This document shows positions 1 to 64,000 of a DNA stretch of 64,000 bases, one piece after another (within the stretch, counting starts at the first letter, position 1; each line of letters opens with the position of its first letter). Origin of the DNA: Halobium salinum. GTDB lineage: Archaea > Halobacteriota > Halobacteria > Halobacteriales > Haloferacaceae. The notes below the pieces were generated by a model. The model did not search any database. It had not been told where the DNA came from and was given only the letters and a program-made list of their open reading frames with translations. A program made the translations under genes and the position numbers. Location of the stretch: NCBI RefSeq assembly GCF_026586625.1, contig NZ_JAODIW010000004.1:186001-250000 (forward strand), given 5' to 3'.

Positions 1-1
1 C

Positions 2-784
2 GACCTCGTCGGCGAGTTCACCTTCAGGCTCGAACCCCAAGTCGCGTGGCTGATGGTCGTCACCGTCGCCGGTATCGGCATCGTCAACTACGCACTGGTG
101 CGGAGCTACGGCGGTCGGGGCGTGGCGGTCACGGGATTCTTCGGCGGACTGGCGTCGTCGACGGCGGTGGTCGGCACGATGCTCGACCAGGTGCGTCAGC
201 GCGCGGACGCGGTGTCGTTCGCCGTCGCGGGGGTGTTGCTCGCCGACGCCGCCATGGCGACCCGCAACCTCCTCATCGCGGTCGCCTTCACGGTCGCGTC
301 GGGCCAGCCGCCCCTGGTGGGAGCCGTCATCCCGCTCGGGGTGCTCATCGTCGGCTCCTTCGTCGTCGCGTGGCTCGCCGCCGATTGGGGCGCAGAGGTC
401 GACATGGACCTCGAGAGCCCCTTCTCGCTGTGGAACGTCCTCGCCTTCGGCGCCGTCTTCCTCGTCATCCTCGTCGGCGGCACCGTCGCCCAACAGGAGT
501 TCGGCAACGTCGGCTTCTACGTCAGCGCCCTCCTCTCGGGGTTGGTCTCCTCGGCGGGGACGACCACCTCGGCCGTTCTCCTCTACCGGCAGGGGAGTCT
601 CGGGGTCCAGCCGGCCGTCATCTCCATCCTGCTCGCGACGGGGTCGTCCATCCTCGTGAAGGCCGGACTCGCGGCGGCGGGCCCCGAGCAGTTCCGCAAT
701 CGGGTGGCGGTCTGGAGTCTCGTCCTGCTCGCGGCCGCGGGCACGGCGACGGCGGCGACGTTCGCAATCTTCGCCCCTACCTAA
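2..784 (+). CDS. MgtC/DUF4010 family membrane protein, C-terminal part
   Basis: The gene is open at the left edge of the window and only about 260 C-terminal residues are present. They form a run of hydrophobic helices with small-residue motifs (GFFGGLASSTAVVGTM, SGLVSSAGTTTSAVLL) typical of the DUF4010 half of archaeal MgtC-related proteins. Two similar Gly/Ser/Thr-rich motifs about 125 residues apart suggest an internal duplication. Family knowledge: MgtC/SapB-DUF4010 proteins are polytopic membrane proteins linked to ion or Mg homeostasis, but no transport reaction is established. The internal ATG at 53 is not the true start, because the frame remains open to base 2 and encodes plausible sequence upstream. 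Confidence 0.8.
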   Translation, partial: DLVGEFTFRLEPQVAWLMVVTVAGIGIVNYALVRSYGGRGVAVTGFFGGLASSTAVVGTMLDQVRQRADAVSFAVAGVLLADAAMATRNLLIAVAFTVASGQPPLVGAVIPLGVLIVGSFVVAWLAADWGAEVDMDLESPFSLWNVLAFGAVFLVILVGGTVAQQEFGNVGFYVSALLSGLVSSAGTTTSAVLLYRQGSLGVQPAVISILLATGSSILVKAGLAAAGPEQFRNRVAVWSLVLLAAAGTATAATFAIFAPT

Positions 785-789
785 ACGAA

Positions 790-797
790 TTTTTTAA
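790..797 (+). promoter_or_regulatory. TATA-like box of the aminotransferase gene
   Basis: A T-rich TTTTTTAA element centred about 28 bases before the ATG at 822. This spacing predicts a leaderless transcript beginning at or next to the start codon. Confidence 0.55.
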
Positions 798-821
798 CAC
801 CCCCGATTCCGACTTCGCCGC

Positions 822-2201
822 ATGGACCGCGAGACGGCCGAGCCGCGGGTGGACGAGATGCCCGGGAAGCGGGCGCGGGAGTGGGTGGAACACCACCACC
901 GCAACGCCGCACCGAGCACCTACGTGTACGACTTCGTCTGGGACCTCTCGGGTGACGCCGAGGGGCCGTTCTGTACGGACGTCGACGGCAACGTGCTCAT
1001 GGACTTCACGAGTCACGTCGCCGCCGCACCGCTGGGGTACAACAACCCGAAGGTGATGGACACCCTCCGCGAGTTCGACCTCGTCGACCCGACGAAGATC
1101 GCCGGGCAGGACTTCTACGTCAGCGACGGCAACCCGCCGGACCAGTCCGAGTTCCCCGGTCCGACTCAGCTGATGGACAAGCTCGTCGAGTTGACGGACC
1201 ACTACGGGATGGACACGGTCTTCCTCTCGAACTCGGGTGCGGAGGCCGTCGAGAACGCATTGAAAATCAGCTACGACGCCTCGGGCGGGGCCAAGTACGG
1301 CATCACCTTCGAAGGGGCGTTCCACGGCCGGACACTCGGGACGCTCTCGCTCAACCGCTCGAAGGAAGTGTATCGACGAAAGTTCCCCGAGATTCCCTCG
1401 ATTCACGACGTGCCGTTCTGTGACGACCGCTCCTGTTCGCCCGCGACCTGCTCCTGTGGGTTCTTCCGCGGCGTCGGCGGCGGTCGGGACGGCGAGGGCG
1501 AGGACGACCCCGTCTCCGCCCTCCGCCGGAAACTCGACCCCAAACGGGGACACGTCAACCCGGAGGAGGTCGCCTACCTCATCATGGAGCCCATCCAAGG
1601 TGAGGGCGGCTACCGTTTCCCGAGCGACGCTTTCGCCGAGGAGGTCGCGAGCGTCGTCGAGGAGCACGACATCACGCTCGTCGCCGACGAGATTCAGTCG
1701 GGCGTCGGCCGGACGGGCGAGATGTGGGGGTCGGACCACTACCCCTTCGAACCGGACATCATCACCGGCGCGAAAGGGTTGCGCGTCGGCGCGACGATAT
1801 CGAGCAAGGACGTGTTCCCCGAGGAGCGCGCCCGGCTCTCCTCGACGTGGGGCGCCGGGGACATCGTCTCCTCGCTCCAGGGCGTGCTCACCCTCGAAGC
1901 CATCGAGGAACACGACCTACTCGCCAACGCGACCGTCCGCGGTCGGCAGTTCAAAGAGACCGTGCGCGACGCGAACCCCGAGGGCGTCGTGGACGTGCGC
2001 GGGAAGGGGCTCCTGCTCGCCGTCGAGTTCGACTCGAAGGAGCGCCGCGACGCCGTCCAGGAGGCCGCCCTGAAGCGCGGCCTGCTCACTCTCGCCTGCG
2101 GCTACAAGGTGCTTCGCATCCTCCCGCCGCTCGACGTGACCGAACGCGAAATCTCACTCGGCGCGGACCTGCTCGAAAAGTCCATCGCGGACGTCTCGTA
2201 G
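822..2201 (+). CDS. Class III (omega) aminotransferase, PLP-dependent
   Basis: The 459-residue product has the fold-type I signature of class III aminotransferases. It shows SNSGAEAVENALK (about residues 135-147), a FHGRTLGTLSLNRS loop, VADEIQSGVGRTG with the Asp that contacts the pyridine nitrogen, and ITGAKGLRVGA carrying the predicted Schiff-base Lys318. The length fits the 4-aminobutyrate/ornithine/lysine transaminase group, which transfers amino groups to 2-oxoglutarate in the cytoplasm. The donor substrate cannot be told from sequence. A Cys-rich insertion starts near Cys200 (CDDRSCSPATCSCG). The gene stands alone behind its own TATA-like box. Confidence 0.85.
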   Translation: MDRETAEPRVDEMPGKRAREWVEHHHRNAAPSTYVYDFVWDLSGDAEGPFCTDVDGNVLMDFTSHVAAAPLGYNNPKVMDTLREFDLVDPTKIAGQDFYVSDGNPPDQSEFPGPTQLMDKLVELTDHYGMDTVFLSNSGAEAVENALKISYDASGGAKYGITFEGAFHGRTLGTLSLNRSKEVYRRKFPEIPSIHDVPFCDDRSCSPATCSCGFFRGVGGGRDGEGEDDPVSALRRKLDPKRGHVNPEEVAYLIMEPIQGEGGYRFPSDAFAEEVASVVEEHDITLVADEIQSGVGRTGEMWGSDHYPFEPDIITGAKGLRVGATISSKDVFPEERARLSSTWGAGDIVSSLQGVLTLEAIEEHDLLANATVRGRQFKETVRDANPEGVVDVRGKGLLLAVEFDSKERRDAVQEAALKRGLLTLACGYKVLRILPPLDVTEREISLGADLLEKSIADVS

Positions 2202-2232
2202 CTCACGCTTCGGCTCGCATCCTCGGTCGGTG

Positions 2233-2253
2233 CACACCGGGCTTCCGGTGAAA
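2233..2253. repeat. Inverted-repeat motif CACCGG-GCTT-CCGGTG, copy 1
   Basis: Hexamer arms 2235-2240 and 2245-2250 are perfectly complementary around a 4-base centre. They are preceded by CA and followed by AAA. The same motif recurs at 2576 and 45520. Confidence 0.6.
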
Positions 2254-2286
2254 ATACATAGATTTGATAGGTCGGCGGAGGGGTCG

Positions 2287-2520
2287 TTAGTCGTCGGCGT
2301 CCGTGGCGTCGGCAGGGTCGTCGGTCTCGGCGTCCAGCGCCGCTTCGAGTGCCGCGACCCGTCGTTCGAGGTCGGTCTCGCGGTCCGTTCGGCTGGCCCA
2401 CCGCGCCCCGAGGCCGGCGCCGACGAGGACGCCGCCGACCATGCCGGCGAAACCGAACGCGAAGCCGACCGACCCGCAGAACAGGGCCGCGCCGACGACG
2501 ACGCCGTCCTTCCAGTCCAT
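2287..2520 (-). CDS. Small membrane protein with C-terminal coiled coil
   Basis: The 77-residue protein begins MDWKDGVVVGAALFCGS. It has about two Gly/Ala-rich transmembrane helices (residues 6-40), then a basic SRTDRETDLERR segment and a short heptad helix (LERRVAALEAALDAE), and ends in an acidic tail. A TATA-like box lies 27 bases upstream of the ATG, and codon use matches the neighbouring genes, so I take it as real. I do not recognise a family. The layout suggests an inner-membrane anchor with a cytoplasmic oligomerising helix. It lies between two copies of the CACCGG-N4-CCGGTG motif. Confidence 0.65.
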   Translation of the reverse strand: MDWKDGVVVGAALFCGSVGFAFGFAGMVGGVLVGAGLGARWASRTDRETDLERRVAALEAALDAETDDPADATDADD

Positions 2521-2542
2521 GGCGGATGCTCGTCACGATGTC

Positions 2543-2550
2543 GGATAAAC
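2543..2550 (-). promoter_or_regulatory. TATA-like box for the small membrane protein
   Basis: On the minus strand this reads GTTTATCC, centred 27 bases before the ATG at 2520, the spacing of a leaderless haloarchaeal promoter. Confidence 0.5.
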
Positions 2551-2575
2551 GACCCGACCGTGAGCGACGTGTTCC

Positions 2576-2596
2576 CACACCGGGTTTCCGGTGAAA
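2576..2596. repeat. Inverted-repeat motif CACCGG-GTTT-CCGGTG, copy 2
   Basis: Arms 2578-2583 and 2588-2593 around GTTT. The flanks CA and AAA match copy 1. It sits just upstream of the promoter region of the small membrane protein gene, 343 bases from copy 1. Confidence 0.6.
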
Positions 2597-2664
2597 TCCA
2601 AGTTGCGTTACAGGAAGTGCGGTTGGGCTGGGAGACGTAGTCACTGGGAGTCGTCCAGCCGACT

Positions 2665-2852
2665 GGCGCGTGCGTCGCGGCGCTCCGTCGCCGCGACACT
2701 CGCGCGAGGGCTGAGCGAACGGAGTGAGCGAAGCGGGTGGGGAGGATGAGGCACAGAGCGTGCCGGCCCGTCGCGGCCGGCTCGCTCTCGCGGGCCTGGT
2801 GGACATGAAAAGGGCGAGCCAGCGCGCGCTCCGGCGCGCTGGCGAGGGCTTT
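2665..2852 (+). repeat. Dispersed GC-rich repeat R1
   Basis: Non-coding block sharing a body plan with R2-R4: GAGGGCTGAG followed by GAACGGAGTGAGCGAAGC, then GGTGGGGAGG, then strong hairpins, ending at GAGGGCTTTC. Internal stems include GTCGCGGCG/CGCCGCGAC (about 2672-2696), CCGGCC/GGCCGG, and AGCGCGC/GCGCGCT with a TCCG-type turn. It abuts the stop codon of the next gene. No credible open frame explains it. Confidence 0.6.
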
Positions 2853-3176
2853 CTACATCTGATACCGACGCTCGTCGTCGCGCTGGGGGTACTGGTCCTG
2901 GCCCGTCATCTCGTCGTAGGTCATCCCCGAGAGGTACTCGTCGTAGGTCACGTCGTAGGCGCCGCGGAGCTGGAAGTCCATGTCGCCGGTGTCGACGGTG
3001 GTGCGGAACAGCTGGTGGACGCCGCGCTGGATCAGCTCCGATACGTCGTCGGTGCCGAAGACGGCGACGAGCATCGCGAGCTCGGTTCGGGTCTCGCGGT
3101 CGAGGTCGAGTTCGACCGGGTCGTCGAGGTTCGAGTACGCCTTCGTCACGTCGTCGTTCAACTCGTCGAGTCCCAT
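2853..3176 (-). CDS. Conserved-looking haloarchaeal protein of unknown function
   Basis: The 107-residue soluble acidic protein (MGLDELNDDVTKAYSNL at the start) has a predicted helical middle region (LAMLVAVFGTDDVSELIQRG). Its C-terminus is rich in Tyr, Asp and Met and ends near YQM. The helix pair around residues 32-58 could be a small DNA- or protein-binding helical domain, but no motif is diagnostic. Codon use is typical of the host. The gene runs opposite to repeat R1, which touches its stop codon, and is followed upstream by a zinc-ribbon membrane protein gene on the same strand. I do not recognise the family. Confidence 0.6.
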   Translation of the reverse strand: MGLDELNDDVTKAYSNLDDPVELDLDRETRTELAMLVAVFGTDDVSELIQRGVHQLFRTTVDTGDMDFQLRGAYDVTYDEYLSGMTYDEMTGQDQYPQRDDERRYQM

Positions 3177-3235
3177 GGTCGTGGCTGTCGGCAGGGGAGG
3201 GGATACGGGTTTCGCCTCTTTGCTGTATCGTAGAA

Positions 3236-3484
3236 TCAGAGGTCGGCGTCACAGTAGGTACACGTCGCGTCGTCGGTCGAGTTCGGAGCCCCACAGGCGG
3301 TGCAGTTCACACGGTCGGTGGGTCCGGTGCTGTGCTGTCGGGTGTAGAGGTGGAAGGCACCCATGCCCGCGGCAGCGACGAGGAGAAACACGGGAAAGGC
3401 GAGCAGCGGACCGAGGCCGACGAACACGACGCCGACGAGGAGGACGGCGGTAGCGACGCCGAGGACGTGGAGGGCCGTGGACAC
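3236..3484 (-). CDS. Small membrane protein with C-terminal zinc ribbon
   Basis: The 82 residues consist of two adjacent hydrophobic helices (about residues 5-45), then a CTAC-X9-CTYC zinc ribbon (CTACGAPNSTDDATCTYC) before a short acidic end. The start is GTG. This architecture is common in archaeal and bacterial small zinc-ribbon proteins, where the ribbon faces the cytoplasm and probably mediates protein contacts. No enzymatic role can be assigned. It lies 59 bases upstream of the 107-residue gene on the same strand, so the two may be co-transcribed. Confidence 0.7.
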   Translation of the reverse strand: MSTALHVLGVATAVLLVGVVFVGLGPLLAFPVFLLVAAAGMGAFHLYTRQHSTGPTDRVNCTACGAPNSTDDATCTYCDADL

Positions 3485-3570
3485 GCACTATATTTTCGGT
3501 AGGATGACAAAAGTGTGCCGAGCGGTACGTCGACATTCAATTGAATCGAGAGCAGGGGGACGTTTCCCAC

Positions 3571-3785
3571 CCGGACCGACGAAAGCCCCCGCCCGCTCGC
3601 CGTCGCTCGACTCGCTGCGCGCTTCACCGCTCACTCCGTTCGCGGCTCCAGTGCTTACGTCGCGAGCGACGGCGACCGCCCGGCCCCTTTCGGAGCCCCA
3701 CCCACAGCACCGCACCGCCTCACGCCTCCCCACCCTCCGTGCGGCTGGCACGAGGCCAGCCGAGGTCCCTCGCACGACGCGCCGC
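3571..3785 (-). repeat. Dispersed GC-rich repeat R2 (minus orientation)
   Basis: Read on the minus strand it begins near GTGCGAGGGACC and contains GGGTGGGGAGGCGTGAGGC, GGTGCGGTGC and CCGAAAGGGGCCG. It ends with a GAACGGAGTGAGCGGTGAAGC stretch and GCGGGGGCTTTC. The middle matches R4 almost base for base. It is placed head to head with R3, so their 5' ends meet near 3785. Confidence 0.65.
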
Positions 3786-4070
3786 GACACGGAGTCGCGG
3801 CGGCGCGCGCCGAACGGCCTTCGGGCCGCGAGCCACCGTGCGAGGGCTGAGTGAGCGTAGCGAAGGAAGCGGCTGGGGAGGACGTGGATACGGTAGGCGG
3901 GGCTTCAGAAGGGGCCGTGTCGCCGGAGGCGGAGCTTCCGGCCGCTCGCGAGAGCTTCGTTCTCGCCCAGTTCTCGGGGAAGGACGGCGACGTGAGCACC
4001 GCGGGGAGGAACGGAGTGACGACCGAGGAGCACAGCGAGCCGCGCGACCCGAGAACGTAGGGGCTTCCGG
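3783..4070 (+). repeat. Dispersed GC-rich repeat R3 (plus orientation)
   Basis: Contains GTGCGAGGGCTGAG, GGCTGGGGAGGACGTGG, CGGGGCTTCAGAAGGGGCCG and CACAGCGAGCCGCGCGACC, and ends GGGGCTTCCGGG, in the same order as in R4. Short stems such as GGCC-TTC-GGGCC and CCGGAGGCGGAGCTTCCGG are visible. Frames running through it are Arg/Ser-rich and poorly codon-biased, so I do not call a gene here. With R2 it fills the 680-base gap before mutY. Confidence 0.65.
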
Positions 4071-4164
4071 GCGCCACCACAGAACCGACCGTCCCACCCG
4101 CTCCGAGGCCAACTCAAGAAACCCGAACCAGCACCGATAAACCCGGCCCACCGTACCCGAACAC

Positions 4165-5121
4165 ATGAGCGATTCGCCGTCCGCCGACGCCCTCCCGGAG
4201 TCGCTGCAGGAGAGCACCTTCCCGGAAGGGGACACCCGCGAAGCCGTCCGACGGGCCCTCGTCGACTGGTACGAGGAGGACCACCGGGACTTCCCGTGGC
4301 GCCGCACGCAGGACGCCTACGAGATTCTCGTCTCGGAGGTGATGAGCCAGCAGACGCAACTCGACCGCGTCGTCCCCGCGTGGGAGGACTTCCTCGAACG
4401 CTGGCCGGCCGTCGCCGACCTCGCCGTAGCCGACCGGAGCGACGTGGTCGCGTTCTGGACCGACCACTCGCTCGGGTACAACAACCGCGCGAAGTACCTC
4501 CACGAGGCCGCCCAGCAGGTCGAGGAGGACCACGGCGGCGAGTTCCCCACCGACCCCGACGGCCTCCAGGAGCTGATGGGCGTCGGCCCCTACACCGCGA
4601 ACGCGGTCGCGTCGTTCGCCTTCGACAACGGCGACGCCGTCGTCGACACCAACGTCAAGCGCGTGCTCCACCGCGCCTTCGACGTGCCGGACGACGACGC
4701 GGCGTTCGAGGAAGCCGCCTCCCTCCTGATGCCCGACGGCGAGTCCCGCGTCTGGAACAACGCCGTCATGGAACTCGGCGGCGTCGCCTGCGGGAAATCA
4801 CCCGACTGCGACGGCGCGGGCTGTCCGTGGCGCCGGTGGTGTCACGCCTACGAGACCGGCGACTTCACCGCGCCCGACGTGCCGACACAGCCGGAGTTCG
4901 AGGGCTCGCGCCGACAGATGCGGGGCCGAGTCGTTCGCGCCCTGGGACAGTACGACGAACTCGCGCTGGACGACCTCGGGCCGCGCGTCAGAGTCGACTA
5001 CACGCCCGACGGCGAACACGGCCGCGAGTGGCTCCGGGGACTCGTCGACGACCTCGAATCGGACGGCCTCGTCGCGCTCTCGGAGCGCGAGGCGGAGACG
5101 GTCGCGAGCCTCCGGCGCTGA
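4165..5121 (+). CDS. mutY: A/G-specific adenine DNA glycosylase MutY, short form
   Basis: MutY removes adenine mispaired with 8-oxoguanine. The 318-residue protein has the HhH-GPD fold with SEVMSQQTQ (catalytic Glu58), the helix-hairpin-helix LMGVGPYTANAVASFAF, and VVDTNVKRV with catalytic Asp161. Cys209, Cys215, Cys220 and Cys226 are the expected [4Fe-4S] ligands. The C-terminus (about 245-318) is only about 75 residues. It reads as a small winged-helix-like segment (GREWLRGLVDDLESDGLVAL) rather than the NUDIX-like 8-oxoG-sensing domain of bacterial MutY. It starts with ATG after the R2/R3 repeat block and seems monocistronic. Confidence 0.92.
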   Translation: MSDSPSADALPESLQESTFPEGDTREAVRRALVDWYEEDHRDFPWRRTQDAYEILVSEVMSQQTQLDRVVPAWEDFLERWPAVADLAVADRSDVVAFWTDHSLGYNNRAKYLHEAAQQVEEDHGGEFPTDPDGLQELMGVGPYTANAVASFAFDNGDAVVDTNVKRVLHRAFDVPDDDAAFEEAASLLMPDGESRVWNNAVMELGGVACGKSPDCDGAGCPWRRWCHAYETGDFTAPDVPTQPEFEGSRRQMRGRVVRALGQYDELALDDLGPRVRVDYTPDGEHGREWLRGLVDDLESDGLVALSEREAETVASLRR

Positions 5122-5158
5122 GTGACGGGGGCGACCGCCGCCGACCGCCCGCTCTCGC

Positions 5159-5569
5159 TCACTCCGAACGCGACGGGGGCGTCTGCCCGACGACGTTGTC
5201 CGGTCTAATCACGAGGACGACGCGCTCCTCGGCCCCCGGCCCGTCGTACTCCCGTCGACCGGTGTAACGCTCGGCGAGGTCGTCGAGGTGCTCCCGAGCC
5301 CCGTCCGTCCGGTGCTCGACGACCTCGCCGCGAACCGAGACGTAGCGGTAGGGGTTCTCCGGGTCCGCGACCGCGAGCGCGACCCGCGGGTCGCCGCGGA
5401 CGTTCCGGTCCTTCCGGGTGTCCGGGACCGTGTTCACGAGCACGTGCTCGCCGTCGAAGTCGACCCACGTCGGGGTGACGTGGGGCGAACCGTCGGGCAG
5501 GAGCGTCGCGACGAACGCGAACGAGCGTTTCTCGAAGAGGTCGCGGTACTCCTCGGGGATGACTGCCAT
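5159..5569 (-). CDS. PPOX-class F420/FMN-dependent oxidoreductase
   Basis: The 136-residue single-domain split-barrel protein is of the pyridoxamine-phosphate-oxidase-like superfamily. Family hallmarks are the N-terminal FVATLLPDGSPHVTPTWVDFD strand pair, VNTVPDTRKDRNVRGDPRVAL, and YVSVRGEVVE. Closely similar short proteins in actinobacteria and archaea bind coenzyme F420, and some bind FMN, and reduce small substrates. The true substrate is unknown. It is transcribed convergently with mutY, with about 37 bases between the stops. A GTTATCC TATA-like element lies about 30 bases upstream of the ATG. Confidence 0.85.
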   Translation of the reverse strand: MAVIPEEYRDLFEKRSFAFVATLLPDGSPHVTPTWVDFDGEHVLVNTVPDTRKDRNVRGDPRVALAVADPENPYRYVSVRGEVVEHRTDGAREHLDDLAERYTGRREYDGPGAEERVVLVIRPDNVVGQTPPSRSE

Positions 5570-5659
5570 GAGGGAGGGAGGCGCTCGGTCGGGATAACCC
5601 TGCTACCGGTCGAGGCGAGGAACCGCCGACGGCGAGCGGCCGCTCGACCCGGCGGCGTG

Positions 5660-5665
5660 TTTTTG
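5660..5665 (+). promoter_or_regulatory. TATA-like box of the FMN reductase gene
   Basis: A TTTTTG run centred 27 bases before the ATG at 5689, consistent with a leaderless transcript. Confidence 0.45.
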
Positions 5666-5688
5666 TCTCCCGACTCCGACCCACGCCT

Positions 5689-6357
5689 ATGAGCGACGCC
5701 GACACCGAGCGTTCGGACGCGACAGCCGACGGGACCGACGAATCGGTCACCGGAAGCGAGGAAAGCGGCCGCGACGGCGAAGCCGACACCCACGTCGTCG
5801 CCGTCTGCGGGAGCTTGCGCGAGCACAGCTACACGCGTCTCGGGCTCGAAGTCGCGCTCGACGGCGTCCGCGAGGCCGGCGGCACGGGCGAACTGCTCGA
5901 CCTCCGCGAGCTCGACCTGCCGGCGCTGAACGCCGACGAGGACACACAGGGCGACAGCGCCGTCCTCACGGAGCGCCTTCGCGACGCGGACGCCGTGCTC
6001 CTCGGGACGCCGATGTACCACGGCTCGTACTCGGGCGTGCTGAAGAACGCGCTCGACTACGCCGGCTTCGACGAGTTCGAGGGGAAGACCGTCGGCCTGC
6101 TCGCGGTCGCCGGCGGCTCGTTCCCCGTCACGGCGCTCGAACACCTCCGCTCGGTCTGCCGCGCGCTGAACGCGTGGGTCCTCCCGCACCAGGTGGCGAT
6201 TCCGCGGGCGAGCCGCGCCTTCGAGGGCGGCGTAGTCGTCGACGACGGCATCGAAGAGCGGGCGCTAGTGCTCGGCAGGAGAGTCGTGCAGTTCGCACAC
6301 ATTGAGGCCGACCCTCGAACGTTCGAGAGCGGCCAGAACGTCGGCGGCAGTCGGTGA
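5689..6357 (+). CDS. NADPH-dependent FMN reductase family flavoprotein
   Basis: The 222-residue product starts with a disordered acidic tail (about 33 residues) followed by a flavodoxin-like domain. The phosphate-binding loop CGSLREHSYTRLG begins near residue 40. LLGTPMYHGSYSGVLKNALDY is the classic NAD(P)H/FMN reductase motif contacting FMN and the dimer partner, and VAGGSFPVTALEHLRSVC follows. Members reduce FMN, quinones, azo dyes or metals with NAD(P)H in the cytoplasm. Nothing here decides the physiological acceptor. The neighbouring PPOX gene is divergent, so a shared flavin or F420 redox role is possible but unproven. Confidence 0.85.
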   Translation: MSDADTERSDATADGTDESVTGSEESGRDGEADTHVVAVCGSLREHSYTRLGLEVALDGVREAGGTGELLDLRELDLPALNADEDTQGDSAVLTERLRDADAVLLGTPMYHGSYSGVLKNALDYAGFDEFEGKTVGLLAVAGGSFPVTALEHLRSVCRALNAWVLPHQVAIPRASRAFEGGVVVDDGIEERALVLGRRVVQFAHIEADPRTFESGQNVGGSR

Positions 6358-6453
6358 CCCCAGCCACCCGACCGCACCGACGAACGAAGGCAACCGACGC
6401 CCGTCCACCCCGGTATGGCAGTCGGAGCGTGGGCGTGAGGGTCCCACCCCTCA

Positions 6454-6468
6454 GTGACACCGTGTCAC
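6454..6468. promoter_or_regulatory. Hyphenated palindrome GTGACAC-C-GTGTCAC
   Basis: Perfect 7-base arms around one central base, in the 238-base gap between the FMN reductase and tdk genes, about 97 bases upstream of the tdk TATA-like box. It could be an operator or the stem of an mRNA end. Which gene it serves is not clear. Confidence 0.4.
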
Positions 6469-6564
6469 GCGAGGACCTTCGTTATGTCCCCCTTGCAGGT
6501 CGGTAACGTGAGATTAGCGGGCGCGACTGTCGATTCCCGTGGACGGTCACGCCGAGTGACAACG

Positions 6565-6571
6565 GTTTAGT
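6565..6571 (+). promoter_or_regulatory. TATA-like box of tdk
   Basis: GTTTAGT centred 28 bases upstream of the GTG at 6596. The spacing supports both the GTG start and a leaderless mRNA. Confidence 0.5.
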
Positions 6572-6595
6572 AGCCCGCTCGCACCGGGGGGAAAC

Positions 6596-7183
6596 GTGCA
6601 CGCCATCACGAAGAGCGGCTGGGTCGAGGTCATCACGGGGTCGATGTTCTCGGGGAAGACCGAGGAACTCCTCCGTCGACTCCGCCGCGCCGAGATCGCC
6701 GGGCAGTCGGTGGCGGTGTTCAAGCCGGCCGTCGACGACCGCTACGGGGAGGCGACCATCGGGTCGCACAACGGCCGCCAGTGGGAGGCGACCGTCGTCG
6801 AGAACGAGGGCGAGGGAGTGTGGGAGATAGACGACCGACTGAACGGCGAGGAGGTCGTCGCCGTCGATGAGGCGAACTTCTTCACCCGCGAACTGGTCGA
6901 CGTCTGCGAGGCGCTCGCCGCCGACGGCCGCCGCGTCGTCGTCTCCGGCACCGACCAGACGTTCCGCGCGGAGCCGTTCGAACCGCTCCCCCAACTGATG
7001 GCCCTCGCCGAGTACGTCGACAAACTGCAGGCCATCTGCACGGTCTGTGGCGAACCCGCCTCCCGGAACCAGCGGCTCATCGACGGCGACCCGGCCCACG
7101 CCGACGACCCGACCATCCTCGTCGGCGCCGAGGAGTCCTACGAGGCGCGCTGTCGGAACTGTCATACCCTCCGCAGCGACTAG
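6596..7183 (+). CDS. tdk: Thymidine kinase
   Basis: Phosphorylates thymidine (and deoxyuridine) with ATP for nucleotide salvage. The 195-residue protein is of the TK1-like type II class. It has Walker A GSMFSGKTEE (residues 15-24, Lys21), a Walker-B-like VVAVDEANFF, the lasso-region FRAEPFEPLPQLM, and a structural zinc site from Cys148/Cys151 and Cys186/Cys189. Length matches the family. The GTG start is supported by a TATA-like box 28 bases upstream and by the N-terminal ITKSGWVEVITGSMF alignment. It is followed after 16 bases by a Yip1-type membrane gene, probably in one operon. Confidence 0.93.
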   Translation: MHAITKSGWVEVITGSMFSGKTEELLRRLRRAEIAGQSVAVFKPAVDDRYGEATIGSHNGRQWEATVVENEGEGVWEIDDRLNGEEVVAVDEANFFTRELVDVCEALAADGRRVVVSGTDQTFRAEPFEPLPQLMALAEYVDKLQAICTVCGEPASRNQRLIDGDPAHADDPTILVGAEESYEARCRNCHTLRSD

Positions 7184-7199
7184 GTCGGAGTAGAGACCC

Positions 7200-7838
7200 G
7201 TGACGACCTGGATAGAGAACCCCGAAGGCGGCCGCGACCGCGGTCCGGCGGGCTTCGCCCGGGCCTGGCTCGAAGCCCTCGTCCGCCCGCGACGCTTCTT
7301 CCGCAACGGAATCGCCCCCGGCGACCAGGCGCCCGGGCTGGCGTTCGGCGTGTTCGTCGCGCTCTGTTACGTCGTCGGCCTGCTCGCGTTCTCGCCCGAG
7401 CCGGTCGTCGGCACCGAGACGATTCCCCTCGTCGCCGGCAGCGAGGCCGCCACCGCCACCCTGCTCCTGCTCGCCGTCGCGCTGTTCGTCGCTCCCGCAA
7501 CCCTCCACCTGACGGCGGCGCTCCAGACGCTCCTGCTCATCGCCATCGTGCCCGACCGCGGCGGGGTGAGCCAGACCGTCCAGACTATCGCGTACGCGAC
7601 CGCCCCGTGTGTGTTTGCCGGTCTGCCGGTCCCCCTCCTCCGGGTCACTTGCGCCGCCTACGGCGCCCTCCTCTTGGTCGTCGGCGTCGCCGTCGTCCAC
7701 CGAGCGTCGCCCGTCCGGGCCGTCCTCGCCGCCGCCGTCCCGGCGGCGCTCGTCTTCGGCTACGGGTTCGGCGGGTTCGCGGCGGCGGAGGCAGTCCTCG
7801 CCGGCGACGGTCTCGGCGTGGTCGCGGGAGTCGTCTAA
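7200..7838 (+). CDS. Yip1-domain family membrane protein
   Basis: The 212-residue polytopic protein starts at GTG. After a short charged N-terminus it has WLEALVRPRRFFRNGIAPGDQAPGL, the segment that precedes the first helix in haloarchaeal YIP1-family proteins. About five transmembrane helices follow, with a conserved-looking QTVQTIAYATAPCVFAGL between helices 3 and 4. In eukaryotes Yip1 proteins act with Rab GTPases in membrane traffic, but the archaeal function is unknown. The 16-base gap to tdk suggests co-transcription without implying shared function. Confidence 0.75.
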   Translation: MTTWIENPEGGRDRGPAGFARAWLEALVRPRRFFRNGIAPGDQAPGLAFGVFVALCYVVGLLAFSPEPVVGTETIPLVAGSEAATATLLLLAVALFVAPATLHLTAALQTLLLIAIVPDRGGVSQTVQTIAYATAPCVFAGLPVPLLRVTCAAYGALLLVVGVAVVHRASPVRAVLAAAVPAALVFGYGFGGFAAAEAVLAGDGLGVVAGVV

Positions 7839-7887
7839 CTGCCCGCGCGGTGGCCGCGCTTATCCGGCGGCCCCGCGAAGCCCGGCC

Positions 7888-8151
7888 ATGCTCACGCTGA
7901 GCCTCGACGACTTCATGGTCGAACTGGCGGAGGGAACGGTCAAGCACGTCGGCGCCGCGAACACGGCGGCGACGGTCAAACTGTACCACGTCGACGAAGC
8001 CGAGGCCCGGGCCTTCGGCGACTCGCAGGTGAAGTTCGCCTTCGAGGACGGGGAGGGTAACGAGGTGGAGGTCGCACTCGACCCCGAGGCCGTCGAGTCG
8101 CTCCTCGCGGACGTGGAGGCGGTCCGCGAGGAAGGTGTCGTCTTCGAGTAA
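7888..8151 (+). CDS. Small conserved-looking acidic protein of unknown function
   Basis: The 87-residue soluble protein (MLTLSLDDFMVELAEGTVKH start) is predicted to be mixed alpha/beta. A KLYHVDEAEARAFGDSQVKF strand region is followed by GNEVEVALDPEAVESLLADVEAV, an extended strand plus an amphipathic helix. The ATG at 7888 is chosen because longer in-frame extensions upstream lose host-like amino-acid composition. No catalytic motif or known domain is recognised. It stands between the Yip1-type gene and the OB/DHH gene on the same strand. Confidence 0.65.
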   Translation: MLTLSLDDFMVELAEGTVKHVGAANTAATVKLYHVDEAEARAFGDSQVKFAFEDGEGNEVEVALDPEAVESLLADVEAVREEGVVFE

Positions 8152-8247
8152 CGACCGGTCGGCCGACACGCGCGAGGAATCCTCGGCTTCCGACGGCGTT
8201 CGCCGACGAATTCGACGAAAGAATCGCTGAGCGACTTTCGACAACCG

Positions 8248-8252
8248 TTTTA
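8248..8252 (+). promoter_or_regulatory. TATA-like box of the OB/DHH gene
   Basis: GTTTTAG element centred 28 bases before the ATG at 8278, so this gene has its own leaderless promoter. Confidence 0.55.
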
Positions 8253-8277
8253 GGGCGGAACCGTTCTATCGATTCAA

Positions 8278-10422
8278 ATGGGTTCGTGTATCATCTGTGG
8301 TACGCCTGTGGACGGGCGTATCTGTGAGTCCCACCAGGAGGACGTCGTCTTCGAATTCCGTGGCGACAGCGCCGACCAACTGACCCCCAGCCGGTTCTAC
8401 ACCGGCGTCGTCGACGGTTACGCCGACTTCGGCGTGTTCGTCGACCTCGCCCCGGGCGTCACCGGCCTCCTCCACCGTAGCGAACTGGACCAACGCCTCG
8501 AGAGCCTCGACTGGGAGGCGGGCGACACCGTGTTCGTCCAGGTGAAGAACGTCCGCGACAACGGCAACATCGACCTCGGGTGGTCCATCCGTCAGCGCGA
8601 GCGGGAGTTCCGCGGCGCGCTCGTCCAGGACGCCGAGGGCGACCACGACCCCGAGGAGGAAAGCGAGAGCTCGGGGGGCGAGCGTGAGGCCGAGTCGCCC
8701 GCCCGCGACGGCGGGACGGCCGCCGAGTCGACCGGTCCCGGGCGCGACGCCGAGGACGCAGACGCCGGCGAGGGCGCCGACTCCGCGGCCGACGTCGAGG
8801 CCGGCGCCCGAGGATACGGTTCGGACGACGGCGACGAGGGGAGCGACGCCGGCGACGGAGCTGAGGCCGAGTCGGACGACCGCGACGCCGAGTCAGAGCC
8901 GACCGCCGAACGCGAGCGCGTCGAAATCGGCACGCTCACCGACCGCGTCGGCGAGGACGTGCGCCTCGAGGGCGAGGTCGTCGGCGCCCGCCAGACCGGC
9001 GGCCCGACGGTGTTCGAAGTTCGCGACGAGACGGGCGTCGTCGACTGCGCCGCCTTCGTCGAAGCCGGCGTGCGCGCCTACCCCGACATCGAGGTCGGCG
9101 ACATGGTCCGTCTCGACGGCGAGGTCGAACGCCGCCGCGGCGAGATTCAGGTCGAGACCGAGGCGCTCCTCGCCCTCGACGGCGAGGAGGCCGAGACGGT
9201 GAGCCAGCGACTCGCCGACGCCCTCACCGACCGCGCCCGACCCGAGGGCCTGCTGCCGCTCGCGGAGCACGACGCCGTCTCCGAGAGCTCCGAGCGCCTG
9301 CTCGACGCCGCCGAGGCCATCCGACGCGCCGTGCTCGAATCGCGCCCCATCGTCGTGCGCCACGCCGCGACCGCCGACGGCTACGTCGCCGGCGCCGCCG
9401 TCGAGCGCGCCGTCCTCCCGCTCATCCGCGAGGAGTACGCCAAGAGCGACGCCGAGTACCACTACTTCACCCGGCGCCCGCTCGACGACGTCGTCTACGG
9501 GATGGACGCCGCGACGAACGACGTGACGCGGATGCTCCAGGACCGCGACCGCCACGACGAGAAGCTCCCGCTCGTCCTCCTGCTGGGGACGGGGAGCACC
9601 TCGGAGTCGCGTGACGGCCTCGGTCTGCTCGGCGTGTACGACGCGAAGCGCGTCGTCGTCGACGCCGTCGCCGCCGACGATGACGTGGCCGAGGACTGCG
9701 AGACGCTCGTCGCCCCCGAGGGCGCAGACGACCTCTCGACGGGCGCGCTCGCCGCGAACCTCGCCGCCGCCGTCAACGACGACGTGCGCGAGGACCTCGC
9801 GCACCTCCCGGCGGTCTCCTACTGGGAGGACGCTCCGGAGGCCTACGTCGACCTCGCGAGCGAGACCGGCTTCGACGCGGAGCGCACCCGCGAAATCCGC
9901 GAGGCGGTCGCGCTGGAGGCGTACTACCAGTCCTACGAGGACAAGCGCGAACTCATCACCGACCTGCTGTGGGCCGACCCCGACGCCGAGGACGGCGCCG
10001 ACGGCGGACTCGCGAGCCACGTCAGCGAGCAGTTCCGCGTCAAACTCGACGACGAGGTCGAGACCGCCGAGGCGAACATGACCGCGAAGGGCGAGGGCGA
10101 CGTGAAGTTCTCCGTCATCGACACCGATGCGTTCACCCACCGCTTCGACTTCCCGCCGACGACGCTCCTGCTCGACGAACTCCACCGCCGGAACCGACAG
10201 GGCGAGCAGTTCGTCACCGTCGGCCTCGGGATGGACGAACTGTACCTCCGCTCCACGAAGTCCCTCGACGTGCGCGCCGTCGCCGAGGCCGCCCGCGAGG
10301 AGGCGCCGGAGGCCGGCATCGCCGCCAGCGGCGTCCGACAGAACCGCATCGAGTTCCTCTCGGGCGCCCGCGACGAGGTCGAGACGGCCGTGCTGAGCGC
10401 GGTCGCCGCGCAGTTCGAGTAA
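8278..10422 (+). CDS. Zn finger-S1-OB-DHH (RecJ/Cdc45-like) protein with degenerate active site
   Basis: The 714-residue protein has these parts in order: a zinc knuckle (Cys4, Cys7, Cys16, His19); an S1 RNA-binding domain (about 37-105, YTGVVDGYADFGVFVDL); an acidic linker (about 120-212); an OB fold (about 213-300, VEIGTLTDRVGEDVRLEGEV); and a DHH/DHHA1-type region. Motif I, normally HxDxDG, reads HAATADG. Motif III, normally DHH, reads VVVDAVAADDD. The C-terminal GGGH motif is replaced by AASGVRQNR. Known DHH enzymes need these acidic and His residues for metal-dependent nuclease activity. I infer a non-catalytic RecJ paralogue, perhaps a Cdc45-like scaffold or nucleic-acid binder. It is flanked by unrelated genes. 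Confidence 0.8.
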   Translation: MGSCIICGTPVDGRICESHQEDVVFEFRGDSADQLTPSRFYTGVVDGYADFGVFVDLAPGVTGLLHRSELDQRLESLDWEAGDTVFVQVKNVRDNGNIDLGWSIRQREREFRGALVQDAEGDHDPEEESESSGGEREAESPARDGGTAAESTGPGRDAEDADAGEGADSAADVEAGARGYGSDDGDEGSDAGDGAEAESDDRDAESEPTAERERVEIGTLTDRVGEDVRLEGEVVGARQTGGPTVFEVRDETGVVDCAAFVEAGVRAYPDIEVGDMVRLDGEVERRRGEIQVETEALLALDGEEAETVSQRLADALTDRARPEGLLPLAEHDAVSESSERLLDAAEAIRRAVLESRPIVVRHAATADGYVAGAAVERAVLPLIREEYAKSDAEYHYFTRRPLDDVVYGMDAATNDVTRMLQDRDRHDEKLPLVLLLGTGSTSESRDGLGLLGVYDAKRVVVDAVAADDDVAEDCETLVAPEGADDLSTGALAANLAAAVNDDVREDLAHLPAVSYWEDAPEAYVDLASETGFDAERTREIREAVALEAYYQSYEDKRELITDLLWADPDAEDGADGGLASHVSEQFRVKLDDEVETAEANMTAKGEGDVKFSVIDTDAFTHRFDFPPTTLLLDELHRRNRQGEQFVTVGLGMDELYLRSTKSLDVRAVAEAAREEAPEAGIAASGVRQNRIEFLSGARDEVETAVLSAVAAQFE

Positions 10423-10530
10423 GGTCCCGGATACGACGGAACGCGACCGGAGCGGTCCGCCGACTCGCCGTTTCTCCCGCCGCGACACCCGCCAGTTACA
10501 GCTTTGTCTCTCGGCCCCGACCTCCCGACG

Positions 10531-11214
10531 ATGTCCGACGCGTACGCCGAGGCCTGGGCGGCACGCCGCGACCTCGACCCCGTCGTCGACCGGTTCGACC
10601 CGGTTCCCGGCTGTGGCCGTCGCCTGACGCTCGTCGTCGACCTCGAGTCGGGGCCGGCCCGCGAGGCGCTCGACGCGGCCGCTCGCGACCTCGACCGCTT
10701 CGACGCCCTCCGAAGGCTGCCACCCGCGTGGTTCCACGTGACGGTGAAGGGAGTCGGGCTCGTCGGCGACGACCCGACCGCCGAGCGCGACCTCACACCC
10801 GAGGCGGCAGAGCGCGTCGAGCGCCGAATCGACGACGCCGTCGCCGGCGCGGATATCGAACCCTTCGAGGTCGCGCTCCCCCGGCTCAACGTGTGGCCGA
10901 CGGTCGTCTTCTGTGAGGCTCGCGAGGCCGGCGACTCCCGCGACGAGGGGACCCTCGCGCGACTCCACCGGCGCGTGCTCGACCTGCCCGAAGTCCCTCG
11001 GGGGGAGTTCGACGGCGCCGCGTACACGCCACACGTGTCGCTCGCCCACTTCGTCGGCGACGACCCGAACGACGTGGCCGCGGCGGTCGACTGGCTCGAA
11101 GCGAACCGTACGGTCGACGCCGGTCGGCTCCGGGTCGAACGGCTCCGGCTTGTCGCGGACGACCCGTCGAGCCCGGAACGCCGGTTCGAGACGGTTCGCG
11201 AGTATCCGCTCTGA
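10531..11214 (+). CDS. 2H phosphoesterase superfamily (2'-5' RNA ligase-like) protein
   Basis: The 227-residue protein has two H-x-T/S-x motifs spaced as in the LigT/2H family: FHVTVKG (about residue 70) and PHVSLAHF (about residue 170). These would form the symmetric two-His active site of RNA cyclic phosphodiesterases, which open 2',3'-cyclic phosphates or act on 2'-5' linkages. The ATG at 10531 is preferred over a TTG nine codons upstream. The RNA substrate is not known. It lies between the OB/DHH gene and an APH-type kinase on the same strand with gaps of 60-110 bases. Confidence 0.8.
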   Translation: MSDAYAEAWAARRDLDPVVDRFDPVPGCGRRLTLVVDLESGPAREALDAAARDLDRFDALRRLPPAWFHVTVKGVGLVGDDPTAERDLTPEAAERVERRIDDAVAGADIEPFEVALPRLNVWPTVVFCEAREAGDSRDEGTLARLHRRVLDLPEVPRGEFDGAAYTPHVSLAHFVGDDPNDVAAAVDWLEANRTVDAGRLRVERLRLVADDPSSPERRFETVREYPL

Positions 11215-11274
11215 GCGGCCGGGACCCCTCGGCCGACGGCGAGGAGTACAACCCGCCGGGGTGCCGACGGCGCT

Positions 11275-12621
11275 ATGTCCGCTCCCCACGTGGGGTCCGT
11301 ACGCCTCCATATGACTGAGCAATCTACCGAGACGGGAGTGGCCCCGCCCGTCACCGACCCCGGTGCGGCGCTCGACCGGCGCGTCCGTGCGGTCGACCGC
11401 GCCGAGTTGACGCCCGTGGTCCGGACCGTCGTCGGCGACGCCGCCGCGACGGTCACGAAGTGGTACCGCGACCGGATGCGCGCCGGCGCCGGCGGCGGGT
11501 ACGGCGGCACCGCCATCTGGCGGTTCGCGGGCGTCGCCGCCCTGGACGACGGAAGCGAGACGGCGTGGACGGTCGTCCTCAAGACGGTCGCCGAGCGGGT
11601 CTGGGAGCGACCGACCGACCCGGCGTACTGGCGCCGCGAAGCGGAGGTGTACCGCTCGGGCGTCGCCGCCGACGCCCCCGGGCTGGCGATGCCACGCTGT
11701 TACGCCGTCCGCATCTTCGAGGGGGAGGGGTGCTGGCTCTGGCTGGAGGACCTCGCCGAGGGCGCCGTCCGCGGTCCGGCCGACACGCTCGCCTCGCGGC
11801 GGGCCGCGGCCGTCGAGCGCCCGGGAGCGGAGTCCCGAAGTCGAGGCCGCCGTACCGGGGCGACCCGAGGCAGCGACGAGACCGAGGGCGAGGCCCACTG
11901 GACGCTGGAGGACTTCACCGTCGTCGCCTCCGACCTCGGGCGGTTCAACGCGCACTTCGCGCACCACCCGGTCGAGCCCCGCCCGGACTGGCTCACCGTC
12001 CGCGCGTTCGACTTCCGGCAGACCGCGCCGACGGTCGCGCTCGTCGACTCCCTCCCCGACGACGACCTCGTCCGCGAGGCGTTCCCGGGCGAGCAGGCCG
12101 ACCGCTTGCTCGACGCGTGGCACGCCCGCGACACGCTACTCGCTCGCAGGCGGGACCTGCCGACCACGCTCTGTCACTTCGACGCCTACCCGCGGAACCT
12201 CTTTCTCCGCCCGAGCGAGGACGGCCCACAGACCGTCGCGGTCGACTGGGACCAACTCGCCGACGGCGCCGTCGGGGAGAACGCCGCCGCGCTCGTGATG
12301 TTGAGCCTCGTCTGGGCCGACTTCGACCCGCGGCGCGGCGAGCGTCTGGCGGACGTGGTCTTCGACGCGTACCTCGACGGGCTCCGGGAGGGCGGCTGGG
12401 AGGGGGACAGCGAAGACGTGCGGGCCGGATTCGACGTCCACCTCGTCCTCCGGTGGCTGGAGTTCGTCGGTCGACACGTCCGCTGTCTCGCCGACCCGAC
12501 CATCCACGAGTGGCTGTCGGAGCTGATGGGTCGACCGGTCACGGAGATGCGCGAAGTGCTCCCCGAAATCAACCGGCTGGCGTTCGGGCGGTTCGCGGCG
12601 GTCGAGGCGGCGGGGCGCTGA
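11275..12621 (+). CDS. Aminoglycoside phosphotransferase (APH)-fold kinase
   Basis: The 448-residue protein has a kinase-like fold. AWTVVLKTV supplies the nucleotide-binding Lys. The Brenner motif HFDAYPRNLFL has His301 and catalytic Asp303, and VDWDQL (Asp324) binds metal. These motifs define the APH/choline kinase family, which phosphorylates small metabolites or antibiotics. The substrate here is unknown. A variable Arg/Ser/Gly-rich linker lies near 185-205. The start is uncertain: ATG 11275 is used, but ATG 11311 (MTEQSTETG) is also good and would leave the palindrome CCCCACGTGGGG (11285-11296) upstream as a regulatory site. Confidence 0.75.
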   Translation: MSAPHVGSVRLHMTEQSTETGVAPPVTDPGAALDRRVRAVDRAELTPVVRTVVGDAAATVTKWYRDRMRAGAGGGYGGTAIWRFAGVAALDDGSETAWTVVLKTVAERVWERPTDPAYWRREAEVYRSGVAADAPGLAMPRCYAVRIFEGEGCWLWLEDLAEGAVRGPADTLASRRAAAVERPGAESRSRGRRTGATRGSDETEGEAHWTLEDFTVVASDLGRFNAHFAHHPVEPRPDWLTVRAFDFRQTAPTVALVDSLPDDDLVREAFPGEQADRLLDAWHARDTLLARRRDLPTTLCHFDAYPRNLFLRPSEDGPQTVAVDWDQLADGAVGENAAALVMLSLVWADFDPRRGERLADVVFDAYLDGLREGGWEGDSEDVRAGFDVHLVLRWLEFVGRHVRCLADPTIHEWLSELMGRPVTEMREVLPEINRLAFGRFAAVEAAGR

Positions 12622-12633
12622 CCCGGCGGCCGT

Positions 12634-13479
12634 TCAGCCCGTCGAGAGCGGCTCCGAGTCGTCGCGGTACGTCCGCCAGACGCGCTCGGCCCACTCCCGC
12701 GCCAGCATCGCGTCGGTGTCGACGAACACCCGCATGGTTCCCGTTTCGTCGTCGTAGCCGGCGATACCGACTCGGTCGTCGAAGATGGCGAGTCCGTACG
12801 GGAGGGCCTCGCGCGTGTGGAGGGTGAGCCGCCCCACGTCGACGGCAGAGCGGACCTGTTCGAGCGAGTCGTCGTCGAGCGACTCGACTACCTCGGGGAG
12901 GTAGATGAGTTCGACGTCACGGTCGCCGAACAGTTCTTCGTACGGGGCGAGTGACGGCGGGACGATGTGCGTGGTGTTGAAGCCACGGAAGGAGTCGCTC
13001 CGCCGGAGGAGCGTCAGGAATCGGGTCATCGGCGCGTAGGGGTCCGCCGGCGTCAGCACCGTCACTGTCGCGTCGGCGAACGGTTCGACGACGAACTCCT
13101 GGTGGTACTCACAGATGCTGTCGAGCAGCGGAGCGAGGCGGTCGGCGGCGAGGAGGTCGCGCTCGAACGAGAGCACCGACTCGGCGACCACCTGTCCCTT
13201 ACCCGTCAGCCGGAACTGCCCGTCGACGCGTTCAGCGAGGTCGTGGTCGTCGAGCCAGCGGGTGAACCGGTGGCTCGTCGCACGGGAGACGTCGAGCTCC
13301 GTCTCGATGTCGCGGCGGTCGCGCGGGCCGTCGAACAGCAGTTCGAGCAGTGGCCCGTGGCGAATCACGTCCAGCAGCGTGTCAGTGTCGAGCCGACCCG
13401 TCGGTGAGGGGAGCCCGTCCAAGTGCCGCAGTTCGAGCGCGTTCCGCACGATTTCGTCGAAGACGCTGTTCTCTGGCAT
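12634..13479 (-). CDS. Winged-HTH transcriptional regulator, FilR1/DUF1724-like
   Basis: The 281-residue protein starts MPENSVFDEIVRNALEL. A winged helix-turn-helix occupies about 38-105 (LLFDGPRDRRDIETELDVSRATSHRFTRWL is its HTH). A larger C-terminal sensor-like domain follows, ending with GLAIFDDRVGIAGYDDE and an EWAERVWRTYRD helix. The same domain plan occurs in the gene at 19518. Such haloarchaeal proteins are related to the methanogen filament regulator FilR1. It is transcribed away from the methyltransferase-MFS pair at 13668, so it is the likely regulator of that pair and of itself. The ligand is unknown. Confidence 0.8.
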   Translation of the reverse strand: MPENSVFDEIVRNALELRHLDGLPSPTGRLDTDTLLDVIRHGPLLELLFDGPRDRRDIETELDVSRATSHRFTRWLDDHDLAERVDGQFRLTGKGQVVAESVLSFERDLLAADRLAPLLDSICEYHQEFVVEPFADATVTVLTPADPYAPMTRFLTLLRRSDSFRGFNTTHIVPPSLAPYEELFGDRDVELIYLPEVVESLDDDSLEQVRSAVDVGRLTLHTREALPYGLAIFDDRVGIAGYDDETGTMRVFVDTDAMLAREWAERVWRTYRDDSEPLSTG

Positions 13480-13637
13480 GTGAATCCTCGCCGTCGCCGG
13501 AGCCACGACTATCGATAACACGGTACGTGGCCGCACGGGATAACGGTGTCTCACGAGTCGAGCGACAGTTCACGCGGCGAGACACGGCTCGCACCGAGCG
13601 AGCGCGTTCTTTCGATGATTCGACTCTCAGAAATCAA

Positions 13638-13643
13638 CTATAG
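13638..13643 (+). promoter_or_regulatory. TATA box of the methyltransferase-MFS operon
   Basis: CTATAG centred 27 bases before the ATG at 13668, within the 188-base divergent intergenic region shared with the regulator gene. Confidence 0.55.
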
Positions 13644-13667
13644 CACGTCCCGGGGCCTCGTACGAGT

Positions 13668-14780
13668 ATGGCAACCGACCCCAGCGAACTCGAATCCGAA
13701 CCGACCGAGGCGGCCGACGCGTTCGCCGAGCGGCTCTTGACCGACGCCGCCGGGGCGTTCACGGTATTCCAGGTGTACCTCGGCGACCAGTTGGGATACT
13801 ACCGGACGCTGGCGGACACACTGGACGCGCTGACGGCCGAGGAGCTCGCGGCCGCGACTGGGACCGACGAGCGATACACCCGAGAGTGGCTCGAAGCGCA
13901 AACCGTAGGGGGCGTACTCACGGTCGCGGACGCGAGCGGCGCCCCCGACGGGCGTCGGTACCGACTGCCCGAGGCGTACGAGCCGCTTCTCGTCGAAGAG
14001 GAGCATCTCGACTTCCTCGCGCCGCTGTGTCAGACATTCGTCGGCGCGGTGGGACCGATAGAGCGGGTGGTCGACGCCTACCGCACCGGCCAGGCTATTC
14101 CCTTCGAGGACTACGGAGCGGACCTCCACGAAGGGCAGGCGCGGATGAACCGGCCGGCGTTCCTCCACCAGCTCGGACAGGAGTGGATTCCGACCATGGC
14201 CGACGTAGACGAACGGCTTCGGAGCGACCCCGACGCCCGAGTCGTCGACGTCGGGACCGGCCACGCGTGGTCCAGCATCGGCATCGCACGGGTCTACTCG
14301 GACGTCTACGTCGACGCCGTCGACCTCGACGAGGCGTCGGTGGCGGTCGCACGGGAGAACGTCGCCGCCGCCGGACTGGACGACCGAATCGAGGTCCACC
14401 ACCGCGACGCCGCCGACCTCGACGGTGCGGGCGAGTACGCACTCGCCACCGCCTTCGAGTGCGTCCACGACATGCCCGACCCCGTCGGCGTCCTGCGGAC
14501 GATGCGCGAGGTCGTCGCCGACGACGGGGCCGTCCTCGTGATGGACGAGCGCGTGGGCGAGACGTTCACCGGCGAGTCCGACCTCGTCGAGGGGCTGATG
14601 TACGGCTGGAGCGTCTTCCACTGCCTCCCGGTCGGCCGGACCGAGGAGCCCTCGGCCGAAACGGGGACCGTGATGCGGGAGGAAACGCTGCGCGAGTACG
14701 CCGAGGAGGCGGGGTTCTCGAAGGTGGACGTGCTCCCCATCGAGAGCTTCTTCTTCCGGTTCTACCGGCTGACGCCGTGA
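13668..14780 (+). CDS. SAM-dependent methyltransferase with N-terminal winged helix
   Basis: The 370-residue protein has an N-terminal all-alpha/winged-helix part (about 20-110, LTAEELAAATGTDERYTREWLE). This resembles the dimerisation domain of Rv2258c-like and plant-type O-methyltransferases. A class I Rossmann methyltransferase follows: motif I VVDVGTGHAWSSIGIA (from residue 192), acidic VDAVDLDEASVAVAREN, then ATAFECVHDMPDPVGVLRTM. It would methylate a small molecule rather than DNA, but the substrate is unknown. It is translated just ahead of an MFS exporter (10-base gap) and divergently from a wHTH regulator, which looks like a modify-and-export or resistance cassette. Confidence 0.82.
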   Translation: MATDPSELESEPTEAADAFAERLLTDAAGAFTVFQVYLGDQLGYYRTLADTLDALTAEELAAATGTDERYTREWLEAQTVGGVLTVADASGAPDGRRYRLPEAYEPLLVEEEHLDFLAPLCQTFVGAVGPIERVVDAYRTGQAIPFEDYGADLHEGQARMNRPAFLHQLGQEWIPTMADVDERLRSDPDARVVDVGTGHAWSSIGIARVYSDVYVDAVDLDEASVAVARENVAAAGLDDRIEVHHRDAADLDGAGEYALATAFECVHDMPDPVGVLRTMREVVADDGAVLVMDERVGETFTGESDLVEGLMYGWSVFHCLPVGRTEEPSAETGTVMREETLREYAEEAGFSKVDVLPIESFFFRFYRLTP

Positions 14781-14789
14781 GCTGAGACG

Positions 14790-16034
14790 ATGACGACGAC
14801 ATCCACTCGAAAGGTCGACTCCGACTCGAGCGCCGACGCGTCGGGCGTCCCGTGGGACTCCCGGACCGTACGGCTCGTGCTGTCGAGCACGCTGCTCGCG
14901 CCGCTCGGCGTCCCGCTCGTCAGCCCCGCACTGCCGGCCATCCGCGACGCGTTCGGCGTGACCGACGCGGAGGCGAGCCTGCTCGTCAGCGCGTACTTCG
15001 TCGTCGGTATCGCTTTGTCCCCGTTCGTCGGGGCGCTGGCCGACCGTATCGGCCGGCGCCGCGTGCTCGCCGGGAGCCTGCTCGTCTTCGGGCTGACCGG
15101 CGGTGTGACCGCGTTCGCCCCGTCGTTCGACGCGGTAGTCGCACTCCGAGCGGTGCAGGGGACTGCCGCCGCCGGCATCTTCGTCTCGACGGTTACCGTC
15201 ATCGGCGACGCCTTCGACGGGCCACAGCGCAACTCGGTGCTCGGCGTCAACACGGCCGTCCTGTCGGCCGGGGCGGCGCTGTTCCCCATCGTCGGCGGCC
15301 TGCTGGTGGCCGTCGCGTGGAACGCACCGTTTCTGACCTACTTCGCGGCCGTCCCGCTCGCCGTCGCGGTGTACCTGTGGCTCGACGAACCGGGCGCGTC
15401 GGGGGGACGACGGCCGACGTGGGGCCGAGCGTACGCGCGGGGCGTCCTGCGGGACCTCCGGCCCCCGGCCACGCTGTCGCTGTACGTCGCGACGTTCGCC
15501 GGGGAGTTCCTGCTGTTCGGCGCGGTGCTGACGGCGCTCCCGTTCCTGCTCGTGGACTCCTTCGCGCTCGCGGCGGTACTCGTCGGCGCGGTCATCACGA
15601 CGGCCGAGGTGGCGTCCGTCGCCGTCTCCGCGGCCAACGGCCGGTTCGCGCGGCGGGCCTCGAACCGTCTGCTCGTCGCCGCCGGCTTCGGCTGGCTGGG
15701 CGTCGGCTTCGTCGCCGCGTGGCTCGCCCCGACGCCGGTGCTCGTCGGGGTCGCCATGCTCGCCGTCGGGGCCGGTATCGGGCTGGTCCTGCCGTCGGTC
15801 GACGCCGAGTTGTCGGGCGCGGTCTCCGATGCCCACCGCGCCGGGGCGCTGTCGCTCCGGAACAGCACGACGTTCCTCGGACGCGCCTCGGGACCGGTCG
15901 TCTTCGCCGGCCTCGCCGCGACGACGGGGTACCAGCCGCTGCTGCTCGCCGCCGGGGTCGCCGCGTTCCTCGTGGCCGCCGTCTCGCTGTCGGTCCCGGC
16001 GAGGCCAGTACCGGAGGATATTGGCGCGGTTTGA
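14790..16034 (+). CDS. MFS transporter (DHA1-like efflux type)
   Basis: The 414-residue protein has about 12 transmembrane helices. The family motif A GALADRIGRRRVLAGS lies between helices 2 and 3, and there is a shorter central loop near residue 205. The N-terminus is MTTTSTRKVDSDSSADASG, a disordered cytoplasmic tail. Such carriers export drugs or metabolites with proton (or sodium) antiport. It starts 10 bases after the methyltransferase stop and is followed by a T7 tract, so the two genes form an operon. Confidence 0.85.
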   Translation: MTTTSTRKVDSDSSADASGVPWDSRTVRLVLSSTLLAPLGVPLVSPALPAIRDAFGVTDAEASLLVSAYFVVGIALSPFVGALADRIGRRRVLAGSLLVFGLTGGVTAFAPSFDAVVALRAVQGTAAAGIFVSTVTVIGDAFDGPQRNSVLGVNTAVLSAGAALFPIVGGLLVAVAWNAPFLTYFAAVPLAVAVYLWLDEPGASGGRRPTWGRAYARGVLRDLRPPATLSLYVATFAGEFLLFGAVLTALPFLLVDSFALAAVLVGAVITTAEVASVAVSAANGRFARRASNRLLVAAGFGWLGVGFVAAWLAPTPVLVGVAMLAVGAGIGLVLPSVDAELSGAVSDAHRAGALSLRNSTTFLGRASGPVVFAGLAATTGYQPLLLAAGVAAFLVAAVSLSVPARPVPEDIGAV

Positions 16035-16047
16035 GGCGGTCGGCGAC

Positions 16048-16054
16048 TTTTTTT
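16048..16054 (+). terminator. T-tract terminator after the MFS gene
   Basis: Seven consecutive T 14 bases downstream of the MFS stop codon. Archaeal termination occurs at such U-tracts. The dispersed repeat R4 begins just after it. Confidence 0.5.
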
Positions 16055-16076
16055 CGGATGCGAGGCGACGACCAGT

Positions 16077-16390
16077 GACACGACCACTCGGCGCGCGCTG
16101 GCGGCGCCTTCGGGCGCCGCCTCAGTTCCGCGCGAGGGACCGCGGTCGCCCCGGTGGCGACCGCCCCGAGGCTGGGGAGGCGTGAGGCTGTGCGGTGCGA
16201 GTGGGCGGGACTTCGGAAGGGGCCGGTGGCTCCGGGAAGCACGGCGTTCACGAGAGCGTTGCTCTCGTGGGCCCACGAGAAGCCGGAGGCTTCTCGGGAC
16301 GACGCAAGCACCGAAGTGAGAGAGTGAAGCGACCGAACGAGGCGCACAGCGAGCCGCGCGACCGGAGCCACGGGAGGCTTCCGGGAGTGA
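16077..16390 (+). repeat. Dispersed GC-rich repeat R4
   Basis: The longest copy. It contains GGCGCC-TTCG-GGCGCC, CGCGAGGGACCGC, GGCTGGGGAGGCGTGAGGC, GTGCGGTGC, GACTTCGGAAGGGGCCGG, ACGAGAGCGTTGCTCTCGT (a stem), GCACAGCGAGCCGCGCGACC and GGAGGCTTCCGGG. The central 50 bases match R2 almost exactly, and the last third matches R3. Together with flanking DNA it fills the 460-base gap between the MFS gene and elp3. Confidence 0.7.
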
Positions 16391-16463
16391 CTTCACCATC
16401 TATCTCACGACACTCACGGACCCGACACCCGAAACACCACCCACGAACGACTCCCAACGACAT

Positions 16464-16470
16464 CCTTAAC
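16464..16470 (+). promoter_or_regulatory. Weak TATA-like box before the elp3 leader ORF
   Basis: CCTTAAC centred about 29 bases before the ATG at 16496, which would start a leaderless transcript at the leader ORF rather than at elp3 itself. Confidence 0.4.
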
Positions 16471-16495
16471 CACGTCACCGAACGAAACACGTCCA

Positions 16496-16564
16496 ATGAG
16501 TCACGCCGTCTCTCTCCCCTCTCCGGACCGACACACACGCCACGAACGGGGTGCGTCGGGATGA
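16496..16564 (+). CDS. Putative 22-codon leader ORF overlapping elp3 start
   Basis: ATG at 16496 lies 28 bases after a TATA-like box, where a leaderless start is expected. The ORF encodes 22 residues (MSHAVSLPSPDRHTRHERG and three more) and stops with a TGA that overlaps the elp3 ATG as ATGA. Its frame differs from elp3. It could be a translated leader that hands ribosomes to elp3. It could also be chance, because any ATG followed by A creates this overlap. There is no conservation evidence. Confidence 0.3.
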   Translation: MSHAVSLPSPDRHTRHERGASG

Positions 16565-18339
16565 GCTCCGACACGGAGAGCACCGAATCCGCCGAATCCA
16601 CCGACCCGACCGAGACCGACGCCTTCCAGCGCGTCTGTGAGGAACTCGCCGCCCGCATCGTCGACGGCGGGGTCGACCGGGAGAACCTCGAGAAGACCAA
16701 ACTGGAGGTGTGTTCCGAGTTCTCCTCCCCCAAGGTCCCCAAGAACACGGAGATTCTCCAGCACGCCCCGCTCGCCCACCGCGACGACGTGAAGGAGGTC
16801 GTCCGGCGCAAGCCCGTCCGCACCGCTTCGGGCGTCTCGCCGGTCGCCATCATGACCTCGCCGCACATGTGCCCGCACGGGAAGTGTCTCTACTGCCCCG
16901 GCGGCCCCGCCAGCGAGTTCGACTCCTCGCAGTCGTACACGGGCCACGAGCCCGCCGCGGCCCGCGGGGAGCAGAACGATTACGACCCGTACGGGCAGGT
17001 CACGCTTCGATTGGAGCAGCTCAGGCACATCGGCCACCCCGTCGACAAGGTCGAACTCATCCTGATGGGCGGGACGATGACCGCCCGGAGCCACGACTAC
17101 CAGGAGTGGTTCGTGAAGCGAGCGCTGCAGGCGCTGAACGACTACGACACCGACGCGGAGCCGAACCCCGCCGAGGGCCGGTCGTTCGCTCCGGACCCCG
17201 AGGACGTGGAGTTTCGCTACCTGGAGGACGTAATCGCCGAGAACGAGACCGCCGACGTGCGGAACATCGGGACGACGTTCGAGACGAAGCCCGACTGGTG
17301 TGACCCCGGGCAGATAGACCGGATGCTCGACCTCGGCGCGACGAAGGTGGAGGTGGGCGTCCAGACCACCTACGAGCGCATCAACCGCGAGATGCACCGC
17401 GGCCACGGGAACCAGGCGTCGAAGGACGCCAACCGCCGACTCAGGGACGCGGCGTTCAAGGTCGGCTTCCACATGATGCCCGGCCAACCGGGGATGACGC
17501 GGGAGATGTGTCTGGAGGACTTCCGCCAGCTGTTCGACCACCCCGACTGGCGCCCCGACTACCTGAAGATTTACCCGACGCTCGTCGTCCGCGGCACCCG
17601 GGTGTACGACGCGTGGCGCCGCGAGGAGTTCGACCCGCTGACGAACGACGAGGCCGCCGACGTCGTGAGCGAGGTGATGGGGATGATTCCGAAGTACACC
17701 CGGCTCCAGCGCGTCCAGCGGGACATCCCCGCGGACTTCATCGACGCCGGGGTCTGGAAGTCGAACCTCCGCCAGCTCGCGAGCCAGCGCGCCGAGAAGA
17801 AGGGCATCGTCCAGCGCGACATCCGCGCCCGCGAGGTGGGCATGAACGAGGCCACCCCGAGTCCCGAGGACATCGAACTCGACGTGATGACGTACGAGGC
17901 CGGCGGCGGCGTCGAGAAGTTCCTCTCCTTCGAGGACAGAGGGGCGCGAAGCGCCCCAGGTAGCCGGACGCAGTCCGGCGACACCGAGCGGGACCTGCTC
18001 GTCGGGTTCTGCCGCCTCCGCTTTCCCTCGTACTCTCACGCCGCGCCCGGAGCGGGCCCCGAGGGCGACGACGACCCCGTCCGGCGCGAACTCGAAGACG
18101 CCGCCCTCGTCCGGGAGCTCCACGTGTACGGCTCCGAGGCGGGTATCGGCGACGCCGCCGGCGACGAGGACTGGCAACACCGCGGCTACGGCCGGGAGCT
18201 GATTCACACCGCGGAGGACCTCGCCGCCGACGCCGGCTTCGAGAAGCTCTCCATCATCTCCGGCATCGGTGTCCGCCAGTACTACCGCGAGAAACTCGGT
18301 TACCACCAGGACGGCCCCTATGTCTCGAAACGACTCTGA
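16561..18339 (+). CDS. elp3: Elp3-family tRNA uridine(34) acetyltransferase (radical SAM-GNAT)
   Basis: The 592-residue protein forms cm5U-type modifications at wobble U34 from acetyl-CoA by radical chemistry. The radical SAM cluster motif is Cys104-X4-Cys109-X2-Cys112 (CPHGKCLYC). Further markers are VELILMGGTMTA, KVEVGVQTTYERINREMHRGH, and FHMMPGQPGMTREMC. A GNAT domain fills the C-terminus (about 440-592) with WQHRGYGRELI as the CoA-binding turn and IISGIGVRQYYREKLGY. The acidic N-terminus (first 25 residues) is typical of halophiles. Within the GNAT domain an Arg/Ser/Gly insert (about 459-475) is encoded by palindromic DNA. Confidence 0.93.
   Translation: MSSDTESTESAESTDPTETDAFQRVCEELAARIVDGGVDRENLEKTKLEVCSEFSSPKVPKNTEILQHAPLAHRDDVKEVVRRKPVRTASGVSPVAIMTSPHMCPHGKCLYCPGGPASEFDSSQSYTGHEPAAARGEQNDYDPYGQVTLRLEQLRHIGHPVDKVELILMGGTMTARSHDYQEWFVKRALQALNDYDTDAEPNPAEGRSFAPDPEDVEFRYLEDVIAENETADVRNIGTTFETKPDWCDPGQIDRMLDLGATKVEVGVQTTYERINREMHRGHGNQASKDANRRLRDAAFKVGFHMMPGQPGMTREMCLEDFRQLFDHPDWRPDYLKIYPTLVVRGTRVYDAWRREEFDPLTNDEAADVVSEVMGMIPKYTRLQRVQRDIPADFIDAGVWKSNLRQLASQRAEKKGIVQRDIRAREVGMNEATPSPEDIELDVMTYEAGGGVEKFLSFEDRGARSAPGSRTQSGDTERDLLVGFCRLRFPSYSHAAPGAGPEGDDDPVRRELEDAALVRELHVYGSEAGIGDAAGDEDWQHRGYGRELIHTAEDLAADAGFEKLSIISGIGVRQYYREKLGYHQDGPYVSKRL
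17938..17985 (+). repeat. Palindromic in-frame insert within elp3
   Basis: Two adjacent hairpins, GGGGCGC-GA-AGCGCCCC-like (17940-17957) and GCCGGAC-GCA-GTCCGGC (17970-17986), encode about 16 residues (RGARSAPGSRTQSGDT) unlike the rest of the protein. The stems recall those in the dispersed repeats R1-R4. Placement between two strands of the GNAT domain suggests it sits in a surface loop. Confidence 0.5.
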
Positions 18340-18414
18340 GGAAGTCGCGGACGGGGAGCGATTCCGGACGAGTCACCGACGTGAATCCGCCGACCACCAC
18401 GGGCGGTCTGCGCG

Positions 18415-19239
18415 GTGAGCCGAAGCGTCGAACTCGGCGACAGACTCGGCGAGGGCCGAACGGCGGAGGTGTACGCCGTCGCCGACGACTCGACCCGTGC
18501 GGTGAAACTCTACGAGCGGGGCGCAGACGACGCCGTCGTCGACCGCGAGGCGACGTACTCGCGGGTCGCCGTCGCCGCCGGCGTGGCCGCCCCCGAGGTG
18601 TTCGGAACCGTCGACGTCGACGGCCGCCGAGGTATCGTCCTCGAACGCGTCGACGGACCCCACCTCGCCGACAGGATGCGAGAGCGCCCGTGGGCCGTCG
18701 TCGAAGCCGCACGGACGGCCGCGGGCGTCCACCGCCGGATGCACGACTGCGACGGCGGCGACCTCCCCTCGCTCGGCGAGCGACTCCGCCGGCGAGTCGA
18801 GGCGGGCGCCATCGGCGTCCGGCAGCGGGAGGGGACCCTCACGGTGCTCGACGCCCTACCGGCCGGCGACGCGCTGTGTCACGGCGACTTCCACCCGGAG
18901 AACGTCCTGCTTCGCGACGGCGAGCCGGTCGTCATCGACTGGGTCGACGCCGCCGCCGGCCACCCCGCCGCCGACGTGGCGCGGTCGTCGCTCCTACTCA
19001 GGTTGGCCGTCGCCGACGACGACTACGGGCCGTTCCGAGCCGGCTACTTCCGAGGGCTCGTCGAGACCTACCGGCGGACGTACCTCCGGTCGTATCTCGA
19101 CGGAGCGGGGTTCGACCGCGAACTCGTCGAGCGGTACGAACTCCCGGTGGCGGCCGCCCGACTCACCGAGGGGGTCCCGTCGGGGGAGGAGCGCCGACTC
19201 CGGGACCGCATCGGCGACCTGCTGGACCGGTACGGGTGA
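18415..19239 (+). CDS. APH/choline-kinase-family phosphotransferase, small form
   Basis: The 274-residue protein starts at GTG. An N-lobe glycine-rich-like LGEGRTAEVYAV is followed by AVKLYERG with the ATP Lys. The C-lobe carries CHGDFHPENVLL (His156, catalytic Asp158) and VIDWVDAAAGHPAADVARSS (Asp175 binds Mg). This is the core of aminoglycoside phosphotransferases and related small-molecule kinases. It differs from the larger APH-type protein at 11275. The substrate is unknown. It starts 75 bases after elp3 on the same strand, possibly in one transcript. Confidence 0.8.
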   Translation: MSRSVELGDRLGEGRTAEVYAVADDSTRAVKLYERGADDAVVDREATYSRVAVAAGVAAPEVFGTVDVDGRRGIVLERVDGPHLADRMRERPWAVVEAARTAAGVHRRMHDCDGGDLPSLGERLRRRVEAGAIGVRQREGTLTVLDALPAGDALCHGDFHPENVLLRDGEPVVIDWVDAAAGHPAADVARSSLLLRLAVADDDYGPFRAGYFRGLVETYRRTYLRSYLDGAGFDRELVERYELPVAAARLTEGVPSGEERRLRDRIGDLLDRYG

Positions 19240-19284
19240 GCCTCCTCGCCGCCGTCTGCGGGGTGGTTCCCACGGAAGGGGGTG

Positions 19285-19290
19285 TATTTA
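19285..19290 (+). promoter_or_regulatory. TATA box of the DUF1059 gene
   Basis: TATTTA centred about 32 bases before the ATG at 19320. It makes that ATG, rather than the ATG at 19290 overlapping the box, the likely start. Confidence 0.5.
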
Positions 19291-19319
19291 TGAGGAACGA
19301 CCCGTTAGTTTCGGCCGAG

Positions 19320-19478
19320 ATGCCCTCGAAGTTCGAGTGTTTCCAAGACGGCTGTAACTTCATGGTACGGGCGGACAGCGACGACGAGGTCGTCCACCTC
19401 GTCCAGGAACACGCGCAGTTCACCCACGACCTCACGCTGGACGACGAGACGATCGCGGCCGAGATCGAGCACGGCTGA
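19320..19478 (+). CDS. DUF1059 family small protein
   Basis: The 52-residue protein starts MPSKFECFQDGCNFMVRAD. The family pattern is an N-terminal strand with C-X4-C (Cys7 and Cys12), a DSDDEVVHLVQEHAQFTHD helix and an LDDETIAAEIEHG tail. DUF1059 proteins are small and widespread in archaea and bacteria, and the conserved Cys/His residues suggest metal binding. The function is not known. Length agrees with the family. Confidence 0.85.
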   Translation: MPSKFECFQDGCNFMVRADSDDEVVHLVQEHAQFTHDLTLDDETIAAEIEHG

Positions 19479-19517
19479 GATGGACTCCGTCCCCCGTCCC
19501 GACCGCCCTACCCACCG

Positions 19518-20270
19518 ATGGACGACGACGACATCACCGAAGTAGTCAAGCGCGCCCCGATACTCGACGCACTCCGTGACGAACCACAGGACGCGAACCG
19601 CCTGGAGGAGCGACTCGCGTTCTCTCGCTCGACGATTCACCGTGCGACGAACCACCTGGCCGACCTCGGGCTGATTCGGAAGCGAGAGGGTCGGTTCGAA
19701 CTCACGGCGTTCGGCCGGCTCGTCGGCGGTCGGCTCGTGGATTTTCGACGCGACCTCGACACCGCCGACCGGCTCTCGCCCTTCCTCGACGCCGTCGAGG
19801 GAACCGTCGAACTCCCCCTCGACGGACTCGCGGAGGCGGAGGTCTCCGGGCCGGAACGGGGGCGAGCGCACGTCGCCGTCAAACGAATCTCCGACCTGAT
19901 GGCCGGGTCGGAGTCGCTCCGGACGTTCTCCGGGGTCGTCTCCCCCATCTACGTCGACATCTGCTGTCGGGAGGCGAAGGCGGGTGCCCGCGTCCGGGCC
20001 GTGTTCGACCGCCGCGTCGTCGACGTGCTGTTCAACGAGTACGCCGCGGACTACCGCGAGGCGATAGAACAGGGCGAGCTCGAGGTCCGCATCCACGACG
20101 ACTGCCCGTTCGAACTGTTCCTGTTCGACGACCGGGTGGGGATGACGGCTCACGACGACGCCGGCCAGGTCACCCAGTTCGTGGAGTCCGACGACCCGAG
20201 CGTCTACGAGTGGGCCGAGGGGCTGTTCGAGCGCTACCGCTCCGAGGCCGAGTTCGCGACCGTGTTCTGA
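19518..20270 (+). CDS. Winged-HTH regulator, FilR1/DUF1724-like
   Basis: The 250-residue protein has an N-terminal wHTH (about 8-75, RLEERLAFSRSTIHRATNHL as recognition segment, then the wing IRKREGRFELTAFG). Its C-terminal sensor domain contains RVRAVFDRRVVDVLF, ELFLFDDRVGMTAHDD and a closing YEWAEGLFERYR helix. It is a paralogue in plan of the regulator at 12634. There is no nearby divergent operon, so its target is unclear. It lies 39 bases after the DUF1059 gene and may be co-transcribed with it. Downstream is the perfect palindrome at 20417. Confidence 0.8.
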   Translation: MDDDDITEVVKRAPILDALRDEPQDANRLEERLAFSRSTIHRATNHLADLGLIRKREGRFELTAFGRLVGGRLVDFRRDLDTADRLSPFLDAVEGTVELPLDGLAEAEVSGPERGRAHVAVKRISDLMAGSESLRTFSGVVSPIYVDICCREAKAGARVRAVFDRRVVDVLFNEYAADYREAIEQGELEVRIHDDCPFELFLFDDRVGMTAHDDAGQVTQFVESDDPSVYEWAEGLFERYRSEAEFATVF

Positions 20271-20416
20271 TTTCTGCGAGTGACCCTCGGGAACCCCCTG
20301 TGGCCCTCGCCGGGGTCTCGCCCACGTCGACGAGGCACCGTGTCCCGTTCGGATGGCTCCGGCGAAGCCGAGCCGACCGGCCCGTCGACGGGGGCGACCA
20401 GCGACGCCTTCCCAGC

Positions 20417-20434
20417 CGTGAAAACGTTTTCACG
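20417..20434. promoter_or_regulatory. Perfect 18-bp palindrome CGTGAAAACGTTTTCACG
   Basis: Fully self-complementary 18-mer about 40 bases upstream of the HalOD1-gene TATA box and 147 bases after the FilR1-like regulator gene. Its symmetry and AT-rich centre resemble a dimeric wHTH operator. It could also be a terminator stem for the upstream gene. Confidence 0.55.
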
Positions 20435-20472
20435 AGTGAAATAGAATCAAATTTTGAGTATTCGTTCCGTGA

Positions 20473-20480
20473 TATTTTTA
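20473..20480 (+). promoter_or_regulatory. TATA box of the HalOD1 gene
   Basis: TATTTTTA in an AT-rich stretch. The predicted transcript start is near 20504, about 14 bases before the ATG at 20518. Confidence 0.6.
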
Positions 20481-20517
20481 CCGGCGCACGCACTCCTCCG
20501 GCGTACGTGAGTACATC

Positions 20518-20859
20518 ATGGCGGCCAAAATCGGAGGAGGTCGGTCGGTGACGCCCCCATTCCGGGCGCTCCGGAACTTCCGGTACGACGACCGACGAGA
20601 CCAGTATCGAGCCGACTACGGCGGCGCACCGACACAGGAGCTACTCGTCGACGTGGCGCTCGCGCTCGCGGAGGTGCTCGGCGTCGACACCGACGAGATA
20701 GAACCGCTCCACCGATGTCTCGACACCGACGCGTTCGACGCGCTCGTCGGGTCGGGACCGACGGGAGAAGGGTTGGTAGGCGGTCCGGTCGCGTTCCGCG
20801 TCGAGGGCTGTCGTGTGACGGTCACGACCGACGAGTTGACGTTCGAGCGACTGGACTGA
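20518..20859 (+). CDS. HalOD1 output-domain protein
   Basis: The 113-residue protein has a C-terminal HalOD1 domain (about 40-113: ELLVDVALALAEVLGVD, EIEPLHRCLDTDAFDALV, VAFRVEGCRVTVTTDELTF). HalOD1 is a haloarchaea-specific output domain found alone or after response-regulator receivers. Its effector role is not established. It is followed by a DUF7344-type wHTH gene, a frequent partner in haloarchaeal genomes. A palindrome and TATA box lie upstream. Confidence 0.8.
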   Translation: MAAKIGGGRSVTPPFRALRNFRYDDRRDQYRADYGGAPTQELLVDVALALAEVLGVDTDEIEPLHRCLDTDAFDALVGSGPTGEGLVGGPVAFRVEGCRVTVTTDELTFERLD

Positions 20860-20930
20860 GACCCGGCGTGGAGGGACGGACTGGGGGGTCGCGGACCGTG
20901 CGTCCGCGGTGTGATCGAACCGTGGGAAGG

Positions 20931-20937
20931 TATTTTA
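20931..20937 (+). promoter_or_regulatory. TATA box before the DUF7344-type gene
   Basis: TATTTTA predicts a transcript start near 20961, six bases before the small ORF at 20967 and 35 before the ATG at 20996. Confidence 0.55.
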
Positions 20938-20966
20938 TCCGCAGCGACTGTACCTGAACACGATAG

Positions 20967-20999
20967 ATGTTGGTCTCACACGCTGTGGGAGGACGATGA
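20967..20999 (+). CDS. Putative 10-codon leader ORF overlapping the DUF7344-type gene
   Basis: First ATG after the predicted transcript start. It encodes MLVSHAVGGR and ends with a TGA overlapping the next start as ATGA. A GGGAGGA purine tract (20987-20993) lies inside it, three bases before the ATG at 20996, too close for a usual Shine-Dalgarno. Translational coupling is possible but unproven. Confidence 0.3.
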   Translation: MLVSHAVGGR

Positions 21000-21397
21000 C
21001 GGACGGGGGTGAGGACACGGGCGACGGGGACGACGCTCGGGAGCGACCCCGCCGATCGACGGACGGCGGCGACCTTCCGCTCGACGACGTCTTTGACCTC
21101 CTCGGGGACCGACGGCGCCGGTACGTGCTTTACTGTCTCGCCGACTGGGACGGCGCGGTTGCGCGCGACGAACTCGCACGGCAGGTCGCGACCTGGGAAC
21201 ACGGTGGCGACCTCGGTGACGTGCCGGCGGAGAGCATCACCCGCGTGACGGTCTCGCTCGACCACGTCCACCTGCCACGGCTGGTCGACTACGGCGTCGT
21301 GACGTACGACCGGGAGAGCGCCGAACTGGAGCGAGCCGCCGGTCTCGACCGACTGGAACCCTACCTCGACCTGGCACGCGACGAGGAAGGGTTCTGA
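20996..21397 (+). CDS. DUF7344-type winged-HTH protein
   Basis: The 133-residue protein has a disordered acidic N-terminus (about 25 residues) followed by LPLDDVFDLLGDRRRRYVLYCL. That is the hallmark of a haloarchaeal winged-helix domain (DUF7344) with TRVTVSLDHVHLPRLVDYGVVTYD as helix plus wing. These small proteins are presumed DNA-binding regulators often adjacent to HalOD1 genes. The target is unknown. It has its own TATA box, so it is not simply the second gene of the HalOD1 transcript. Confidence 0.8.
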   Translation: MTDGGEDTGDGDDARERPRRSTDGGDLPLDDVFDLLGDRRRRYVLYCLADWDGAVARDELARQVATWEHGGDLGDVPAESITRVTVSLDHVHLPRLVDYGVVTYDRESAELERAAGLDRLEPYLDLARDEEGF

Positions 21398-21466
21398 GCC
21401 GCAGGCGGCCGCCTCGGAGCATCGCACAACGACACGCCTTTTCCCGCGCCGCGAAAACTCCGACGC

Positions 21467-23656
21467 ATGGACCCGAAGCGGGAGTTGACCAGCATCGACC
21501 TCGCCGCTCTCACCGCCGAGCTGGGGCGATACGAGGGCGCCAAGGTCGACAAGGCCTACCTCTACGACGACGACCTCATCCGCCTGAAGCTCCGCGACTT
21601 CGACCGCGGCCGCGTCGAACTCCTCCTCCAGGTCGGCGACCTCAAGCGCGCCCACGTCGCCGCCCCGGAGCACGTCCCGGACGCGCCCGGTCGGCCGCCG
21701 AACTTCGCGATAATGCTCCGGAACCGGCTGAGCGGCGCCGACTTCGCCGGCGTCGAGCAGTTCGAGTTCGACCGCATCCTCACCTTCAGCTTCGAGCGGG
21801 GGGACGAGGACACCGACATCGTGGTCGAACTGTTCGGCCAGGGGAACGTCGCCGTCCTCGACGAGAACGGCGAGGTCGTCCAGAGCCTCGACACGGTCAG
21901 GCTGAAGTCGAGAACCGTGGCGCCGGGGTCGCAGTACGAGTTCCCCGCGTCGCGGGTGAACCCGCTCACGGCCTCCTACGAGCGATTCGCGGCCAACATG
22001 GACGACTCCGACACCGACGTGGTGCGGACGCTCGCCACCCAACTCAACTTCGGCGGGCTGTGGGCCGAAGAGCTGTGCACCCGCGCCGGCGTCGAGAAGA
22101 CCCTCGACATCGACGACGCGACCGAGGAGCAGTACCGTGCGCTGTACGACGCGTTCCAGCGGGTCAAAGCACCCATCCGGACCGGTGAGCTCGACCCGCG
22201 GGTGTACGTAGAGGAGGTGACGCCCGACGACGCGAACGGTGACGGTGAGGGCGGCGACGGGGAGTCCGAGTCGTACGAGCGCGTCGTCGACGTGACGCCC
22301 ATCCCGATGGAGGAGCGCGACGGCGTCGACAGCGAGGGGTTCGACTCGTTCAACGCCGCCGTCGACGAGTACTTCTACCGACTCCAGCGCGACGAGGAGC
22401 GCGCGGAACGCGGCGGGAGTGCCGGCGGCGGCGGTGGCGGCGGCCGCCAGCGCCCGGACTTCGAGGAGCAGATAGAGAAACAGAAGCGCATCATCCAGCA
22501 ACAGGAGGGCGCCATCGAAGGGTTCGAGGAGCAGGCCGCCGCCGAGCGCGAGAAGGCCGAGTCGCTGTACGCGAACTACGAACTCGTCGACGAGGTGCTC
22601 TCCACCGTTCGAACGGCCCGCGAGGAGGGCGTCCCGTGGGACGACATCGAGGAGAAACTCGACGCCGGGGCGGAACAGGGCATTCCGGCGGCGGAGGCCG
22701 TCGTCGGCGTCGACGGCGCCGAGGGGACCGTCACGGTCGACGTCGAGGGGAACCGCATCGAACTCGTCGTCTCGACCGGCGTCGAGAAGAACGCCGACCG
22801 ACTCTACACCGAGGCGAAGCGCATCCAAGAGAAGAAGGAGGGTGCCCTGGCGGCCATCGAAGACACCCGCGAGGAGCTCGAAGCCGTGAAGAAGCGCCGC
22901 GAGGCGTGGGAGCAGGAGGACGCGGGGGACGACGCGGACCAGGAGGAAGACGAGTTCGAGGACGTCGACTGGCTCTCGCGGGAGTCCATCCCCATCCGCC
23001 AGAACGAGCAGTGGTACGAGCGCTTCCGCTGGTTCCACACGAGCGACGGCTTTCTCGTCATCGGCGGGCGCAACGCCGACCAGAACGAGGAGATCGTCAA
23101 GAAGTACCTCGGCAAGCACGACCTGTTCTTTCACACGCAGGCCCACGGCGGTCCCGTGACGGTCGTGAAGGCGACCGGCCCGAGCGAGGCGGCGAGGGAC
23201 GTCGACATTCCCGAGCAGTCCCGAGAGGAGGCGGCGCAGTTCGCCGTCTCGTACTCCTCGGTGTGGAAGGACGGCCGCTTCGCCGACGACGCGTACATGG
23301 TCGAGGCCTCACAGGTGTCGAAGACGCCCGAGAGCGGGGAGTACCTCGAGAAAGGCGGGTTCGCCGTCCGCGGCGACCGCGAGTACTACCGCGACGTGGC
23401 CTGCGAGGTCGCGGTCGGCATCAGGTGCGAACCCGACACCCGCGTCGTCGGCGGGCCGCCCGCCGCCGTCGAACCCGACGCGGAGACGAGCGTGACGGTC
23501 CGCCCCGGCCGCTACGCCCAGAACGACATGGCGAAGATGCTGTACCGGGAGTTCCGCGGTCGGTTCGCGGACCAGTCGTTCGTCCGGAAGGTCGCGAGCG
23601 CGGACCGCCTGCAGGAGTTCCTGCCGCCGGGCGGGAGCGAGATGGTGGACGAGTAG
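21467..23656 (+). CDS. rqcH: Ribosome rescue protein RqcH (NEMF/Tae2-like NFACT protein)
   Basis: The 729-residue protein binds obstructed 50S subunits and recruits tRNA to add C-terminal tails to stalled peptides. It has an NFACT-N domain (about 1-200) with the Asp102-Arg103 pair in FEFDRILTFSF that matches the DR motif needed for tailing in bacterial RqcH. An HhH-like middle follows, then coiled coils (about 330-380 and 440-490), and an NFACT-R/DUF814 domain (about 515-640: WYERFRWFHTSDGFLVIGGR, DLFFHTQAHGGPVTVV). A Gly-rich patch sits near residue 320. The gene starts 69 bases after the DUF7344-type gene. The pelota gene is 4 kb downstream. Confidence 0.92.
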   Translation: MDPKRELTSIDLAALTAELGRYEGAKVDKAYLYDDDLIRLKLRDFDRGRVELLLQVGDLKRAHVAAPEHVPDAPGRPPNFAIMLRNRLSGADFAGVEQFEFDRILTFSFERGDEDTDIVVELFGQGNVAVLDENGEVVQSLDTVRLKSRTVAPGSQYEFPASRVNPLTASYERFAANMDDSDTDVVRTLATQLNFGGLWAEELCTRAGVEKTLDIDDATEEQYRALYDAFQRVKAPIRTGELDPRVYVEEVTPDDANGDGEGGDGESESYERVVDVTPIPMEERDGVDSEGFDSFNAAVDEYFYRLQRDEERAERGGSAGGGGGGGRQRPDFEEQIEKQKRIIQQQEGAIEGFEEQAAAEREKAESLYANYELVDEVLSTVRTAREEGVPWDDIEEKLDAGAEQGIPAAEAVVGVDGAEGTVTVDVEGNRIELVVSTGVEKNADRLYTEAKRIQEKKEGALAAIEDTREELEAVKKRREAWEQEDAGDDADQEEDEFEDVDWLSRESIPIRQNEQWYERFRWFHTSDGFLVIGGRNADQNEEIVKKYLGKHDLFFHTQAHGGPVTVVKATGPSEAARDVDIPEQSREEAAQFAVSYSSVWKDGRFADDAYMVEASQVSKTPESGEYLEKGGFAVRGDREYYRDVACEVAVGIRCEPDTRVVGGPPAAVEPDAETSVTVRPGRYAQNDMAKMLYREFRGRFADQSFVRKVASADRLQEFLPPGGSEMVDE

Positions 23657-23687
23657 GCCATCACCGGAGAAGGGACGGCTGGAAAGT

Positions 23688-23722
23688 CCGGATATCCGGT
23701 ATTTCGGCATATCCTTATATCC
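23688..23722 (+). promoter_or_regulatory. Promoter of the first DUF4013 gene with palindrome CCGGATATCCGG
   Basis: A perfect 12-base palindrome (23688-23699) precedes a CTTATATCC TATA box (23714-23722). The predicted transcript start is near 23745, giving a leader of about 37 bases before the ATG at 23782. The DUF4013 array therefore has a promoter separate from rqcH. Confidence 0.55.
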
Positions 23723-23781
23723 CTGTAAAACCATCATGTGTTCGAGAGCTACCGGCAAAGCCGGCCGGCTCGTGCCACATC

Positions 23782-24489
23782 ATGATCGAGAACTCACTCA
23801 ACTACCTTCGGAACGGCGACGACTGGGTCAAGACGCTACTCATCGGCGGCGTCCTCGGCCTGCTCGGCGTCCTCATCGTCCCGACGTTCATCGTGTACGG
23901 CTACCTCATGCGGGTCCTGCGCGCCACGATGCGCGGCGAGGAGCGCGTCCCGGAGTTCGACGACTGGGGCGACATGACCGTCGACGGTCTGAAGGCGTTC
24001 GTCATCACGCTCGTCTACGGTATCGTCCCGGCCATCCTCGGGACGGTGTTCATCGGGTTCGGCGTACTGACCCTCTTCACGGGTGGCAGCACCGACTCCG
24101 GCATCCTGGCCGGCCTCGGCACCGCCGGAGTCCTGTTCGGGGTGCTCCTGACGCTCGTGCTCAGCCTCGTCGCCGCGTACTTCATCCCCGCGGCGCTCGC
24201 GAACTACGGCGAGACCGGGCGAATCGGCTCCGGCTTCGCCTTCGGCGAGCTTCGGCCGGTGCTCACTAGCACCAAGTACCTGACGGCGTGGGCCTACGCC
24301 ATCGCCATCGCCATCGGCGCGAGCGTCCTCGTCGGTATCGTCAGCATCACCGGCGTCGGCGCCATCGTCGCCCCGTTCGTGTCGTTCTACGTCGGCGTCG
24401 CCGCCGCGTACATCTTCGGGACGACCTGGGGTGAACTCCACCCGGTCCAACTGCGCGACGACGCCCCCGGCCAGCAGCCGGCGGTCTGA
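23782..24489 (+). CDS. DUF4013 family membrane protein 1
   Basis: The 235-residue protein opens MIENSLNYLRNGDDWVKTLL. It has about six transmembrane helices; a cytoplasmic loop EERVPEFDDWGDMTVDGLKAF after helix 2 and an AAYFIPAALANYGETGRIGS segment after helix 4 define the DUF4013 family. The function is unknown; the W/D/G loop and the P-A-A-x-A-N-Y motif recur in all four paralogues here. It is the canonical member of the array. The pyrimidine tract after its stop suggests a transcript end. Confidence 0.82.
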   Translation: MIENSLNYLRNGDDWVKTLLIGGVLGLLGVLIVPTFIVYGYLMRVLRATMRGEERVPEFDDWGDMTVDGLKAFVITLVYGIVPAILGTVFIGFGVLTLFTGGSTDSGILAGLGTAGVLFGVLLTLVLSLVAAYFIPAALANYGETGRIGSGFAFGELRPVLTSTKYLTAWAYAIAIAIGASVLVGIVSITGVGAIVAPFVSFYVGVAAAYIFGTTWGELHPVQLRDDAPGQQPAV

Positions 24490-24491
24490 GC

Positions 24492-24540
24492 GCACCTCTC
24501 TTTTCTTCTTTCTTCCTCTCCTCTCTCGTTCGCTCTCACG
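24492..24540 (+). terminator. Pyrimidine tract, probable terminator
   Basis: About 50 bases that are almost all C and T (CTCTTTTCTTCTTTCTTCC within it) directly after the stop of the first DUF4013 gene, resembling an archaeal U-rich termination region. Confidence 0.45.
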
Positions 24541-24598
24541 CGTCTCCGGACGGCGACCGAGCCACAGCTTCATGTCGCTCCGGCCCAACGTGAGGCCG

Positions 24599-25795
24599 AT
24601 GTTCACAGAGGCGCTGTACGCGCCCCTTCGTTCGAACGACGCCGCGGGGACACTCCTCGTCGGCGGCGCGCTCGTCGCCGCGACCGCCCTCCTCGCCGGC
24701 GGCTGGCTCGCGGCGCTCGCCGTGAGTCCGCTCGCCCTCCTCGCTACTCCCGTCGTCGTGCTCCCCGGACTCGTCCTCGGCGGCTACGACGTGGCGACGC
24801 TCCGTGCCGGGCTCCGACGGGAGCGGGCCACCCCGTCGTTCGTGCGCTGGCGCGACCTCCTCGTGGACGGCGTCCGGGCGACGGTCGTCACGTTCGCGTA
24901 CGCGTTCCCGGGCCTGCTACTGCTGGCGGCGGGACTCCTCATCGGCGTCGGCGCGGCCGGCGGCGCCTTCGACGGGGTGTCGACCGGAACGGCCGCCGGC
25001 GGGCTCGCCGCCCTCCTCTGTCTCCTCCTCGCGGCCGCGTACGCCCTCGTCTTCGCGTACGTCCGCCCCGCCGCACTCGCCGTCCTCGCCGCGGAGGGCC
25101 GGGTCGCTCCGGCGTTCTCTCCGCGTCGGCTCCGGGCCGCGACCGGGAGCGACCAGTACGTCGTCGCCTGGAGTCTCGCGACGACCGTCTGGGTCGTCGG
25201 GGTCGTCCTCGGAACCCCGCTGTCGGTCGCCCTCGTCGGCGTCGTAGTCCTGTTCTACGCCCGTGTCGTCGCCGTCTCGCTGTACGCTCGCGGTGCGTCC
25301 GTCGGCCTCAACGTTGACGCGTCGGGCCGAACCGACCTAGAACGGCCTGCCGAAACGGAGCCCGAGGCCGGCTCGACTCCGACGGTCACCCCCCGAGAGC
25401 CCGACCGTGCGGCGGCGAGCCGCGTCCGCCCCGAGGCGTCGGCGTCGGTCCAGTCCGGCCGGACGGTGCCGCTCCCGGGAGCCGGAAGCGGACGGGAGAA
25501 GGGACACGGGACAATGCGTCCCGCCGGCGCCGGCTCGGACGGGTCGGGCGAGGAGACGGACGGGCCGGATTCGGAGGCGGATGGGGAGACGGAGCGGACC
25601 GAGCGCTCGGAGTGGCCCGGAGCGTGGGAACGTGGGTCTACCCGCCCCGAGGGGTCGTCGCGGTCGACTCGGTGTGCCGACCACATCGACGCCGACCACG
25701 CCGTCACCGACCCCACCGACGCCGACCACGCTGCCACCGACCCCACCGACGCCGACCGCATCGACACCGACCTCACCGACGCCGACCAGCCGTAA
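24599..25795 (+). CDS. DUF4013 family membrane protein 2, with long acidic tail
   Basis: The 398-residue protein starts MFTEALYAPLRSNDAAGTLL, in line with its paralogues; an upstream ATG at 24572 is the alternative. The membrane domain (first ~225 residues) keeps the loop SFVRWRDLLVDGVRATVVTF and the family topology, but the NY motif is diverged to RPAALAVLAAEG. The remaining about 170 residues are disordered, Asp/Glu/Pro/Thr-rich, and end in short tandem repeats of a TDPTDADHA type unit. The tail is the main oddity relative to the usual 220-250-residue length. Confidence 0.75.
   Translation: MFTEALYAPLRSNDAAGTLLVGGALVAATALLAGGWLAALAVSPLALLATPVVVLPGLVLGGYDVATLRAGLRRERATPSFVRWRDLLVDGVRATVVTFAYAFPGLLLLAAGLLIGVGAAGGAFDGVSTGTAAGGLAALLCLLLAAAYALVFAYVRPAALAVLAAEGRVAPAFSPRRLRAATGSDQYVVAWSLATTVWVVGVVLGTPLSVALVGVVVLFYARVVAVSLYARGASVGLNVDASGRTDLERPAETEPEAGSTPTVTPREPDRAAASRVRPEASASVQSGRTVPLPGAGSGREKGHGTMRPAGAGSDGSGEETDGPDSEADGETERTERSEWPGAWERGSTRPEGSSRSTRCADHIDADHAVTDPTDADHAATDPTDADRIDTDLTDADQP
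25682..25795 (+). repeat. Tandem coding repeat (minisatellite) at the end of DUF4013 gene 2
   Basis: Roughly 30-base units containing GACCCCACCGACGCCGACC are repeated about three to four times with substitutions, encoding DADHA-TDPT type units. Imperfect tandem copies in frame suggest slippage expansion. Confidence 0.65.
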
Positions 25796-25834
25796 GCGAC
25801 ACCGTGAAACCGGGGGCGAGGAAACGGTCGGTCG

Positions 25835-26626
25835 ATGCTACGCGAGGCGCTTCGCTACCCGACGCGGGGTGACGACGCCGTCGAGACGCTCCTCGTCGGC
25901 GGCGGCCTCCACCTGCTCGCCGCCGCCTTCCCCCCGGCGGCGCCCGTCGGGGCCGTCTTCGTCCTCGGCTTTCTCGTCCACGTGCTCGCCCGTGCCGCCG
26001 ACGGGCCACGAGGACTCGCCGAACGCCCGCCGCCGACGTTCCGCGCGGTCCGGCGGGTCGGACGTGCCGGGGTCGGCGGCCTCCTCGTGAGCGCGGCGTA
26101 CCTGCTCCTGCCGACGGTCCTGCTCGCCGTGACCGCGACGGGCGCGCTGAGCAGACGCGTCGGCGACGCTGGCCTCGGACTCGGCCCCACCGTCGGAGTG
26201 CTCGCGGGGTCGCTGACGACGCTGTTCCTCGCGCTCGCGTTCGTCTACCTCCTGCCGGCCGCGCTGGCGAACTACGCCGCGGCGGGGCGGCTCCGGGCCG
26301 CGTTCGACCGGGCGTCGCTGCTCCGTGCGGCGACCGACGCGCGCTACTTCGTCGCGTTCTGTAGCGCCGGGACGCTGTTGGGGCTCGCCGCGGTCGCCGC
26401 CGGCGGGCTCGACCGGGTGCTCGTCGGCTTCTTCCTCGCGTTCTACCTCGAGGTCGCCGCGGCGGCGCTGGTCGTCGAAGGGATGTACGGGGTGGTCGGG
26501 GTGGTCGGGGTGGACGGAACCGAGACGGGTCGGACCGAGTCACGGGTCGAACCCGGCGGCGACGTCGGCACCGGCTTCGATGCCGATACGGAGGCCGAGT
26601 CGACGGTCGAGAGCGACACCGGATAG
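25835..26626 (+). CDS. DUF4013 family membrane protein 3
   Basis: The 263-residue protein begins MLREALRYPTRGDDAVETLL, clearly aligned with the other DUF4013 N-termini. The membrane domain has about six helices with ALAFVYLLPAALANYAAAG matching the P-A-A-x-A-N-Y motif. The loop after helix 2 reads RGLAERPPPTFRAVRRVGRAG and has lost the DW pair, so this copy is diverged. A disordered acidic tail of about 45 residues follows. Only 39 bases separate it from paralogue 2. Confidence 0.75.
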   Translation: MLREALRYPTRGDDAVETLLVGGGLHLLAAAFPPAAPVGAVFVLGFLVHVLARAADGPRGLAERPPPTFRAVRRVGRAGVGGLLVSAAYLLLPTVLLAVTATGALSRRVGDAGLGLGPTVGVLAGSLTTLFLALAFVYLLPAALANYAAAGRLRAAFDRASLLRAATDARYFVAFCSAGTLLGLAAVAAGGLDRVLVGFFLAFYLEVAAAALVVEGMYGVVGVVGVDGTETGRTESRVEPGGDVGTGFDADTEAESTVESDTG

Positions 26627-26710
26627 GCGCCCGGTAGGCCGCGGGAGAGGACGGAGGCGGGAGTGAGCGCGGGAGAAGGGTTATCCCGACGCCGTCAGTG
26701 GATTCGGACG

Positions 26711-27382
26711 ATGCTCGGAGACGCACTCGCCTTCCCGCGGCGCAGCGACGATTGGATTCAAACCTTCCTCATCGGCGCCGCGTTGATTCCGCTGAGCCTC
26801 CTCGTCCTGCCGGCGTTCGTCCTGCAAGGCTACATGGTCCGAGTCATGCAGGCTGCGGCGCGAGGAACCGAAACCGCTCCGTCGTTCACCGACTGGAGGG
26901 CGTTGTTCGTCGACGGCCTGAAACTGGCCGTCGTCGGGTTCGTCGTCTCGCTCGTCATCAATATCCCCGTCTGGATACTCCAGTTCACGGTGCTGTCCGG
27001 CGACCCGTCCGCCGGCGTCTCGGCGCTGTTCTGGGTCGTCCTCCTGCTCGTGCTCGTCGTCTCGCTCGCCGTCGCGTACGTCCTTCCGGCCGCCTACGCG
27101 AACTTCGCGCTGGAGGACGCCGCTTTCGGCGCCGCGTTCGACGTCTCGACGGTGTGGGCGGGGGCGACGACGGCTGCCTACGCGAAGGCCTGGCTCCTCG
27201 CCGTCGTCGTCGGCGTCGTACTCGGCGGCATCGCCGCGGCGCTTTCGATAGCGCTCGTCGGCCTGCCGCTCCTGTTCTACGTGCAGGTCGCCGTCTACTA
27301 CCTCACCGCTCGCGGCTTCGCGGAGGGACTGGGCGTCCGAGACGGGTCACCCGGTGCGACCCCGGCGGCGACCCGCGTCTGA
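26711..27382 (+). CDS. DUF4013 family membrane protein 4
   Basis: The 223-residue protein starts [20 protein letters not shown]; a GTG 16 codons upstream is less likely because the paralogues all begin at this point. It retains the full family pattern: [38 protein letters not shown], and [17 protein letters not shown]. There is no long tail. It resembles paralogue 1 most, so copies 2 and 3 appear to be the diverged ones. The pelota gene follows 98 bases downstream on the same strand. Confidence 0.82.
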
Positions 27383-27480
27383 GTGGTCACCCGACCGGTG
27401 AACCCGACGCGGGACGGCGTGACCGACCGAACCCGTCACCAGAGGGAAAGGGTCGTAACCCCACGAACCGCACGCTCGGT

Positions 27481-28548
27481 ATGCGCATCCAGAACCGCGG
27501 TCGCGGCGAGGAGGGGCGCGAGCGAATCACGCTCGTCCCCGAGACCGTCGACGACCTCTGGCACCTCTCACACGTCCTCGAACCGGGCGACCGCGTCTCC
27601 GGCGACACGACCCGCCGCATCCAGCGCGACGACGAGCAGATGCGAGACACCGGCGGCGAGCGCGAGCACATGTACGTCACCATCTCGGTCGACGACGTTG
27701 AGTTCGCGCGTTTCGCCAACCGTCTCCGAGTCGGCGGGGAGATAATCGGCTGTTCGCGCGAGGACCAACTCGGCCACCACCACACGCTGAACGTCGAGGA
27801 GCGCGCCGAAATCGAGATAGAGAAACGCTTCAAACCGGACCAGATTCAGCGCATCGAGGAGGCCGAGGAGGCCACCGAGAACCCCGACGTGGCCATCGCG
27901 ACGGTCGAGGAGGGGGAGGCGTACATCCACACCGTCCAGCAGTACGGCACCGAGGAGTACGCCTCGTTCAACCGCCCGACGGGGAAGGGGGAGTACGCCC
28001 GGCCCCGTTCGGAGTTGTTCGACGAACTCGGCTCCGCGCTCACCCACCTCGACCCGGACGCCATCATCCTCGCCGGGCCGGGGTTCACGAAGCAGGACGC
28101 TCGCGACTACATCGTCGAGAACTTCCGGGACCTGGAAGAGCGCATCACGGTCGTCGATACCTCCAGCGCCGGCGACCGCGGCGTCCACGAGGTGCTCAAA
28201 CGCGGCGCCGTCGACGAGGTGCAGGCGGAGACCCGCATCGCCCGGGAGGCCGAACTCATCGACCGCCTCACCGAGCAGATAGCGGCGGGGAACAAGGCGA
28301 CCTACGGCATCGACGCGACCGCCGAGGCCGCGGACTTCGGCGCGGTCGAGACCCTGCTCGTCCTCGACGAGCGCCTGCGCGAGGAGCGCCAGGGTCGGGG
28401 TGAGTGGGACCGCGACGCCAACGAGGTCATCGAGTCGGTCGAACAGAAGGGCGGCGAGGTGGTCGTTTTCTCGGCGGAGTTCGCCCCGGGCGAACAGCTG
28501 AAGAACCTCGGCGGCATCGCGGCGGTGCTCCGGTACCGACTGGAGTGA
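27481..28548 (+). CDS. pelA: mRNA surveillance protein pelota (Dom34)
   Basis: Pelota recognises ribosomes stalled with an empty A site and, with aEF1A/ABCE1, splits them. The 355-residue protein has the full three-domain layout: an Sm-like N-domain (about 1-130, [20 protein letters not shown]), a central eRF1-2-like domain (about 135-265, [35 protein letters not shown]), and an eRF1-3/L7Ae-like domain (about 268-355, [15 protein letters not shown]). It lacks the GGQ peptide-release motif, as expected. It stands downstream of the DUF4013 array and about 4 kb from rqcH. Confidence 0.95.
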
Positions 28549-28645
28549 CGTCGGGTCGCGTCCGACGGTCGGAGCCCGGCCCTCGCTCCGCACCCGTCGG
28601 ATTCCGCGACCGAACCGCTTTGTCGCTGTGGCGGCTACGTTCGGT

Positions 28646-29098
28646 GTGTCACTGAGGACGCCGGGCCCGCTGGAGCGCCGCTTCGAGCGGCTGCTCGACT
28701 ACGTCTTCTGGTGCGGGATGGAGGTGTTCCTGTTGTCGCTCCCCGTGACGGTCCTGTTGCTCGGCGCGCCGTACCCGATGTACGTCGCGCTCGCGGCGAG
28801 CGTCTCCCTCGTTACCTGTACGGCCGGCGTCGCGGCGGTCAGGGGCCGGTACCTCGGCCTCGACCCGTCGGGGTGGCCGCGCTTTTCGGACTTCCACAGC
28901 CTCCCGTTCCGCGCGGGCTACTACGGCGGGGCCGTCGCGACCGCGACCTTCACGGGCGTCGAGGCGGCGCTCCGCGTGGGGGCGCCCTGGCCCCTCGCAG
29001 TCGTGTCGGTCGCCGTGGCCACGCTCGCGCTCGCCGCCCTCCCGCAGGCGTTCGCCGCGACCCGACGCGCCGCGCGATTCTGGACGTTCGTGGGGTGA
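28646..29098 (+). CDS. Small polytopic membrane protein of unknown function
   Basis: The product is 150 residues from GTG 28646 (MSLRTPGPLERRFERLLDYV); a GTG at 28628 would add six residues. About four transmembrane helices are predicted: after LDYVFWCGMEVFLLSLP, around AASVSLVTCTAGVAAV, at AGYYGGAVATATFTGVEAAL, and near AVVSVAVATLALAALP. A short cytoplasmic loop GLDPSGWPRFSDFHSLP separates helices 2 and 3. I do not recognise the family. The AT-rich 295 bases that follow, up to the convergent ornithine-cyclodeaminase homologue, hold no supported gene. Confidence 0.6.
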   Translation: MSLRTPGPLERRFERLLDYVFWCGMEVFLLSLPVTVLLLGAPYPMYVALAASVSLVTCTAGVAAVRGRYLGLDPSGWPRFSDFHSLPFRAGYYGGAVATATFTGVEAALRVGAPWPLAVVSVAVATLALAALPQAFAATRRAARFWTFVG

Positions 29099-29393
29099 AC
29101 CACGGTATGCCGGTCGGCCCGGCCGGGGAGCGTCGACTCCCACCGTCCCGTTCCGTTGCACGTCGTTTTTCGGCGTTGGATTCCGGTTTTAGCACGTCAA
29201 TAAGTAAGTCATTCACCCACAGATAGATATTTGCCGGGCGACACAGAGGCACCACGCGAACGCAGACCGGGCACGTCCCCGATGGCGTCCGACGCGGCGG
29301 GTCGAAAACTCACTGGCACGCGACCGCCGCACCACTCCCTCCCGAGTCGAACTCCCCTCTCCTTGCCGTTTCATCCCTCGCGGAGCCGCTTCG

Positions 29394-30395
29394 TCAGTCC
29401 CGACCGGTGAGCGCCTCGCTCGCCGGCAAGAACTCGATAGTCGTCCCGAGCCCTTCCGCGCTCGCCCGCTCGTGGAGGAGCGACGCGGCGGCGACGGTCT
29501 CGATACCCGTCCCGCCGCTGTCGAAGACGGTTATCTCGTCGTCGGACTGGCGCCCGGGCGCCGTCCCGGCGACGACGTCGCCGAGTTCGGCGTGAACGTG
29601 GCTCTCGTCGACGACGCCGGCCTCCAGTGCGTGGATGAACGACCCCGCGTCGGTCGTCGCGCGCTTCCGGAGGTCCGGTACGTACGTCGCGCGCTCGATG
29701 GTGGTCGTGTCGAGTTCACGTTTCTCGGGGTTGTACTGCCCCATCGCGGTGACGTGCGCCCCCGGCGAGAGGTCGTCGCCGTCGAACACCGGCTCCGAGG
29801 CGGTCGTCGCCGTGACGACGACGTCGGCGTCGCGGACGGCCTCCGAGGCCGCGTCGACCGCCTCGACCGACGCGTCGAGCGCCCCGTCCATCTCCTCGGC
29901 GAACGCCTCGCGGTTCTCCCGGGTCGGCGAGTACACCGCCACCGAGTCGAGGTCGCGGACGGTCGCCGTCGCCCGGAGCTGGCCGCGAGCCTGTGCCCCA
30001 CTGCCGATGACGGCGAGCGTCGAGGCGTCCTCGCGGGCGAGGGCGTCGACGCCGACCGCGCCCGCGGCACCGGTCTTGTACGGGTTCATGCTCGCACCGT
30101 CGAGGAGTGCGAGCGGTTCGCCCGACTCGGCGTCGAACAGCGGCGTCATGAACCACGCGTCGGTCGCTCCGAACCCGGCGGCGTACATGTACCCGCCCAT
30201 CGCGCCGGTGTCGGGGAGCACCGCGGCGTAGCTGGTGAGCATCCCCTTCGGGTCGGCGTTGAGGAGCTTCGTGCGCGGCTCGGCCGGGGCGCCCTCGCCG
30301 CGCTGGCGGTACCCCTCGCGGACCGCGTCCACGTACTCGGCCGGCGTGGCGAGGCCGGCGACGTCGTCGCTCGTCAGGAACAGCGTCTCCGTCAT
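29394..30395 (-). CDS. Ornithine cyclodeaminase/mu-crystallin family protein
   Basis: The 333-residue protein has an NAD-binding Rossmann core (LAVIGSGAQARGQLRA, then VAVYSPTRENREAFAEEM). N-terminal substrate-site residues lie in PRTKLLNADPKGMLTSYAA and MGGYMYAAGF. The family also includes archaeal alanine dehydrogenase and imine reductases, so the reaction could be ornithine to proline plus ammonia, alanine oxidation, or imine reduction. In this family the catalytic acid is an Asp near PVFDGDDL or DSGGTGIE. The start at 30395 gives MTETLFLTSDDVAGL, matching family N-termini. Confidence 0.85.
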   Translation of the reverse strand: MTETLFLTSDDVAGLATPAEYVDAVREGYRQRGEGAPAEPRTKLLNADPKGMLTSYAAVLPDTGAMGGYMYAAGFGATDAWFMTPLFDAESGEPLALLDGASMNPYKTGAAGAVGVDALAREDASTLAVIGSGAQARGQLRATATVRDLDSVAVYSPTRENREAFAEEMDGALDASVEAVDAASEAVRDADVVVTATTASEPVFDGDDLSPGAHVTAMGQYNPEKRELDTTTIERATYVPDLRKRATTDAGSFIHALEAGVVDESHVHAELGDVVAGTAPGRQSDDEITVFDSGGTGIETVAAASLLHERASAEGLGTTIEFLPASEALTGRD

Positions 30396-30474
30396 ACCGT
30401 CGCGTTCGACGAGACGGGGCAAAACCGTGTGGGCGGCGGCATCGCTCGTGGAGCGTGGGTCACGGAGCCGAGCG

Positions 30475-30613
30475 TGAGTGGAAGGACGTCGGGAGCCAAG
30501 AGAGACGGGAAGCGTAGCGAGAAGTGAGAGACGGGTCGAAGAACGACGAGAGCCGGGAGAGCGAGAAAGTGAGAGCGAGAAGGTGAGAGAGCCGGGAGTC
30601 GGTCGTGAAGCGG
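30475..30613 (+). other. Purine-rich intergenic tract
   Basis: About 140 bases that are mostly G and A on the plus strand (AGCGAGAAAGTGAGAGCGAG within it), between two minus-strand genes. On the minus strand it is a pyrimidine-rich region downstream of the small membrane protein gene and could serve as its termination region. I see no gene in it. Confidence 0.35.
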
Positions 30614-30615
30614 GG

Positions 30616-30846
30616 TTAGTCGGCGTTGACGGGCGCCTGCTGCGTGGCGGTTGCGGGCGTCGGTGCGTCCGTCCCGGGTGTGACCGGCCCGTTGACGAAG
30701 AGGGCGTGACCGATGACGAGAGCGGAGGCGCTGGCACCGACCGGCACTGCGAGTGACAACGAGAACCCGACGAGCGTGAGGACTGCGGTGATTCCGAGCA
30801 TCGCCACCGGGATGAGACCGAGAACGTAGTCGTAGTAGCCAGTCAT
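30616..30846 (-). CDS. Small membrane protein of unknown function
   Basis: The 76-residue protein starts MTGYYDYVLGLIPVAMLG. It has two transmembrane helices (about 8-30 and 35-55) joined by a short turn and a Thr/Pro/Ala-rich tail that would lie outside or in the cytoplasm depending on topology. Its TATA box (30875-30882) is placed so that the transcript begins about five bases before the ATG, which supports the gene. No family is recognised. Confidence 0.65.
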   Translation of the reverse strand: MTGYYDYVLGLIPVAMLGITAVLTLVGFSLSLAVPVGASASALVIGHALFVNGPVTPGTDAPTPATATQQAPVNAD

Positions 30847-31212
30847 AATACATTACCTACTATGGGAGTGCCACATATAATTCTTTCCCATGTATTGGTG
30901 GTAATCACTGCGGTATTGATGGATAAGTACCTCATAAGTTATTCATAAAAGCGCCTTCAGAGGCGCTGAGGAGTCGGCAAACCACCGAACGTTTCGTGAT
31001 AGACCATTATGTATCGGGAGTGTTGAATGTCGACACGGAGCCGATTGTGAGTTCTCGCGCGTACCCCCGCACTCGCGTGACGGTAGAGTTGGTCGTGAGT
31101 CGGCCGCGGAACGGTCGGTTCAGGTACGGCGGTCGCCACTCGGGCCGGGATGCACGGGCGACGGTCGCCGGGACCGGTGCGTTGAACCGTCGTCTCCGCG
31201 GAGGGGGGAACG
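30847..31212. other. Intergenic region with hairpin, no gene seen
   Basis: The AT-rich half holds the minus-strand promoter. A perfect hairpin GCGCCT-TCAG-AGGCGC lies at 30951-30966; on the minus strand it is followed by TTTTAT, the form of an intrinsic terminator, but no minus-strand gene precedes it. The remainder up to the MFS gene has no supported frame. Confidence 0.5.
30875..30882 (-). promoter_or_regulatory. TATA box for the small membrane protein gene
   Basis: AATTATAT on the minus strand, centred 32 bases before the ATG at 30846, inside a strikingly AT-rich stretch (about 30845-30950). Confidence 0.6.
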
Positions 31213-32532
31213 GTGAACCGGAACGACCGCGCCATCGTCGGCCTCGTGATGCTCGCCCACGGGATGGTCCACACGTACGAACTGTCGATTCCCATCTTCG
31301 TCACCATCTGGCTGACCGAGTTCGACACCATCGACCTCCTCGTGACCCAACTGCCCGTGACGACGGCGACCGTCGGCGCGGTCGTCACCGTCGGGTACGC
31401 TCTGTTCGGGCTCGGCGCGTTGCCCGGCGGGGTCGTCGTCGACCGCGTCGGCTCGCGGCGGCTCATCACGGCCTGCCTGCTCGGGATGGCGGGGTCGTTC
31501 CTCCTGTTGGGACTCTCGCCGAACCTCGCCGTCGTGGCGCTCGCACTCGCGCTCTGGGGCATCTCTGCCAGCGTCTACCACCCGGCGGGGCTGGCGCTGT
31601 TGAGCAAGGGCGTCGAGGAGCGGGGGACGGGGTTCGCGTACCACGGCATCGCCGGGAACCTCGGCATCGGGCTCGGACCGCTCCTGACGGCCGTGCTGTT
31701 GCTCTTTTTCGACTGGACCCTGGTTGCAGGACTCCTCGCGCTCCCGGCGCTCGCAGCGGCCGCCTACGCGGCGCGTGCGCGCTTCGACGAGTCGGCGGCG
31801 GTCGCGCCGGACCCGGCCGACTCGGAGAGCGCGGCGGACGGCGGCTCCAAGGCCTCCTCCGGCGTCGACTCGCTCGGCGAGTTCGTCGCCGAGTCGCGGC
31901 GGCTGTTCGCCGGGAGCTTCCTGCTCGTGTTCCTCGTCGTGATGTGCTCGGGGCTGTACTACCGCGGCGTGCTCACCTTCCTCCCCGGCCTGTTGGAAGG
32001 GCTCCCCGGGTTCGAGCCGGTTCCGCTCGGCGCGTTGCTCCCGGCCGGTCTGCGCGACCTCCTCGGCGTCGAGGCGACCGGCGGGCGCACCCTGAAGCCG
32101 GAAAACTACTTCTACTCCGGCCTGCTCGTCGTCGGTGTGCTCGGCCAGTATGCCGGCGGGAAGCTCACCGACCGCGTTCCGGTGGAGTACGGAATCGCCG
32201 GATCGTTCGGCGCCCTCGCCGTCCTCGCGCTCGTCTTCCTCCCCGTAGCCGACGCGGGACTCGGCCCCCTGCTCGTCCTCGGGGTCGTTCTCGGCGCGTT
32301 CCTGTTCGTCGTCCAGCCGTTCTACCAGGCGACGGTCGCGGAGTACACGCCCGCCGGGACGCGTGGGCTCTCCTACGGGTTCACGTACCTCGGCGTGTTC
32401 GGCGTCGGCGCGCTCGGCGGACTCGTGGCCGGCACCATCCTGACGTACGCGACGCCCGCCGTCCTCTTTCTGACGCTCGCCGGGTTCGCGGCCGTCGCCG
32501 CGGCGACGGGGCTGGTGCTGGCGCGGCGGTGA
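31213..32532 (+). CDS. MFS transporter
   Basis: The 439-residue protein has about 12 transmembrane helices. The N-terminus MNRNDRAIVGLVMLAHGMVHTYE and YALFGLGALPGGVVVDRVGSRR (motif A region) fit a haloarchaeal MFS subgroup. A long loop between helices 6 and 7 (about 195-225) is acidic and Ser-rich. Another extracytoplasmic loop (about 260-300) contains GLPGFEPVPLGALLPAGL. The GTG start at 31213 is preceded by a GAGGGGGG purine tract that could act as a Shine-Dalgarno. The substrate cannot be inferred. Confidence 0.82.
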   Translation: MNRNDRAIVGLVMLAHGMVHTYELSIPIFVTIWLTEFDTIDLLVTQLPVTTATVGAVVTVGYALFGLGALPGGVVVDRVGSRRLITACLLGMAGSFLLLGLSPNLAVVALALALWGISASVYHPAGLALLSKGVEERGTGFAYHGIAGNLGIGLGPLLTAVLLLFFDWTLVAGLLALPALAAAAYAARARFDESAAVAPDPADSESAADGGSKASSGVDSLGEFVAESRRLFAGSFLLVFLVVMCSGLYYRGVLTFLPGLLEGLPGFEPVPLGALLPAGLRDLLGVEATGGRTLKPENYFYSGLLVVGVLGQYAGGKLTDRVPVEYGIAGSFGALAVLALVFLPVADAGLGPLLVLGVVLGAFLFVVQPFYQATVAEYTPAGTRGLSYGFTYLGVFGVGALGGLVAGTILTYATPAVLFLTLAGFAAVAAATGLVLARR

Positions 32533-32549
32533 GAGCGTGAAGACGACCG

Positions 32550-32555
32550 AAAAAA
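32550..32555 (-). terminator. T-tract terminator for the DUF3054 gene
   Basis: Six T on the minus strand 16 bases beyond the DUF3054 stop, in the 39-base gap between convergent genes. Confidence 0.4.
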
Positions 32556-32571
32556 GAGCGACGAAGGCGCG

Positions 32572-32994
32572 TTACGTCAGCTTGAACCAGAGCCAGCGCC
32601 AGACCCCGAGGCCGAGCGAGCCGATGACGATGGTGACGAGGGCGAAGATGACGATGCCGATGGGGTCGGTGCCGCGGATGACGGTCCAGAGGCCGACGCC
32701 GACGATGTCGGCCGGTACCCACGAGCGAATGGCGAGGGGGATGGCGGCCTTCGCCGATTCGGCCGCACCAGCCGAGTAGGCGCCGACGATGGGCGCGAAG
32801 ATGAGCCACCCGACGAGAAACACGCCGACCGTGATGGCGACGTACCCCGGGTCCGACGCGAGGATTCCCGTCCCGTTGTGCATCGTCACGCCGAACGTGA
32901 TGAGCGCCGCCAACACGAGCACGTCCCCGACGGCGAGCGGGAGCGCGTCGCTGTCGAGGCGCTTCGCGAGGAACGACTGCTGCGAACTGGCCAT
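32572..32994 (-). CDS. DUF3054 family membrane protein
   Basis: The 140-residue protein starts MASSQQSFLAKRLDSDALPL; a longer frame upstream is Arg/Pro-rich and rejected. Four transmembrane helices carry the DUF3054 pattern: AVGDVLVLAALITFGVTMHN, GVFLVGWLIFAPIVGAYSAG, then IPLAIRSWVPADIVGVGLW. Family function is unknown. It converges with the MFS gene. Confidence 0.8.
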   Translation of the reverse strand: MASSQQSFLAKRLDSDALPLAVGDVLVLAALITFGVTMHNGTGILASDPGYVAITVGVFLVGWLIFAPIVGAYSAGAAESAKAAIPLAIRSWVPADIVGVGLWTVIRGTDPIGIVIFALVTIVIGSLGLGVWRWLWFKLT

Positions 32995-33166
32995 GTGCGA
33001 GAGCGTTGCTCCCCGGGGGTAATTAGAGTAGCGTCTGCGACTATTCGCGGGCGGCGGTTCAGGGACACTCACACGACACCGTGCGGACGCGACCGGACGA
33101 CGGTACGCGGACGCGGTCGAGCGACGACGGACGGGGTCGGAGGACGACGCGGACCGAGCGCGCGAC

Positions 33167-33202
33167 CGAACGACGGCGAACGGTCGAACGACGGCGAACG
33201 GC
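33167..33202 (+). repeat. Two tandem 18-bp units
   Basis: CGAACGACGGCGAACGG followed by T in unit 1 and by C in unit 2. It lies in the 248-base gap between the DUF3054 gene and the methyltransferase gene end; nothing else is seen there. Confidence 0.55.
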
Positions 33203-33242
33203 CGGGCGCATCGGCCTACGGCGCGCGCTTCGCCGCGGCGTT

Positions 33243-33833
33243 CTACCCCTCGTCACCTTTCAGGCCGACGACGGTGTACGCGAACCCGCGGTCGACGACC
33301 GTCGTCTCCGCAAACCCTACACGGGAGAGAAAGCGCGCGAGGTCGTCGGGACCGGTGAAAATCGAATCGAACCCCACGAGCGACTCGGCGAGGACGACCA
33401 GCCGACCGAGCGGGTGGGTGGGGTCGAAGTCGACGACGACGAAGGCGCCCCCCGGTCGAAGCACCCGACGGACCTCCTCGGCGACCGCTCGCTGGTTCGG
33501 GAGGTGGTGCAGTGCGTCGACGAGGGTGACGGCGTCGACCGAGGCGTCGGCGAGCGGGAGTCGCCGAGCGTCGCCGGTGACGGGAGCGAGGTCGCCGTCG
33601 CGCTCCCCTACCCGACGGAGCATCCCGGGTGCGGCGTCGAGGACGACCCGCTCGGGGGCGTCGATTTCGGTCGTCGCGCGGCCGGTGCCGCCCGCGAGGT
33701 CGACGACGCGCTCGACGGGCCGGTTCGCGCGGGCGAGGCCGGCCGCCAGTCGACCGCGGTCGGCGGCGGGCATCCCGAGGCCGTAGAGGCGGGCGAGACG
33801 GTCGAAGAATCGGACGTCGCCGGGACCGAACAT
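33243..33833 (-). CDS. Class I SAM-dependent methyltransferase (UbiE-like)
   Basis: The 196-residue protein starts MFGPGDVRFFDRLARLYGLG. Motif I is VVDLAGGTGRATTEI. Then come VLDAAPGMLRRVGERDG and GDARRLPLADASVDAVTLVDALHHL, the acidic post-I and motif II arrangement of UbiE/menaquinone and methyltransferase-11 enzymes. EEVRRVLRPGGAFVVVDFDP is motif III. The substrate is unknown; quinone or lipid methylation is possible. It is divergent from the GNAT gene, with 98 bases between starts. Confidence 0.85.
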   Translation of the reverse strand: MFGPGDVRFFDRLARLYGLGMPAADRGRLAAGLARANRPVERVVDLAGGTGRATTEIDAPERVVLDAAPGMLRRVGERDGDLAPVTGDARRLPLADASVDAVTLVDALHHLPNQRAVAEEVRRVLRPGGAFVVVDFDPTHPLGRLVVLAESLVGFDSIFTGPDDLARFLSRVGFAETTVVDRGFAYTVVGLKGDEG

Positions 33834-33931
33834 GCGTACCGGTAGGGTGTCGGGGTACAAGTGTTACGACCTTCGGCGCCGTCGTCGAAACGAAGCCGTG
33901 CCCTCTTGAGTGTCGAGACGATAACGGGGGT

Positions 33932-34663
33932 ATGCAGTTCGCCCTGCTCGGCTGGCCCGAGGACGGACCCACGCTCCGCCTCGACTACCGACGGTTCAGC
34001 TACGCGGGCAAGTTCGTCATGTCGACCACCGGGAAGGCGGTGGTCCGCGACCCGGGAAGCGGGAGCGGGACGGTCGAAGGGGGGACGGGGGCCGCCGACG
34101 CGGACGGCACGAACTCGGGGTCGGCCGGCGCCGACGCCGAGGAGCCGGCGGTCGTCGACCCCGCGGTGTTCGAGGAGGACGTACTCGCCGCCGCCGCGTT
34201 CAACGAGGACCGCACCGACCCCGGCGTGCTCTGGATTCGGTACATCGACGTCGCCGACACCCGCCGAGGGGAGCGCCTCGGGACGCGTCTCGCCCTGTTC
34301 GTCCGGGAACGAGCGAAGGAGCGTGGCTACCGACGCCTCCGCATCGCCGTCAACAACCCCTTCTCCTACGAGGCGCTGTACAAGGCCGGCTTCGGCTACA
34401 CCGGGCGACAGACGGGCCTCGCAGAACTCGTCCTCGAGTACCCGGCCGAACGCGACCGCCCGACCTACCAGTGCGGACTCGACGTGTTCCGCGAGCGCGA
34501 CCTCGACCCCGCCGAACACGACTTCCTCGACCGGAAGGAGGGGATGGACGCGCCGCCGGTGCTGGACGCGCCGATGGACGGCGACGTCGACGGGGTCGAC
34601 GTGGGGGGCGAGCGCGACTCGGACGCCGATTCGGACTCCGACCGCGAATCGGGTGAGGCGTGA
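33932..34663 (+). CDS. GNAT family N-acetyltransferase
   Basis: The 243-residue protein starts MQFALLGWPEDGPTLRLDY. The core (about 70-180) has VLWIRYIDVADTRRGERLGT (strand 4 and pyrophosphate-binding turn) and AVNNPFSYEALYKAGFGYTG, the closing GNAT segment. A Gly/Ser/Ala/Asp-rich insert (about 47-72) and an acidic tail (about 205-243) are low-complexity additions. The acceptor is unknown; N-acetylation of proteins or small amines is typical of the family. Confidence 0.8.
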   Translation: MQFALLGWPEDGPTLRLDYRRFSYAGKFVMSTTGKAVVRDPGSGSGTVEGGTGAADADGTNSGSAGADAEEPAVVDPAVFEEDVLAAAAFNEDRTDPGVLWIRYIDVADTRRGERLGTRLALFVRERAKERGYRRLRIAVNNPFSYEALYKAGFGYTGRQTGLAELVLEYPAERDRPTYQCGLDVFRERDLDPAEHDFLDRKEGMDAPPVLDAPMDGDVDGVDVGGERDSDADSDSDRESGEA

Positions 34664-34933
34664 GTCGAGCCCCTCACACCACGACGACTCGGCTCGTCTC
34701 CCGGCACGGACCACCGACGCGGGCATAACGGGCGACGCCCCGCTTCTGCGGGATGACCGAACCCCGACGGCGAAAACCGGCACCACGGCCGCCAGCGCGG
34801 CGTCTACGCAGGTTCGAACCCGTATCGAAGGGACGCGGCGCCGGGAGATACGCCTACAGTGAGGCGACACCACGCCGCATCGCCGAGGGCCGGACTCGGG
34901 AGGTTGAAACCCGATGCGCCCCAACGACGGGCG

Positions 34934-35911
34934 ATGGGTAACGCAGACCTGCGCGCGCTGGCGTCCCTCCGGGAGGTCCCCTTCGAGGAGGTCTCCGGCG
35001 TCGTCGCCGTCGACGCGCACAACTGGCTCTACCGGTATCTCACGACGACGGTGAAGTTCACCCGCGACGAGGCGTACACGACGAGCGACGGCGAGGAGGT
35101 GGCGAACCTCGTCGGCCTCGTCCAGGGGTTGCCGAAGTTCTTCGAGCACGACCTCGACCCCGTGTTCGTCTTCGACGGCGGCGTCACCGAGCTCAAAGAC
35201 GACGAGGTGGCGGCCCGCCGCGAGCAGCGCGAGAAGGCCGAGGAGAAACTCGCGGAGGCCCGCGAACGCGGTGACGCCGTCCAGGCCGCCCGACTCGAAG
35301 CGCGCACCCAGCGACTCACGCCGGTGATTCAGGAGACCTCCCGCGAGCTCCTCCGCCTGCTCGACGTGCCTGTCGTCGAGGCGCCGGCGGAGGGCGAGGC
35401 GCAGGCGTCGTTCATGGCCCGCCGCGGCGACGCCGACTACGTCGGCAGCGAGGACTACGACACGCTCCTGTTCGGCGCCCCGTTCACCCTCCGACAGCTG
35501 ACGAGCAAGGGCGACCCGGAGCTGATGGACTTGGACGCTACCCTCGAGGAGCTCGACGTGACGTGGGAGCAGCTCGTCGACATCGCCATCCTCTGTGGCA
35601 CCGACTTCAACGAAGGGGTGAAGGGGGTCGGCCCGAAGACGGCGCTGAAGGCGGTGAAGGAACACGGCGACCTCTTCGCCGTCCTCGACGCTCGGGACCT
35701 CCACATCGACTTCGCGGACCGCGTCCGCGAGCTGTTTCTCGACCCGCCGGTCACCGACGAGTACGACTTCGACACCGACTACGACCCCCGGATGGCCGAG
35801 GCGCGGGAGTTCGTCGTCGACGAGTGGGAGGTCGACGAGGCGGAGGTCGAACGCGGCTTCGAGCGCATCGAGGAGGCGCTGGTCCAGACCGGCCTCGACC
35901 GCTGGACGTGA
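34934..35911 (+). CDS. fen: Flap endonuclease FEN1
   Basis: Cleaves 5' flaps in Okazaki-fragment maturation and repair. The 325-residue length is normal for archaea. The catalytic acids lie in [61 protein letters not shown] and [20 protein letters not shown] (the H2TH DNA-binding region). The C-terminus QTGLDRWT matches a PCNA-interacting peptide (QxxLxxW). The start at 34934 gives [10 protein letters not shown], the correct N-terminus because Gly2 is part of the FEN1 active site. It appears monocistronic. Confidence 0.95.
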
Positions 35912-35949
35912 ACCGTCTGTAATTCGAGAATCACGTTCCGTCCGAAAGG

Positions 35950-35980
35950 TATAATTGGGAACCGGTCGGGTTTCCGACCG
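35950..35980 (+). promoter_or_regulatory. TATAATT box plus inverted repeat at the transcript start
   Basis: TATAATT at 35950-35956 is followed by CGGTCGG-GTTT-CCGACCG (35963-35980), perfect 7-base arms lying between the box and the predicted start near 35980. A protein bound there would block initiation. The GTTT centre recalls the CACCGG-GTTT-CCGGTG motif elsewhere. Confidence 0.5.
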
Positions 35981-35984
35981 AACC

Positions 35985-36209
35985 ATGAGGACGAAAGGGT
36001 CGCATCGGGGCACGCGAGCGGACGAGAACGTGGAACACTGCGAGCACTGCGGGCGGGACACCCGACACCGCGTGAGCATCGAACTCGTCTCGCACAGCGA
36101 CCGGGGGTCGAACGCACGCTTCGCTCGCGAGCCCCACCGGGTGGCCAACTGCCGTGACTGCGGCACGGAGCGGACGGTCCGCCTCAACCACGACCGTTCC
36201 GGTCGGTAG
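35985..36209 (+). CDS. Small zinc-ribbon protein
   Basis: The 74-residue protein starts MRTKGSHRGTRADENVEHCE. Two CxxC pairs (CEHC near residue 18 and CRDC near residue 57) would form one zinc ribbon, with basic flanks (RDTRHRVSIELVSHSD, TERTVRLNHDRSGR). Its basic nature is unusual for a halophile and suggests nucleic-acid contact. A good TATA box places transcription five bases before the ATG. No named family is recognised. Confidence 0.7.
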   Translation: MRTKGSHRGTRADENVEHCEHCGRDTRHRVSIELVSHSDRGSNARFAREPHRVANCRDCGTERTVRLNHDRSGR

Positions 36210-36268
36210 GCGAGTCGGCGGGCGAGCCGCGAAACTCGAACGCTCCGGCGGACGGCTGTTCGCTCTAC

Positions 36269-36769
36269 TCACCGGACCGCCACGTCGAGCGCGGCGGGCT
36301 CGCCGCCGTCGAGTCGAACGTACCGGGGTCGCTCGCTCCCGTCGCGCACTACGTCGAACACGCGAAGCGTCAACACGAGCCGCCCTAACGGGAGCGTCGC
36401 CCGAAGCACGGGCCCGACGCTCGTAACCACCACGTAGGGTGGCGCCGCCACCGGCGACGCCGAGAGTTCCTCGCCGGCCGCGGCGACTGCGTCGACGAGG
36501 ACCGCCGTGCAGGCGTCGAGGAGCCCGTGTTCCGCGAGCAGGGCCTCGAAGGGTGGAACGACGCGGTCACGGTCGGTCGTCGCTCGCGCCGGCTCGTCGT
36601 CGTCCTCAGCGCCGCCGCTCGACTCGCCCTCCGGCCACGTCGTCGCGACGGCGTCGGCACAGTCGCCGACTGCATTGAGGAGGGCGCCGTGTTCGGCACG
36701 GACGCGAGTCTCGACGGTCGCGGCGAGGTCGGCGGTGTCGACGCCGGAGGAGGACGCGCGGTCGTTCAC
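36269..36769 (-). CDS. Uncharacterised haloarchaeal protein
   Basis: About 166 residues from GTG 36769 (MNDRASSSGVDTADLAATV). A TATA-like box at 36793-36800 is exactly one leaderless spacing upstream; a GTG at 36784 is the alternative. The protein is alpha/beta with an LLAEHGLLDACTAVLVDAVAAAG helix pair, then strands PYVVVTSVGPVLRATLPLGRLVLTL and a final RYVRLDGGEPAALDVAV. An acidic linker sits near 45-60. No motif points to an activity. Confidence 0.65.
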   Translation of the reverse strand: MNDRASSSGVDTADLAATVETRVRAEHGALLNAVGDCADAVATTWPEGESSGGAEDDDEPARATTDRDRVVPPFEALLAEHGLLDACTAVLVDAVAAAGEELSASPVAAPPYVVVTSVGPVLRATLPLGRLVLTLRVFDVVRDGSERPRYVRLDGGEPAALDVAVR

Positions 36770-36862
36770 GACCACCCGTGTCACCGCGGCCTACATAACT
36801 CTCCCGTCGGTCCCGAAAGCCGAAGCGCGGGGTCTTTTTCCCCGGCCCCCGTCGACCACGGC

Positions 36863-37126
36863 ATGGACACCGCCGAGGTCGAACGACTCATCGAGGAGGG
36901 AATCGAGGACGCGGAGGCGACCGTGACGCTCCCGCGGAATCCGGACCAGGACCACGAAGACGCCCACTTCGCCGCCGTCGTCGTCTCGCCGGCGTTCGAG
37001 GGGAAGTCCCTCGTTCAACAGCACCAGATGGTGTACGACGCGCTCGGCGACCACATGACGACCGACATTCACGCCCTGGAGATGAAGACGTACACCCCCG
37101 AGGAGTACGACGCGCTGGAGGGATAA
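36863..37126 (+). CDS. BolA family protein
   Basis: The 87-residue protein starts MDTAEVERLIEEGIEDAEAT. It carries the BolA pattern: AHFAAVVVSPAFEGKSLVQQ, then HQMVYDALGDHMTTDIHALEMKTYTPEEY with the conserved C-terminal His. In bacteria and eukaryotes BolA proteins pair with monothiol glutaredoxins and bind Fe-S clusters; the archaeal role is less known. A TATA-like CTTTTTC (36834-36840) sits one leaderless spacing upstream. The 220 bases after it hold nothing recognisable. Confidence 0.9.
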   Translation: MDTAEVERLIEEGIEDAEATVTLPRNPDQDHEDAHFAAVVVSPAFEGKSLVQQHQMVYDALGDHMTTDIHALEMKTYTPEEYDALEG

Positions 37127-37346
37127 GGCCGACCGCCCGAGCGCCGTGCGAGGCTCGAAATCGGATGGCGGGAGCAAGCCCCCCGTGCGCCGAAGCTCGC
37201 GCCGGGGCGAACACGGCGGTCGCGCGACGCACCGTCCCGGTAACGACGTGGTCGCCCGTCCGCGCCACCTGCTCGCCACGAACCCGAGCGTAGCGGGGTC
37301 ACCGCCAGCCCGCACCTTTTTCTTCGCGTCGGGCAATCCTCGCGCC

Positions 37347-38570
37347 ATGACCGAGCGGACGCTCGACGACGAGAAGGTCGCCCACGACGATTCAGGGGCT
37401 CTCCGCCGCCGTATCGGCCGGATTCTGGACTTCTACTACCCCGACTGCATCGACTCGGAGCGCGGCGGCTACGTCGCCCAGTTCGACGAACGGACGGGAG
37501 CAGTGTACGACTCAGGACCGAGACACCTCGTCGCCACCTGTCGGTTCGCCGCGAACTTCTCGCTCGCGGCCCGCCTGGGAATCGAGACCGACGAGGGCGG
37601 CCCCGGCGAGTGGCGCGAGGCCGCCGCCCACGGGCTCGAGTTCCTCGAATCGGCCCACCGCGACCCGGAGCGCGGCGGCTACCACTGGCTGCTCGACGGG
37701 ACCGAGCCGGTGGACGAGCGACGCTCGCCCTACGGCCACGCGTTCGTCCTCCTCGCCTACGCCCGGGCGACCGAGGCCGGAGTCGACGGCGTCGAGAGCC
37801 GACTCCACGAGGTCGCCGACCTCGTCGAGGAACGGTTCGTCGAGGAGGACCACGGCCTGCTCCGGAGCGAACTCGACGCCGACTGGGAGCCCGTGGAACC
37901 CTACCGCGGACAGAACGCCAACATGCACGGCTGTGAGGCGTTTCTCGCCGCCTACGAGGCCACCGGTCGGGACCGATACCTCGACCGGGCGCTCGGAGTC
38001 GCGCGAGGAATCACCGTCGACCTGGCCGCGGAGACGGACGGCCTGCTCTGGGAGCACTTCACCGCGGAGTGGAGCCACGACATGGGGTACAACGAGGACG
38101 ACCCGGCCCACCAGTTCCGCCCGTGGGGATACCAGCCCGGTCACCACCTCGAGTGGGCGAAGCTCCTCCCCGGTCTGGCGCGCCACCGCGACGCGGACTG
38201 GCTGCTGTCGCGGGCCGAAGAGCTGTTCGAGGCCGCCGTCGAGACCGGTTGGGACGAAGAGTACGGCGGGTTCTACTACACGGTCGACGCCGACGGGGAA
38301 CCGGTCGTCGACGACAAGTACGGCTGGCCGGTCGCGGAAGGTATCGGCGCGGCCGCGGCGCTCGCGGCGGCGACGGGCGACGACCGCTACCGCGAGTGGT
38401 ACGACCGCCAGTGGGAGTACGCGGCCGACCACCTGGTGAACGACGCCGGCAACTGGTACTCGAAGCTCACCCGAGAGAACGAGTACGTCGACACGAGCGG
38501 CGGCCCCGCGGTCGAGCCGGGCTACCATCCCATCGGCGCCTGTTACGAGGGACTCAGAGCCTTCGATTGA
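37347..38570 (+). CDS. AGE family epimerase/isomerase (N-acylglucosamine 2-epimerase-like)
   Basis: The 407-residue (alpha/alpha)6-barrel protein interconverts sugars at C2 or isomerises aldose/ketose. Family signatures: SGPRHLVATCRFAANFSLA, YRGQNANMHGCEAFLAAYEA, QFRPWGYQPGHHLEWAKLL (two catalytic His), KYGWPVAEGIGAAAAL and GGPAVEPGYHP. Substrate choice (GlcNAc, mannose, cellobiose, sulfoquinovose) cannot be read. It is convergent with a sugar ABC transporter whose last gene ends 33 bases away, so a role in processing the imported sugar is likely. A TATA-like CTTTTTC lies 27 bases upstream. Confidence 0.87.
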   Translation: MTERTLDDEKVAHDDSGALRRRIGRILDFYYPDCIDSERGGYVAQFDERTGAVYDSGPRHLVATCRFAANFSLAARLGIETDEGGPGEWREAAAHGLEFLESAHRDPERGGYHWLLDGTEPVDERRSPYGHAFVLLAYARATEAGVDGVESRLHEVADLVEERFVEEDHGLLRSELDADWEPVEPYRGQNANMHGCEAFLAAYEATGRDRYLDRALGVARGITVDLAAETDGLLWEHFTAEWSHDMGYNEDDPAHQFRPWGYQPGHHLEWAKLLPGLARHRDADWLLSRAEELFEAAVETGWDEEYGGFYYTVDADGEPVVDDKYGWPVAEGIGAAAALAAATGDDRYREWYDRQWEYAADHLVNDAGNWYSKLTRENEYVDTSGGPAVEPGYHPIGACYEGLRAFD

Positions 38571-38603
38571 TTCACCCGAAGAAAGTTGGGTCGAACCGCG
38601 CGC

Positions 38604-39743
38604 TCAGATGCGCGGTTCGGTCTGCTCTAAGTCCTCGAGCGACCGGTTCTGCAGGGTGACGCCGGTGTCGCCGTCGAAGAGGTGAATCGCCTCCTCGGGG
38701 ATGCGCGCGATGGCGGGCTGGCCCGCCTCCACGCTCCGCATCCCGTCGACGCTCGCGACGAACGTCGCCTCGCTGTCGGCCGTGAAAGCCAGGTAGACGT
38801 TGTTCTCGCGACCCATCGGCTCGACCACGTCGACCGTGGTCTGGAAGTCGTGCTCGTCGGTCTTCTCGCCGACGAGGCGCACGTCCTCGGGTCGGACCCC
38901 GAGCGTGACGCGCTCGGCGTCGCCGACGTTCTCGAGCGTCGACTCGGAGACCGGGTAGCTGAACTCCTCGCCGACGAGGCGGTCGCCCTGTACCTCCATC
39001 TCGAAGAAGTTCATCGACGGCTCCCCGATGAAGCCGGCGACGAAGCGGTTCGCGGGCTCGTGGTAGGCCTCGAGCGGCGTCGCCACCTGCTGGAGGCGCC
39101 CGTCGTTGAGGATGGCGATTTTGTCGCCCATCGTCATCGCCTCCGTCTGGTCGTGGGTGACGTAGACGGTCGTGGTGTCGAGGTCCTCCTGCAGGCGCTG
39201 GAGCTCCGTGCGCATCTCCGCGCGCAGTTTCGCGTCCAGGTTCGACAGTGGCTCGTCCATCAGGAACACCTCGGGGTCGCGCACGATAGCGCGGCCCAGC
39301 GCGACGCGCTGTTGCTGGCCCCCGGAGAGCTCCTTCGGCTTCCGACCGAGCATGCTCGAGATGCCGAGCATCTCGGCGGTGTCGGTGACGGTGCGCTCGA
39401 TGTCGTCGTCGGCCATGTCGGTCGACTCCTCCAGCCCGAAGCGCATGTTCTCGCGCACGGTCATGTGCGGGTACAGCGCGTAGGACTGGAACACCATCGC
39501 GATGTCCCGGTCCGCGGGGGGTTTGTCGTTGATGACGGTGCCGCCGAGTCGAATCTCGCCGCGCGAGATCGACTCGAGCCCGGCGATCATCCGCAGGGTC
39601 GTGGACTTCCCACAGCCCGACGGGCCGACGAGGACGAGGAACTCGCCGTCGGCGATGTCTATCGAGACGTCGTCGACGGCGACGATCTCGTCGCCGTCGT
39701 CGTCGAACAGCTTGGTGACGTGGTCGAGGGTGAGTGCTGACAT
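38604..39743 (-). CDS. Sugar ABC transporter ATPase (MalK/UgpC/MsiK type)
   Basis: The 379-residue protein has Walker A GPSGCGKST (about 39-47), Q-loop VFQSYALYPHMT, signature LSGGQQQRVALGRAI, Walker B VFLMDEPLSNLD and switch His in VTHDQTEAMTMGD. The C-terminal MalK regulatory/TOBE region (about 240-379, VTLGVRPEDVRL) marks the CUT1 sugar class. Last gene of the minus-strand transporter operon, four bases after the second permease. It ends with an acidic EDLEQTEPRI. Confidence 0.95.
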   Translation of the reverse strand: MSALTLDHVTKLFDDDGDEIVAVDDVSIDIADGEFLVLVGPSGCGKSTTLRMIAGLESISRGEIRLGGTVINDKPPADRDIAMVFQSYALYPHMTVRENMRFGLEESTDMADDDIERTVTDTAEMLGISSMLGRKPKELSGGQQQRVALGRAIVRDPEVFLMDEPLSNLDAKLRAEMRTELQRLQEDLDTTTVYVTHDQTEAMTMGDKIAILNDGRLQQVATPLEAYHEPANRFVAGFIGEPSMNFFEMEVQGDRLVGEEFSYPVSESTLENVGDAERVTLGVRPEDVRLVGEKTDEHDFQTTVDVVEPMGRENNVYLAFTADSEATFVASVDGMRSVEAGQPAIARIPEEAIHLFDGDTGVTLQNRSLEDLEQTEPRI

Positions 39744-39747
39744 GGGT

Positions 39748-40701
39748 TCAGGTTTCTCCGGCGACCCCCTCCGCGAACTGCTCGCCGAACAACACGTAGA
39801 CGAGCAGGGTCGGGAGGGCCGCGATGAACGCGCCGGCCATCTGGAGGTTGTACTGCTGGACCATCGACCCCTTCAGCTTGTTGAGCGCGATGGTGACGAC
39901 CTGGTTCTCCGGCGAGGAGAGCAGCACCAGCGCGAACAGGAGGTCGTTCCAGATCTGCGTGAACTGATAGATGAGCGTGACGGCGAAGATTGGCCCCGAC
40001 AGGGGCAGGATGATGCGCCGGTAGATGGTGGCCGCGCTCGCGCCGTCCAAGCGCGCCGCCTCCAGCATCTCCCCGTCGATGGTACTGTAGAACGACCGGA
40101 ACAGCACCGTACAGATGGGGATGCCGTACGCCGCGTGGGTGATGATGAGCGCCACGAGGTCGGCGCGGCTCGCGAGCGGCTCCCAGAACGCGAGCAGGTC
40201 GTTCAGTCCGACCATCGTCCAGAACCGCGTGAGCGGGACGAGGACGGCCTGGTACGGGATGAACACGCCTGCGACGAACAGCAGGAGGACGACCAGCTGG
40301 CCGCGCCAGTCGATGTTCGTCAGGCCGTACGCGGCGAGACTCCCCAGCAGCGCTGAGATGAGCGTCGCCGGGACGACCAGGATGAAGCTGTTCACCAGTC
40401 CGCCGCTCAGGGTGTCGAACGCCGACAGCCACGGGGCGACGGTCGTCCCGTCTATCGGCGGCGGCGCGAAGGGCGTCGTGCTGAAGAACGCCTCCTGTGT
40501 CTTGAACGCGGTCAGGAGCCCGCTCTCCAGCGGCGCGAGGTAGAACGCCCCGAGGGCGAGCAGGACCGCGTACAGCGCGACCCGACCCGGGCCGACGTCG
40601 CGGAGTTGGTCGCCCAGTCCGCGGTCCGACTCGCGGGTCTCGGTCGGGTCCGCCTGGTCGTCGCTCGGTTCGGCAGGTGCGGCGGGTGCGTCGGTTGCCA
40701 T
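39748..40701 (-). CDS. Sugar ABC transporter permease (MalG type)
   Basis: The 317-residue protein has six transmembrane helices after a 35-residue acidic cytoplasmic N-terminus. The EAA loop LEAARLDGASAATIYRRIIL contacts the ATPase. Its start codon overlaps the stop of the MalF-type gene by one base (TGATG), implying coupled translation. The final helix is followed by GEQFAEGVAGET. CUT1 family by pairing and position. Confidence 0.93.
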   Translation of the reverse strand: MATDAPAAPAEPSDDQADPTETRESDRGLGDQLRDVGPGRVALYAVLLALGAFYLAPLESGLLTAFKTQEAFFSTTPFAPPPIDGTTVAPWLSAFDTLSGGLVNSFILVVPATLISALLGSLAAYGLTNIDWRGQLVVLLLFVAGVFIPYQAVLVPLTRFWTMVGLNDLLAFWEPLASRADLVALIITHAAYGIPICTVLFRSFYSTIDGEMLEAARLDGASAATIYRRIILPLSGPIFAVTLIYQFTQIWNDLLFALVLLSSPENQVVTIALNKLKGSMVQQYNLQMAGAFIAALPTLLVYVLFGEQFAEGVAGET

Positions 40702-41708
40702 CAGAGGTCACCTCGTCGGTACTGCGTGAGGAGGTACGGCCCGATTACCGACAGCGCCATCAGGAACAGCACGGTGGCGATGGCGGAGCCGTACGCCCAG
40801 TTGGTCGTCGAGAACGCCTCGCGGAACATCATCACCGAGAGGATGTCCACGGAGGGGCCGGGGGTGTCGCCGAACAGGACGTAGAGGAAGTCGAACGCCT
40901 TGAGGGCGAACACCATCAGGACGACCGCCGCCGACGTGGTCGACGCGCGGAGCTGGGGGACGATGATTCGCCAGTACATCCGGAGCGTACTCGCCCCGTC
41001 GGTGCGGGCGGCCTCGTACTGCTCGGTCGGGATGGCTCGCAGCCCGGCGAGGTAGACGACCATGCAGTAGCCGCTGAACTGCCACATCAGCGCGAAGATG
41101 ATTGCCGCCATCTTCCACTGCGGGTCGGAAATCCACTGCTGCGTGAGGAAGTCGAGCCCCGCGAGCCGTAGCAGCTGGTTGATCATCCCGATTTCGAAGT
41201 TGTACATCCACGACCAGAAGATGGCCGTGACGACGAACGAGAGGCTCATCGGGAGGAGGTAGACGGTGCGGAACGTGTTCTCGAAGCGGATGCGCTGGTC
41301 GACGAGAATCGCCACCACGAGTCCGACGGCGAGTGACACGACGGTGAACGCGATGAGCAACACGAGCGTGTTGCGGAACGCGATAATGAACGTGTCGTCG
41401 CCCAGAAGCTGGGCGTACATCGAGAGGTCCAGCGACCCGTACTCCGGGCTGCCGAGCCCCTCCCAGTCGGTCAGGGAGATGAGAACGTTCCAGCCGATCG
41501 CACCGTAGACGAACAGGCCGACGAGCAGGGCGGGCGGGAGCCAGAACGGAAGCGACTCGACGAGGTTGCGGTTCGAGGCGAGAAAGCCCCGACCGCTCCC
41601 CTGTCGCTCCGAGGTGGCCGTCCCGCCGTCCGTGCGGACGTCGGCGTCCTCGTGAGCCTCGTCGTCCGCCGAGCGGACGAGTCGCGATACCAGGTCCATG
41701 GGGTTCAT
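40701..41708 (-). CDS. Sugar ABC transporter permease (MalF type)
   Basis: The 335-residue protein has six transmembrane helices after an acidic N-terminus of about 50 residues. The EAA loop is YEAARTDGASTLRMYWRIIV. The periplasmic-side P2-type loop before helix 2 is short. ATG 41708 (MNPMDLVSRL) is used; ATG 41699 is an alternative. It follows the binding-protein gene after 12 bases and overlaps the MalG-type gene by one base. Confidence 0.93.
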   Translation of the reverse strand: MNPMDLVSRLVRSADDEAHEDADVRTDGGTATSERQGSGRGFLASNRNLVESLPFWLPPALLVGLFVYGAIGWNVLISLTDWEGLGSPEYGSLDLSMYAQLLGDDTFIIAFRNTLVLLIAFTVVSLAVGLVVAILVDQRIRFENTFRTVYLLPMSLSFVVTAIFWSWMYNFEIGMINQLLRLAGLDFLTQQWISDPQWKMAAIIFALMWQFSGYCMVVYLAGLRAIPTEQYEAARTDGASTLRMYWRIIVPQLRASTTSAAVVLMVFALKAFDFLYVLFGDTPGPSVDILSVMMFREAFSTTNWAYGSAIATVLFLMALSVIGPYLLTQYRRGDL

Positions 41709-41720
41709 GGCGTGAGACTG

Positions 41721-43136
41721 TTAGTTGCCCGAGATCGCGTCGGCGATACCCGAGTACGCCCTGTCGACGTTCCAGTTCTCGATGAAGCCGGAGAACGCCT
41801 CCTCGATGCTGGTCTTGACCTCCGGCGGCACGGCCGTCCCGTGGGCGATGGTCGGCGGCTGGGTGTCGGAGTTCTTGAACTCCTCGATTTGGGACTGAAG
41901 GAACGGGCCGAACGGGTCCGTCGGCACGTCCGTACGCGGCGGGATGGACCCCTTGATGGGGTTGAACTTCTGCTGCCCCTCGACGGAGCCGGCGTACTGG
42001 AGCCACTTCTTCGTCGCCTCGGGGGACGGGTTGTTCGACGGCATGACGAACGAGTCCATCACGATGGAGTAGACGCCCTCCGTGCCGGGGTAGGCGACCA
42101 TGTTCCAGTCCTGCTCGTACTCGAAGCCGTCCTGTGCGCGGTACTGGCCCGCCGCCCAGTCACCCTGGTGGATCATGGCGGCCTCGCCGTTGATGACCTT
42201 CGAGTTCGCCTGGTCCCACGAGATGGAGCCGGCGTCCTGGTTGAAGTACTCCTTGTAGTCCTTCACGGTCGTCAGCGCGCTCTTGATGGCGTCCTCGTTG
42301 GCGCTGGCGTCGCCGCTCTCGACCATGCTCTTGAACGTCTCCGTATCCTGCTCGCCGATGAAGACGGTCTCCCAGAGCTGGACCGTCGACCACGGGGACT
42401 GGGTCTGCTGGGCCATCCCCGCGGCGTCGGTGTTCTCCTCGATGGTCGCCATCGCGTCGAGCAGCGCCTTCGGGTCGGAGATGCTCGACGGGTCGACGCC
42501 GGCCTCCTCCATCACGGACGTGTTGTAGAAGAGGTTGTTGAGCCGGTGGATGTTGAGCGGGACGGCGACGAACGTGTCGTTCGGTGCCGCGGCGTCCTTC
42601 GGCCCCTGCAGGTAGGCGTCCTGCATCTCCGAGGTCCAGACGCTGTCGCCGATGTCGTCGAGCACGTCGCTGTCGAGGTACGGACGGAGCGCCTCACCCG
42701 GCCAAATCTGGAAGGAACTGGGCGGGTTCTCGTTGAGGACGCGGTTCTTGATGACCGCGTCGAGCGCGCTCCCCGCGCCGCCGGGCGCCGGATTGTTGTT
42801 GACCGCCACGTCCGGGTACTTCTCTTCGAACCCTTCGATGAGGGCGTTGAGCGCCTCCTGCTCGCCACCGGCCGTCCACCAGTGGACGAGTTCGAGTTCG
42901 CCGGAGCCGCCGCCACCACCGCCGGAGCCACCCGAGTCGGACGCGTTGTCGCCGCCCGAGGTTCCCTCGGAGCCGTTGCCGCCGGAGCCACCGTTGCCGC
43001 CGGAGCCACCGTCGCCGCCCTCGCCACCGCCACCGCCGGTACAGCCGGCGAGGCCGACCAGACCGGCCGTTCCGACCGCGGAGGCACCTTTGAGGACCGA
43101 TCGCCGCGTCGCGTCGCGTTGGTTGTCGTCTGTCAT
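41721..43136 (-). CDS. Sugar-binding lipoprotein of ABC transporter, Tat-exported
   Basis: The 471-residue solute-binding protein is of the MalE/family 1 type. The N-terminus has a twin-arginine motif (ATRRSVLKG) and lipobox LVGLAGC with Cys32 as the lipid anchor, the usual haloarchaeal arrangement. A Gly/Ser/Asp/Glu linker (about 33-85) tethers the mature domain. ELVHWWTAGGEQEALNALI is the first strand of the binding domain, and GEAMIHQGDWAAGQYRAQ is typical of family 1 proteins. First gene of the operon; its sugar is unknown. Confidence 0.94.
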   Translation of the reverse strand: MTDDNQRDATRRSVLKGASAVGTAGLVGLAGCTGGGGGEGGDGGSGGNGGSGGNGSEGTSGGDNASDSGGSGGGGGGSGELELVHWWTAGGEQEALNALIEGFEEKYPDVAVNNNPAPGGAGSALDAVIKNRVLNENPPSSFQIWPGEALRPYLDSDVLDDIGDSVWTSEMQDAYLQGPKDAAAPNDTFVAVPLNIHRLNNLFYNTSVMEEAGVDPSSISDPKALLDAMATIEENTDAAGMAQQTQSPWSTVQLWETVFIGEQDTETFKSMVESGDASANEDAIKSALTTVKDYKEYFNQDAGSISWDQANSKVINGEAAMIHQGDWAAGQYRAQDGFEYEQDWNMVAYPGTEGVYSIVMDSFVMPSNNPSPEATKKWLQYAGSVEGQQKFNPIKGSIPPRTDVPTDPFGPFLQSQIEEFKNSDTQPPTIAHGTAVPPEVKTSIEEAFSGFIENWNVDRAYSGIADAISGN

Positions 43137-43180
43137 GGTTTTCTCTGCGGGAGTCGTTCCGGATGTGGGGCCGGATGTTA

Positions 43181-43187
43181 CTTAAAG
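43181..43187 (-). promoter_or_regulatory. TATA-like box of the sugar ABC operon
   Basis: CTTTAAG on the minus strand, about 48 bases before the ATG at 43136, predicting a leader of about 20 bases. Confidence 0.5.
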
Positions 43188-43210
43188 ATTGAGAAAGTTA
43201 CGAGGAATTG

Positions 43211-43238
43211 GGTGAAATATTTCTTCAGTCGTTTCACC
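43211..43238. promoter_or_regulatory. Inverted repeat GGTGAAA-N14-TTTCACC
   Basis: Perfect 7-base arms with a 14-base AT-rich spacer, about 25 bases upstream of the sugar-operon TATA box and about 60 bases upstream of the fumC promoter. Position and symmetry suit a sugar-responsive activator or repressor site. It does not match the published TrmB consensus as I recall it. Confidence 0.5.
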
Positions 43239-43296
43239 GGTTGATGGAACTCCCACTCCGTCGTGGACTGGTGGCGTCCCCGTCACGGACCGGTGG

Positions 43297-43302
43297 CTTT
43301 TA
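43297..43302 (+). promoter_or_regulatory. TATA-like box of fumC
   Basis: CTTTTAC element centred 27 bases before the fumC ATG, predicting a leaderless mRNA. Confidence 0.55.
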
Positions 43303-43326
43303 CGACCGTGCCCGAGAGTCCCAGCC

Positions 43327-44733
43327 ATGAGCGAGGACTACCGCACCGAGAAGGACAGCCTCGGCGAGATGCAGGTTCCGGCGGACGCCTACTGGGGCGC
43401 CCAGACCCAGCGCGCCGTCGAGAACTTCCCCATCTCCGGCATCACGTTCGGCCGGCGCTTCGTCCGCGCGCTCGGCGTCGTGAAGAAGGCCGCCGCGCAG
43501 GCCAACCGCGACCTCGGCCTCCTCGAGGACGACACCGCCGACGCCATCGTCGAGGCCGCCGACGAGGTCATCGCCGGCGAACACGACGACCAGTTCCCCG
43601 TCGACGTGTTCCAGACCGGCTCCGGCACGTCCTCGAACATGAACGCGAACGAGGTCATCGCCAACCGCGCCGCCGAACTCTCGGGGGCCGAAATCGGCGA
43701 CCGGGTCGTCCACCCGAACGACCACGTCAACTACGGCCAGTCGAGCAACGACGTGATTCCGACGGCGATGCACGTCGCCGCCCTCGAAGCCGTCGAGAAG
43801 GACCTCCTGCCCGCGCTCGACACGCTTCGGGAAGCGCTCGAGGCCAAGGAGGAGGCGTTCGACGGCGTCGTCAAGACCGGCCGGACACACCTACAGGACG
43901 CGACCCCCGTCCGGCTGGGCCAGGAGTTCGGCGGCTACCGGACGCAGGTCGAGAAGGGGCTCGCGCGCGTGGACTACGTCCGCGACCACCTCTCCGAACT
44001 CGCCCTCGGCGGGACGGCCGTCGGCACGGGGCTCAACACGCACCCCGAGTTCCCGGAGACGGCCGCCGAGTACATCACCGAGGAGACCGGCGTCGAGTTC
44101 CGCGAGGCCGACAACCACTTCGAGGCGCAGGCCGCCCACGACGCGATGAGTGAGGCCCACGGCGCGCTCCGGACCATCGCGGGGTCGCTGAACAAGGTCG
44201 CCAACGACCTGCGCCTGCTCGCCTCCGGTCCCCGAAACGGACTGGGCGAACTCGAACAGCCGGAGAACCAGCCGGGGTCCAGCATCATGCCCGGGAAGAT
44301 CAACCCCGTCGTCGCCGAGGCCGTCAACCAGGTGCACAAGCAGGTCGTCGGCAACGACGCCGCGGTCGCCGCCGGCGCCGCGGAGGGCCAGATCGACCTC
44401 AACCTCTACAAACCCGTGCTGGCGCACAACTTCCTCCAGTCCGCCGAACTGCTGGCGAACGCCTCCGAGGTGTTCGCCGAGCGCTTCGTCGCGAAACTGG
44501 AGGCGAACGAGGAACACTGCGAGACGCAGGTCGAACAGAGCATGGCGCTCGCGACGGCGCTCAACCCCGCCATCGGCTACGACAAGGCCTCGAAGGTCGC
44601 GAAGCAGGCGCTCGCCGAAGGGAAGACCGTCCGCGAGGTCGTCGTCGAGGAGGGGTACCTCAGCGAGGCGGAGGCCGACGAAGTGCTCGACCCCGAGGCG
44701 ATGACGCATCGGGGGATTCTGGGGAGCGAGTGA
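43327..44733 (+). CDS. fumC: Fumarate hydratase, class II
   Basis: Interconverts fumarate and L-malate in the TCA cycle; homotetramer, no Fe-S cluster. The 468-residue protein has GSGTSSNMNANEVIANRA, NYGQSSNDVIPTAMH, TGRTHLQDATPVRLGQEFGG (catalytic His), and the mobile signature loop GSSIMPGKINPV. Length fits class II fumarases (aspartase relatives share these motifs; the NxxSSNDxxPT and HLQDA context favours fumarase). It has its own leaderless promoter, divergent from the sugar operon. Confidence 0.93.
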   Translation: MSEDYRTEKDSLGEMQVPADAYWGAQTQRAVENFPISGITFGRRFVRALGVVKKAAAQANRDLGLLEDDTADAIVEAADEVIAGEHDDQFPVDVFQTGSGTSSNMNANEVIANRAAELSGAEIGDRVVHPNDHVNYGQSSNDVIPTAMHVAALEAVEKDLLPALDTLREALEAKEEAFDGVVKTGRTHLQDATPVRLGQEFGGYRTQVEKGLARVDYVRDHLSELALGGTAVGTGLNTHPEFPETAAEYITEETGVEFREADNHFEAQAAHDAMSEAHGALRTIAGSLNKVANDLRLLASGPRNGLGELEQPENQPGSSIMPGKINPVVAEAVNQVHKQVVGNDAAVAAGAAEGQIDLNLYKPVLAHNFLQSAELLANASEVFAERFVAKLEANEEHCETQVEQSMALATALNPAIGYDKASKVAKQALAEGKTVREVVVEEGYLSEAEADEVLDPEAMTHRGILGSE

Positions 44734-45194
44734 GCCAGAAGCGCCACGACGGCCGTGCGCTCGGGTACGGCCGACTCGCCGGCGCGGAAGTGTAGGCTCG
44801 AACGCGCCGTGGCGAGTACGGATTCAGCCGCTCTCGTCTCGCCGACGTCGGTGCGAGTAGGCCCGGAGCGCCACGAGGCGAACGGCCCGGATACGGCTCT
44901 CGAAACCCGCGCTCGAACCTCGACCGGCGACGACGCGCGCGGGTGGGACGGCCGACGTCTCGACCGTGACGTCGGGAACGGCCGACTTCGGCGCGACGCT
45001 ATCTCGGGAGGGAGTCCGCCGGTTTCCCGTCCCACACCGACACGTCTCCGACGTGACGCCGGGGGGGAGCGCGTCTGACGTTTGTTTCACGCTCACACGG
45101 GTCGTTGACTACGGAGGGCCGAAACCGACAGACGGCGGTCAATCCGTCCGTATTCCTACGAATCCGGCAGGAAGCGATATTTTGAAGAGGGTGT
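44734..45194. other. Intergenic region without a supported gene
   Basis: About 460 bases. Frames on both strands are Arg/Ser/Thr-rich with irregular third-position use and no recognisable domain. The last 25 bases contain the ATATTTTG TATA-like box (about 45177-45184) of the following zinc-ribbon gene. Confidence 0.5.
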
Positions 45195-45395
45195 ATGATG
45201 AAGTTTCACGACATGCCTGGGCTAGAGCTCCGACGGGAGGCCAAGGGACGGGACGAACTGGTATGTCGGAAATGCGACGCGCGGTTCCCGGAGGGCCGGG
45301 CCACACAGGACGGGTGGCACTATTCCTGCCCCGAGTGCGGTGAGGCCGAGGGCATCGGCGAGGGCCTTCGACGCGTTCGACCGACAGAACAGTAA
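45195..45395 (+). CDS. Small zinc-ribbon protein
   Basis: The 66-residue protein starts at 45195 (MMKFHDMPGLELRREAKGRD). CRKCDARFPEG and CPECGEAEG form one C2-C2 zinc ribbon (HYSCPEC second strand), of the type seen in transcription-related or regulatory small haloarchaeal proteins. A TATA-like box at 45177-45184 fits a leaderless start at the third ATG (45213, MPGLELRREAKG) better than at 45195, so the mature gene may be 60 residues. The function is unknown. Confidence 0.65.
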   Translation: MMKFHDMPGLELRREAKGRDELVCRKCDARFPEGRATQDGWHYSCPECGEAEGIGEGLRRVRPTEQ

Positions 45396-45519
45396 CGTTC
45401 GACCTGTCCCACGCGGCCGTCTTCTTTCGCGTCAGCGGGTCGGCCGGCGACCGGCGCCGGCCGACGTGGCGCTTCGGTCCACTTCTCTACGGCTTCGACC
45501 GGTGTGCGTGTCGTTCTCG

Positions 45520-45540
45520 CACACCGCGTTTCCGGTGAAT
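45520..45540. repeat. Inverted-repeat motif, copy 3 (one arm mismatch)
   Basis: CACCGC-GTTT-CCGGTG with the CA prefix as in copies 1 and 2, followed by AAT instead of AAA. One mismatch in the left arm. Confidence 0.5.
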
Positions 45541-45681
45541 TCCTCCGACTCCCCGACTCGCCCCGGGAGCGTCGTTCGTCGCACGCGGCCCGCGAACGCA
45601 CCATCCAGTTCTCGTTCGGGTCCCGTATCACACTTCTCGTCCCGTCCGGTCACACTCCGGTCACGAACCGCGACAGAACGG

Positions 45682-45690
45682 CTTTTTACT
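45682..45690 (+). promoter_or_regulatory. TATA-like box of gatE
   Basis: CTTTTTACT centred 28 bases before the gatE ATG at 45714; leaderless spacing. Confidence 0.55.
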
Positions 45691-45713
45691 CCCCCCGCTC
45701 CCACGTCCCACCA

Positions 45714-47597
45714 ATGAGCGACGCCGACCGCGAGTACGACTACGGGGAGCTCGGCCTCGTCGCGGGGCTCGAAATCCACCAGCAGCTCGACACCGCGACC
45801 AAGCTGTTCTGTGCCTGTCCGACCGAACGCCGCGAGCCCGAGGAGTCGACCCGGCGGTTCACCCGCTTTCTCCACCCGACGAAGAGCGAACTCGGCGAGC
45901 TCGACGAGGCCGCCGTCGAGGAGAGCCGCGTCGACCGCGAGTTCGAGTATCTCGCCTTCGACTCGACCTGCCTGGTCGAGGAGGACGACGAGCCGCCGAG
46001 CCGGGTCGACGCGGAGGCGATGGCCGTGGCGCTGCAGATCGGCGCGATGCTCGACCTGGAACCGATGGACCAGGTCCACGTGATGCGCAAAATCGTCGTC
46101 GACGGCTCCAACACTTCCGGATTCCAGCGCACCATGCTCGTCGGCCAGGACGGCGAAATCGACACCAGCGAGGGCGCCGTCGGCATCGAGGACCTCATGC
46201 TCGAAGAGGAGTCCGCCGGGCGCGTCGAGGAGACGGGGGACGGCGTGCGCTACTCGCTCGACCGCCTCGGCATCCCCCTCGTCGAAATCGGAACGAAACC
46301 GGACATCCGCTCGCCCGAGCAGGCCCGCGAAGCCGCCGAGACCATCGGGATGTTCCTGCGCTCGACCGGGAAGGTCAAACGCGGGCTGGGCACCATCCGC
46401 CAGGACGTGAACGTCTCCATCGCCGAGGGCGCGCGCGTCGAAATCAAGGGCGTCCAGGCGCTCGACCAGATCGACGCCATCGTCGAGAACGAGGTCGCCC
46501 GGCAGGTCGCGCTCGTCGAGATTCGCGACGAACTCCAGTCCCGTGACGCCGAGGTCGGCGAGGTGCAGGACGCGACCGAGGTGTTCGAAGACACCGAGAG
46601 CGGCGTCCTCAAGTCCGCTGTCGACGGCGGCAAGGTCGCCGCCGTCCCGCTTTACGCCTTCGACGGGCTCGTCGGCCGGGAACTCCAGCCGGACCGCCGA
46701 CTCGGCACGGAGCTCTCCGACCACGCGAAGCGCCACGGCGCCGGCGGCATCTTCCACACCGACGAACTGCCGGCGTACGGCGTCACCGACGAGGAGGTCG
46801 CCGCGCTGAAGGAGTTCGTCGGCGCCGGTGAGGACGACGCCGTCGCCATCGTCGCCGCCGACTCGGAGACGGCGGACCTCGCCATCGACGCCGTCGCCGA
46901 GCGCGCGCGGGTCGCCATCGAGGCGGTCCCCGAAGAGACCCGTGGCGCCAACGACGACGACGCGGGCACGACGCGCTACCTCCGTCCGCTCCCCGGTGCG
47001 GCGCGGATGTACCCCGAGACCGACGTGCCGCCCGTCGAACCCGACCCCTCCGAAATTGAGACGCCCGAACTCCTGACGGAGAAGGTCGACCGCTACCAGT
47101 CGGAGCACGGATTGGACGCCGGTCTCGCCGAGCAGGTCGCCTACGGCCGGCGGATGCCCCTGTTCGAGGAGGCGGTCGACGCCGGGGTGGACGCGACGTT
47201 CGCCGCGGGCGTCCTCGAATCGACGCTCACCGAACTCCGCCGCGACGACGTCCCCGTCGAGCGTCTCACCGACGACCACCTGTTGGGCGTCCTGCTCCTC
47301 GTGGAGGAAGGCGACCTCGCGAAAGAGGGCGTCAACGACGTGTTCGCCACCCTCGCCGAGAGTCCGGAACTGACGCCCGAGGAGGCCGTCGAGGAGGCGG
47401 GCCTCTCCGGGGTCGACGAGGACGAGGTCAGGGAGGCCGTCGCCGAAGTCGTCGACCGGAACTCGGAACAGGTCGAGGAGCAGGGGATGGGCGCGTTCTC
47501 CGCACTGATGGGCGAGGCGATGGGCGCGCTTCGAGGGAAGGCCGACGGCGAGGTCGTCTCCGAGGCGCTCCGCGCGGAGATCGGAAAGCGCACGTAA
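45714..47597 (+). CDS. gatE: Glutamyl-tRNA(Gln) amidotransferase subunit E
   Basis: Archaeal GatDE converts Glu-tRNA(Gln) to Gln-tRNA(Gln); GatE is the tRNA-binding kinase subunit. The 627-residue protein has the GatB-like core (LGLVAGLEIHQQLDTATKLF, KIVVDGSNTSGFQRTML, GIPLVEIGTKPDIRSPEQA, GLGTIRQDVNVSIAEG). An AspRS-type GAD insertion (about 270-390) distinguishes GatE from GatB, and a YqeY-like C-terminus follows. The upstream frame is open but Ser/Arg-rich and lies ahead of a TATA box, so ATG 45714 is the start. GatD is not in the window. Confidence 0.95.
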   Translation: MSDADREYDYGELGLVAGLEIHQQLDTATKLFCACPTERREPEESTRRFTRFLHPTKSELGELDEAAVEESRVDREFEYLAFDSTCLVEEDDEPPSRVDAEAMAVALQIGAMLDLEPMDQVHVMRKIVVDGSNTSGFQRTMLVGQDGEIDTSEGAVGIEDLMLEEESAGRVEETGDGVRYSLDRLGIPLVEIGTKPDIRSPEQAREAAETIGMFLRSTGKVKRGLGTIRQDVNVSIAEGARVEIKGVQALDQIDAIVENEVARQVALVEIRDELQSRDAEVGEVQDATEVFEDTESGVLKSAVDGGKVAAVPLYAFDGLVGRELQPDRRLGTELSDHAKRHGAGGIFHTDELPAYGVTDEEVAALKEFVGAGEDDAVAIVAADSETADLAIDAVAERARVAIEAVPEETRGANDDDAGTTRYLRPLPGAARMYPETDVPPVEPDPSEIETPELLTEKVDRYQSEHGLDAGLAEQVAYGRRMPLFEEAVDAGVDATFAAGVLESTLTELRRDDVPVERLTDDHLLGVLLLVEEGDLAKEGVNDVFATLAESPELTPEEAVEEAGLSGVDEDEVREAVAEVVDRNSEQVEEQGMGAFSALMGEAMGALRGKADGEVVSEALRAEIGKRT

Positions 47598-47623
47598 GCC
47601 GCCTCCGCGCTCTCCCCGGGCGG

Positions 47624-48583
47624 TCAGGGGAGAAACGGTCCGACGACCGTCAACAGCAGCAGCCACAGCGACACCGCCCCGACCAGCGAGACGAGCGCGC
47701 CGTTGAGTCGCGTGTACACCGGCAACCCGAGTCGCGCCTCGGCCCGCCCGAGCAGAATCGAGAGCGCCCGGCCGCCGTCCAACCCGGCGAGCGGGAGCGC
47801 GTTGAGCAGGCCCAGTTTGGCGTTGAGGAGCGCGGTCCAGAACGCCAGGTTCGTGAGCGCGTCGAGGTCGGCGACGGCGACCACCGTGACCGACTCGGGA
47901 ATCTCAGCGAGCGTCCACCCGAAGTACGTGTGGTACACCTCGGTCGGCGCGGCCGTCAGGGGGGACAGCAGAACGAGGCCGGCGGCGAGCGCCACGGCGA
48001 AGTTGTTGGCGACGCCCGCCGCGAGGACGCGCAGTCGGACCCGGTCCGAGGCCTCGGCGAGGCCGTCCGGGAGCACGTAAGCCGCGAGCGGCAGGACCCC
48101 GAGGAAGAGTGCGACGCCCGCCTCGCGAACCCGGACGCCGCCGCGGTGACAGGCCAGCGCGTGACCGCCCTCGTGGACGACGGTCGCGACGAGCAGTGCG
48201 GCGACGACGAACGGCGCGACGGCGACCAGCGGGAGGCCGGCCAGCGTCTCGGGAGCAATCAGGTCCGCGAGCGCCGGTGTCGACCGCCCGCGAAGGCCGA
48301 CCGCGCGCCACGCCAGCAAGCCGGTCCCGCCGAGGGCGACGACCTGCGCGAGCAGGAGCAGTCGCACGGCGAGGTCGTGCCAGCGGTCCCACGCCGCCGA
48401 GGCGGTCGCCGCGCCGCGGCGCTCGACGGCCGTCGTTCGGAGGTACAGCGTCGTCGCGCTGGCGCGGACCCAGGGGAGCCGGTCGCTCCCGCACTCGGCG
48501 TCGCGTCCCGTCTTCGCGTCCCGCCCTGCCCCTCCGACGGACCGCACATCGTCACCCGGCGCGGACCGGGAGTCATCCGACAT
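47624..48583 (-). CDS. Site-2 protease-like membrane metalloprotease (M50)
   Basis: The 319-residue protein has the intramembrane zinc motif HEGGH (137-141) in ATVVHEGGHALACHRGG and the third-ligand motif NALPLAGLDGG (261-271, Asp269). These two define the S2P/M50 family, which cuts membrane-bound regulators. About six to eight transmembrane helices are predicted, with an acidic N-terminus of about 60 residues. The spacing of the two motifs (about 120 residues) and the loop between, lacking a PDZ domain, fit the small archaeal group. It converges with gatE. Confidence 0.88.
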   Translation of the reverse strand: MSDDSRSAPGDDVRSVGGAGRDAKTGRDAECGSDRLPWVRASATTLYLRTTAVERRGAATASAAWDRWHDLAVRLLLLAQVVALGGTGLLAWRAVGLRGRSTPALADLIAPETLAGLPLVAVAPFVVAALLVATVVHEGGHALACHRGGVRVREAGVALFLGVLPLAAYVLPDGLAEASDRVRLRVLAAGVANNFAVALAAGLVLLSPLTAAPTEVYHTYFGWTLAEIPESVTVVAVADLDALTNLAFWTALLNAKLGLLNALPLAGLDGGRALSILLGRAEARLGLPVYTRLNGALVSLVGAVSLWLLLLTVVGPFLP

Positions 48584-48713
48584 CGACCGACCCTAGGTGA
48601 ACGGAGGTCATAGCTCTACCTCCGCCGAGTAAGCCGAGACGTGGATGGGGCGAGACCGAAGCGCGACCCGCGCGAGAGAACCTACTTGGTCGCCGCGGTC
48701 GTCGGTCCGGCCG

Positions 48714-49178
48714 ATGGCGATATTCTACGAGGACCTGACCGTCGGCGACGTGGAGGAGTTCGGCGCCTACGAGGTCACGGAGCGGGAGATCGTCGAGTTC
48801 GCGAGCAAATACGACCCCCAGTTCTTCCACCTCGACGCCGAACGGGCGCGCGAGGAGACGATGTACGACGGGCTCATCGCCAGCGGGTGGCACACGACGG
48901 CGATGACGATGCGGATGCTCGTCGACCACCACTTCTCGGAGGCGATGTCCCTCGGCGCGAAGGGGCTCGACCGCCTGCGCTGGCGCCGACCCGTCCAACC
49001 CGGGGACACGCTTTCGGTCCGCAGCGAGGTCCTGGAGAAGGAGGCCGACCGCCCGGACCGGGGAACGGTCCGGACGAAGACGGAGACGCTCCGGGAGAGT
49101 GCGGACGGCGAGACGGAGGTCGCACTGGAGATGACCTCGGTCGTGATGTACGCTCGGCGGAAGGCGACCGAGGAGTAG
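48714..49178 (+). CDS. MaoC family (R)-specific enoyl-CoA hydratase-like protein
   Basis: The 154-residue single hot-dog domain starts MAIFYEDLTVGDVEEFGAYE. The hydratase motif FASKYDPQFFHLDAERA supplies the Asp and His of the active site, followed by YDGLIASGWHTTAMTMRM. Family members hydrate trans-2-enoyl-CoA in fatty acid or polyhydroxyalkanoate metabolism, or mesaconyl-CoA-like substrates. The acyl group is undetermined. It stands alone, convergent with trmJ. Confidence 0.88.
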   Translation: MAIFYEDLTVGDVEEFGAYEVTEREIVEFASKYDPQFFHLDAERAREETMYDGLIASGWHTTAMTMRMLVDHHFSEAMSLGAKGLDRLRWRRPVQPGDTLSVRSEVLEKEADRPDRGTVRTKTETLRESADGETEVALEMTSVVMYARRKATEE

Positions 49179-49207
49179 GACTCAGTCCGCGCTCAACTTT
49201 TCGCGAC

Positions 49208-50017
49208 TCAGTACCCTTCGTCGGCGTCCTGGCGCTCGAGGAGTTTCTCGCGGTCCTCCAACTGCGCAGTCGCCTTGCGGAACAGCCCCGTCAGCGTCGA
49301 CACTTCTCGGTCCGTGGGGTGGGCGCGGCCGAGCACCCGCCGGAGCATCCGCCGGGTCTTCGGGCGCTTGTGGTCGCGGTGTTCCGCGAGCGCGACGAAT
49401 CCCTCGAAGACGTCGTGGAGGCGTTCGACGTCGGCCTCGTCGGCGCGGTGACGTTCCACGTCCGGAAGCTGGGTCTTCTCGACCGTCAGGTCCCGAAGTT
49501 CGTACATGAGCACCGTCGCGGCCTGTCCGAGGTTGAGTACGGGGTACTCCTCGCTGGCGGGGATGGAACACACCTCGTCGAGGCGGGCGAGTTCCTCGTT
49601 GTTGAGCCCGCGACCCTCCCGGCCGAACACGAGCGCGGTCCGAGTGTCGACGGTGCGGAGGCTCTCTTCGACCTCCTCGGGCGTCTTGTAGGGCCACCGG
49701 ACGTGGCTCCGGGAGTCCTCGGCGGTGATGGCCGTCGTCCCGACCGTGTGGTAGGTCTCGACGACCTCGTCGAAGGTGACGGTCTCGGCGTTCGGAAGCA
49801 CGTCCTCGCGGGCGTGGCCGGCGAACCCGTAGGCCTCGTCGTCGGGGTGGAGGTCGGGCGGGTTCACCAGCTTCAGGTCGGAGAGTCCGAAGTTCTTCAT
49901 CGCCCGGGCGATGGTGCCGACGTTCCCCTTCGTCTCGGGTTCGACGACGACGACGACGGGTTTCTCGGAGCGGGGGCCGCTCTCTACGGCGTCGGCGCCG
50001 TCTGTGCTCTCGCTCAT
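49208..50017 (-). CDS. trmJ: SPOUT RNA methyltransferase, TrmJ-type (tRNA Nm32)
   Basis: The 269-residue protein is a SPOUT methyltransferase with the three family motifs GNVGTIARAMKNFG, TALVFGREGRGLNNEEL and VLNLGQAATVLMYEL, which form the trefoil knot that binds SAM. The C-terminal extension (about 190-269) is helical. The short interval between motifs 1 and 2 and the SIPASEEYPVLNL wording match TrmJ, which in archaea methylates the 2'-OH of C32. An acidic N-terminus of about 18 residues is present. Its ATG overlaps the stop of the upstream gene (ATGA), so it is translationally coupled. Confidence 0.87.
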   Translation of the reverse strand: MSESTDGADAVESGPRSEKPVVVVVEPETKGNVGTIARAMKNFGLSDLKLVNPPDLHPDDEAYGFAGHAREDVLPNAETVTFDEVVETYHTVGTTAITAEDSRSHVRWPYKTPEEVEESLRTVDTRTALVFGREGRGLNNEELARLDEVCSIPASEEYPVLNLGQAATVLMYELRDLTVEKTQLPDVERHRADEADVERLHDVFEGFVALAEHRDHKRPKTRRMLRRVLGRAHPTDREVSTLTGLFRKATAQLEDREKLLERQDADEGY

Positions 50018-50595
50018 TTCGTCGGGTAGTCGGTGTCGAGGTCGAGTCCCGCGTCCTCCTCGTCGAAGTCGTCGTCGAGTAGCTCCCCCTCGCCCGGTTC
50101 CGCGCGCGTCACGGTCACGCGGTCGAGGTCGAGCCCCTCCTCCAGTCGGCGCTGGACCTCGGCGGGGTCCGGCGGCTCCGGCAGGGCGTCGGGGTCGGTG
50201 TCGACGTGTTCCAGTCCGGCGTACCCCTCCGGCGCCCGGTTGCCGGCGGCGAACCACTCGTGGAAGGAGTCACGAAAGAGTTCCTCGCCGGCGAGGTCGT
50301 CGCCGTCGTCCTCGCGGAACCAGTAGAGGAAATCCGCCTCGTGCTCGGTACAGAGGAGCAGTTCGTCGCCGGGTTCGCCGTAGACGATGGCCGCCGGATT
50401 GCACTGTCGGATGTCCTCCTCGCCGTGAATCAGGTAGCAGGCGTCACAGGGGTCCTCGACGATGCCCGCCAGCCGGACGAGCCGGTTGCGCGTGTCCTCG
50501 GGAATCTCCTCCAGCGGTCTGAACTCCCCGTCCTCGGTGAACACCTCGGACTCCTCGAACCGCCACCCGCGGAGCCCGATGCTGACCTTCGCCAT
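50014..50595 (-). CDS. Conserved-looking acidic protein, upstream partner of trmJ
   Basis: The 193-residue protein starts MAKVSIGLRGWRFEESEVF. The N-terminal half contains CDACYLIHGEEDIRQC and LLLCTEHEADFLYWF, whose Cys/His (C-x2-C, C, C-x2-H) could form a zinc site. The C-terminal half is an acidic, mostly disordered linker with an AEVQRRLEEGLDLDRVTVTR helix. Its stop overlaps the trmJ ATG by four bases, so the two products probably act in the same tRNA or rRNA modification step. No named family is assigned. Confidence 0.75.
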   Translation of the reverse strand: MAKVSIGLRGWRFEESEVFTEDGEFRPLEEIPEDTRNRLVRLAGIVEDPCDACYLIHGEEDIRQCNPAAIVYGEPGDELLLCTEHEADFLYWFREDDGDDLAGEELFRDSFHEWFAAGNRAPEGYAGLEHVDTDPDALPEPPDPAEVQRRLEEGLDLDRVTVTRAEPGEGELLDDDFDEEDAGLDLDTDYPTK

Positions 50596-50671
50596 AGCTC
50601 GGGGTAGCCGGTCGGTCGGTAAAAAGGGCGTGTTACCGTGGCGGTCGACCGGTCGGACGACGGACGAGAGC

Positions 50672-50968
50672 TCAGTTCGCCGTCCGGACCCGTGGCGCGT
50701 ACTTCGCCAGCACGTCCGTCTCCAGGTTGACGCGGTCGCCGGCGCGGCGGTCGCCGAGCGTCGTCCGGTCGACGGTCTCGGGAATCAGCGCGACCGCGAA
50801 CCGGTTGCAATCGACGGCCGAGACAGTGAGGCTCACGCCGTCGACGGCGACGCTGTCGCCGGGGTCGGGCGGGGTTTCGAGCCCCGTCCCGACGGTGAGT
50901 CGACGTCCCTCGCCTGCGGACTCGTTCGATACCACCGTACCGTGCTCGGTTACGACACCGGTGTACAC
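50672..50968 (-). CDS. Single-barrel riboflavin-synthase-like (lumazine-binding) protein
   Basis: The 98-residue protein has only one lumazine-binding beta-barrel. Riboflavin synthase normally has two (about 200 residues), and catalysis needs both at the dimer interface. The start MYTGVVTEHGTVVS is that of the N-terminal barrel. The second half, GDSVAVDGVSLTVS to LIPETVDRTTLGD to DRVNLETDVLAKY, matches the C-terminal barrel. It therefore looks like an internal deletion between the two homologous barrels, or a single-domain relative. Whether it makes riboflavin is uncertain; ligand binding is plausible. It follows the protease gene and precedes the trmJ pair on the same strand. Confidence 0.8.
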   Translation of the reverse strand: MYTGVVTEHGTVVSNESAGEGRRLTVGTGLETPPDPGDSVAVDGVSLTVSAVDCNRFAVALIPETVDRTTLGDRRAGDRVNLETDVLAKYAPRVRTAN

Positions 50969-51069
50969 GGGCCGCCCGACTCGACCGTCGACTAAACGTG
51001 TTTCGGAACTGGTACGTATAACGAATTCATGATGAATGTCGGTCGGAGTACCGACGCTCCGAGGGCCGG

Positions 51070-52395
51070 TCAGTGACGTCCCAGACCGCCCGTGAGCGAG
51101 CGCAGTCGCTCGACCCGTTCGCGGACCGGCGGATGCGTCCCGAACAGCCGTTCCCGGAGTAACTCCTCGTAGTACAGCATGTACGCCTCGTCCTCGCCTT
51201 CGGCGCCGAGTTCGATGGGGCCGTCCGACACCGAGGAGGGCGAGATGATGGTCATCGCCGAGAGGCTCTCGCTCGCTCGGAGGTCCTCGGCGGGACGGTC
51301 CCGCAGGGCGTCGTTGATGGAGACGAGCGCCGACGCGAGGGCGGAGCCGTCCCCGGTTACGGCGACGGCCGCACGGTCGGCGGCGAGTTCGCGGGTCCGC
51401 GAGAAGGAGGCGACGAGCGCACCGCCGAGGCCACGGAACAGCCAGCCGAGGCCGAAGACGAAGGGGACGGCGAGGTACGCGGCGACGGCGAACGCCCGCG
51501 GCGGGAGCCGTCCCCGCTCCCCGAGTTCGACGACCGTCGTCGCGCTCTCGTAGAAGAAATCCGCGACCGCGAGCGGTCCCGCCGCGGCCGTCATCACCGC
51601 CGCGTCACGGTTGCGGACGTGAGCCAACTCGTGTGCGGCGACGGCCCGGAGTTCGTCGTCCGAGAGCCGTTCCAGCAGGCTCGTCGAGACGGCCAACGTC
51701 GTCCGCGAGGGAGTGAATCCGACGACGAACGCCTCGGGTGTCTCGGTGTCGACGACAGCCAGCCGTGGAACTGGGAGGTCGTACGCCTTCGCGACCGCCG
51801 TCGTAGTACGGTGGAGCCGCGGATGGGTCGACGCCTCCACCACCCTCGCACCGGAGACGGAGACGATTCGTTGGCCGAGACGAAGTTCGAACACGGCCGC
51901 GGTAAGGAAGACCACGGCGGTCGCGAGGAGGACGAGCGCGGGCCGACCGACGGTGGCGTCCACGACGTCGGAGAGGTACCCATCGGGGAGGGAGAGAAAC
52001 AGAACAGAACTGACGACGAGTAACGGAACGGGGAGCGTGCACGCCGCCGTCACCCACGTCATCAACCCCCGACTCCCGGAGTCGGAGTTGGAGGCGGGAG
52101 CGTCGACCAGGCGGTGCCAATCCCGCACCATCGGGTCTACCTCCCGACGCGCGCCGACGAACGACGTTCGCGAGAGCGGCCCGGCGAGCAGCGGGAGGGC
52201 GAGCAGTACGGCGAGACCGGCGGTCCCGGCGTAGATCCACACCGGGAGGCCGGCCGCGAGCAACAGCGACACGCCGAACCCCACCGCGACGACGGAGACC
52301 CCGACCAGCGCGGAGAGGACGACGCCGAAGGCGAGGAGGAGGGCGAACGTACCGGCCATGCGGAGCGTCAGCCCCCTGTCGGTCGACCAGTCCAT
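51070..52395 (-). CDS. M48 family (HtpX-like) membrane zinc protease
   Basis: The 441-residue protein has the zinc motif HELAH (255-259) in AVAAHELAHVRNRD and the third ligand in RTRELAADRAAV, the M48 arrangement. Two transmembrane hairpins precede (about 10-70 and 115-170) and one follows (about 265-325). The substrate domain includes EAFVVGFTPSRTTLAVSTSL. HtpX-type proteases degrade damaged membrane proteins. ATG 52395 is chosen because a GATAAAGT TATA-like box (52417-52423) is 26 bases upstream. It is divergent from folP. Confidence 0.88.
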   Translation of the reverse strand: MDWSTDRGLTLRMAGTFALLLAFGVVLSALVGVSVVAVGFGVSLLLAAGLPVWIYAGTAGLAVLLALPLLAGPLSRTSFVGARREVDPMVRDWHRLVDAPASNSDSGSRGLMTWVTAACTLPVPLLVVSSVLFLSLPDGYLSDVVDATVGRPALVLLATAVVFLTAAVFELRLGQRIVSVSGARVVEASTHPRLHRTTTAVAKAYDLPVPRLAVVDTETPEAFVVGFTPSRTTLAVSTSLLERLSDDELRAVAAHELAHVRNRDAAVMTAAAGPLAVADFFYESATTVVELGERGRLPPRAFAVAAYLAVPFVFGLGWLFRGLGGALVASFSRTRELAADRAAVAVTGDGSALASALVSINDALRDRPAEDLRASESLSAMTIISPSSVSDGPIELGAEGEDEAYMLYYEELLRERLFGTHPPVRERVERLRSLTGGLGRH

Positions 52396-52528
52396 GCGGA
52401 AACCTGACGGGGCGTTGATAAAGTAATGCACCGGTGTCCCACAGTACACGCGAGTTACGCTCCGGATACGGTCCACACGGAACGCCGACACCGGACGGCA
52501 TATGTGCGCCGAATCCTACCCCCCGAAC

Positions 52529-53680
52529 ATGCGAAACGTGGACGCGGCCGGGTTGGGCATCGGCGACGACTACCCGCCGCGGGTCATGGGCGTGCTGAAC
52601 GTCTCCGACGAGTCGCCATACAAGCCGAGCGTCTTCGACGACGCCGACGAGGCCGCCGAGTACGTCGACCGCGACCTCATCGACGAGGGGGCCGACATCG
52701 TCGACGTGGGGCTGGAGACGGCGAACAAGCGCTTCGACGTGCTCCCCGCGGAGGCCGAACTCGAACGACTGGAAACTGCGGTGGAGACGATGGCGTCCAC
52801 GTCCGGCGACGCCGTCTGGTCCATCGAGACCAGATACTCGGAGGTCGCCGCCGCCGCCCTCGACGCCGGCTTCGACATGGTGAACGACGTCTGTGGGTTC
52901 GCCGACCCGGAGATGCCCCGCGTCTGTGCGGAGCGCGACGCCGCCGTCGTGAAGATGGCGAGCCCCCCGGACCTCGAACGACCCGGCGCCGTCGAGGAGG
53001 TCGACGACATCTACGAGGCGCTGCAGCGCGGCGGCTTGACCGAGAAGACCATCGTCGACCCCGCCTTCGGCGGCTGGAGCGAGGCCAAGACGCTCGACCA
53101 CGATAGAGAGACGTTCCACCGCCTCCGGGAGTTCCGGGGACTCGGGCGTCCGATTCTCGTCTCCATCAACCGGAAGAACTTCCTGAAAGCGGTTGCCGGT
53201 CGCGACACGGAGGGTGCACTCCCCGTGAGTCTCGCCGCCACCTCGATGGCCGTCGAACGCGGCGCCCACGTCGTCCGGACCCACGACGTGGCCGAGACGC
53301 GCGACGCCGCACTGATCGGGAGCGAGTTCCGCCGCCCGCGACACCGGGAGCGGTCCGAACCGGTCGGCGTGGAGGAGCTGGACGTGACGACCCCGCGCGA
53401 GGCCGCCCGGCACCTCGAACGAGTCGGTGGCGAGTCGGTCGACCCCGCGGCCGCAAACGGCTGTGTCGCGCGCGTGCTCGAACTCGGCCCCCTCGGAGGG
53501 GACGAGATGGCTGTGCTCGACGACGCGTGTGCGGGAACGGGAGCGACCGCCGTCGCCGGTACGGGTGGGCGCGCGGTCGTCGCCGGCACCCTCGACGCCC
53601 TCGATTCGGTGCGGAGCGCGACGGACGATACCACGCCGCTCGGCCGGGCGCTGGGGCGGTATTTCGAATCGCAGTTATAA
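52529..53680 (+). CDS. folP: Dihydropteroate synthase-like protein
   Basis: Condenses a hydroxymethylpterin diphosphate with p-aminobenzoate or an analogue. The protein has 383 residues from ATG 52529; ATG 52502 is possible but overlaps the CATATG TATA-like spot. The barrel carries PRVMGVLNVSDESPYKPS, GADIVDVGLETANKRFD and MVNDVCGFADPEM, versus canonical NxTPDSFSDGG, GGESTRP and NDxxG. Substrate-loop residues thus differ, as in archaeal DHPS. A C-terminal region of about 100 residues beyond the barrel contains a second alpha/beta unit. Its partner mptE lies 230 bases downstream. Confidence 0.8.
   Translation: MRNVDAAGLGIGDDYPPRVMGVLNVSDESPYKPSVFDDADEAAEYVDRDLIDEGADIVDVGLETANKRFDVLPAEAELERLETAVETMASTSGDAVWSIETRYSEVAAAALDAGFDMVNDVCGFADPEMPRVCAERDAAVVKMASPPDLERPGAVEEVDDIYEALQRGGLTEKTIVDPAFGGWSEAKTLDHDRETFHRLREFRGLGRPILVSINRKNFLKAVAGRDTEGALPVSLAATSMAVERGAHVVRTHDVAETRDAALIGSEFRRPRHRERSEPVGVEELDVTTPREAARHLERVGGESVDPAAANGCVARVLELGPLGGDEMAVLDDACAGTGATAVAGTGGRAVVAGTLDALDSVRSATDDTTPLGRALGRYFESQL
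53675..53680 (+). promoter_or_regulatory. TATA box between folP and mptE
   Basis: TTATAA ending at the folP stop codon. The predicted transcript start near 53704 is eight bases before the small ORF at 53712 and about 205 before mptE. Confidence 0.5.
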
Positions 53681-53711
53681 ACGGGACGGACACTCTACGA
53701 GGAGAAAACTT

Positions 53712-53891
53712 ATGCCAATCGAGAGGAAACCCGTCACGTGGAAGCCGGACGGGCACACGGGTAGGGGTACTTGGTGCCACTCCGGCCCATACGGTCCCAT
53801 CTTTCGAGGCAGAGTCACGCCCGCTACTGCCGAGTCCGTCCCTCGCCGACGCCGGCCCGCGACCCGGGCCCGCGAGGAGCGCCGACCATGA
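53712..53891 (+). CDS. Possible 59-residue small protein
   Basis: It starts MPIERKPVTWKPDGHTGRG and continues TWCHSGPYGPIFRG, then becomes Arg-rich. The only reason to consider it real is position: it is the first ATG after a good TATA box, and its stop overlaps an 8-codon ORF (53888-53914) as ATGA, which in turn overlaps the mptE GTG as GTGA. Codon use is weaker than in neighbouring genes, and the basic end is odd for a halophile. It may instead be an mptE leader RNA. Confidence 0.3.
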   Translation: MPIERKPVTWKPDGHTGRGTWCHSGPYGPIFRGRVTPATAESVPRRRRPATRAREERRP

Positions 53892-53910
53892 ACGTCGAGG
53901 AGGTCCGGCC

Positions 53911-54624
53911 GTGAACTTCGTCGACTGGGAGCCCGTCTACGAGCGACTGCTCGCCGACTTCGGCTACGACCGAGCCGGCGACGAGCGGGCGCGTGACATT
54001 CTCGCCGACCTGACCCGCAGCGGCGGGAGCGACGCGAACCCCGGCGCGCTCGACCCGGAGGCGACCGGCGCGTTCGACACGGTCGACGGCGCGACGGTCG
54101 CGGTCGTCGGCGCGGCGCCGGGGCTGGTAGACGAGGTCGAACGGGTCGCCGCCGCCGACCTCGTGTTCGCCGCTTCGACCGCCGCCGACGTCTGTCTCGA
54201 CGCCGGCATCGGGGTCGACTGCATGGTGACCGACCTCGACAAGAACCCGGGGACGGCCCGCGAGTTGACCCGCGAGGGGGTCCCCGTCGCCGCCCACGCA
54301 CACGGCGACAACGTCCCCGCCGTCCGGGAGTGGGTCCCGCAGTTCGACTCCGACTGGACCCTCCCGACGACCCAGGCGGCCCCAGTCGGCGGCGTCCGCA
54401 ACTACGGCGGGTTCACCGACGGCGACCGAGCGGCCTTCCTCGCCGACGCCTTCGGTGCCGAGGAGCTCCTGTTCGTCGGCTGGGCGTTCGACGACCCGGA
54501 CGTGACGCCCGCGAAGGCGCGAAAACTCCGCTGGGCCGAGCGCCTGCTGTACTGGCTGGAGACGCGCCGCGGTGAGCGCTTCGGCGTGCTGGACGGGCGG
54601 CGCGAGTCGCTGGTCCTCCCCTGA
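53911..54624 (+). CDS. mptE: 6-hydroxymethyl-7,8-dihydropterin pyrophosphokinase (MptE type)
   Basis: Makes the pterin diphosphate that DHPS consumes. The 237-residue protein starts at GTG (MNFVDWEPVYERLLADFGYD). DUF115/MptE signatures are VVGAAPGLVDEVERVAAADL, VDCMVTDLDKNPGTA, and AHAHGDNVPAVREWVPQF, then LLFVGWAFDDPDVTPAKARKLRW. The N-terminal helix and the TDLD and HGDN acidic/His sites fit the archaeal kinase. Proximity to folP supports the pterin pathway. Its GTG overlaps the preceding minimal ORF. Confidence 0.85.
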   Translation: MNFVDWEPVYERLLADFGYDRAGDERARDILADLTRSGGSDANPGALDPEATGAFDTVDGATVAVVGAAPGLVDEVERVAAADLVFAASTAADVCLDAGIGVDCMVTDLDKNPGTARELTREGVPVAAHAHGDNVPAVREWVPQFDSDWTLPTTQAAPVGGVRNYGGFTDGDRAAFLADAFGAEELLFVGWAFDDPDVTPAKARKLRWAERLLYWLETRRGERFGVLDGRRESLVLP

Positions 54625-54679
54625 CGAACGGCTCCCCTGCCCATGGGTTATGCTGACGCGGTGCGTACTTCTCATCGCC

Positions 54680-55252
54680 ATGTACGAGACGATTCTCTTC
54701 CCGACCGACGGCGTCGGGGATGCGACGGCGGCCGTCGAGGAGACCATCGAACTGGCGCGGACGTGCGGGGCGACGGTCCACGTCGTCCACGTGGTCGACC
54801 TCGACGAACTCGGCGGCTACTTCAGCGCGGGCGGGCTCCCGGCCGAGTTCGTCGAACAGGCGCTCGAGGAGGGCGAGCACCGCGTCGACCGGGTCGCAGA
54901 CCGATTCCGGGAGGCCGACGTCCCCGTGGAGACGGTCGTGCTGAAGGGGTCTCCGGAGCGCGAAATCGTCGACTACGTCGAGGAGAGCGGCGTCGACCTC
55001 GTCGTCATGGAGACCCGTGGCCGCCGGGGCATCCGGCGGTTCCTCCTCGGAAGCGTCACCGAGGACGTGGTGCGGCTGGCCGACTGTCCCGTCCTGACGG
55101 TCAAAGGGCCCCGAGAGGACCTCGAAGCCGTGGCCGATTCGGCGGTCGAGACCGAGAGCGAGGGCGGATACGGGGACCGAGCGGACGAGGGGGAACCGGA
55201 GCCGACGGCCCGAACCGCGGACGCGTCCGAGCCGTCACCGAAGCGCGACTAA
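54680..55252 (+). CDS. Universal stress protein (UspA)
   Basis: The 190-residue protein starts MYETILFPTDGVGDATAAVE. It has a UspA alpha/beta domain (about 1-145) with the ATP-binding motif METRGRRGIRRFLLGSVTEDVVRLADCPVLTV, which has the G-x2-G-x9-GS pattern of nucleotide-binding Usp. A 45-residue acidic disordered tail follows. The stop TAA lies inside the palindrome before psmB. A second Usp gene is cut by the right edge of the window. Confidence 0.88.
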   Translation: MYETILFPTDGVGDATAAVEETIELARTCGATVHVVHVVDLDELGGYFSAGGLPAEFVEQALEEGEHRVDRVADRFREADVPVETVVLKGSPEREIVDYVEESGVDLVVMETRGRRGIRRFLLGSVTEDVVRLADCPVLTVKGPREDLEAVADSAVETESEGGYGDRADEGEPEPTARTADASEPSPKRD

Positions 55253-55264
55253 AATATATTTTAG
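55249..55264. promoter_or_regulatory. Perfect 16-bp palindrome CTAAAATATATTTTAG
   Basis: Self-complementary and AT-only except for its end bases, overlapping the Usp stop codon and lying five bases before the psmB TATA box. It could be an operator controlling psmB or a transcription end signal for the Usp gene. Confidence 0.6.
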
Positions 55265-55268
55265 CGAA

Positions 55269-55276
55269 CATATTTG
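55269..55276 (+). promoter_or_regulatory. TATA box of psmB
   Basis: CATATTTG centred about 28 bases before the ATG at 55301, leaderless spacing. Confidence 0.6.
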
Positions 55277-55300
55277 CGCGCGACCGCCCGAGAGTAGACC

Positions 55301-55990
55301 ATGGGAGCCGAGAATCCGACGAATCAGTACAGACAGTTGTCGAACACGACTGATGGCGACGCGGGCGTCGAGGGCGTGAAGACCGGGACGACGCTCGTAG
55401 GAGTCGTCGCCGAGGACCGGGTGGTGCTCGCGAGCGACCGCCGGGCCAGCCTCGGGGGGATGGTCTCCTCGAAGGACGTACGGAAGGTGGTGTCGGTGGC
55501 CGACCGCGCCGCGATGGCGTTCTCCGGGTCGATGGCGGGTGCACAGGCACTCACCGCCCGACTCGAGTCGCAGGTCCGGCTGTACGAACTTCGCCGCGGC
55601 GAGCGGATGTCGACCGGCGCGCTCGCGACCGCCCTCTCGAACCTCCTCCGGCGCGAGTCGTTCCAGACCGCGCCGCTCCTCGCAGGCGTCGACGCCGACG
55701 GACCGCACCTCTACGACGTGGATGTCGGTGGGAGCCTCCTCGAAGGCGAGTACGCGGCCGGCGGAAGCGGGACGCCGTATGTCTACGGCCTCCTGGAGGC
55801 CGAGTACGAACCGGGGTTGTCCGCCGAAGCGGCGCGGGAGGTAGCCGCCACCGCCGTCGCCGTCGCGAGCGAGCGTGACCTCGCGAGCGGGAACGGGCTC
55901 GTTGTCGGCGAGGTCAGCCGCGACGGGGTCGACGTACGGACGGTCGACGACCCGACCGGGTTCGGGAGGGGAACGGACGTCGCGAGTTGA
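55301..55990 (+). CDS. psmB: Proteasome beta subunit
   Basis: Catalytic subunit of the 20S proteasome. The 229-residue precursor should be cut between Gly29 and Thr30 (KTG/TTLVG), exposing N-terminal Thr as nucleophile. In mature numbering, Asp17 (SDRRAS) and Lys33 (VRKV) line up with the catalytic triad of known archaeal subunits. The propeptide (29 residues) lacks obvious signal. The C-terminus is Gly/Thr-rich (GFGRGTDVAS). Haloarchaea often carry two beta genes; the second, if any, is outside the window. It has its own promoter next to a palindrome. Confidence 0.93.
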   Translation: MGAENPTNQYRQLSNTTDGDAGVEGVKTGTTLVGVVAEDRVVLASDRRASLGGMVSSKDVRKVVSVADRAAMAFSGSMAGAQALTARLESQVRLYELRRGERMSTGALATALSNLLRRESFQTAPLLAGVDADGPHLYDVDVGGSLLEGEYAAGGSGTPYVYGLLEAEYEPGLSAEAAREVAATAVAVASERDLASGNGLVVGEVSRDGVDVRTVDDPTGFGRGTDVAS

Positions 55991-56159
55991 GCCGAACCGA
56001 ATCCGTCCCGCCGGACCGACGCGAACCGCCGGACCGACGCTGACCGTCGAACCGAGCTAAGCCGTCGGGTCGACGAGATCTCGTGCTCCCGACCGCGACT
56101 GCAACCACGGCCGCGACCGCGTCGGTCCGACGCGGGCGGCGAGTCGTCGTCCAGTCTCG

Positions 56160-57326
56160 TCACGTTCCGTCGTCCGCCGGTCGCCGTTCGGCGTCGACGA
56201 CAGTCGGGCCGTCGCCGACGAGCAGTCGAAGGAGTTCACCGTCGAGGCGCGTCGTCACCTGCACGCACCACGGGTCGGTCGACAACACGCGTTCGCGCCA
56301 CTCCGAGCCGAGGTTCCACACCGGACGGTCCCGCGGGTCCTCACCGTGGTCGTAGTAGAACGCGACGACGGCCGGGTGTTCGACGACTCCCAGCGTCACC
56401 GGCGCGCGGACGGCGAAGTCACAGTCCGCACAGTCGGCGACGAGCACGGGCCGGACGGAGTCGGTCCCCGCGGCGGCTCCTGTCGTCGTTCCCTCGGGGT
56501 CGGTCTCGCGGTCGGGGACACGTGCCGGGTCTGCCCGCTCGATGCGGCCGGCCGCGCGGCCGGCGCAGTCGGGGCAGACCCCTTCGGCGACCAGTGCGAG
56601 GCGGCCCCGGTGGTGCGCGTCGAAGGCGTCGAGCAGTTCCTCGGGGGAGCGACCGCGGGCACCGCTCGGCGGGAACGGAAGCGAGAGGAGCGCGGTGTCG
56701 CAGGCGGTACAGGCGACGGCGATGCGGTTGTCGGCGGCCCGGGCTTCGAGCGCCGACCCGCCACAGACCGGACAGTCGCCGTCGACGGCGGTCGGCTCGC
56801 TGTCGACGCGCTCGGTGTAGGTTCCGGCCCGGAGCGCGCGAGCGACCTGTCGCCCGGCGTAGGTCGGCCGGTAGGTCTCGGTCGACTCCTCTTTCTCCAG
56901 GTAGTGGCCGACGAGCCGGCGGAGGTGGTAGGCGAACCCCGCCGTCGTCTCCTCCTCGGTGGCCTCGAACAGGTCGGTGAACGTCGGCGGCTCGTCGGCG
57001 TCGACGACGGCTCGGACGACCCGCAGGCGCGTCTCGTTGCCGAGGCTGGCGAACGCCTCGCTGGCGGCGACCGCCTCGGTCGGCTCGACCGACGGTTCGT
57101 CGACCTCGACGGCCTCCGCGGAGTCGGCGGTGTCGGCGGTGTCGGCGGTGTCGGCGGTCTCGACAGGCTCCGCGAGCTCGGCCGCCGCGTCACGACCGCT
57201 CGCGACCCCGACGTCGCCTCCGGTCTCGTCGTCGTTTCCGGTTTCGGCGTCACGTCCGGCCCCGGCGTCGCGCCCACTCCTGGCGTCGTTTCCGGCTCCG
57301 GCGTCGGCCGCCTCGCTCCCGGTCAT
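56160..57326 (-). CDS. wHTH (ArsR-like) protein with zinc ribbons
   Basis: The 388-residue protein starts MTGSEAADAGAGNDARSGR; ATG 57332 is an alternative. It has an acidic, low-complexity N-terminus (about 80 residues, including an ADTADTADTADS tandem repeat). A winged helix follows (about 88-165: ASLGNETRLRVVRAVVDADEPPTFTDL with FAYHLRRLVGHYLEKEE as recognition/wing), and then two Cys-rich ribbons (CPVCGGS with CTAC, CPDCAGR with CADC). It is thought to be a DNA-binding regulator of the haloarchaeal DUF7351/ArsR-like type. The target is unknown. Confidence 0.78.
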   Translation of the reverse strand: MTGSEAADAGAGNDARSGRDAGAGRDAETGNDDETGGDVGVASGRDAAAELAEPVETADTADTADTADSAEAVEVDEPSVEPTEAVAASEAFASLGNETRLRVVRAVVDADEPPTFTDLFEATEEETTAGFAYHLRRLVGHYLEKEESTETYRPTYAGRQVARALRAGTYTERVDSEPTAVDGDCPVCGGSALEARAADNRIAVACTACDTALLSLPFPPSGARGRSPEELLDAFDAHHRGRLALVAEGVCPDCAGRAAGRIERADPARVPDRETDPEGTTTGAAAGTDSVRPVLVADCADCDFAVRAPVTLGVVEHPAVVAFYYDHGEDPRDRPVWNLGSEWRERVLSTDPWCVQVTTRLDGELLRLLVGDGPTVVDAERRPADDGT

Positions 57327-57451
57327 CCCCACGAACTCCGAGCCACGATGGGATAAAGCGTCCGCCGTTCGGCGGTGGCCACCCGACCCCGTCGGTCGGT
57401 CCCTGCCGGGGCCGGAAGCTATTGCCCGGGGGAGTCCTAACCGCGGGGTAG

Positions 57452-58966
57452 ATGCAGATACACTGGCACCGGCGGGACCTCCGCGTCGACGACAACCTCG
57501 CGCTCCACGACGCGGCGACGGCCGTCGGCGGCGGTGAGACGGACGAGTCGGACGGCGACGAAAGTGGGGCCGACGAGGCCGATGGCGGCGGTGACAGTGA
57601 CGAACACGGGGACGGAGGCGACATCGAGGGCGTCCTCCCCGTGTTCGTCTTCGACCCCGGCGTCCTCGAGTTCGCCAGTCCGCCCAGAGTCAGGTTCCTG
57701 CTCGACGCGCTCGCCGAACTCCGGGCGGCTTACCGCGAGCGCGGGAGCGAGCTGCTCGTCCGTCAGGGAGACCCGAGCACCGTGATTCCGAACGTCGCCT
57801 ACGAGTACGAGGCCGACCGCGTCGTCTGGAACCACGACTACTCCGGGCTGGCCCAGGAGCGCGACGAGGCCGTGCGAGCCGCCCTCGACGAGCAGGACAC
57901 CGCACACGAGGAGTTCCACGACGCGATTCACCACGAGCCGGGCTCCATCACGACGAACGAGGGGAAGTACTACTCCGTCTACACGTACTTCTGGAAGAAG
58001 TGGCGCGACCGCGAGAAGGCGGCGCCGGTCGACGCGCCCGACGGGTCGGCGCTCGTCGCCGCCGAGCACGTCGACGACGAGGACCGCGGCCTCCCGAGTA
58101 TCGGCGACCTGGGCTTCGACGAGCCGGAGGCCGACGTGCCGACCGCCGGCACCGAGGCCGCTCGCGACCGCCTCGAATCGTTCTGTGACGGTCCCATCTA
58201 CAGCTACGAGGAGGACCGGGAGTATCCGGCGCGGGAGGGCACCTCCCGGCTGTCGACGGACCTCAAGTACGGGACGCTCGGAATACGGGAGGTGTACGAG
58301 GCGACGGCCGAGGCCCGGGAGGGCGCCGGCGGCGAGGAGGACGAGTCCGCCGAGGAGTTCCAGAGCCAACTCGCGTGGCGGGAGTTCTACACCCACGTGC
58401 TCCACTTCAACCCGGAGGTCGTCACGGAGAACTTCAAGGAGTACGCGAACCCCATCGGGTGGCGGGAGCCTGGCGACGACCTGGAGGCGTGGAAGGCCGG
58501 CGAGACGGGGTACCCCATCGTCGACGCCGGGATGCGCCAGCTCCGCGAGGAGGCGTACATGCACAACCGCCTGCGGATGGTCGTCGCCTCCTTTCTCACG
58601 AAGGACCTCATCCTCGACTGGCGCCACGGGTACGAGCACTTCCGGGAGCGCCTCGCCGACCACGACACGAGCAACGACAACGGAGGGTGGCAGTGGGCGG
58701 CCTCGACTGGAACCGACGCTCAACCCTACTTCCGCGTGTTCAACCCGATGACGCAGGGCGAGCGCTACGACCCGGACGCGGCGTTCATCCGCGAGTACGT
58801 CCCCGAGTTGGAGGGGGTCGACGCCGACACCATCCACTCGTGGCACGAACTCGACGAGGACGAACGTGAGGACGCCGCCCCCGATTACCCGGCGCCCATC
58901 GTCGACCACTCCGAGCGGCGGGAGGAGGCCATCGAGACGTTCGAAGCGGCCCGCGGCGACGACTGA
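57452..58966 (+). CDS. phr: Deoxyribodipyrimidine photolyase (CPD class I)
   Basis: Uses light to split cyclobutane pyrimidine dimers. The 504-residue protein begins MQIHWHRRDLRVDDNLALHD, the photolyase N-terminus. FAD-binding motifs are QSQLAWREFYTHVLHFNPE, GETGYPIVDAGMRQL, MHNRLRMVVASFLTKDLILDW, and NDNGGWQWAASTGTDAQPYFRVFNP. An acidic Gly/Asp/Glu insert (about 28-57) sits between the first two strands of the antenna domain, an oddity compared with the usual ~470 residues. It starts 126 bases upstream-opposed to the wHTH gene. Confidence 0.93.
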   Translation: MQIHWHRRDLRVDDNLALHDAATAVGGGETDESDGDESGADEADGGGDSDEHGDGGDIEGVLPVFVFDPGVLEFASPPRVRFLLDALAELRAAYRERGSELLVRQGDPSTVIPNVAYEYEADRVVWNHDYSGLAQERDEAVRAALDEQDTAHEEFHDAIHHEPGSITTNEGKYYSVYTYFWKKWRDREKAAPVDAPDGSALVAAEHVDDEDRGLPSIGDLGFDEPEADVPTAGTEAARDRLESFCDGPIYSYEEDREYPAREGTSRLSTDLKYGTLGIREVYEATAEAREGAGGEEDESAEEFQSQLAWREFYTHVLHFNPEVVTENFKEYANPIGWREPGDDLEAWKAGETGYPIVDAGMRQLREEAYMHNRLRMVVASFLTKDLILDWRHGYEHFRERLADHDTSNDNGGWQWAASTGTDAQPYFRVFNPMTQGERYDPDAAFIREYVPELEGVDADTIHSWHELDEDEREDAAPDYPAPIVDHSERREEAIETFEAARGDD

Positions 58967-59108
58967 ACGCACAGAGCGCTCCCTCACGCTACCGACGGGT
59001 CCGCCAGAGCCCCTCTGGGTGAGCCAGACCCGCGTTCTGCCGGCCCCAGAGTCCGATTCAGGCGATGCCTTCCGAACATCTGTTTCGTTGATTTTCTCGG
59101 TAGGTGGC

Positions 59109-59119
59109 TATTAAATATA
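59109..59119 (+). promoter_or_regulatory. TATA box of the UbiA gene
   Basis: TATTAAATATA is a strong TATA sequence. The predicted start near 59143 gives a leader of about 60 bases before the ATG at 59204. No other frame starts between them in the same frame. Confidence 0.55.
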
Positions 59120-59203
59120 CACGTCGACTCCACAGCACAGGCCGAGTCGGCGGGGCCGACGCCGCGGGGTGTAGGACCCGTCGAAACCACGGAAATCGAA
59201 CAC

Positions 59204-60133
59204 ATGGCACACGAGAACTCCTATTCGAACGGGACCGGCGGACGGAACGGGGCGTGGAGCAGCAGAGTCGTCGCGTGGCTCACGGCGCACGGGGGACGCG
59301 CGGGAGACCTGCTCCTCCAGAGCAAGGTGGTCGTCGCCGTCGCGGCGATGGTGAAAGTCGCGACGGTGATGGCGGTGCTCTCCGTTCCGGCCAACGCGGC
59401 GCCGGTCATCGCGTTCCTCGTCACCTTCTCGATTTACGTCCACAACGACCTCACCGACTTGGAGGAGGACAGCATCAACGACCCAGACGGGGTCCGGTTC
59501 GTCAAGCGCTGGAGCGGCCACCTCGAACTCGCCGCGACGATGTCGTACGCGCTCGCGCTGGGCCTCGCGCTGCTCGGGGGCCCGCTGGCGCTCCTACTGA
59601 CGCTGTTTCCCGGGGTCGTCGGGGCGCTCTACAGCAAGGACCTGATTCGGGTCGGGAGCGCCCGACGGCTGAAGGAGGTCCTCGTGGTGAACACCACCGT
59701 CGTCGCCGTCGCGTGGGCGGCCGTCGTCGCCCTACTCCCGCTCGCGTACGCCGGGCTGCCGATCCGTGCGGGCGGCGTCCTCATGTTCCTCGTCTTCGTG
59801 CTCCGCACGTTCATCGCCGGGGAGCTGTTGAACATCCGTGACGTCTCCGGCGACGCCGCCGCGGGCGTCTCGACGCTCCCCCTCGCCATCGGGGCCGGAC
59901 GGACCCGCCTCGTGTTGTACGCGCTGGACGCGCTCACCCTCGGCCTCCTCGCCGCGGCGGCGGTCGAGGGGGTCGTCGGGGACGAGGTCGTTCTCGCGTT
60001 CGTTCCGGCCATCCTCCTCTCGGCGTTCGTCTCCTGGCGGTCGGGCCGGACCACCGACATGAGCCGGCTCGGCCTCTCCCGCCTGGCGGAGTACCCCCTG
60101 ATGCTGGTCTGCGTCCTCCTCGTCACGCTCTGA
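59204..60133 (+). CDS. UbiA family prenyltransferase
   Basis: The 309-residue integral membrane protein has about eight to nine helices. The two Asp-rich motifs binding Mg-prenyl diphosphate are HNDLTDLEEDSIND (about residues 84-97) and NIRDVSGDAAAGVSTLPL (about 206-223). The third element is VGALYSKDLIRVGSARRLKE. Candidates in haloarchaea are lycopene elongase (bacterioruberin pathway), geranylgeranylglyceryl-phosphate or menaquinone prenyltransferases. The motifs do not decide, and no carotenoid gene is nearby. The N-terminal 30 residues are disordered and basic/polar. Confidence 0.85.
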   Translation: MAHENSYSNGTGGRNGAWSSRVVAWLTAHGGRAGDLLLQSKVVVAVAAMVKVATVMAVLSVPANAAPVIAFLVTFSIYVHNDLTDLEEDSINDPDGVRFVKRWSGHLELAATMSYALALGLALLGGPLALLLTLFPGVVGALYSKDLIRVGSARRLKEVLVVNTTVVAVAWAAVVALLPLAYAGLPIRAGGVLMFLVFVLRTFIAGELLNIRDVSGDAAAGVSTLPLAIGAGRTRLVLYALDALTLGLLAAAAVEGVVGDEVVLAFVPAILLSAFVSWRSGRTTDMSRLGLSRLAEYPLMLVCVLLVTL

Positions 60134-60253
60134 AGGCGGTCGACGCCTCCTCCGCGGTCAGTTCGCCGCCGTCCGGAACACGACGGTCGACGGAACATTC
60201 ATAACCTCTTGGCCGTCCATCGAAGACGTACTCGGGGATGGAGTAGAGCTCAC

Positions 60254-62248
60254 GTGAACGATATCAGTGTTCTCACGGTCCTCATGCCGACGACGGTCGC
60301 CGTGGGAGTCGGAACGGCGTTACTCGCGTGGCGCGAGCGGCCGGAACCGGGAGCGACGGCGCTGGCCGTACTGATGGTGGCCGCCGCCTGGTGGACCGCG
60401 TCGTACACCTTCGAGATTACGGCGGGGTCGGTCGCGGCGAAGCTGTTCTGGGTTCGCATGCAGTGGTTCGGCGCCGCCGCGATGCCGGTCGCGTGGCTCG
60501 CGTTCGCGCTCGCGTACACCGGCCGAGACCAGTATACGAGCCCCACGCATCTCGGCCTGCTGTCCGCCCTGCCGGCCGTCACCGTGGTCCTGGCCTGGAC
60601 GAACGGCGGTCACGGACTGATGATTACGGGGGCGGCGCTGTCGGCCGAGAGTTCGATGCTCGTGCTCACCCGCGGCGTCTGGCACTGGGTCATCATCGGC
60701 TACACGTACCTCGCGTTCGCTCTCGGGTCGGCCCTGTTCATCCACCTGATAGTCCGTGAGTCCCGGCCGTTCCGGGGCCAGAGCGCCGCCATCCTCGTCG
60801 CCGCCGTCGTCCCGATAGTCGGCAACGTCCTCCACACGCTGAACGTCGTCCCGCTGTCGGGGTTCGACTCGACGCCGTTTCTGTTCACCGTGTCGGGCGT
60901 CGCGAGTTTCGGGGCACTCACCCAGTTCCGACTCCTCGACACCAGTCCGGCGCCGAACCGTCGCGCCCGGCGACTCGTCTTCGAGCGGATGCGCGACGCC
61001 GCGGTCGTCGTCGACAACCACGGCAACGTGGTGGACGCGAACGAGAGCGCGGCGGACGTACTGCGGGTGCCGGTCCAGGCGGCGCTGGGGCGGCCGGCGA
61101 CCGAGGTCCTCGTTGGCTACGACGGGACCGACGGGCGGGCGTCGCGGACGACACAGCTCGACACCGGGACCGGTCGGAGGGGTCGGCGGTTCGACGTGAC
61201 GGAGACGCGCGTCGACGACTACCGCGGCCGCACCGTCGGCCGCGTCGTCACCTTCCACGACGTGAGCGACCACGTCCGCCACCAGCAGCGTCTCGAGGTG
61301 CTCAACCGCCTGCTTCGACACAACATCAGAAACGAGACCAACGTCATCTACGGCTACGCTGACCTCCTCACGGAGACCGGCGAGGCCGGCAGCGAACACG
61401 CCGCCATCGTCAAGGAGCGGGCCATGAACATCGCCGGCCTCGGCGAGAAGGCCCGTCAGATCGTCGGCGTGTTCGAGCGGGTCCGCGACGACCCTCGCCC
61501 GGTGCCGCTGGCCGAACTCGTCGCCGAGAGCGTCGCCGACGTTCGAGGACAGCATCCGGAGGTCGCGGTCGAGGTCGGGGCCGTCCCGGACGACGCCTAC
61601 GTCGACAGTCTCCTCGAACCCGCGCTGTCGAACCTCGTCGAGAACGCCGCCGAACACAACACCGACCCGAACCCACACGTCGAGGTCGACGTCGAGACCG
61701 TACGAACGGACGGCGACGACGGAACTGGTGCCGGGGACGGAGCCGGAGGCGACGCCGAGAACGGAGCCCGCGACGAGAACGGAGCCCGCGACGAGGACGG
61801 GACCGGCGTCGGCGGCGTGGAGGATGCCGGCGACGGGGCCGGCGACGAGACCGAAAGCGACCGGTACCGGATTACCGTCGCCGACAACGGTCCCGGTATC
61901 GGGGTGTACGAGCAGTCGGTGCTCGAGCGCGGGACGGAGACCGCACTCGAACACGGCAGTGGCCTCGGCCTCTGGCTCGTGACGTGGGCGGTCGGCATCG
62001 CGGGCGGCCACGTCGAAATCGAGCCGAACGGTCCGACGGGGACGGTCGCCACCGTCGACGTACCGGCGCTCGCAGCCGACTGCGTGAATCGGGAAGAGAC
62101 TGCATCGAAGACCGGGACCCTCGTCGACGACACGGGCGGGGCGGCCGAGACAACCCGCTCGACCGCGGCTGACGAAGCCGCGCCCACCCGTGCGTCGGGT
62201 GGCGACCCCGACGGCGGGTCGGGTAACTCACCGTCGCTCGACGGCTGA
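60254..62248 (+). CDS. Sensor histidine kinase with 7TM N-terminus and PAS domain
   Basis: The 664-residue protein starts at GTG 60254 (MNDISVLTVLMPTTVAVGVG). It has an N-terminal seven-helix membrane domain of the histidine-kinase N-terminal 7TM type (about 1-225). A PAS domain follows (about 240-335, FERMRDAAVVVDNHGNVVDANES), then the HisKA-like RLLRHNIRNETNVIYGYADLL with phospho-acceptor His356. The HATPase region has LSNLVENAAEHNT, VADNGPGIG and GSGLGLWLV. An acidic tandemly duplicated insert (about 487-540, ENGARDENGARDEDG) splits the ATPase domain. No response regulator is adjacent, which is common in haloarchaea. Confidence 0.9.
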   Translation: MNDISVLTVLMPTTVAVGVGTALLAWRERPEPGATALAVLMVAAAWWTASYTFEITAGSVAAKLFWVRMQWFGAAAMPVAWLAFALAYTGRDQYTSPTHLGLLSALPAVTVVLAWTNGGHGLMITGAALSAESSMLVLTRGVWHWVIIGYTYLAFALGSALFIHLIVRESRPFRGQSAAILVAAVVPIVGNVLHTLNVVPLSGFDSTPFLFTVSGVASFGALTQFRLLDTSPAPNRRARRLVFERMRDAAVVVDNHGNVVDANESAADVLRVPVQAALGRPATEVLVGYDGTDGRASRTTQLDTGTGRRGRRFDVTETRVDDYRGRTVGRVVTFHDVSDHVRHQQRLEVLNRLLRHNIRNETNVIYGYADLLTETGEAGSEHAAIVKERAMNIAGLGEKARQIVGVFERVRDDPRPVPLAELVAESVADVRGQHPEVAVEVGAVPDDAYVDSLLEPALSNLVENAAEHNTDPNPHVEVDVETVRTDGDDGTGAGDGAGGDAENGARDENGARDEDGTGVGGVEDAGDGAGDETESDRYRITVADNGPGIGVYEQSVLERGTETALEHGSGLGLWLVTWAVGIAGGHVEIEPNGPTGTVATVDVPALAADCVNREETASKTGTLVDDTGGAAETTRSTAADEAAPTRASGGDPDGGSGNSPSLDG

Positions 62249-62359
62249 ACCCTCACTGGAGCCACGGGCGACGTATGCCGACCGAGCGCGTCGACCGACG
62301 TGCAGCGGCCGACGCACGCGAACGGTTTTGCGCTCGGCGGCGAATCGGAGACCGAGACT

Positions 62360-63028
62360 ATGACCACCACTACGGTCCACGTGCTCCTGTACGACGGCTT
62401 CGACGAGCTGGACGCCGTCGGCCCCTACGAAGTGTTCGCGACGGCCGCCGCGCTCGGCGCGGCGTTCGACGTTCGGCTCGTGACCGTCGCCGCCGACGAG
62501 GACGAAACCGACCGAACCGTCCGTGCTGACCGGGCCGAACCGACCGTCAGCGCGAGCCACGGCCTGCGAGTCGTCGCGGGCGATACCCTCCCTGGCCCGG
62601 ATGCCGACGACGCGCCCGACCTGCTCGTCGTCCCCGGTGGCGGGTGGAACGACCGGAGCGCGGCCGGCGCGTGGGCCGAGTACGAACGCGGCGTCGTCCC
62701 CGACGCCGTGGCCGCCCACCACGAAGCGGGGGCGACGGTCGCCGCGGTCTGCACGGGCGGGATGCTGCTCGCGAAGGCTGGACTGCTCGACGGGCGCCCG
62801 GCGGTCACACACGCGGGCGCGATGGACGACCTCCGGGGGACCGCCGCCGACGTGCGGGCCGACGCCCGCGTCGTCGACGCCGGGAGCGTCCTCACCGCCG
62901 GCGGAATCACGTCCGGCCTCGACCTCGCGCTCCACCTCGTCGAGCGGGAGGTCGGCGCCGACCTCGCGAACCGGGTCGCGACCGAGTTGGAGTACGAGCG
63001 CCACGGAGTGGTACACGAATCCGAGTGA
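62360..63028 (+). CDS. DJ-1/PfpI family protein
   Basis: The 222-residue protein starts MTTTTVHVLLYDGFDELDAV. The flavodoxin-like domain has the nucleophile elbow TVAAVCTGGMLLAKAG with Cys131, PDLLVVPGGGW (Glu-type neighbour site) and AGGITSGLDLALHLVE as closing helix. Family members include glyoxalases/deglycases, isocyanide hydratases and regulators of the GATase1-like superfamily. The GLDLALHLVE end resembles the isocyanide hydratase/transcription-regulator-like branch. Activity is not determined. Confidence 0.87.
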   Translation: MTTTTVHVLLYDGFDELDAVGPYEVFATAAALGAAFDVRLVTVAADEDETDRTVRADRAEPTVSASHGLRVVAGDTLPGPDADDAPDLLVVPGGGWNDRSAAGAWAEYERGVVPDAVAAHHEAGATVAAVCTGGMLLAKAGLLDGRPAVTHAGAMDDLRGTAADVRADARVVDAGSVLTAGGITSGLDLALHLVEREVGADLANRVATELEYERHGVVHESE

Positions 63029-63087
63029 AGGCTTCGAGAGCCGCGTGACGGCGGTCGCGTGCGGGGCGCTACCAATTGGCTCCTCAA

Positions 63088-63124
63088 GGTTTAACAGGTC
63101 ACCGTCCCTTTCATCCCCCGGAGG
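63088..63124 (+). promoter_or_regulatory. Promoter and Shine-Dalgarno of sod
   Basis: GGTTTAAC (63088-63095) is a TATA-like box predicting a start near 63118. A GGAGG at 63120-63124 lies eight bases before the ATG at 63133, a well-placed Shine-Dalgarno, unusual in this window where most starts are leaderless. Confidence 0.5.
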
Positions 63125-63132
63125 CATCATCT

Positions 63133-63732
63133 ATGAGCTACGAACTTCCCCCACTTCCGTACGACTACGACGCGCTGGAGCCGTCCATCAGCGAGCAGGT
63201 CCTGACGTGGCATCACGACACGCACCACCAGGGCTACGTGAACGGCTGGAACTCCGCCGAGGAGACGCTCGAGGAGAACCGCGAATCCGGCGAGTTCGGT
63301 TCGTCGGCCGGCGCCATCCGCAACGTGACCCACAACGGCAGCGGGCACATCCTCCACGACCTGTTCTGGAAGAACATGTCGCCGGAGGGTGGCAGCGAGC
63401 CGGAGGGTGACCTCGCGGACCGCATCGAGGAGGACTTCGGCTCCTACGACGCGTGGAAGGGCGAGTTCGAGGCCGCCGGCAAGAACGCCTCGGGCTGGGC
63501 ACTGCTCGTCTACGACTCGTTCTCGAACCAGCTTCGGAACGTCGTCGTCGACAAGCACGACCAGGGCGCCCTCTGGGGCAGCCACCCCATCCTCGCGCTC
63601 GACGTCTGGGAGCACTCGTACTACTACGACTACGGCCCGGCCCGCGGCGACTTCATCAGTGCGTTCTTCGACGTCGTCGACTGGGACGAGCCCAGCGAGC
63701 GCTACCAGCAGGCCGTCGACCTGTTCGAGTAA
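63133..63732 (+). CDS. sod: Superoxide dismutase (Fe/Mn type)
   Basis: Converts superoxide to hydrogen peroxide and oxygen in the cytoplasm. The 199-residue protein has all four metal ligands: His27 (TWHHDTHHQGYV), His75 (GHILHDLFWKNMSPEGG), Asp157 and His161 (ALDVWEHSYYYDYG). The length is typical. The Gln/His second-sphere context (KNASGWALLVYD, DKHDQGALWG) fits a Mn or Fe enzyme, but metal preference cannot be read. It precedes the partial Usp gene at the window edge, convergent. Confidence 0.95.
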   Translation: MSYELPPLPYDYDALEPSISEQVLTWHHDTHHQGYVNGWNSAEETLEENRESGEFGSSAGAIRNVTHNGSGHILHDLFWKNMSPEGGSEPEGDLADRIEEDFGSYDAWKGEFEAAGKNASGWALLVYDSFSNQLRNVVVDKHDQGALWGSHPILALDVWEHSYYYDYGPARGDFISAFFDVVDWDEPSERYQQAVDLFE

Positions 63733-63771
63733 TCGAGCGAGTCGGTACGCGCAGACTACGTCAACCCCGCG

Positions 63772-63777
63772 TTTTTT
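63772..63777 (+). terminator. T6 terminator after sod
   Basis: Six T about 40 bases after the sod stop, preceded by a GC-rich stretch (CCCCGCG). Confidence 0.45.
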
Positions 63778-63836
63778 GTGGTTCGTCGGACCGGAGAGCG
63801 ACGGCGTCCCTCGGCCGACGACGGCGTCGGCGCCGC

Positions 63837-64000
63837 TCAGCGAATAATCGTCACCGAGACCGGCGCGCGCCGGGCGACGGTGCTGGCGACGCTCCCCAGC
63901 GCCACACCCGCCTCGTCGGTCCGGCCGTGGCTCCCGAGGACGACGTGGTCGACGTCGTGGTCACAGGCGTAGTCGACGATTTCGCGCCACACGTCGCCGG
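63837..64000 (-). CDS. Universal stress protein, C-terminal part
   Basis: Only the last 54 residues are in the window (the gene runs off the right edge). GDVWREIVDYACDHDVDHVV is followed by LGSHGRTDEAGVALGSVAST and a final VSVTIIR. This is the UspA ATP-binding end: G-x2-G-x9-G-S variant, with the GS of GSVAST. It is therefore probably nucleotide-binding. It is related to but distinct from the Usp gene at 54680. Confidence 0.8.
   Translation of the reverse strand, partial: GDVWREIVDYACDHDVDHVVLGSHGRTDEAGVALGSVASTVARRAPVSVTIIR

Follow-up and report, generated by a model that had tools for sequence, protein, structure and literature searches.

The window analysed here is a stretch of 64,000 nt from a Halobium salinum contig (NZ_JAODIW010000004.1, positions 186,001 to 250,000; 69.5% G+C), and its non-coding DNA contains four related blocks, R1 to R4, some of whose modules are of low complexity (Table 1). 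R2 and R3 lie head-to-head between a zinc-ribbon protein gene, at which the 3′ end of R2 is directed, and a gene for a MutY-like HhH-GPD glycosylase.

Table 1. Elements and neighbouring genes in the window
Feature	Position (nt of the window)	Strand	Description
R1	about 2665-2860	+	Degenerate; class A 5′ module GGCGCGTGCG..CTCGCGCGAGGG..GGTGGGGAGG, GAGGGCTTTC end, no rod core
Zinc-ribbon protein gene	3236-3484	-	Gene start and R2 3′ end 96 nt apart; Pfam match weak, under the cut-off
R2	3579-3810	-	Class A arm; nhmmer 131.7 bits; covariance model 95.3 bits, E=1.8e-15
R2 parts	rod core 3580-3703	-	5′ module, G-rich stretch GGGTGGGGAGGCGTGAGG, rod core
R2/R3 common palindromic centre	3767-3846		CCCTCGCACGA - hairpin - GGCGCGCGCC - hairpin - CGTGCGAGGG
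R3	3803-4070	+	Class A arm plus extra double hairpin; nhmmer 114.3 bits; covariance model 61.9 bits
R3 core	about 3895-4069	+	
MutY-like HhH-GPD glycosylase gene	4165-5121	+	96 nt downstream of the R3 3′ end
R4	16091-16385	+	Single class A element; nhmmer 209.4 bits; covariance model 58.6 bits
R4 core	16203-16383	+	Covariance model
R4 accessory double hairpin	16247-16300	+	Inside the core; TTCACGAGAGCGTTGCTCTCGTG - CCCACGAGAAGCC..GGCTTCTCGGGAC; from the core alignment

A first-pass annotation had recognised the four blocks by their shared, ordered modules, and BLASTN within the window aligns them well beyond short words: R2 and R4 are 80% identical over 98 nt (E=6e-19), R3 and R4 78% over 87 nt (E=1e-10), and R1 and R3 81% over 59 nt (E=3e-9). 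R1, which had been counted as a further copy, has the 5′ module and the end nucleotides, and part of it (2690-2746) is recovered by a whole-genome BLASTN search, but its best core match to the covariance model in the window is only E=1.8; it is a remnant without the rod-shaped core. Besides R2, R3 and R4, the window contains no match to the model at E=0.01. The head-to-head arrangement of R2 and R3 stands, though their 5′ ends do not touch at 3785 as had been proposed. Instead, they have in common the palindrome GGCGCGCGCC at 3802-3811, and their arms overlap by 8 nt (3803-3810). One hairpin lies on either side of the palindrome, and CCCTCGCACGA (3767-3777) can pair with CGTGCGAGGG (3837-3846). 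Elements with the same kind of 5′ part (class A, described below) are often paired head-to-head via a common palindrome, and a centre of the R2/R3 type occurs in at least eight further pairs of the genome, making at least nine with R2/R3.

The four copies first listed are a small part of a family with about 70 members in this genome. R3 and R4 as BLASTN queries each gave about 70 matches at about 57 places in the 4.46-Mb genome, and a covariance model derived from 13 compact cores of natural copies found 71 at E<=0.01, with E-values down to 1e-21. Searching other haloarchaea with such a model, a step the first-pass annotation had suggested, showed that 24 of 40 relatives, which belong to several taxonomic families, carry the repeat, with up to 83 copies at E<=0.001, while many of the 40 had no match at that threshold. 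When named genomes were scanned for a DNA pattern and the hits then put to the model, 91 matches emerged in loci of haloarchaea and their relatives, including Halorussus, Salinarchaeum, Halomarina, Halonotius, Halosegnis, Haladaptatus, Halorarius, Halomicrococcus and other genera. Among 35 bacterial loci that fitted the DNA pattern by chance, none passed the model. All eight genomes tested from genus g13 carry between 32 and 123 copies, and across related genomes the number ranges from 0 to 123. Plasmid copies occur in Halobaculum, Natrinema, Salinigranum and Halorubrum, with no annotated feature beneath them. No Rfam family, including SRP, RNase P, group I/II intron and HEARO, matched at gathering level, and E-value mode gave no relevant match. 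A phage origin was rejected, as phage records gave no BLASTN match to the element and six viral contigs matching the DNA pattern failed the model. A literature search, with thin coverage of subscription journals, found no published description; as far as the literature shows, the family is widespread in haloarchaea and previously unreported.

The core covers 127 positions of the covariance model, with the consensus GGGTGGGACTTCGGAAGGGGCC[GGNNNNCTGGAC]GAAGCACGGCGACGCAAGCACCGCAGG..GAGCGAGCGAAGCGAGCGAC..CGAGGAGCGCAGCGAGCCGCGCGA[GTCCAGNNNNCC]GGGGGCTTCCG. In the fold, the outer stem (CGRAAG/CTTYCG) leads through a symmetric internal loop, GGG/GGG, into a variable, covarying stem about 12 bp long; beyond it lies a long inner rod whose internal loops are rich in G.A mismatches and which closes at GGGGCTTYCG. 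The loop sequences AAGCACCG/GGAGCGCAGCGA are conserved, and the tracts GGG, GGG, GGGG and GGGGG (model positions 1-7 and 17-20, and the 3′ GGGGG) are nearly invariant; they might conceivably form a G-quadruplex in place of the outer stem. Many copies, among them R4 and, in a different form, R3, have an extra double hairpin at a single fixed internal site of the core, and inserts like that of R4 recur at the same position in many copies of the core alignment. Two classes of 5′ part precede the core. Class A, whose predicted RNA would start at GGTGGCGCG, has hairpins around GGCGCGCGCC, then CGTGCGAGGG and GGCTGGGGAGGNGTGAGG, with a 5′ P1/P2 stem, a hairpin P3 and the stretch GAGGCTGGGGAGGNGTGAGG as additions; class B has GCGACTCACCGAGC..GACGACCGGCCGAACANCCGGC.

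Some cores are rearranged. At C2:637172-637296 (L007) and C13:299700-299866 (L044), the inner hairpin sits in reverse orientation between the two covarying stem arms, as though recombination between these arms had flipped it. At C11:1203529-1203877 (L004), at least five short perfect hairpins are chained inside the core, with linkers such as GACATCAC and GTTAGCAG, resembling stepwise hairpin insertion. The 5′-side consensus of the core, GTGGGACTGAAAG, is superficially similar to the 3′ end of CRISPR repeats in haloarchaea, GTGGGATTGAAAG; this is probably a coincidence because the AAAG is paired in the element.

The compensatory stem changes that the first-pass annotation had proposed looking for are plentiful. 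Across the 91 copies, 27 of the 32 pairs show two-sided changes, 549 in all against 132 in shuffles, and 95.6% of cells are paired against 72.6 in shuffles, a value somewhat inflated by the fitting of this alignment to the model. Pairing falls to 30-45% when the partner is slid by 1-3 columns, and none of 500 shuffles reached the observed covariation values in either the 91-copy set or the same-site set. An independent MAFFT alignment of 13 copies has two-sided changes in 18 of the 32 pairs, and copies from 15 species at one orthologous intergenic site are 98.1% paired, with two-sided changes in 19 of the 32; these same-site copies and the slid structures control for kinship in part only. A protein-coding reading is implausible given the mixed hairpins, indels and covariation.

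The variation also depends on the strand. Among all cells there are 130 G-U and 18 A-C combinations, and in the 49 copies less than 80% identical there are 69 and 12; counted by column in these 49 copies thinned to 80%, there are 16 and 4 (p=0.012). This excess of G-U over A-C indicates that one strand acts single-stranded. Drift had been expected mostly in hairpin loops, and the opposite was found: the stems change most, with compensation, and conservation is higher in unpaired than in paired columns (entropy 0.79 versus 0.97). Same-site copies changed at 108 of 891 paired and 53 of 839 unpaired column positions, that is, twice as often where paired. Covariation, wobble bias and loop conservation are together what is expected from selection on a folded single strand, and we infer that the selection acts on RNA rather than on single-stranded DNA. 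Two-sided swaps are also present between same-site copies that differ by only 2-7%. Those at 3% divergence arise faster than stepwise mutation would predict and may partly reflect gene conversion or template switching.

In genus g13, 19 of 28 independent copies of class A have a TATA-type motif within a 37-nt window immediately upstream of GGTGGCGCGYGCC, compared with 2.7% of random windows from the same loci. In archaea, the TATA box precedes the transcription start by about 25 nt, and this spacing, together with the position of the motif, makes initiation at the 5′ end of the g13 class A element likely. In the H. salinum genome, there is no TATA box in the common centre of head-to-head class A pairs. 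At the other end, copies frequently have a 3′ tail, about 55 nt long, that terminates in CTTATAAGCGAGC. Tandem duplicates of the tail unit, GGCTGGGGCTTTGG..CTTATAAGCGAGC (about 57 bp), occur at L314, L315, L316, L318, L326, L329, L340 and other loci, and the tandem units are nearly identical within some of them.

The element occupies intergenic DNA, and in the other loci no called gene overlaps any of the 91 copies. With genes called ab initio, H. salinum copies between co-directional genes share the gene orientation 25 to 7, and the 3′ end of the core typically precedes the next start codon by about 100 nt (96 nt for R2 and R3). Single copies in other genomes show a weak bias (17 to 13), and a universal co-orientation with the downstream gene was therefore rejected; because of this weakness and the ab initio gene calls, the bias is recorded here and not built upon. 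A role as a 3′ UTR was also rejected, convergent contexts being rare in H. salinum (6, against 14 divergent). No common class of downstream gene was found.

Evidence for mobility is clearest in six recent class B copies, which have the common ends GGTCGTGTTTAGTTAAG (left) and CTCAACTACACATCGCC, an imperfect copy, on the right. The left terminal inverted repeat (TIR), 17 bp long, is identical to the end of IS6-family elements in the H. salinum genome. Five of the six copies are flanked by 8-bp target site duplications (TSDs) and the sixth by none: TTCCAAGG, TCGGTCGA and GACGGACC are perfect as found by script, GGCGTCCG/GGCGCCCG has one mismatch, and CGAACGTA was taken from the alignment. From these IS6-type ends and 8-bp duplications, IS6 transposase can probably mobilise recent class B copies in trans. 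Several of the IS6-family elements of the genome (L061-L071) have in-frame stops or are fragmented, and none of the IS6 loci examined contains the core.

Sharp shared ends, which the first-pass annotation had named as a sign that would favour selection on structure, are shown only for the recent class B subfamily, and R1-R4, like most copies, gave no recognisable TIR or TSD in our scan. IS6 TIRs on old copies were rejected, the scan remaining at background level outside the recent subfamily apart from an isolated right-end match at C13:896133. Either old copies have lost their ends to decay while retaining the core, or most copies were mobilised by a different route. In other genera, class B or paired elements at L092, L084, L087, L201 and L163 are flanked by TIR-like GTGTTCAGATAAGC / GCTTATCTGAACAC, which suggests that other transposons were used. 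Site occupancy, a comparison also put forward in the first-pass annotation, does differ between species: one site compared in 44 species of g13 is variously occupied, empty, left with a core-deleted element or host to other inserts. The empty alleles at this site are too diverged to set class A ends or a target duplication, and precise empty/occupied junctions for class A were unobtainable. Around the mutY matches of 26 other genomes, no element lies within 1.5 kb. Two species, at L074 and L304, have the element and its 5′ flank in common, and their homology ends at the element 3′ end (position about 1497), which suggests a rearrangement breakpoint at the element.

We consider it probable, on balance, that these are haloarchaea-wide non-autonomous mobile elements with a structured-RNA cargo. 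The structured, single-stranded nucleic acid that they contain or encode is most likely RNA, and the best-supported description is that recent class B behaves like a miniature inverted-repeat transposable element (MITE) and class A is built like a structured RNA gene. The first-pass annotation had offered a mobile element or a structured RNA, and both halves hold, the second through covariation and the first through TIRs, TSDs and site occupancy; its expectation for loops failed. The conserved part would fold on one strand, beginning with the G-rich 5′ part. Since most g13 class A copies start just past a TATA box, they are probably transcribed from their own promoter, giving a predicted RNA of about 300 nt. 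The youngest class B copies, bounded by IS6-type TIRs, would be acted on in trans by IS6 transposase, and head-to-head fused pairs such as R2/R3 have a palindromic centre in common. Some observations go against this interpretation: the inverted interiors of two copies would wreck a strand-specific RNA there, a TATA box is missing from the centre of head-to-head pairs, two-sided changes already occur between same-site copies that differ by 3%, and most copies, R1-R4 among them, have neither a recognisable TIR nor a TSD.

The strongest competitor, though in our judgement an unlikely one, is a palindromic MITE or cruciform acting at the DNA level, in which template switching and gene conversion keep stems perfect and no RNA function exists. 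It would account for the two-sided swaps at only 2-7% difference, the near-perfect accessory hairpins, the interior inversions and head-to-head palindromes, and the IS6 TIRs and TSDs of recent copies. However, repair of a DNA palindrome predicts equal numbers of G.T and A.C mismatches, and the ratio observed is 69:12; the greater conservation of unpaired positions (in entropy and in same-site changes) and a TATA box at a nearly fixed upstream place in g13 also speak against it. Somewhat less probable again is a host-domesticated regulatory RNA or insulator upstream of promoters, acting in cis (or trans), with mobility secondary. The co-orientation and the 3′ ends about 100 nt before start codons in H. 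salinum are in its favour, as are the intergenic position of all 91 copies and the retention of structure after insertion at one orthologous site; yet the orientation bias is weak elsewhere, the element is missing beside all 26 mutY matches from other genomes, copy number varies from 0 to 123 among related genomes, and no common class of downstream gene was seen.

The remaining explanations seem very improbable. Dispersed hairpins with conserved ends recall, in outline, REPs and PATEs, and hence an IS200/IS605-type derivative: a TnpB omegaRNA, a PATE, or a REP/RAYT-like element moved by a Y1 transposase. Nevertheless, the best core match within about 1.5 kb of the H. salinum tnpB genes has E=0.6, and the omegaRNA was rejected on that basis; Y1_Tnp is missing from H. 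salinum and six other many-copy genomes, which led us to reject REP/BIME with RAYT and Y1/PATE, and is present in all six zero-copy genomes tested. The TIRs and 8-bp TSDs of recent copies are also foreign to IS605. An archaeal SINE, a reverse-transcribed RNA possibly derived from SRP RNA, as Alu is, would fit the RNA-like structure, the 5′ TATA-like promoter, the tandem 3′ tails and the variable copy number, and GCGGTGGCGCGTGCC presumably resembles the start of human 7SL RNA. Reverse transcription was rejected for present-day genomes since an RVT_1 search, positive in three control genomes, found the domain in none of 21, even those richest in the element (up to 123 copies), and an SRP/Alu origin was rejected since similarity to the cellular SRP RNA of the same genomes is at the level of shuffled sequences, with no Rfam SRP match. 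Chance similarity of G+C-rich intergenic DNA, which the 69.5% G+C of the window and the low-complexity modules might suggest, is hardly credible beside E-values to 1e-21, the failure of all 35 bacterial loci and the collapse of pairing in the slid and shuffled controls.

Several known systems share features with the proposed mobile elements with RNA cargo. ERIC/IRU, BOX and RU-1 to RU-3 are structured dispersed repeats of bacteria, and like them the haloarchaeal elements are non-coding, intergenic, 100-300 bp long, present in many copies, rich in hairpins and probably non-autonomous and mobile. Unlike them, the family is archaeal and has a rod core covarying across many haloarchaeal genera, a strand-biased wobble, a promoter signal of TATA type and, in one subfamily, IS6 TIRs; to our knowledge, no sequence relation between the two is known or expected. 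The RU elements have been described as bacterial dispersed repeats (PMC2759123). In Haloquadratum walsbyi, the part of the published account drawn on here describes MITEs, PATEs and SMRs as mobile repeats without a transposase, the PATEs being IS605-related and devoid of TIRs and target duplications (PMC3119063). The MITEs of that account share TIRs and TSDs with their parent transposon, as recent class B does with IS6; a conserved covarying RNA core does not figure in this part of the account (PMC3119063). The likeness to the IS6/IS26 family (PMC6807381; NF033587) lies in the 17-bp left end GGTCGTGTTTAGTTAAG and the 8-bp target duplication; in contrast to IS6/IS26, the element has no transposase, and most copies lack IS6 ends. 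A halite metatranscriptome contained 22 expressed intergenic ncRNAs from several Halobacteria genomes, with no function assigned (PMC7002113). The comparison of these sRNAs with the element is by description only, and repeats are not discussed in the part of that study used here (PMC7002113).

A further reading, which we put forward tentatively, is that the elements are promoter-bearing mobile RNA genes of about 300 nt whose product acts in trans on their own mobility or on the host. They would then form a previously unrecognised archaeal class and, as tentatively, an archaeal functional parallel of SINEs that needs no reverse transcription. A covarying, strand-specific family with tens to more than 100 copies per genome would rank among the most abundant structured non-coding families of archaea. 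If it is transcribed, the question becomes what an archaeal genome does with about 100 copies of one folded RNA; if it acts only as DNA, it would offer a clean natural system in which palindrome repair mimics RNA covariation. Either way, the finding affects structured-RNA discovery, the annotation of MITEs and the analysis of haloarchaeal intergenic regions.

Follow-up and report, generated by a model that had tools for sequence, protein, structure and literature searches.

The closest described system is that of Haloferax volcanii, from which RecJ3, RecJ4 and RNase J were purified as a 2:2:1 complex (Jia et al, 2023; PMC10470531). According to the text of that report, H. volcanii RecJ4 is devoid of active-site residues, carries a long disordered region between its S1 and OB domains and forms an equimolar complex with active RecJ3, the latter needing RecJ4 to hold RNase J, with RecJ4 described as a scaffold; the SAMP2-modified lysines are said there to be conserved among species. 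The kind of protein that RecJ4 represents and its probable role are already published in that text (PMC10470531). RecJ3, RecJ4, RNase J and Cdc48a are also listed together in the account of a FLAG-Cas1 pull-down from H. volcanii (PMC9051519), and an earlier review contains the prediction that RecJ2 and RecJ4 are inactive, with RecJ4 as a candidate HAN (Hef-associated nuclease; PMC7776575). The HAN proteins (T. kodakarensis HAN, P. furiosus PF0399, RecJ3) are built in the order zinc finger-S1-OB-DHH-DHHA1, the zinc finger being absent from RecJ3 and some others; HAN is described as lacking the CMG-interaction domain and motif V (PMC5717133). More distant are archaeal GAN/Cdc45 and haloarchaeal RecJ2 (arCOG00428), which share the DHH-DHHA1 superfamily fold. 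The text of Makarova et al (2012; PMC3307487) reports that arCOG00428 proteins likewise have an inactivated DHH domain, and presents arCOG00428, located in the S15-S3ae neighbourhood, as the haloarchaeal Cdc45 candidate.

A predicted RecJ4 orthologue of the HAN branch

The window (the whole stretch of DNA that was analysed, 64,000 nucleotides in length) contains, at 8278..10422 on the forward strand, a gene of 714 codons that its open reading frame, profile matches and the tree identify as RecJ4, a degenerate HAN paralogue. The start codon is conserved, M1 being invariant among 53 aligned orthologues. In the encoded protein an S1 domain is followed by a disordered acidic insert, then by an OB fold and lastly by a DHH-DHHA1 module. 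A zinc knuckle occupies residues 4-19 (8287..8334), the S1 RNA-binding domain residues 41-100 (8398..8577; Pfam PF00575, 6.1e-8), the acidic insert residues 127-207 (8656..8898; AlphaFold2 pLDDT <50) and the OB fold residues 228-293 (8959..9156; Pfam PF01336, 7.8e-12), all on the forward strand. The presence of C4, C7, C16 and H19 and the two Pfam matches bear out the original prediction that knuckle, S1 and OB are intact. The S1 domain had also been called unusual, an impression that did not hold, as it is ordinary by Pfam and the sole peculiarity found is a very high conservation.

No DHH or DHHA1 match was found in the window protein with Pfam up to an E-value of 10. The DHH-DHHA1 module is nonetheless present, since this region is matched by the NCBIfam HAN profile (residues 192-710, 7.5e-116) and, in a sequence search, by PDB chain 5yh1, the DHH domain of P. 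furiosus HAN (residues 306-705, 8.3e-43). The traits by which RecJ4 is recognised, namely S1, OB and DHH-DHHA1 domains with active-site residues missing and an extended, acidic and disordered stretch separating S1 from OB, were all found, and the protein resembles H. volcanii RecJ4 (HVO_2889) in its S1-insert-OB-DHH order, its missing active-site residues and its relatedness to HAN. Near full-length matches in other Haloferax species show 61-62% identity with the window protein over their best segment. Six Haloferax orthologues contain an exact copy of the RecJ4 peptide published from mass spectrometry, and in 6/6 of these a lysine lies 72 residues past the first residue of the peptide, matching the position of K358 after A286 in the text of PMC10470531. 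By way of this peptide in other Haloferax species, the window gene is assigned as the putative orthologue of H. volcanii RecJ4. Two differences separate them: the zinc knuckle is kept in the window protein and missing in the Haloferax orthologues, and where H. volcanii has the SAMP2-modified K358 the window protein has a glutamate, residue 339. This lysine is found in all six anchorable Haloferax loci (of eight looked at) and in 8/88 RecJ4 overall.

The window protein belongs to the HAN branch, as a haloarchaeal HAN paralogue. It shares the domain order and the fold of the HANs, from which it differs in its lack of catalytic residues, its long acidic insert and its HAN profile score of 388 bits, below the curated NCBIfam cut-off of 840. 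RecJ4 forms one clade with support of 100/100 (tree subset without the Haloferax rows), on a stem of 1.83 changes per column vs 0.35 for RecJ3. The tree places this clade outside RecJ3 and the basal HANs, a position that is weakly supported (82/74), and a topology test rejected neither RecJ4 with RecJ3 (p 0.484) nor RecJ4 with the basal HANs (p 0.304); the stem is very long, so that long-branch attraction may act on the placement.

The protein had also been likened to the inactive RecJ forms that act with GINS, and it could accordingly be read as a counterpart of Cdc45, with a structural part in the replicative helicase alongside GINS and MCM. Inactivated RecJ proteins are indeed known archaeal equivalents of Cdc45, according to the text of PMC3307487, and the DHH-DHHA1 fold of the AlphaFold2 model (mean pLDDT 84.1) matches Cdc45 chains with Z up to 22.7 (7pfo_C). 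However, when the model was compared with RecJ and Cdc45, as had been suggested, PfHAN fitted best, with a VIA Z of 44.0 over 408 residues of 5yh1, against 26.2 for bacterial RecJ. GAN, Cdc45 and RecJ2 belong to another branch and another neighbourhood: the S15-S3ae slot on contig C2 of the host genome (RecJ2 slot) is taken by a separate gene of 411 aa (L163:4003-5238), flanked by S15 (Pfam PF08069) and S3ae (identified by eye), and the window gene, on contig C9, adjoins a Yip1 gene. With that slot filled separately and a GAN/RecJ1-type gene on contig C11, the window gene is not needed for a Cdc45 role. In addition, PMC5717133 states that HAN from T. kodakarensis shows no binding to GINS, and recJ4 is reported to be non-essential in H. 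volcanii (PMC7776575, citing unpublished work). We regard a Cdc45 function of the window protein as barely credible.

Ancient loss of the predicted catalytic residues

The window protein was aligned with 87 orthologues, 36 haloarchaeal RecJ3, five HANs from early-branching lineages and 12 from other orders; the active reference set of 53 HANs consists of the host paralogue (L002) and 52 others. One truncated locus (L090) is included in the counts over 88 rows; the structure alignment and the filtered constraint set do not contain it. Ten positions, which we take to be catalytic from the known DHH motifs, are invariant in 53/53 active HANs, and seven of them are lost in the window protein. In motif I (IVVRHAATADG, residues 358-368; 9349..9381) histidine is changed to A363 and aspartate to T365, with D367 kept; in the DN motif (LLGTGST, residues 435-441; 9580..9600) aspartate and asparagine are changed to G437 and T438; in the DHH motif (DAVAADDD, residues 462-469; 9661..9684) D462 is kept and the two histidines are changed to A463 and V464; and in the GGGH motif (ASGVRQN, residues 683-689; 10324..10344) the histidine is deleted, as it is in 88/88 RecJ4, all four motifs lying on the forward strand. 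The strings HAATADG, VVVDAVAADDD and AASGVRQNR, quoted in the original prediction, are all present in the frame, and its claim that all catalytic motifs are lost stands for the motifs; it goes too far for the residues, as the acidic D367, D462 and D518 remain. Intact DHH catalytic motifs, which mark an active HAN, were thus not found, in line with the low profile score. The HAN catalytic positions themselves are based on the text of PMC5717133.

These losses are shared across the orthologues. No more than four of the ten catalytic residues are retained in any of the 88 RecJ4, and the motif I histidine (RecJ3 H257), the motif I first aspartate, the DN asparagine, the first DHH histidine (RecJ3 H357) and the GGGH histidine are each retained in 0/88. 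A pseudogene or a sequencing or assembly error is ruled out by identical losses in 88/88 orthologues. As judged from this alignment, the predicted catalytic loss in RecJ4 is ancient and fixed.

It may be asked whether RecJ4 could still act as a phosphodiesterase, using the remaining aspartates or other residues in a reduced or re-built metal site. D367 is retained in 83/88 RecJ4, D462 in 87/88 and D518 in 44/88, and the persistence of these aspartates makes it possible that RecJ4 binds one metal. Nevertheless, no replacement Asp, Glu, His or Cys is fixed at the lost positions across the RecJ4 alignment, and the segments forming the site vary far more in RecJ4 than in RecJ3, with entropies of 1.47 vs 0.32 at DHH and 1.50 vs 0.05 at GGGH, where the histidine is deleted throughout. 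Retained phosphodiesterase activity is therefore, in our view, very unlikely.

Two further observations concern related active sites. Motif I reads HADGDG in 36/36 crown haloarchaeal RecJ3, that of the host (L002) included, and HADADG in 17/17 basal and outgroup HANs, which places the change from HADADG to HADGDG in RecJ3 on the stem where RecJ4 may have appeared. About 30 kb before the window on contig C9, a gene on the reverse strand (L005 952-2427) encodes a DHH-family protein with no literal DHH triad and weak TrkA-N matches at its N-terminal end, possibly another altered site.

Shift of constraint towards the S1/OB end

Conservation was compared between the two paralogues in 18 genomes carrying both RecJ4 and RecJ3. 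It is lower in RecJ4 than in RecJ3 for DHH (0.718 vs 0.815) and DHHA1 (0.580 vs 0.831), and higher in RecJ4 for S1 (0.788 vs 0.723) and OB (0.685 vs 0.631). The S1-versus-DHHA1 shift amounts to 0.316 (0.306-0.326 on leave-one-out), and to 0.328 when seven of the 18 genomes, picked as close relatives, are removed. S1 is the most conserved part of RecJ4, and S1 and OB are its most conserved large domains. In RecJ4, selective constraint has shifted away from the catalytic module and towards the S1/OB end.

Between S1 and OB lies a segment (aligned 113-215) with a median length of 112 aa in RecJ4 (range 32-168), compared with 10-11 aa in RecJ3 and 11-18 aa in 17 other HANs; it is strongly net-acidic in RecJ4, and the long form is RecJ4-specific. 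The mean pairwise identity of the insert is 0.21, and owing to this poor conservation in sequence a shared RNase J docking motif is not visible.

At the N-terminal end, the three knuckle cysteines are retained in 74/88 RecJ4 rows; 13 of the 88, Haloferax among them, are gapped where the cysteines would stand, and one row shows other letters there. The knuckle pattern was found in 66/80 RecJ4 loci vs 0/36 RecJ3, and in one of the five basal HANs (that of lineage f5); a longer, DnaJ-type form occurs in 5/12 outgroup HANs. The putative zinc knuckle and the predicted active site are divided between the two paralogues, RecJ4 having the knuckle and RecJ3 the catalysis.

Distribution, partner genes and neighbourhood

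A RecJ4-level match, defined by an E-value of 1e-135 at most (a RecJ3 by itself reaches about 1e-70 to 1e-88), was found in 384/391 genomes of the class. Three crown-family genomes without such a match (G429, G579, G560) may reflect assembly gaps. HAN-type genes were surveyed in 246 sampled genomes from the phylum: two are present in 47/48 genomes of the window's order, and outside the order 144 genomes have a match, one each, with the exception of one genome with two (G172). Two family-level lineages of the same order, f5 (1/1 genomes) and f33 (4/4), have HAN only, with no RecJ4 found by the searches.

The host genome encodes the partners described in H. volcanii, namely RNase J and RecJ3/HAN; the latter is a second HAN-family gene on contig C2 (L002), in which every motif is intact and which scores 1104.8 bits against the HAN model. 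The only widely conserved neighbour of recJ4 among 80 haloarchaeal loci is a gene for a Yip1-domain membrane protein, which lies upstream on the same strand in 71/80 loci and in the window at 7200..7838 (forward strand; PF04893, 4.4e-11).

An alternative is that RecJ4 serves as an RNA-decay adaptor independent of RecJ3, for instance as an S1/OB translation or RNA factor. The rank of S1 and OB among the RecJ4 domains would suit such a role, as would the fact that the conserved neighbour is the Yip1-domain gene and neither recJ3 nor rnj. This is opposed by the equimolar complex of RecJ4 with RecJ3 reported for H. volcanii (PMC10470531) and by the nearly perfect coupling of recJ4 and recJ3 within the order, as reflected in the 47/48 genomes with two HAN-type genes; we consider independence from RecJ3 highly improbable.

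Other frames around the gene were also inspected. Directly upstream lies an acidic frame of 87 aa (7888-8151), found in 21/80 loci and with no Pfam match at 0.001. Directly downstream is a gene of the 2'-5' RNA ligase superfamily (10504-11214; PF13563, 1.1e-13), for which a link to recJ4 was rejected on its presence in 1/80 loci. It is followed by a frame of 448 aa (11275-12621) that has neither a Pfam match at 0.001 nor a counterpart in the 80 related loci and looks phosphotransferase-like by eye (HFDAYPRN...VDWD).

Proposed role of RecJ4

We propose, with a probability of roughly 0.85, that the window gene encodes a RecJ4 orthologue, a catalytically dead HAN paralogue forming an RNA-binding scaffold for RecJ3 and RNase J. 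The protein itself is most likely a non-catalytic, RNA-binding scaffold subunit. The original prediction, a scaffold that binds RNA or DNA without catalysis and might serve in RNA decay, is consistent with the function described for H. volcanii RecJ4 in the text of PMC10470531 and with the constraint pattern. It can be hypothesised that, in the host organism, RecJ4 and the intact RecJ3 from contig C2 would pair in a mixed complex, in which the acidic disordered insert may recruit RNase J and the zinc-knuckle/S1/OB end may present RNA or single-stranded DNA to the 3'-5' exonuclease site of RecJ3, RNase J being presumably restrained by RecJ4 in the meantime.

RecJ4 and the missing RNA exosome

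The exosome subunit Rrp41 (TIGR02065) was not found in the host genome, and it is missing from all 18 genomes of the order that were tested. In five of these 18 the searches also found no RecJ4 (G123, G416, G580, G483 and G589, the last being 64% complete and searched with the HAN profile only). Outside the order, six of the 19 genomes tested have no Rrp41, and these six carry one HAN gene each. The notion of RecJ4 as a replacement for the exosome is weakened, as Rrp41 is missing also in genomes of the order without RecJ4. The occurrence of lineages f5 and f33 with neither exosome nor RecJ4 rather suggests that RecJ4 was an addition postdating exosome loss, and not the replacement itself.

Rrp42 is an inactive subunit of the exosome ring, and Csl4 is its S1/zinc cap. 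It is conceivable, though we hold it to be unlikely, that an ancestral HAN split in crown haloarchaea into mutually dependent RecJ3 and RecJ4, the pair taking the place of the RNA exosome. Catalysis would have stayed with RecJ3, which gave up the zinc knuckle; RecJ4, no longer catalytic, would have retained knuckle and S1 and acquired an acidic insert for docking. RecJ4 would then resemble a fusion of Rrp42 and Csl4, would supply RecJ3 with RNA and would tether RNase J, and the pair would have arisen once the exosome was already gone.

What the present analysis adds to the published account is the shift of constraint, the RecJ4-specific insert, the division of knuckle and active site, and the early exosome-less lineages without RecJ4. 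Text searches of the literature returned no description of the constraint shift or of the knuckle/catalysis split in the article passages covered. The comparison predicts that RecJ4 function would survive mutation of the old active site and fail upon mutation of S1 or of the acidic insert. In the nuclease complex, which may substitute for the RNA exosome missing from haloarchaea, RecJ4 would be the non-catalytic half.
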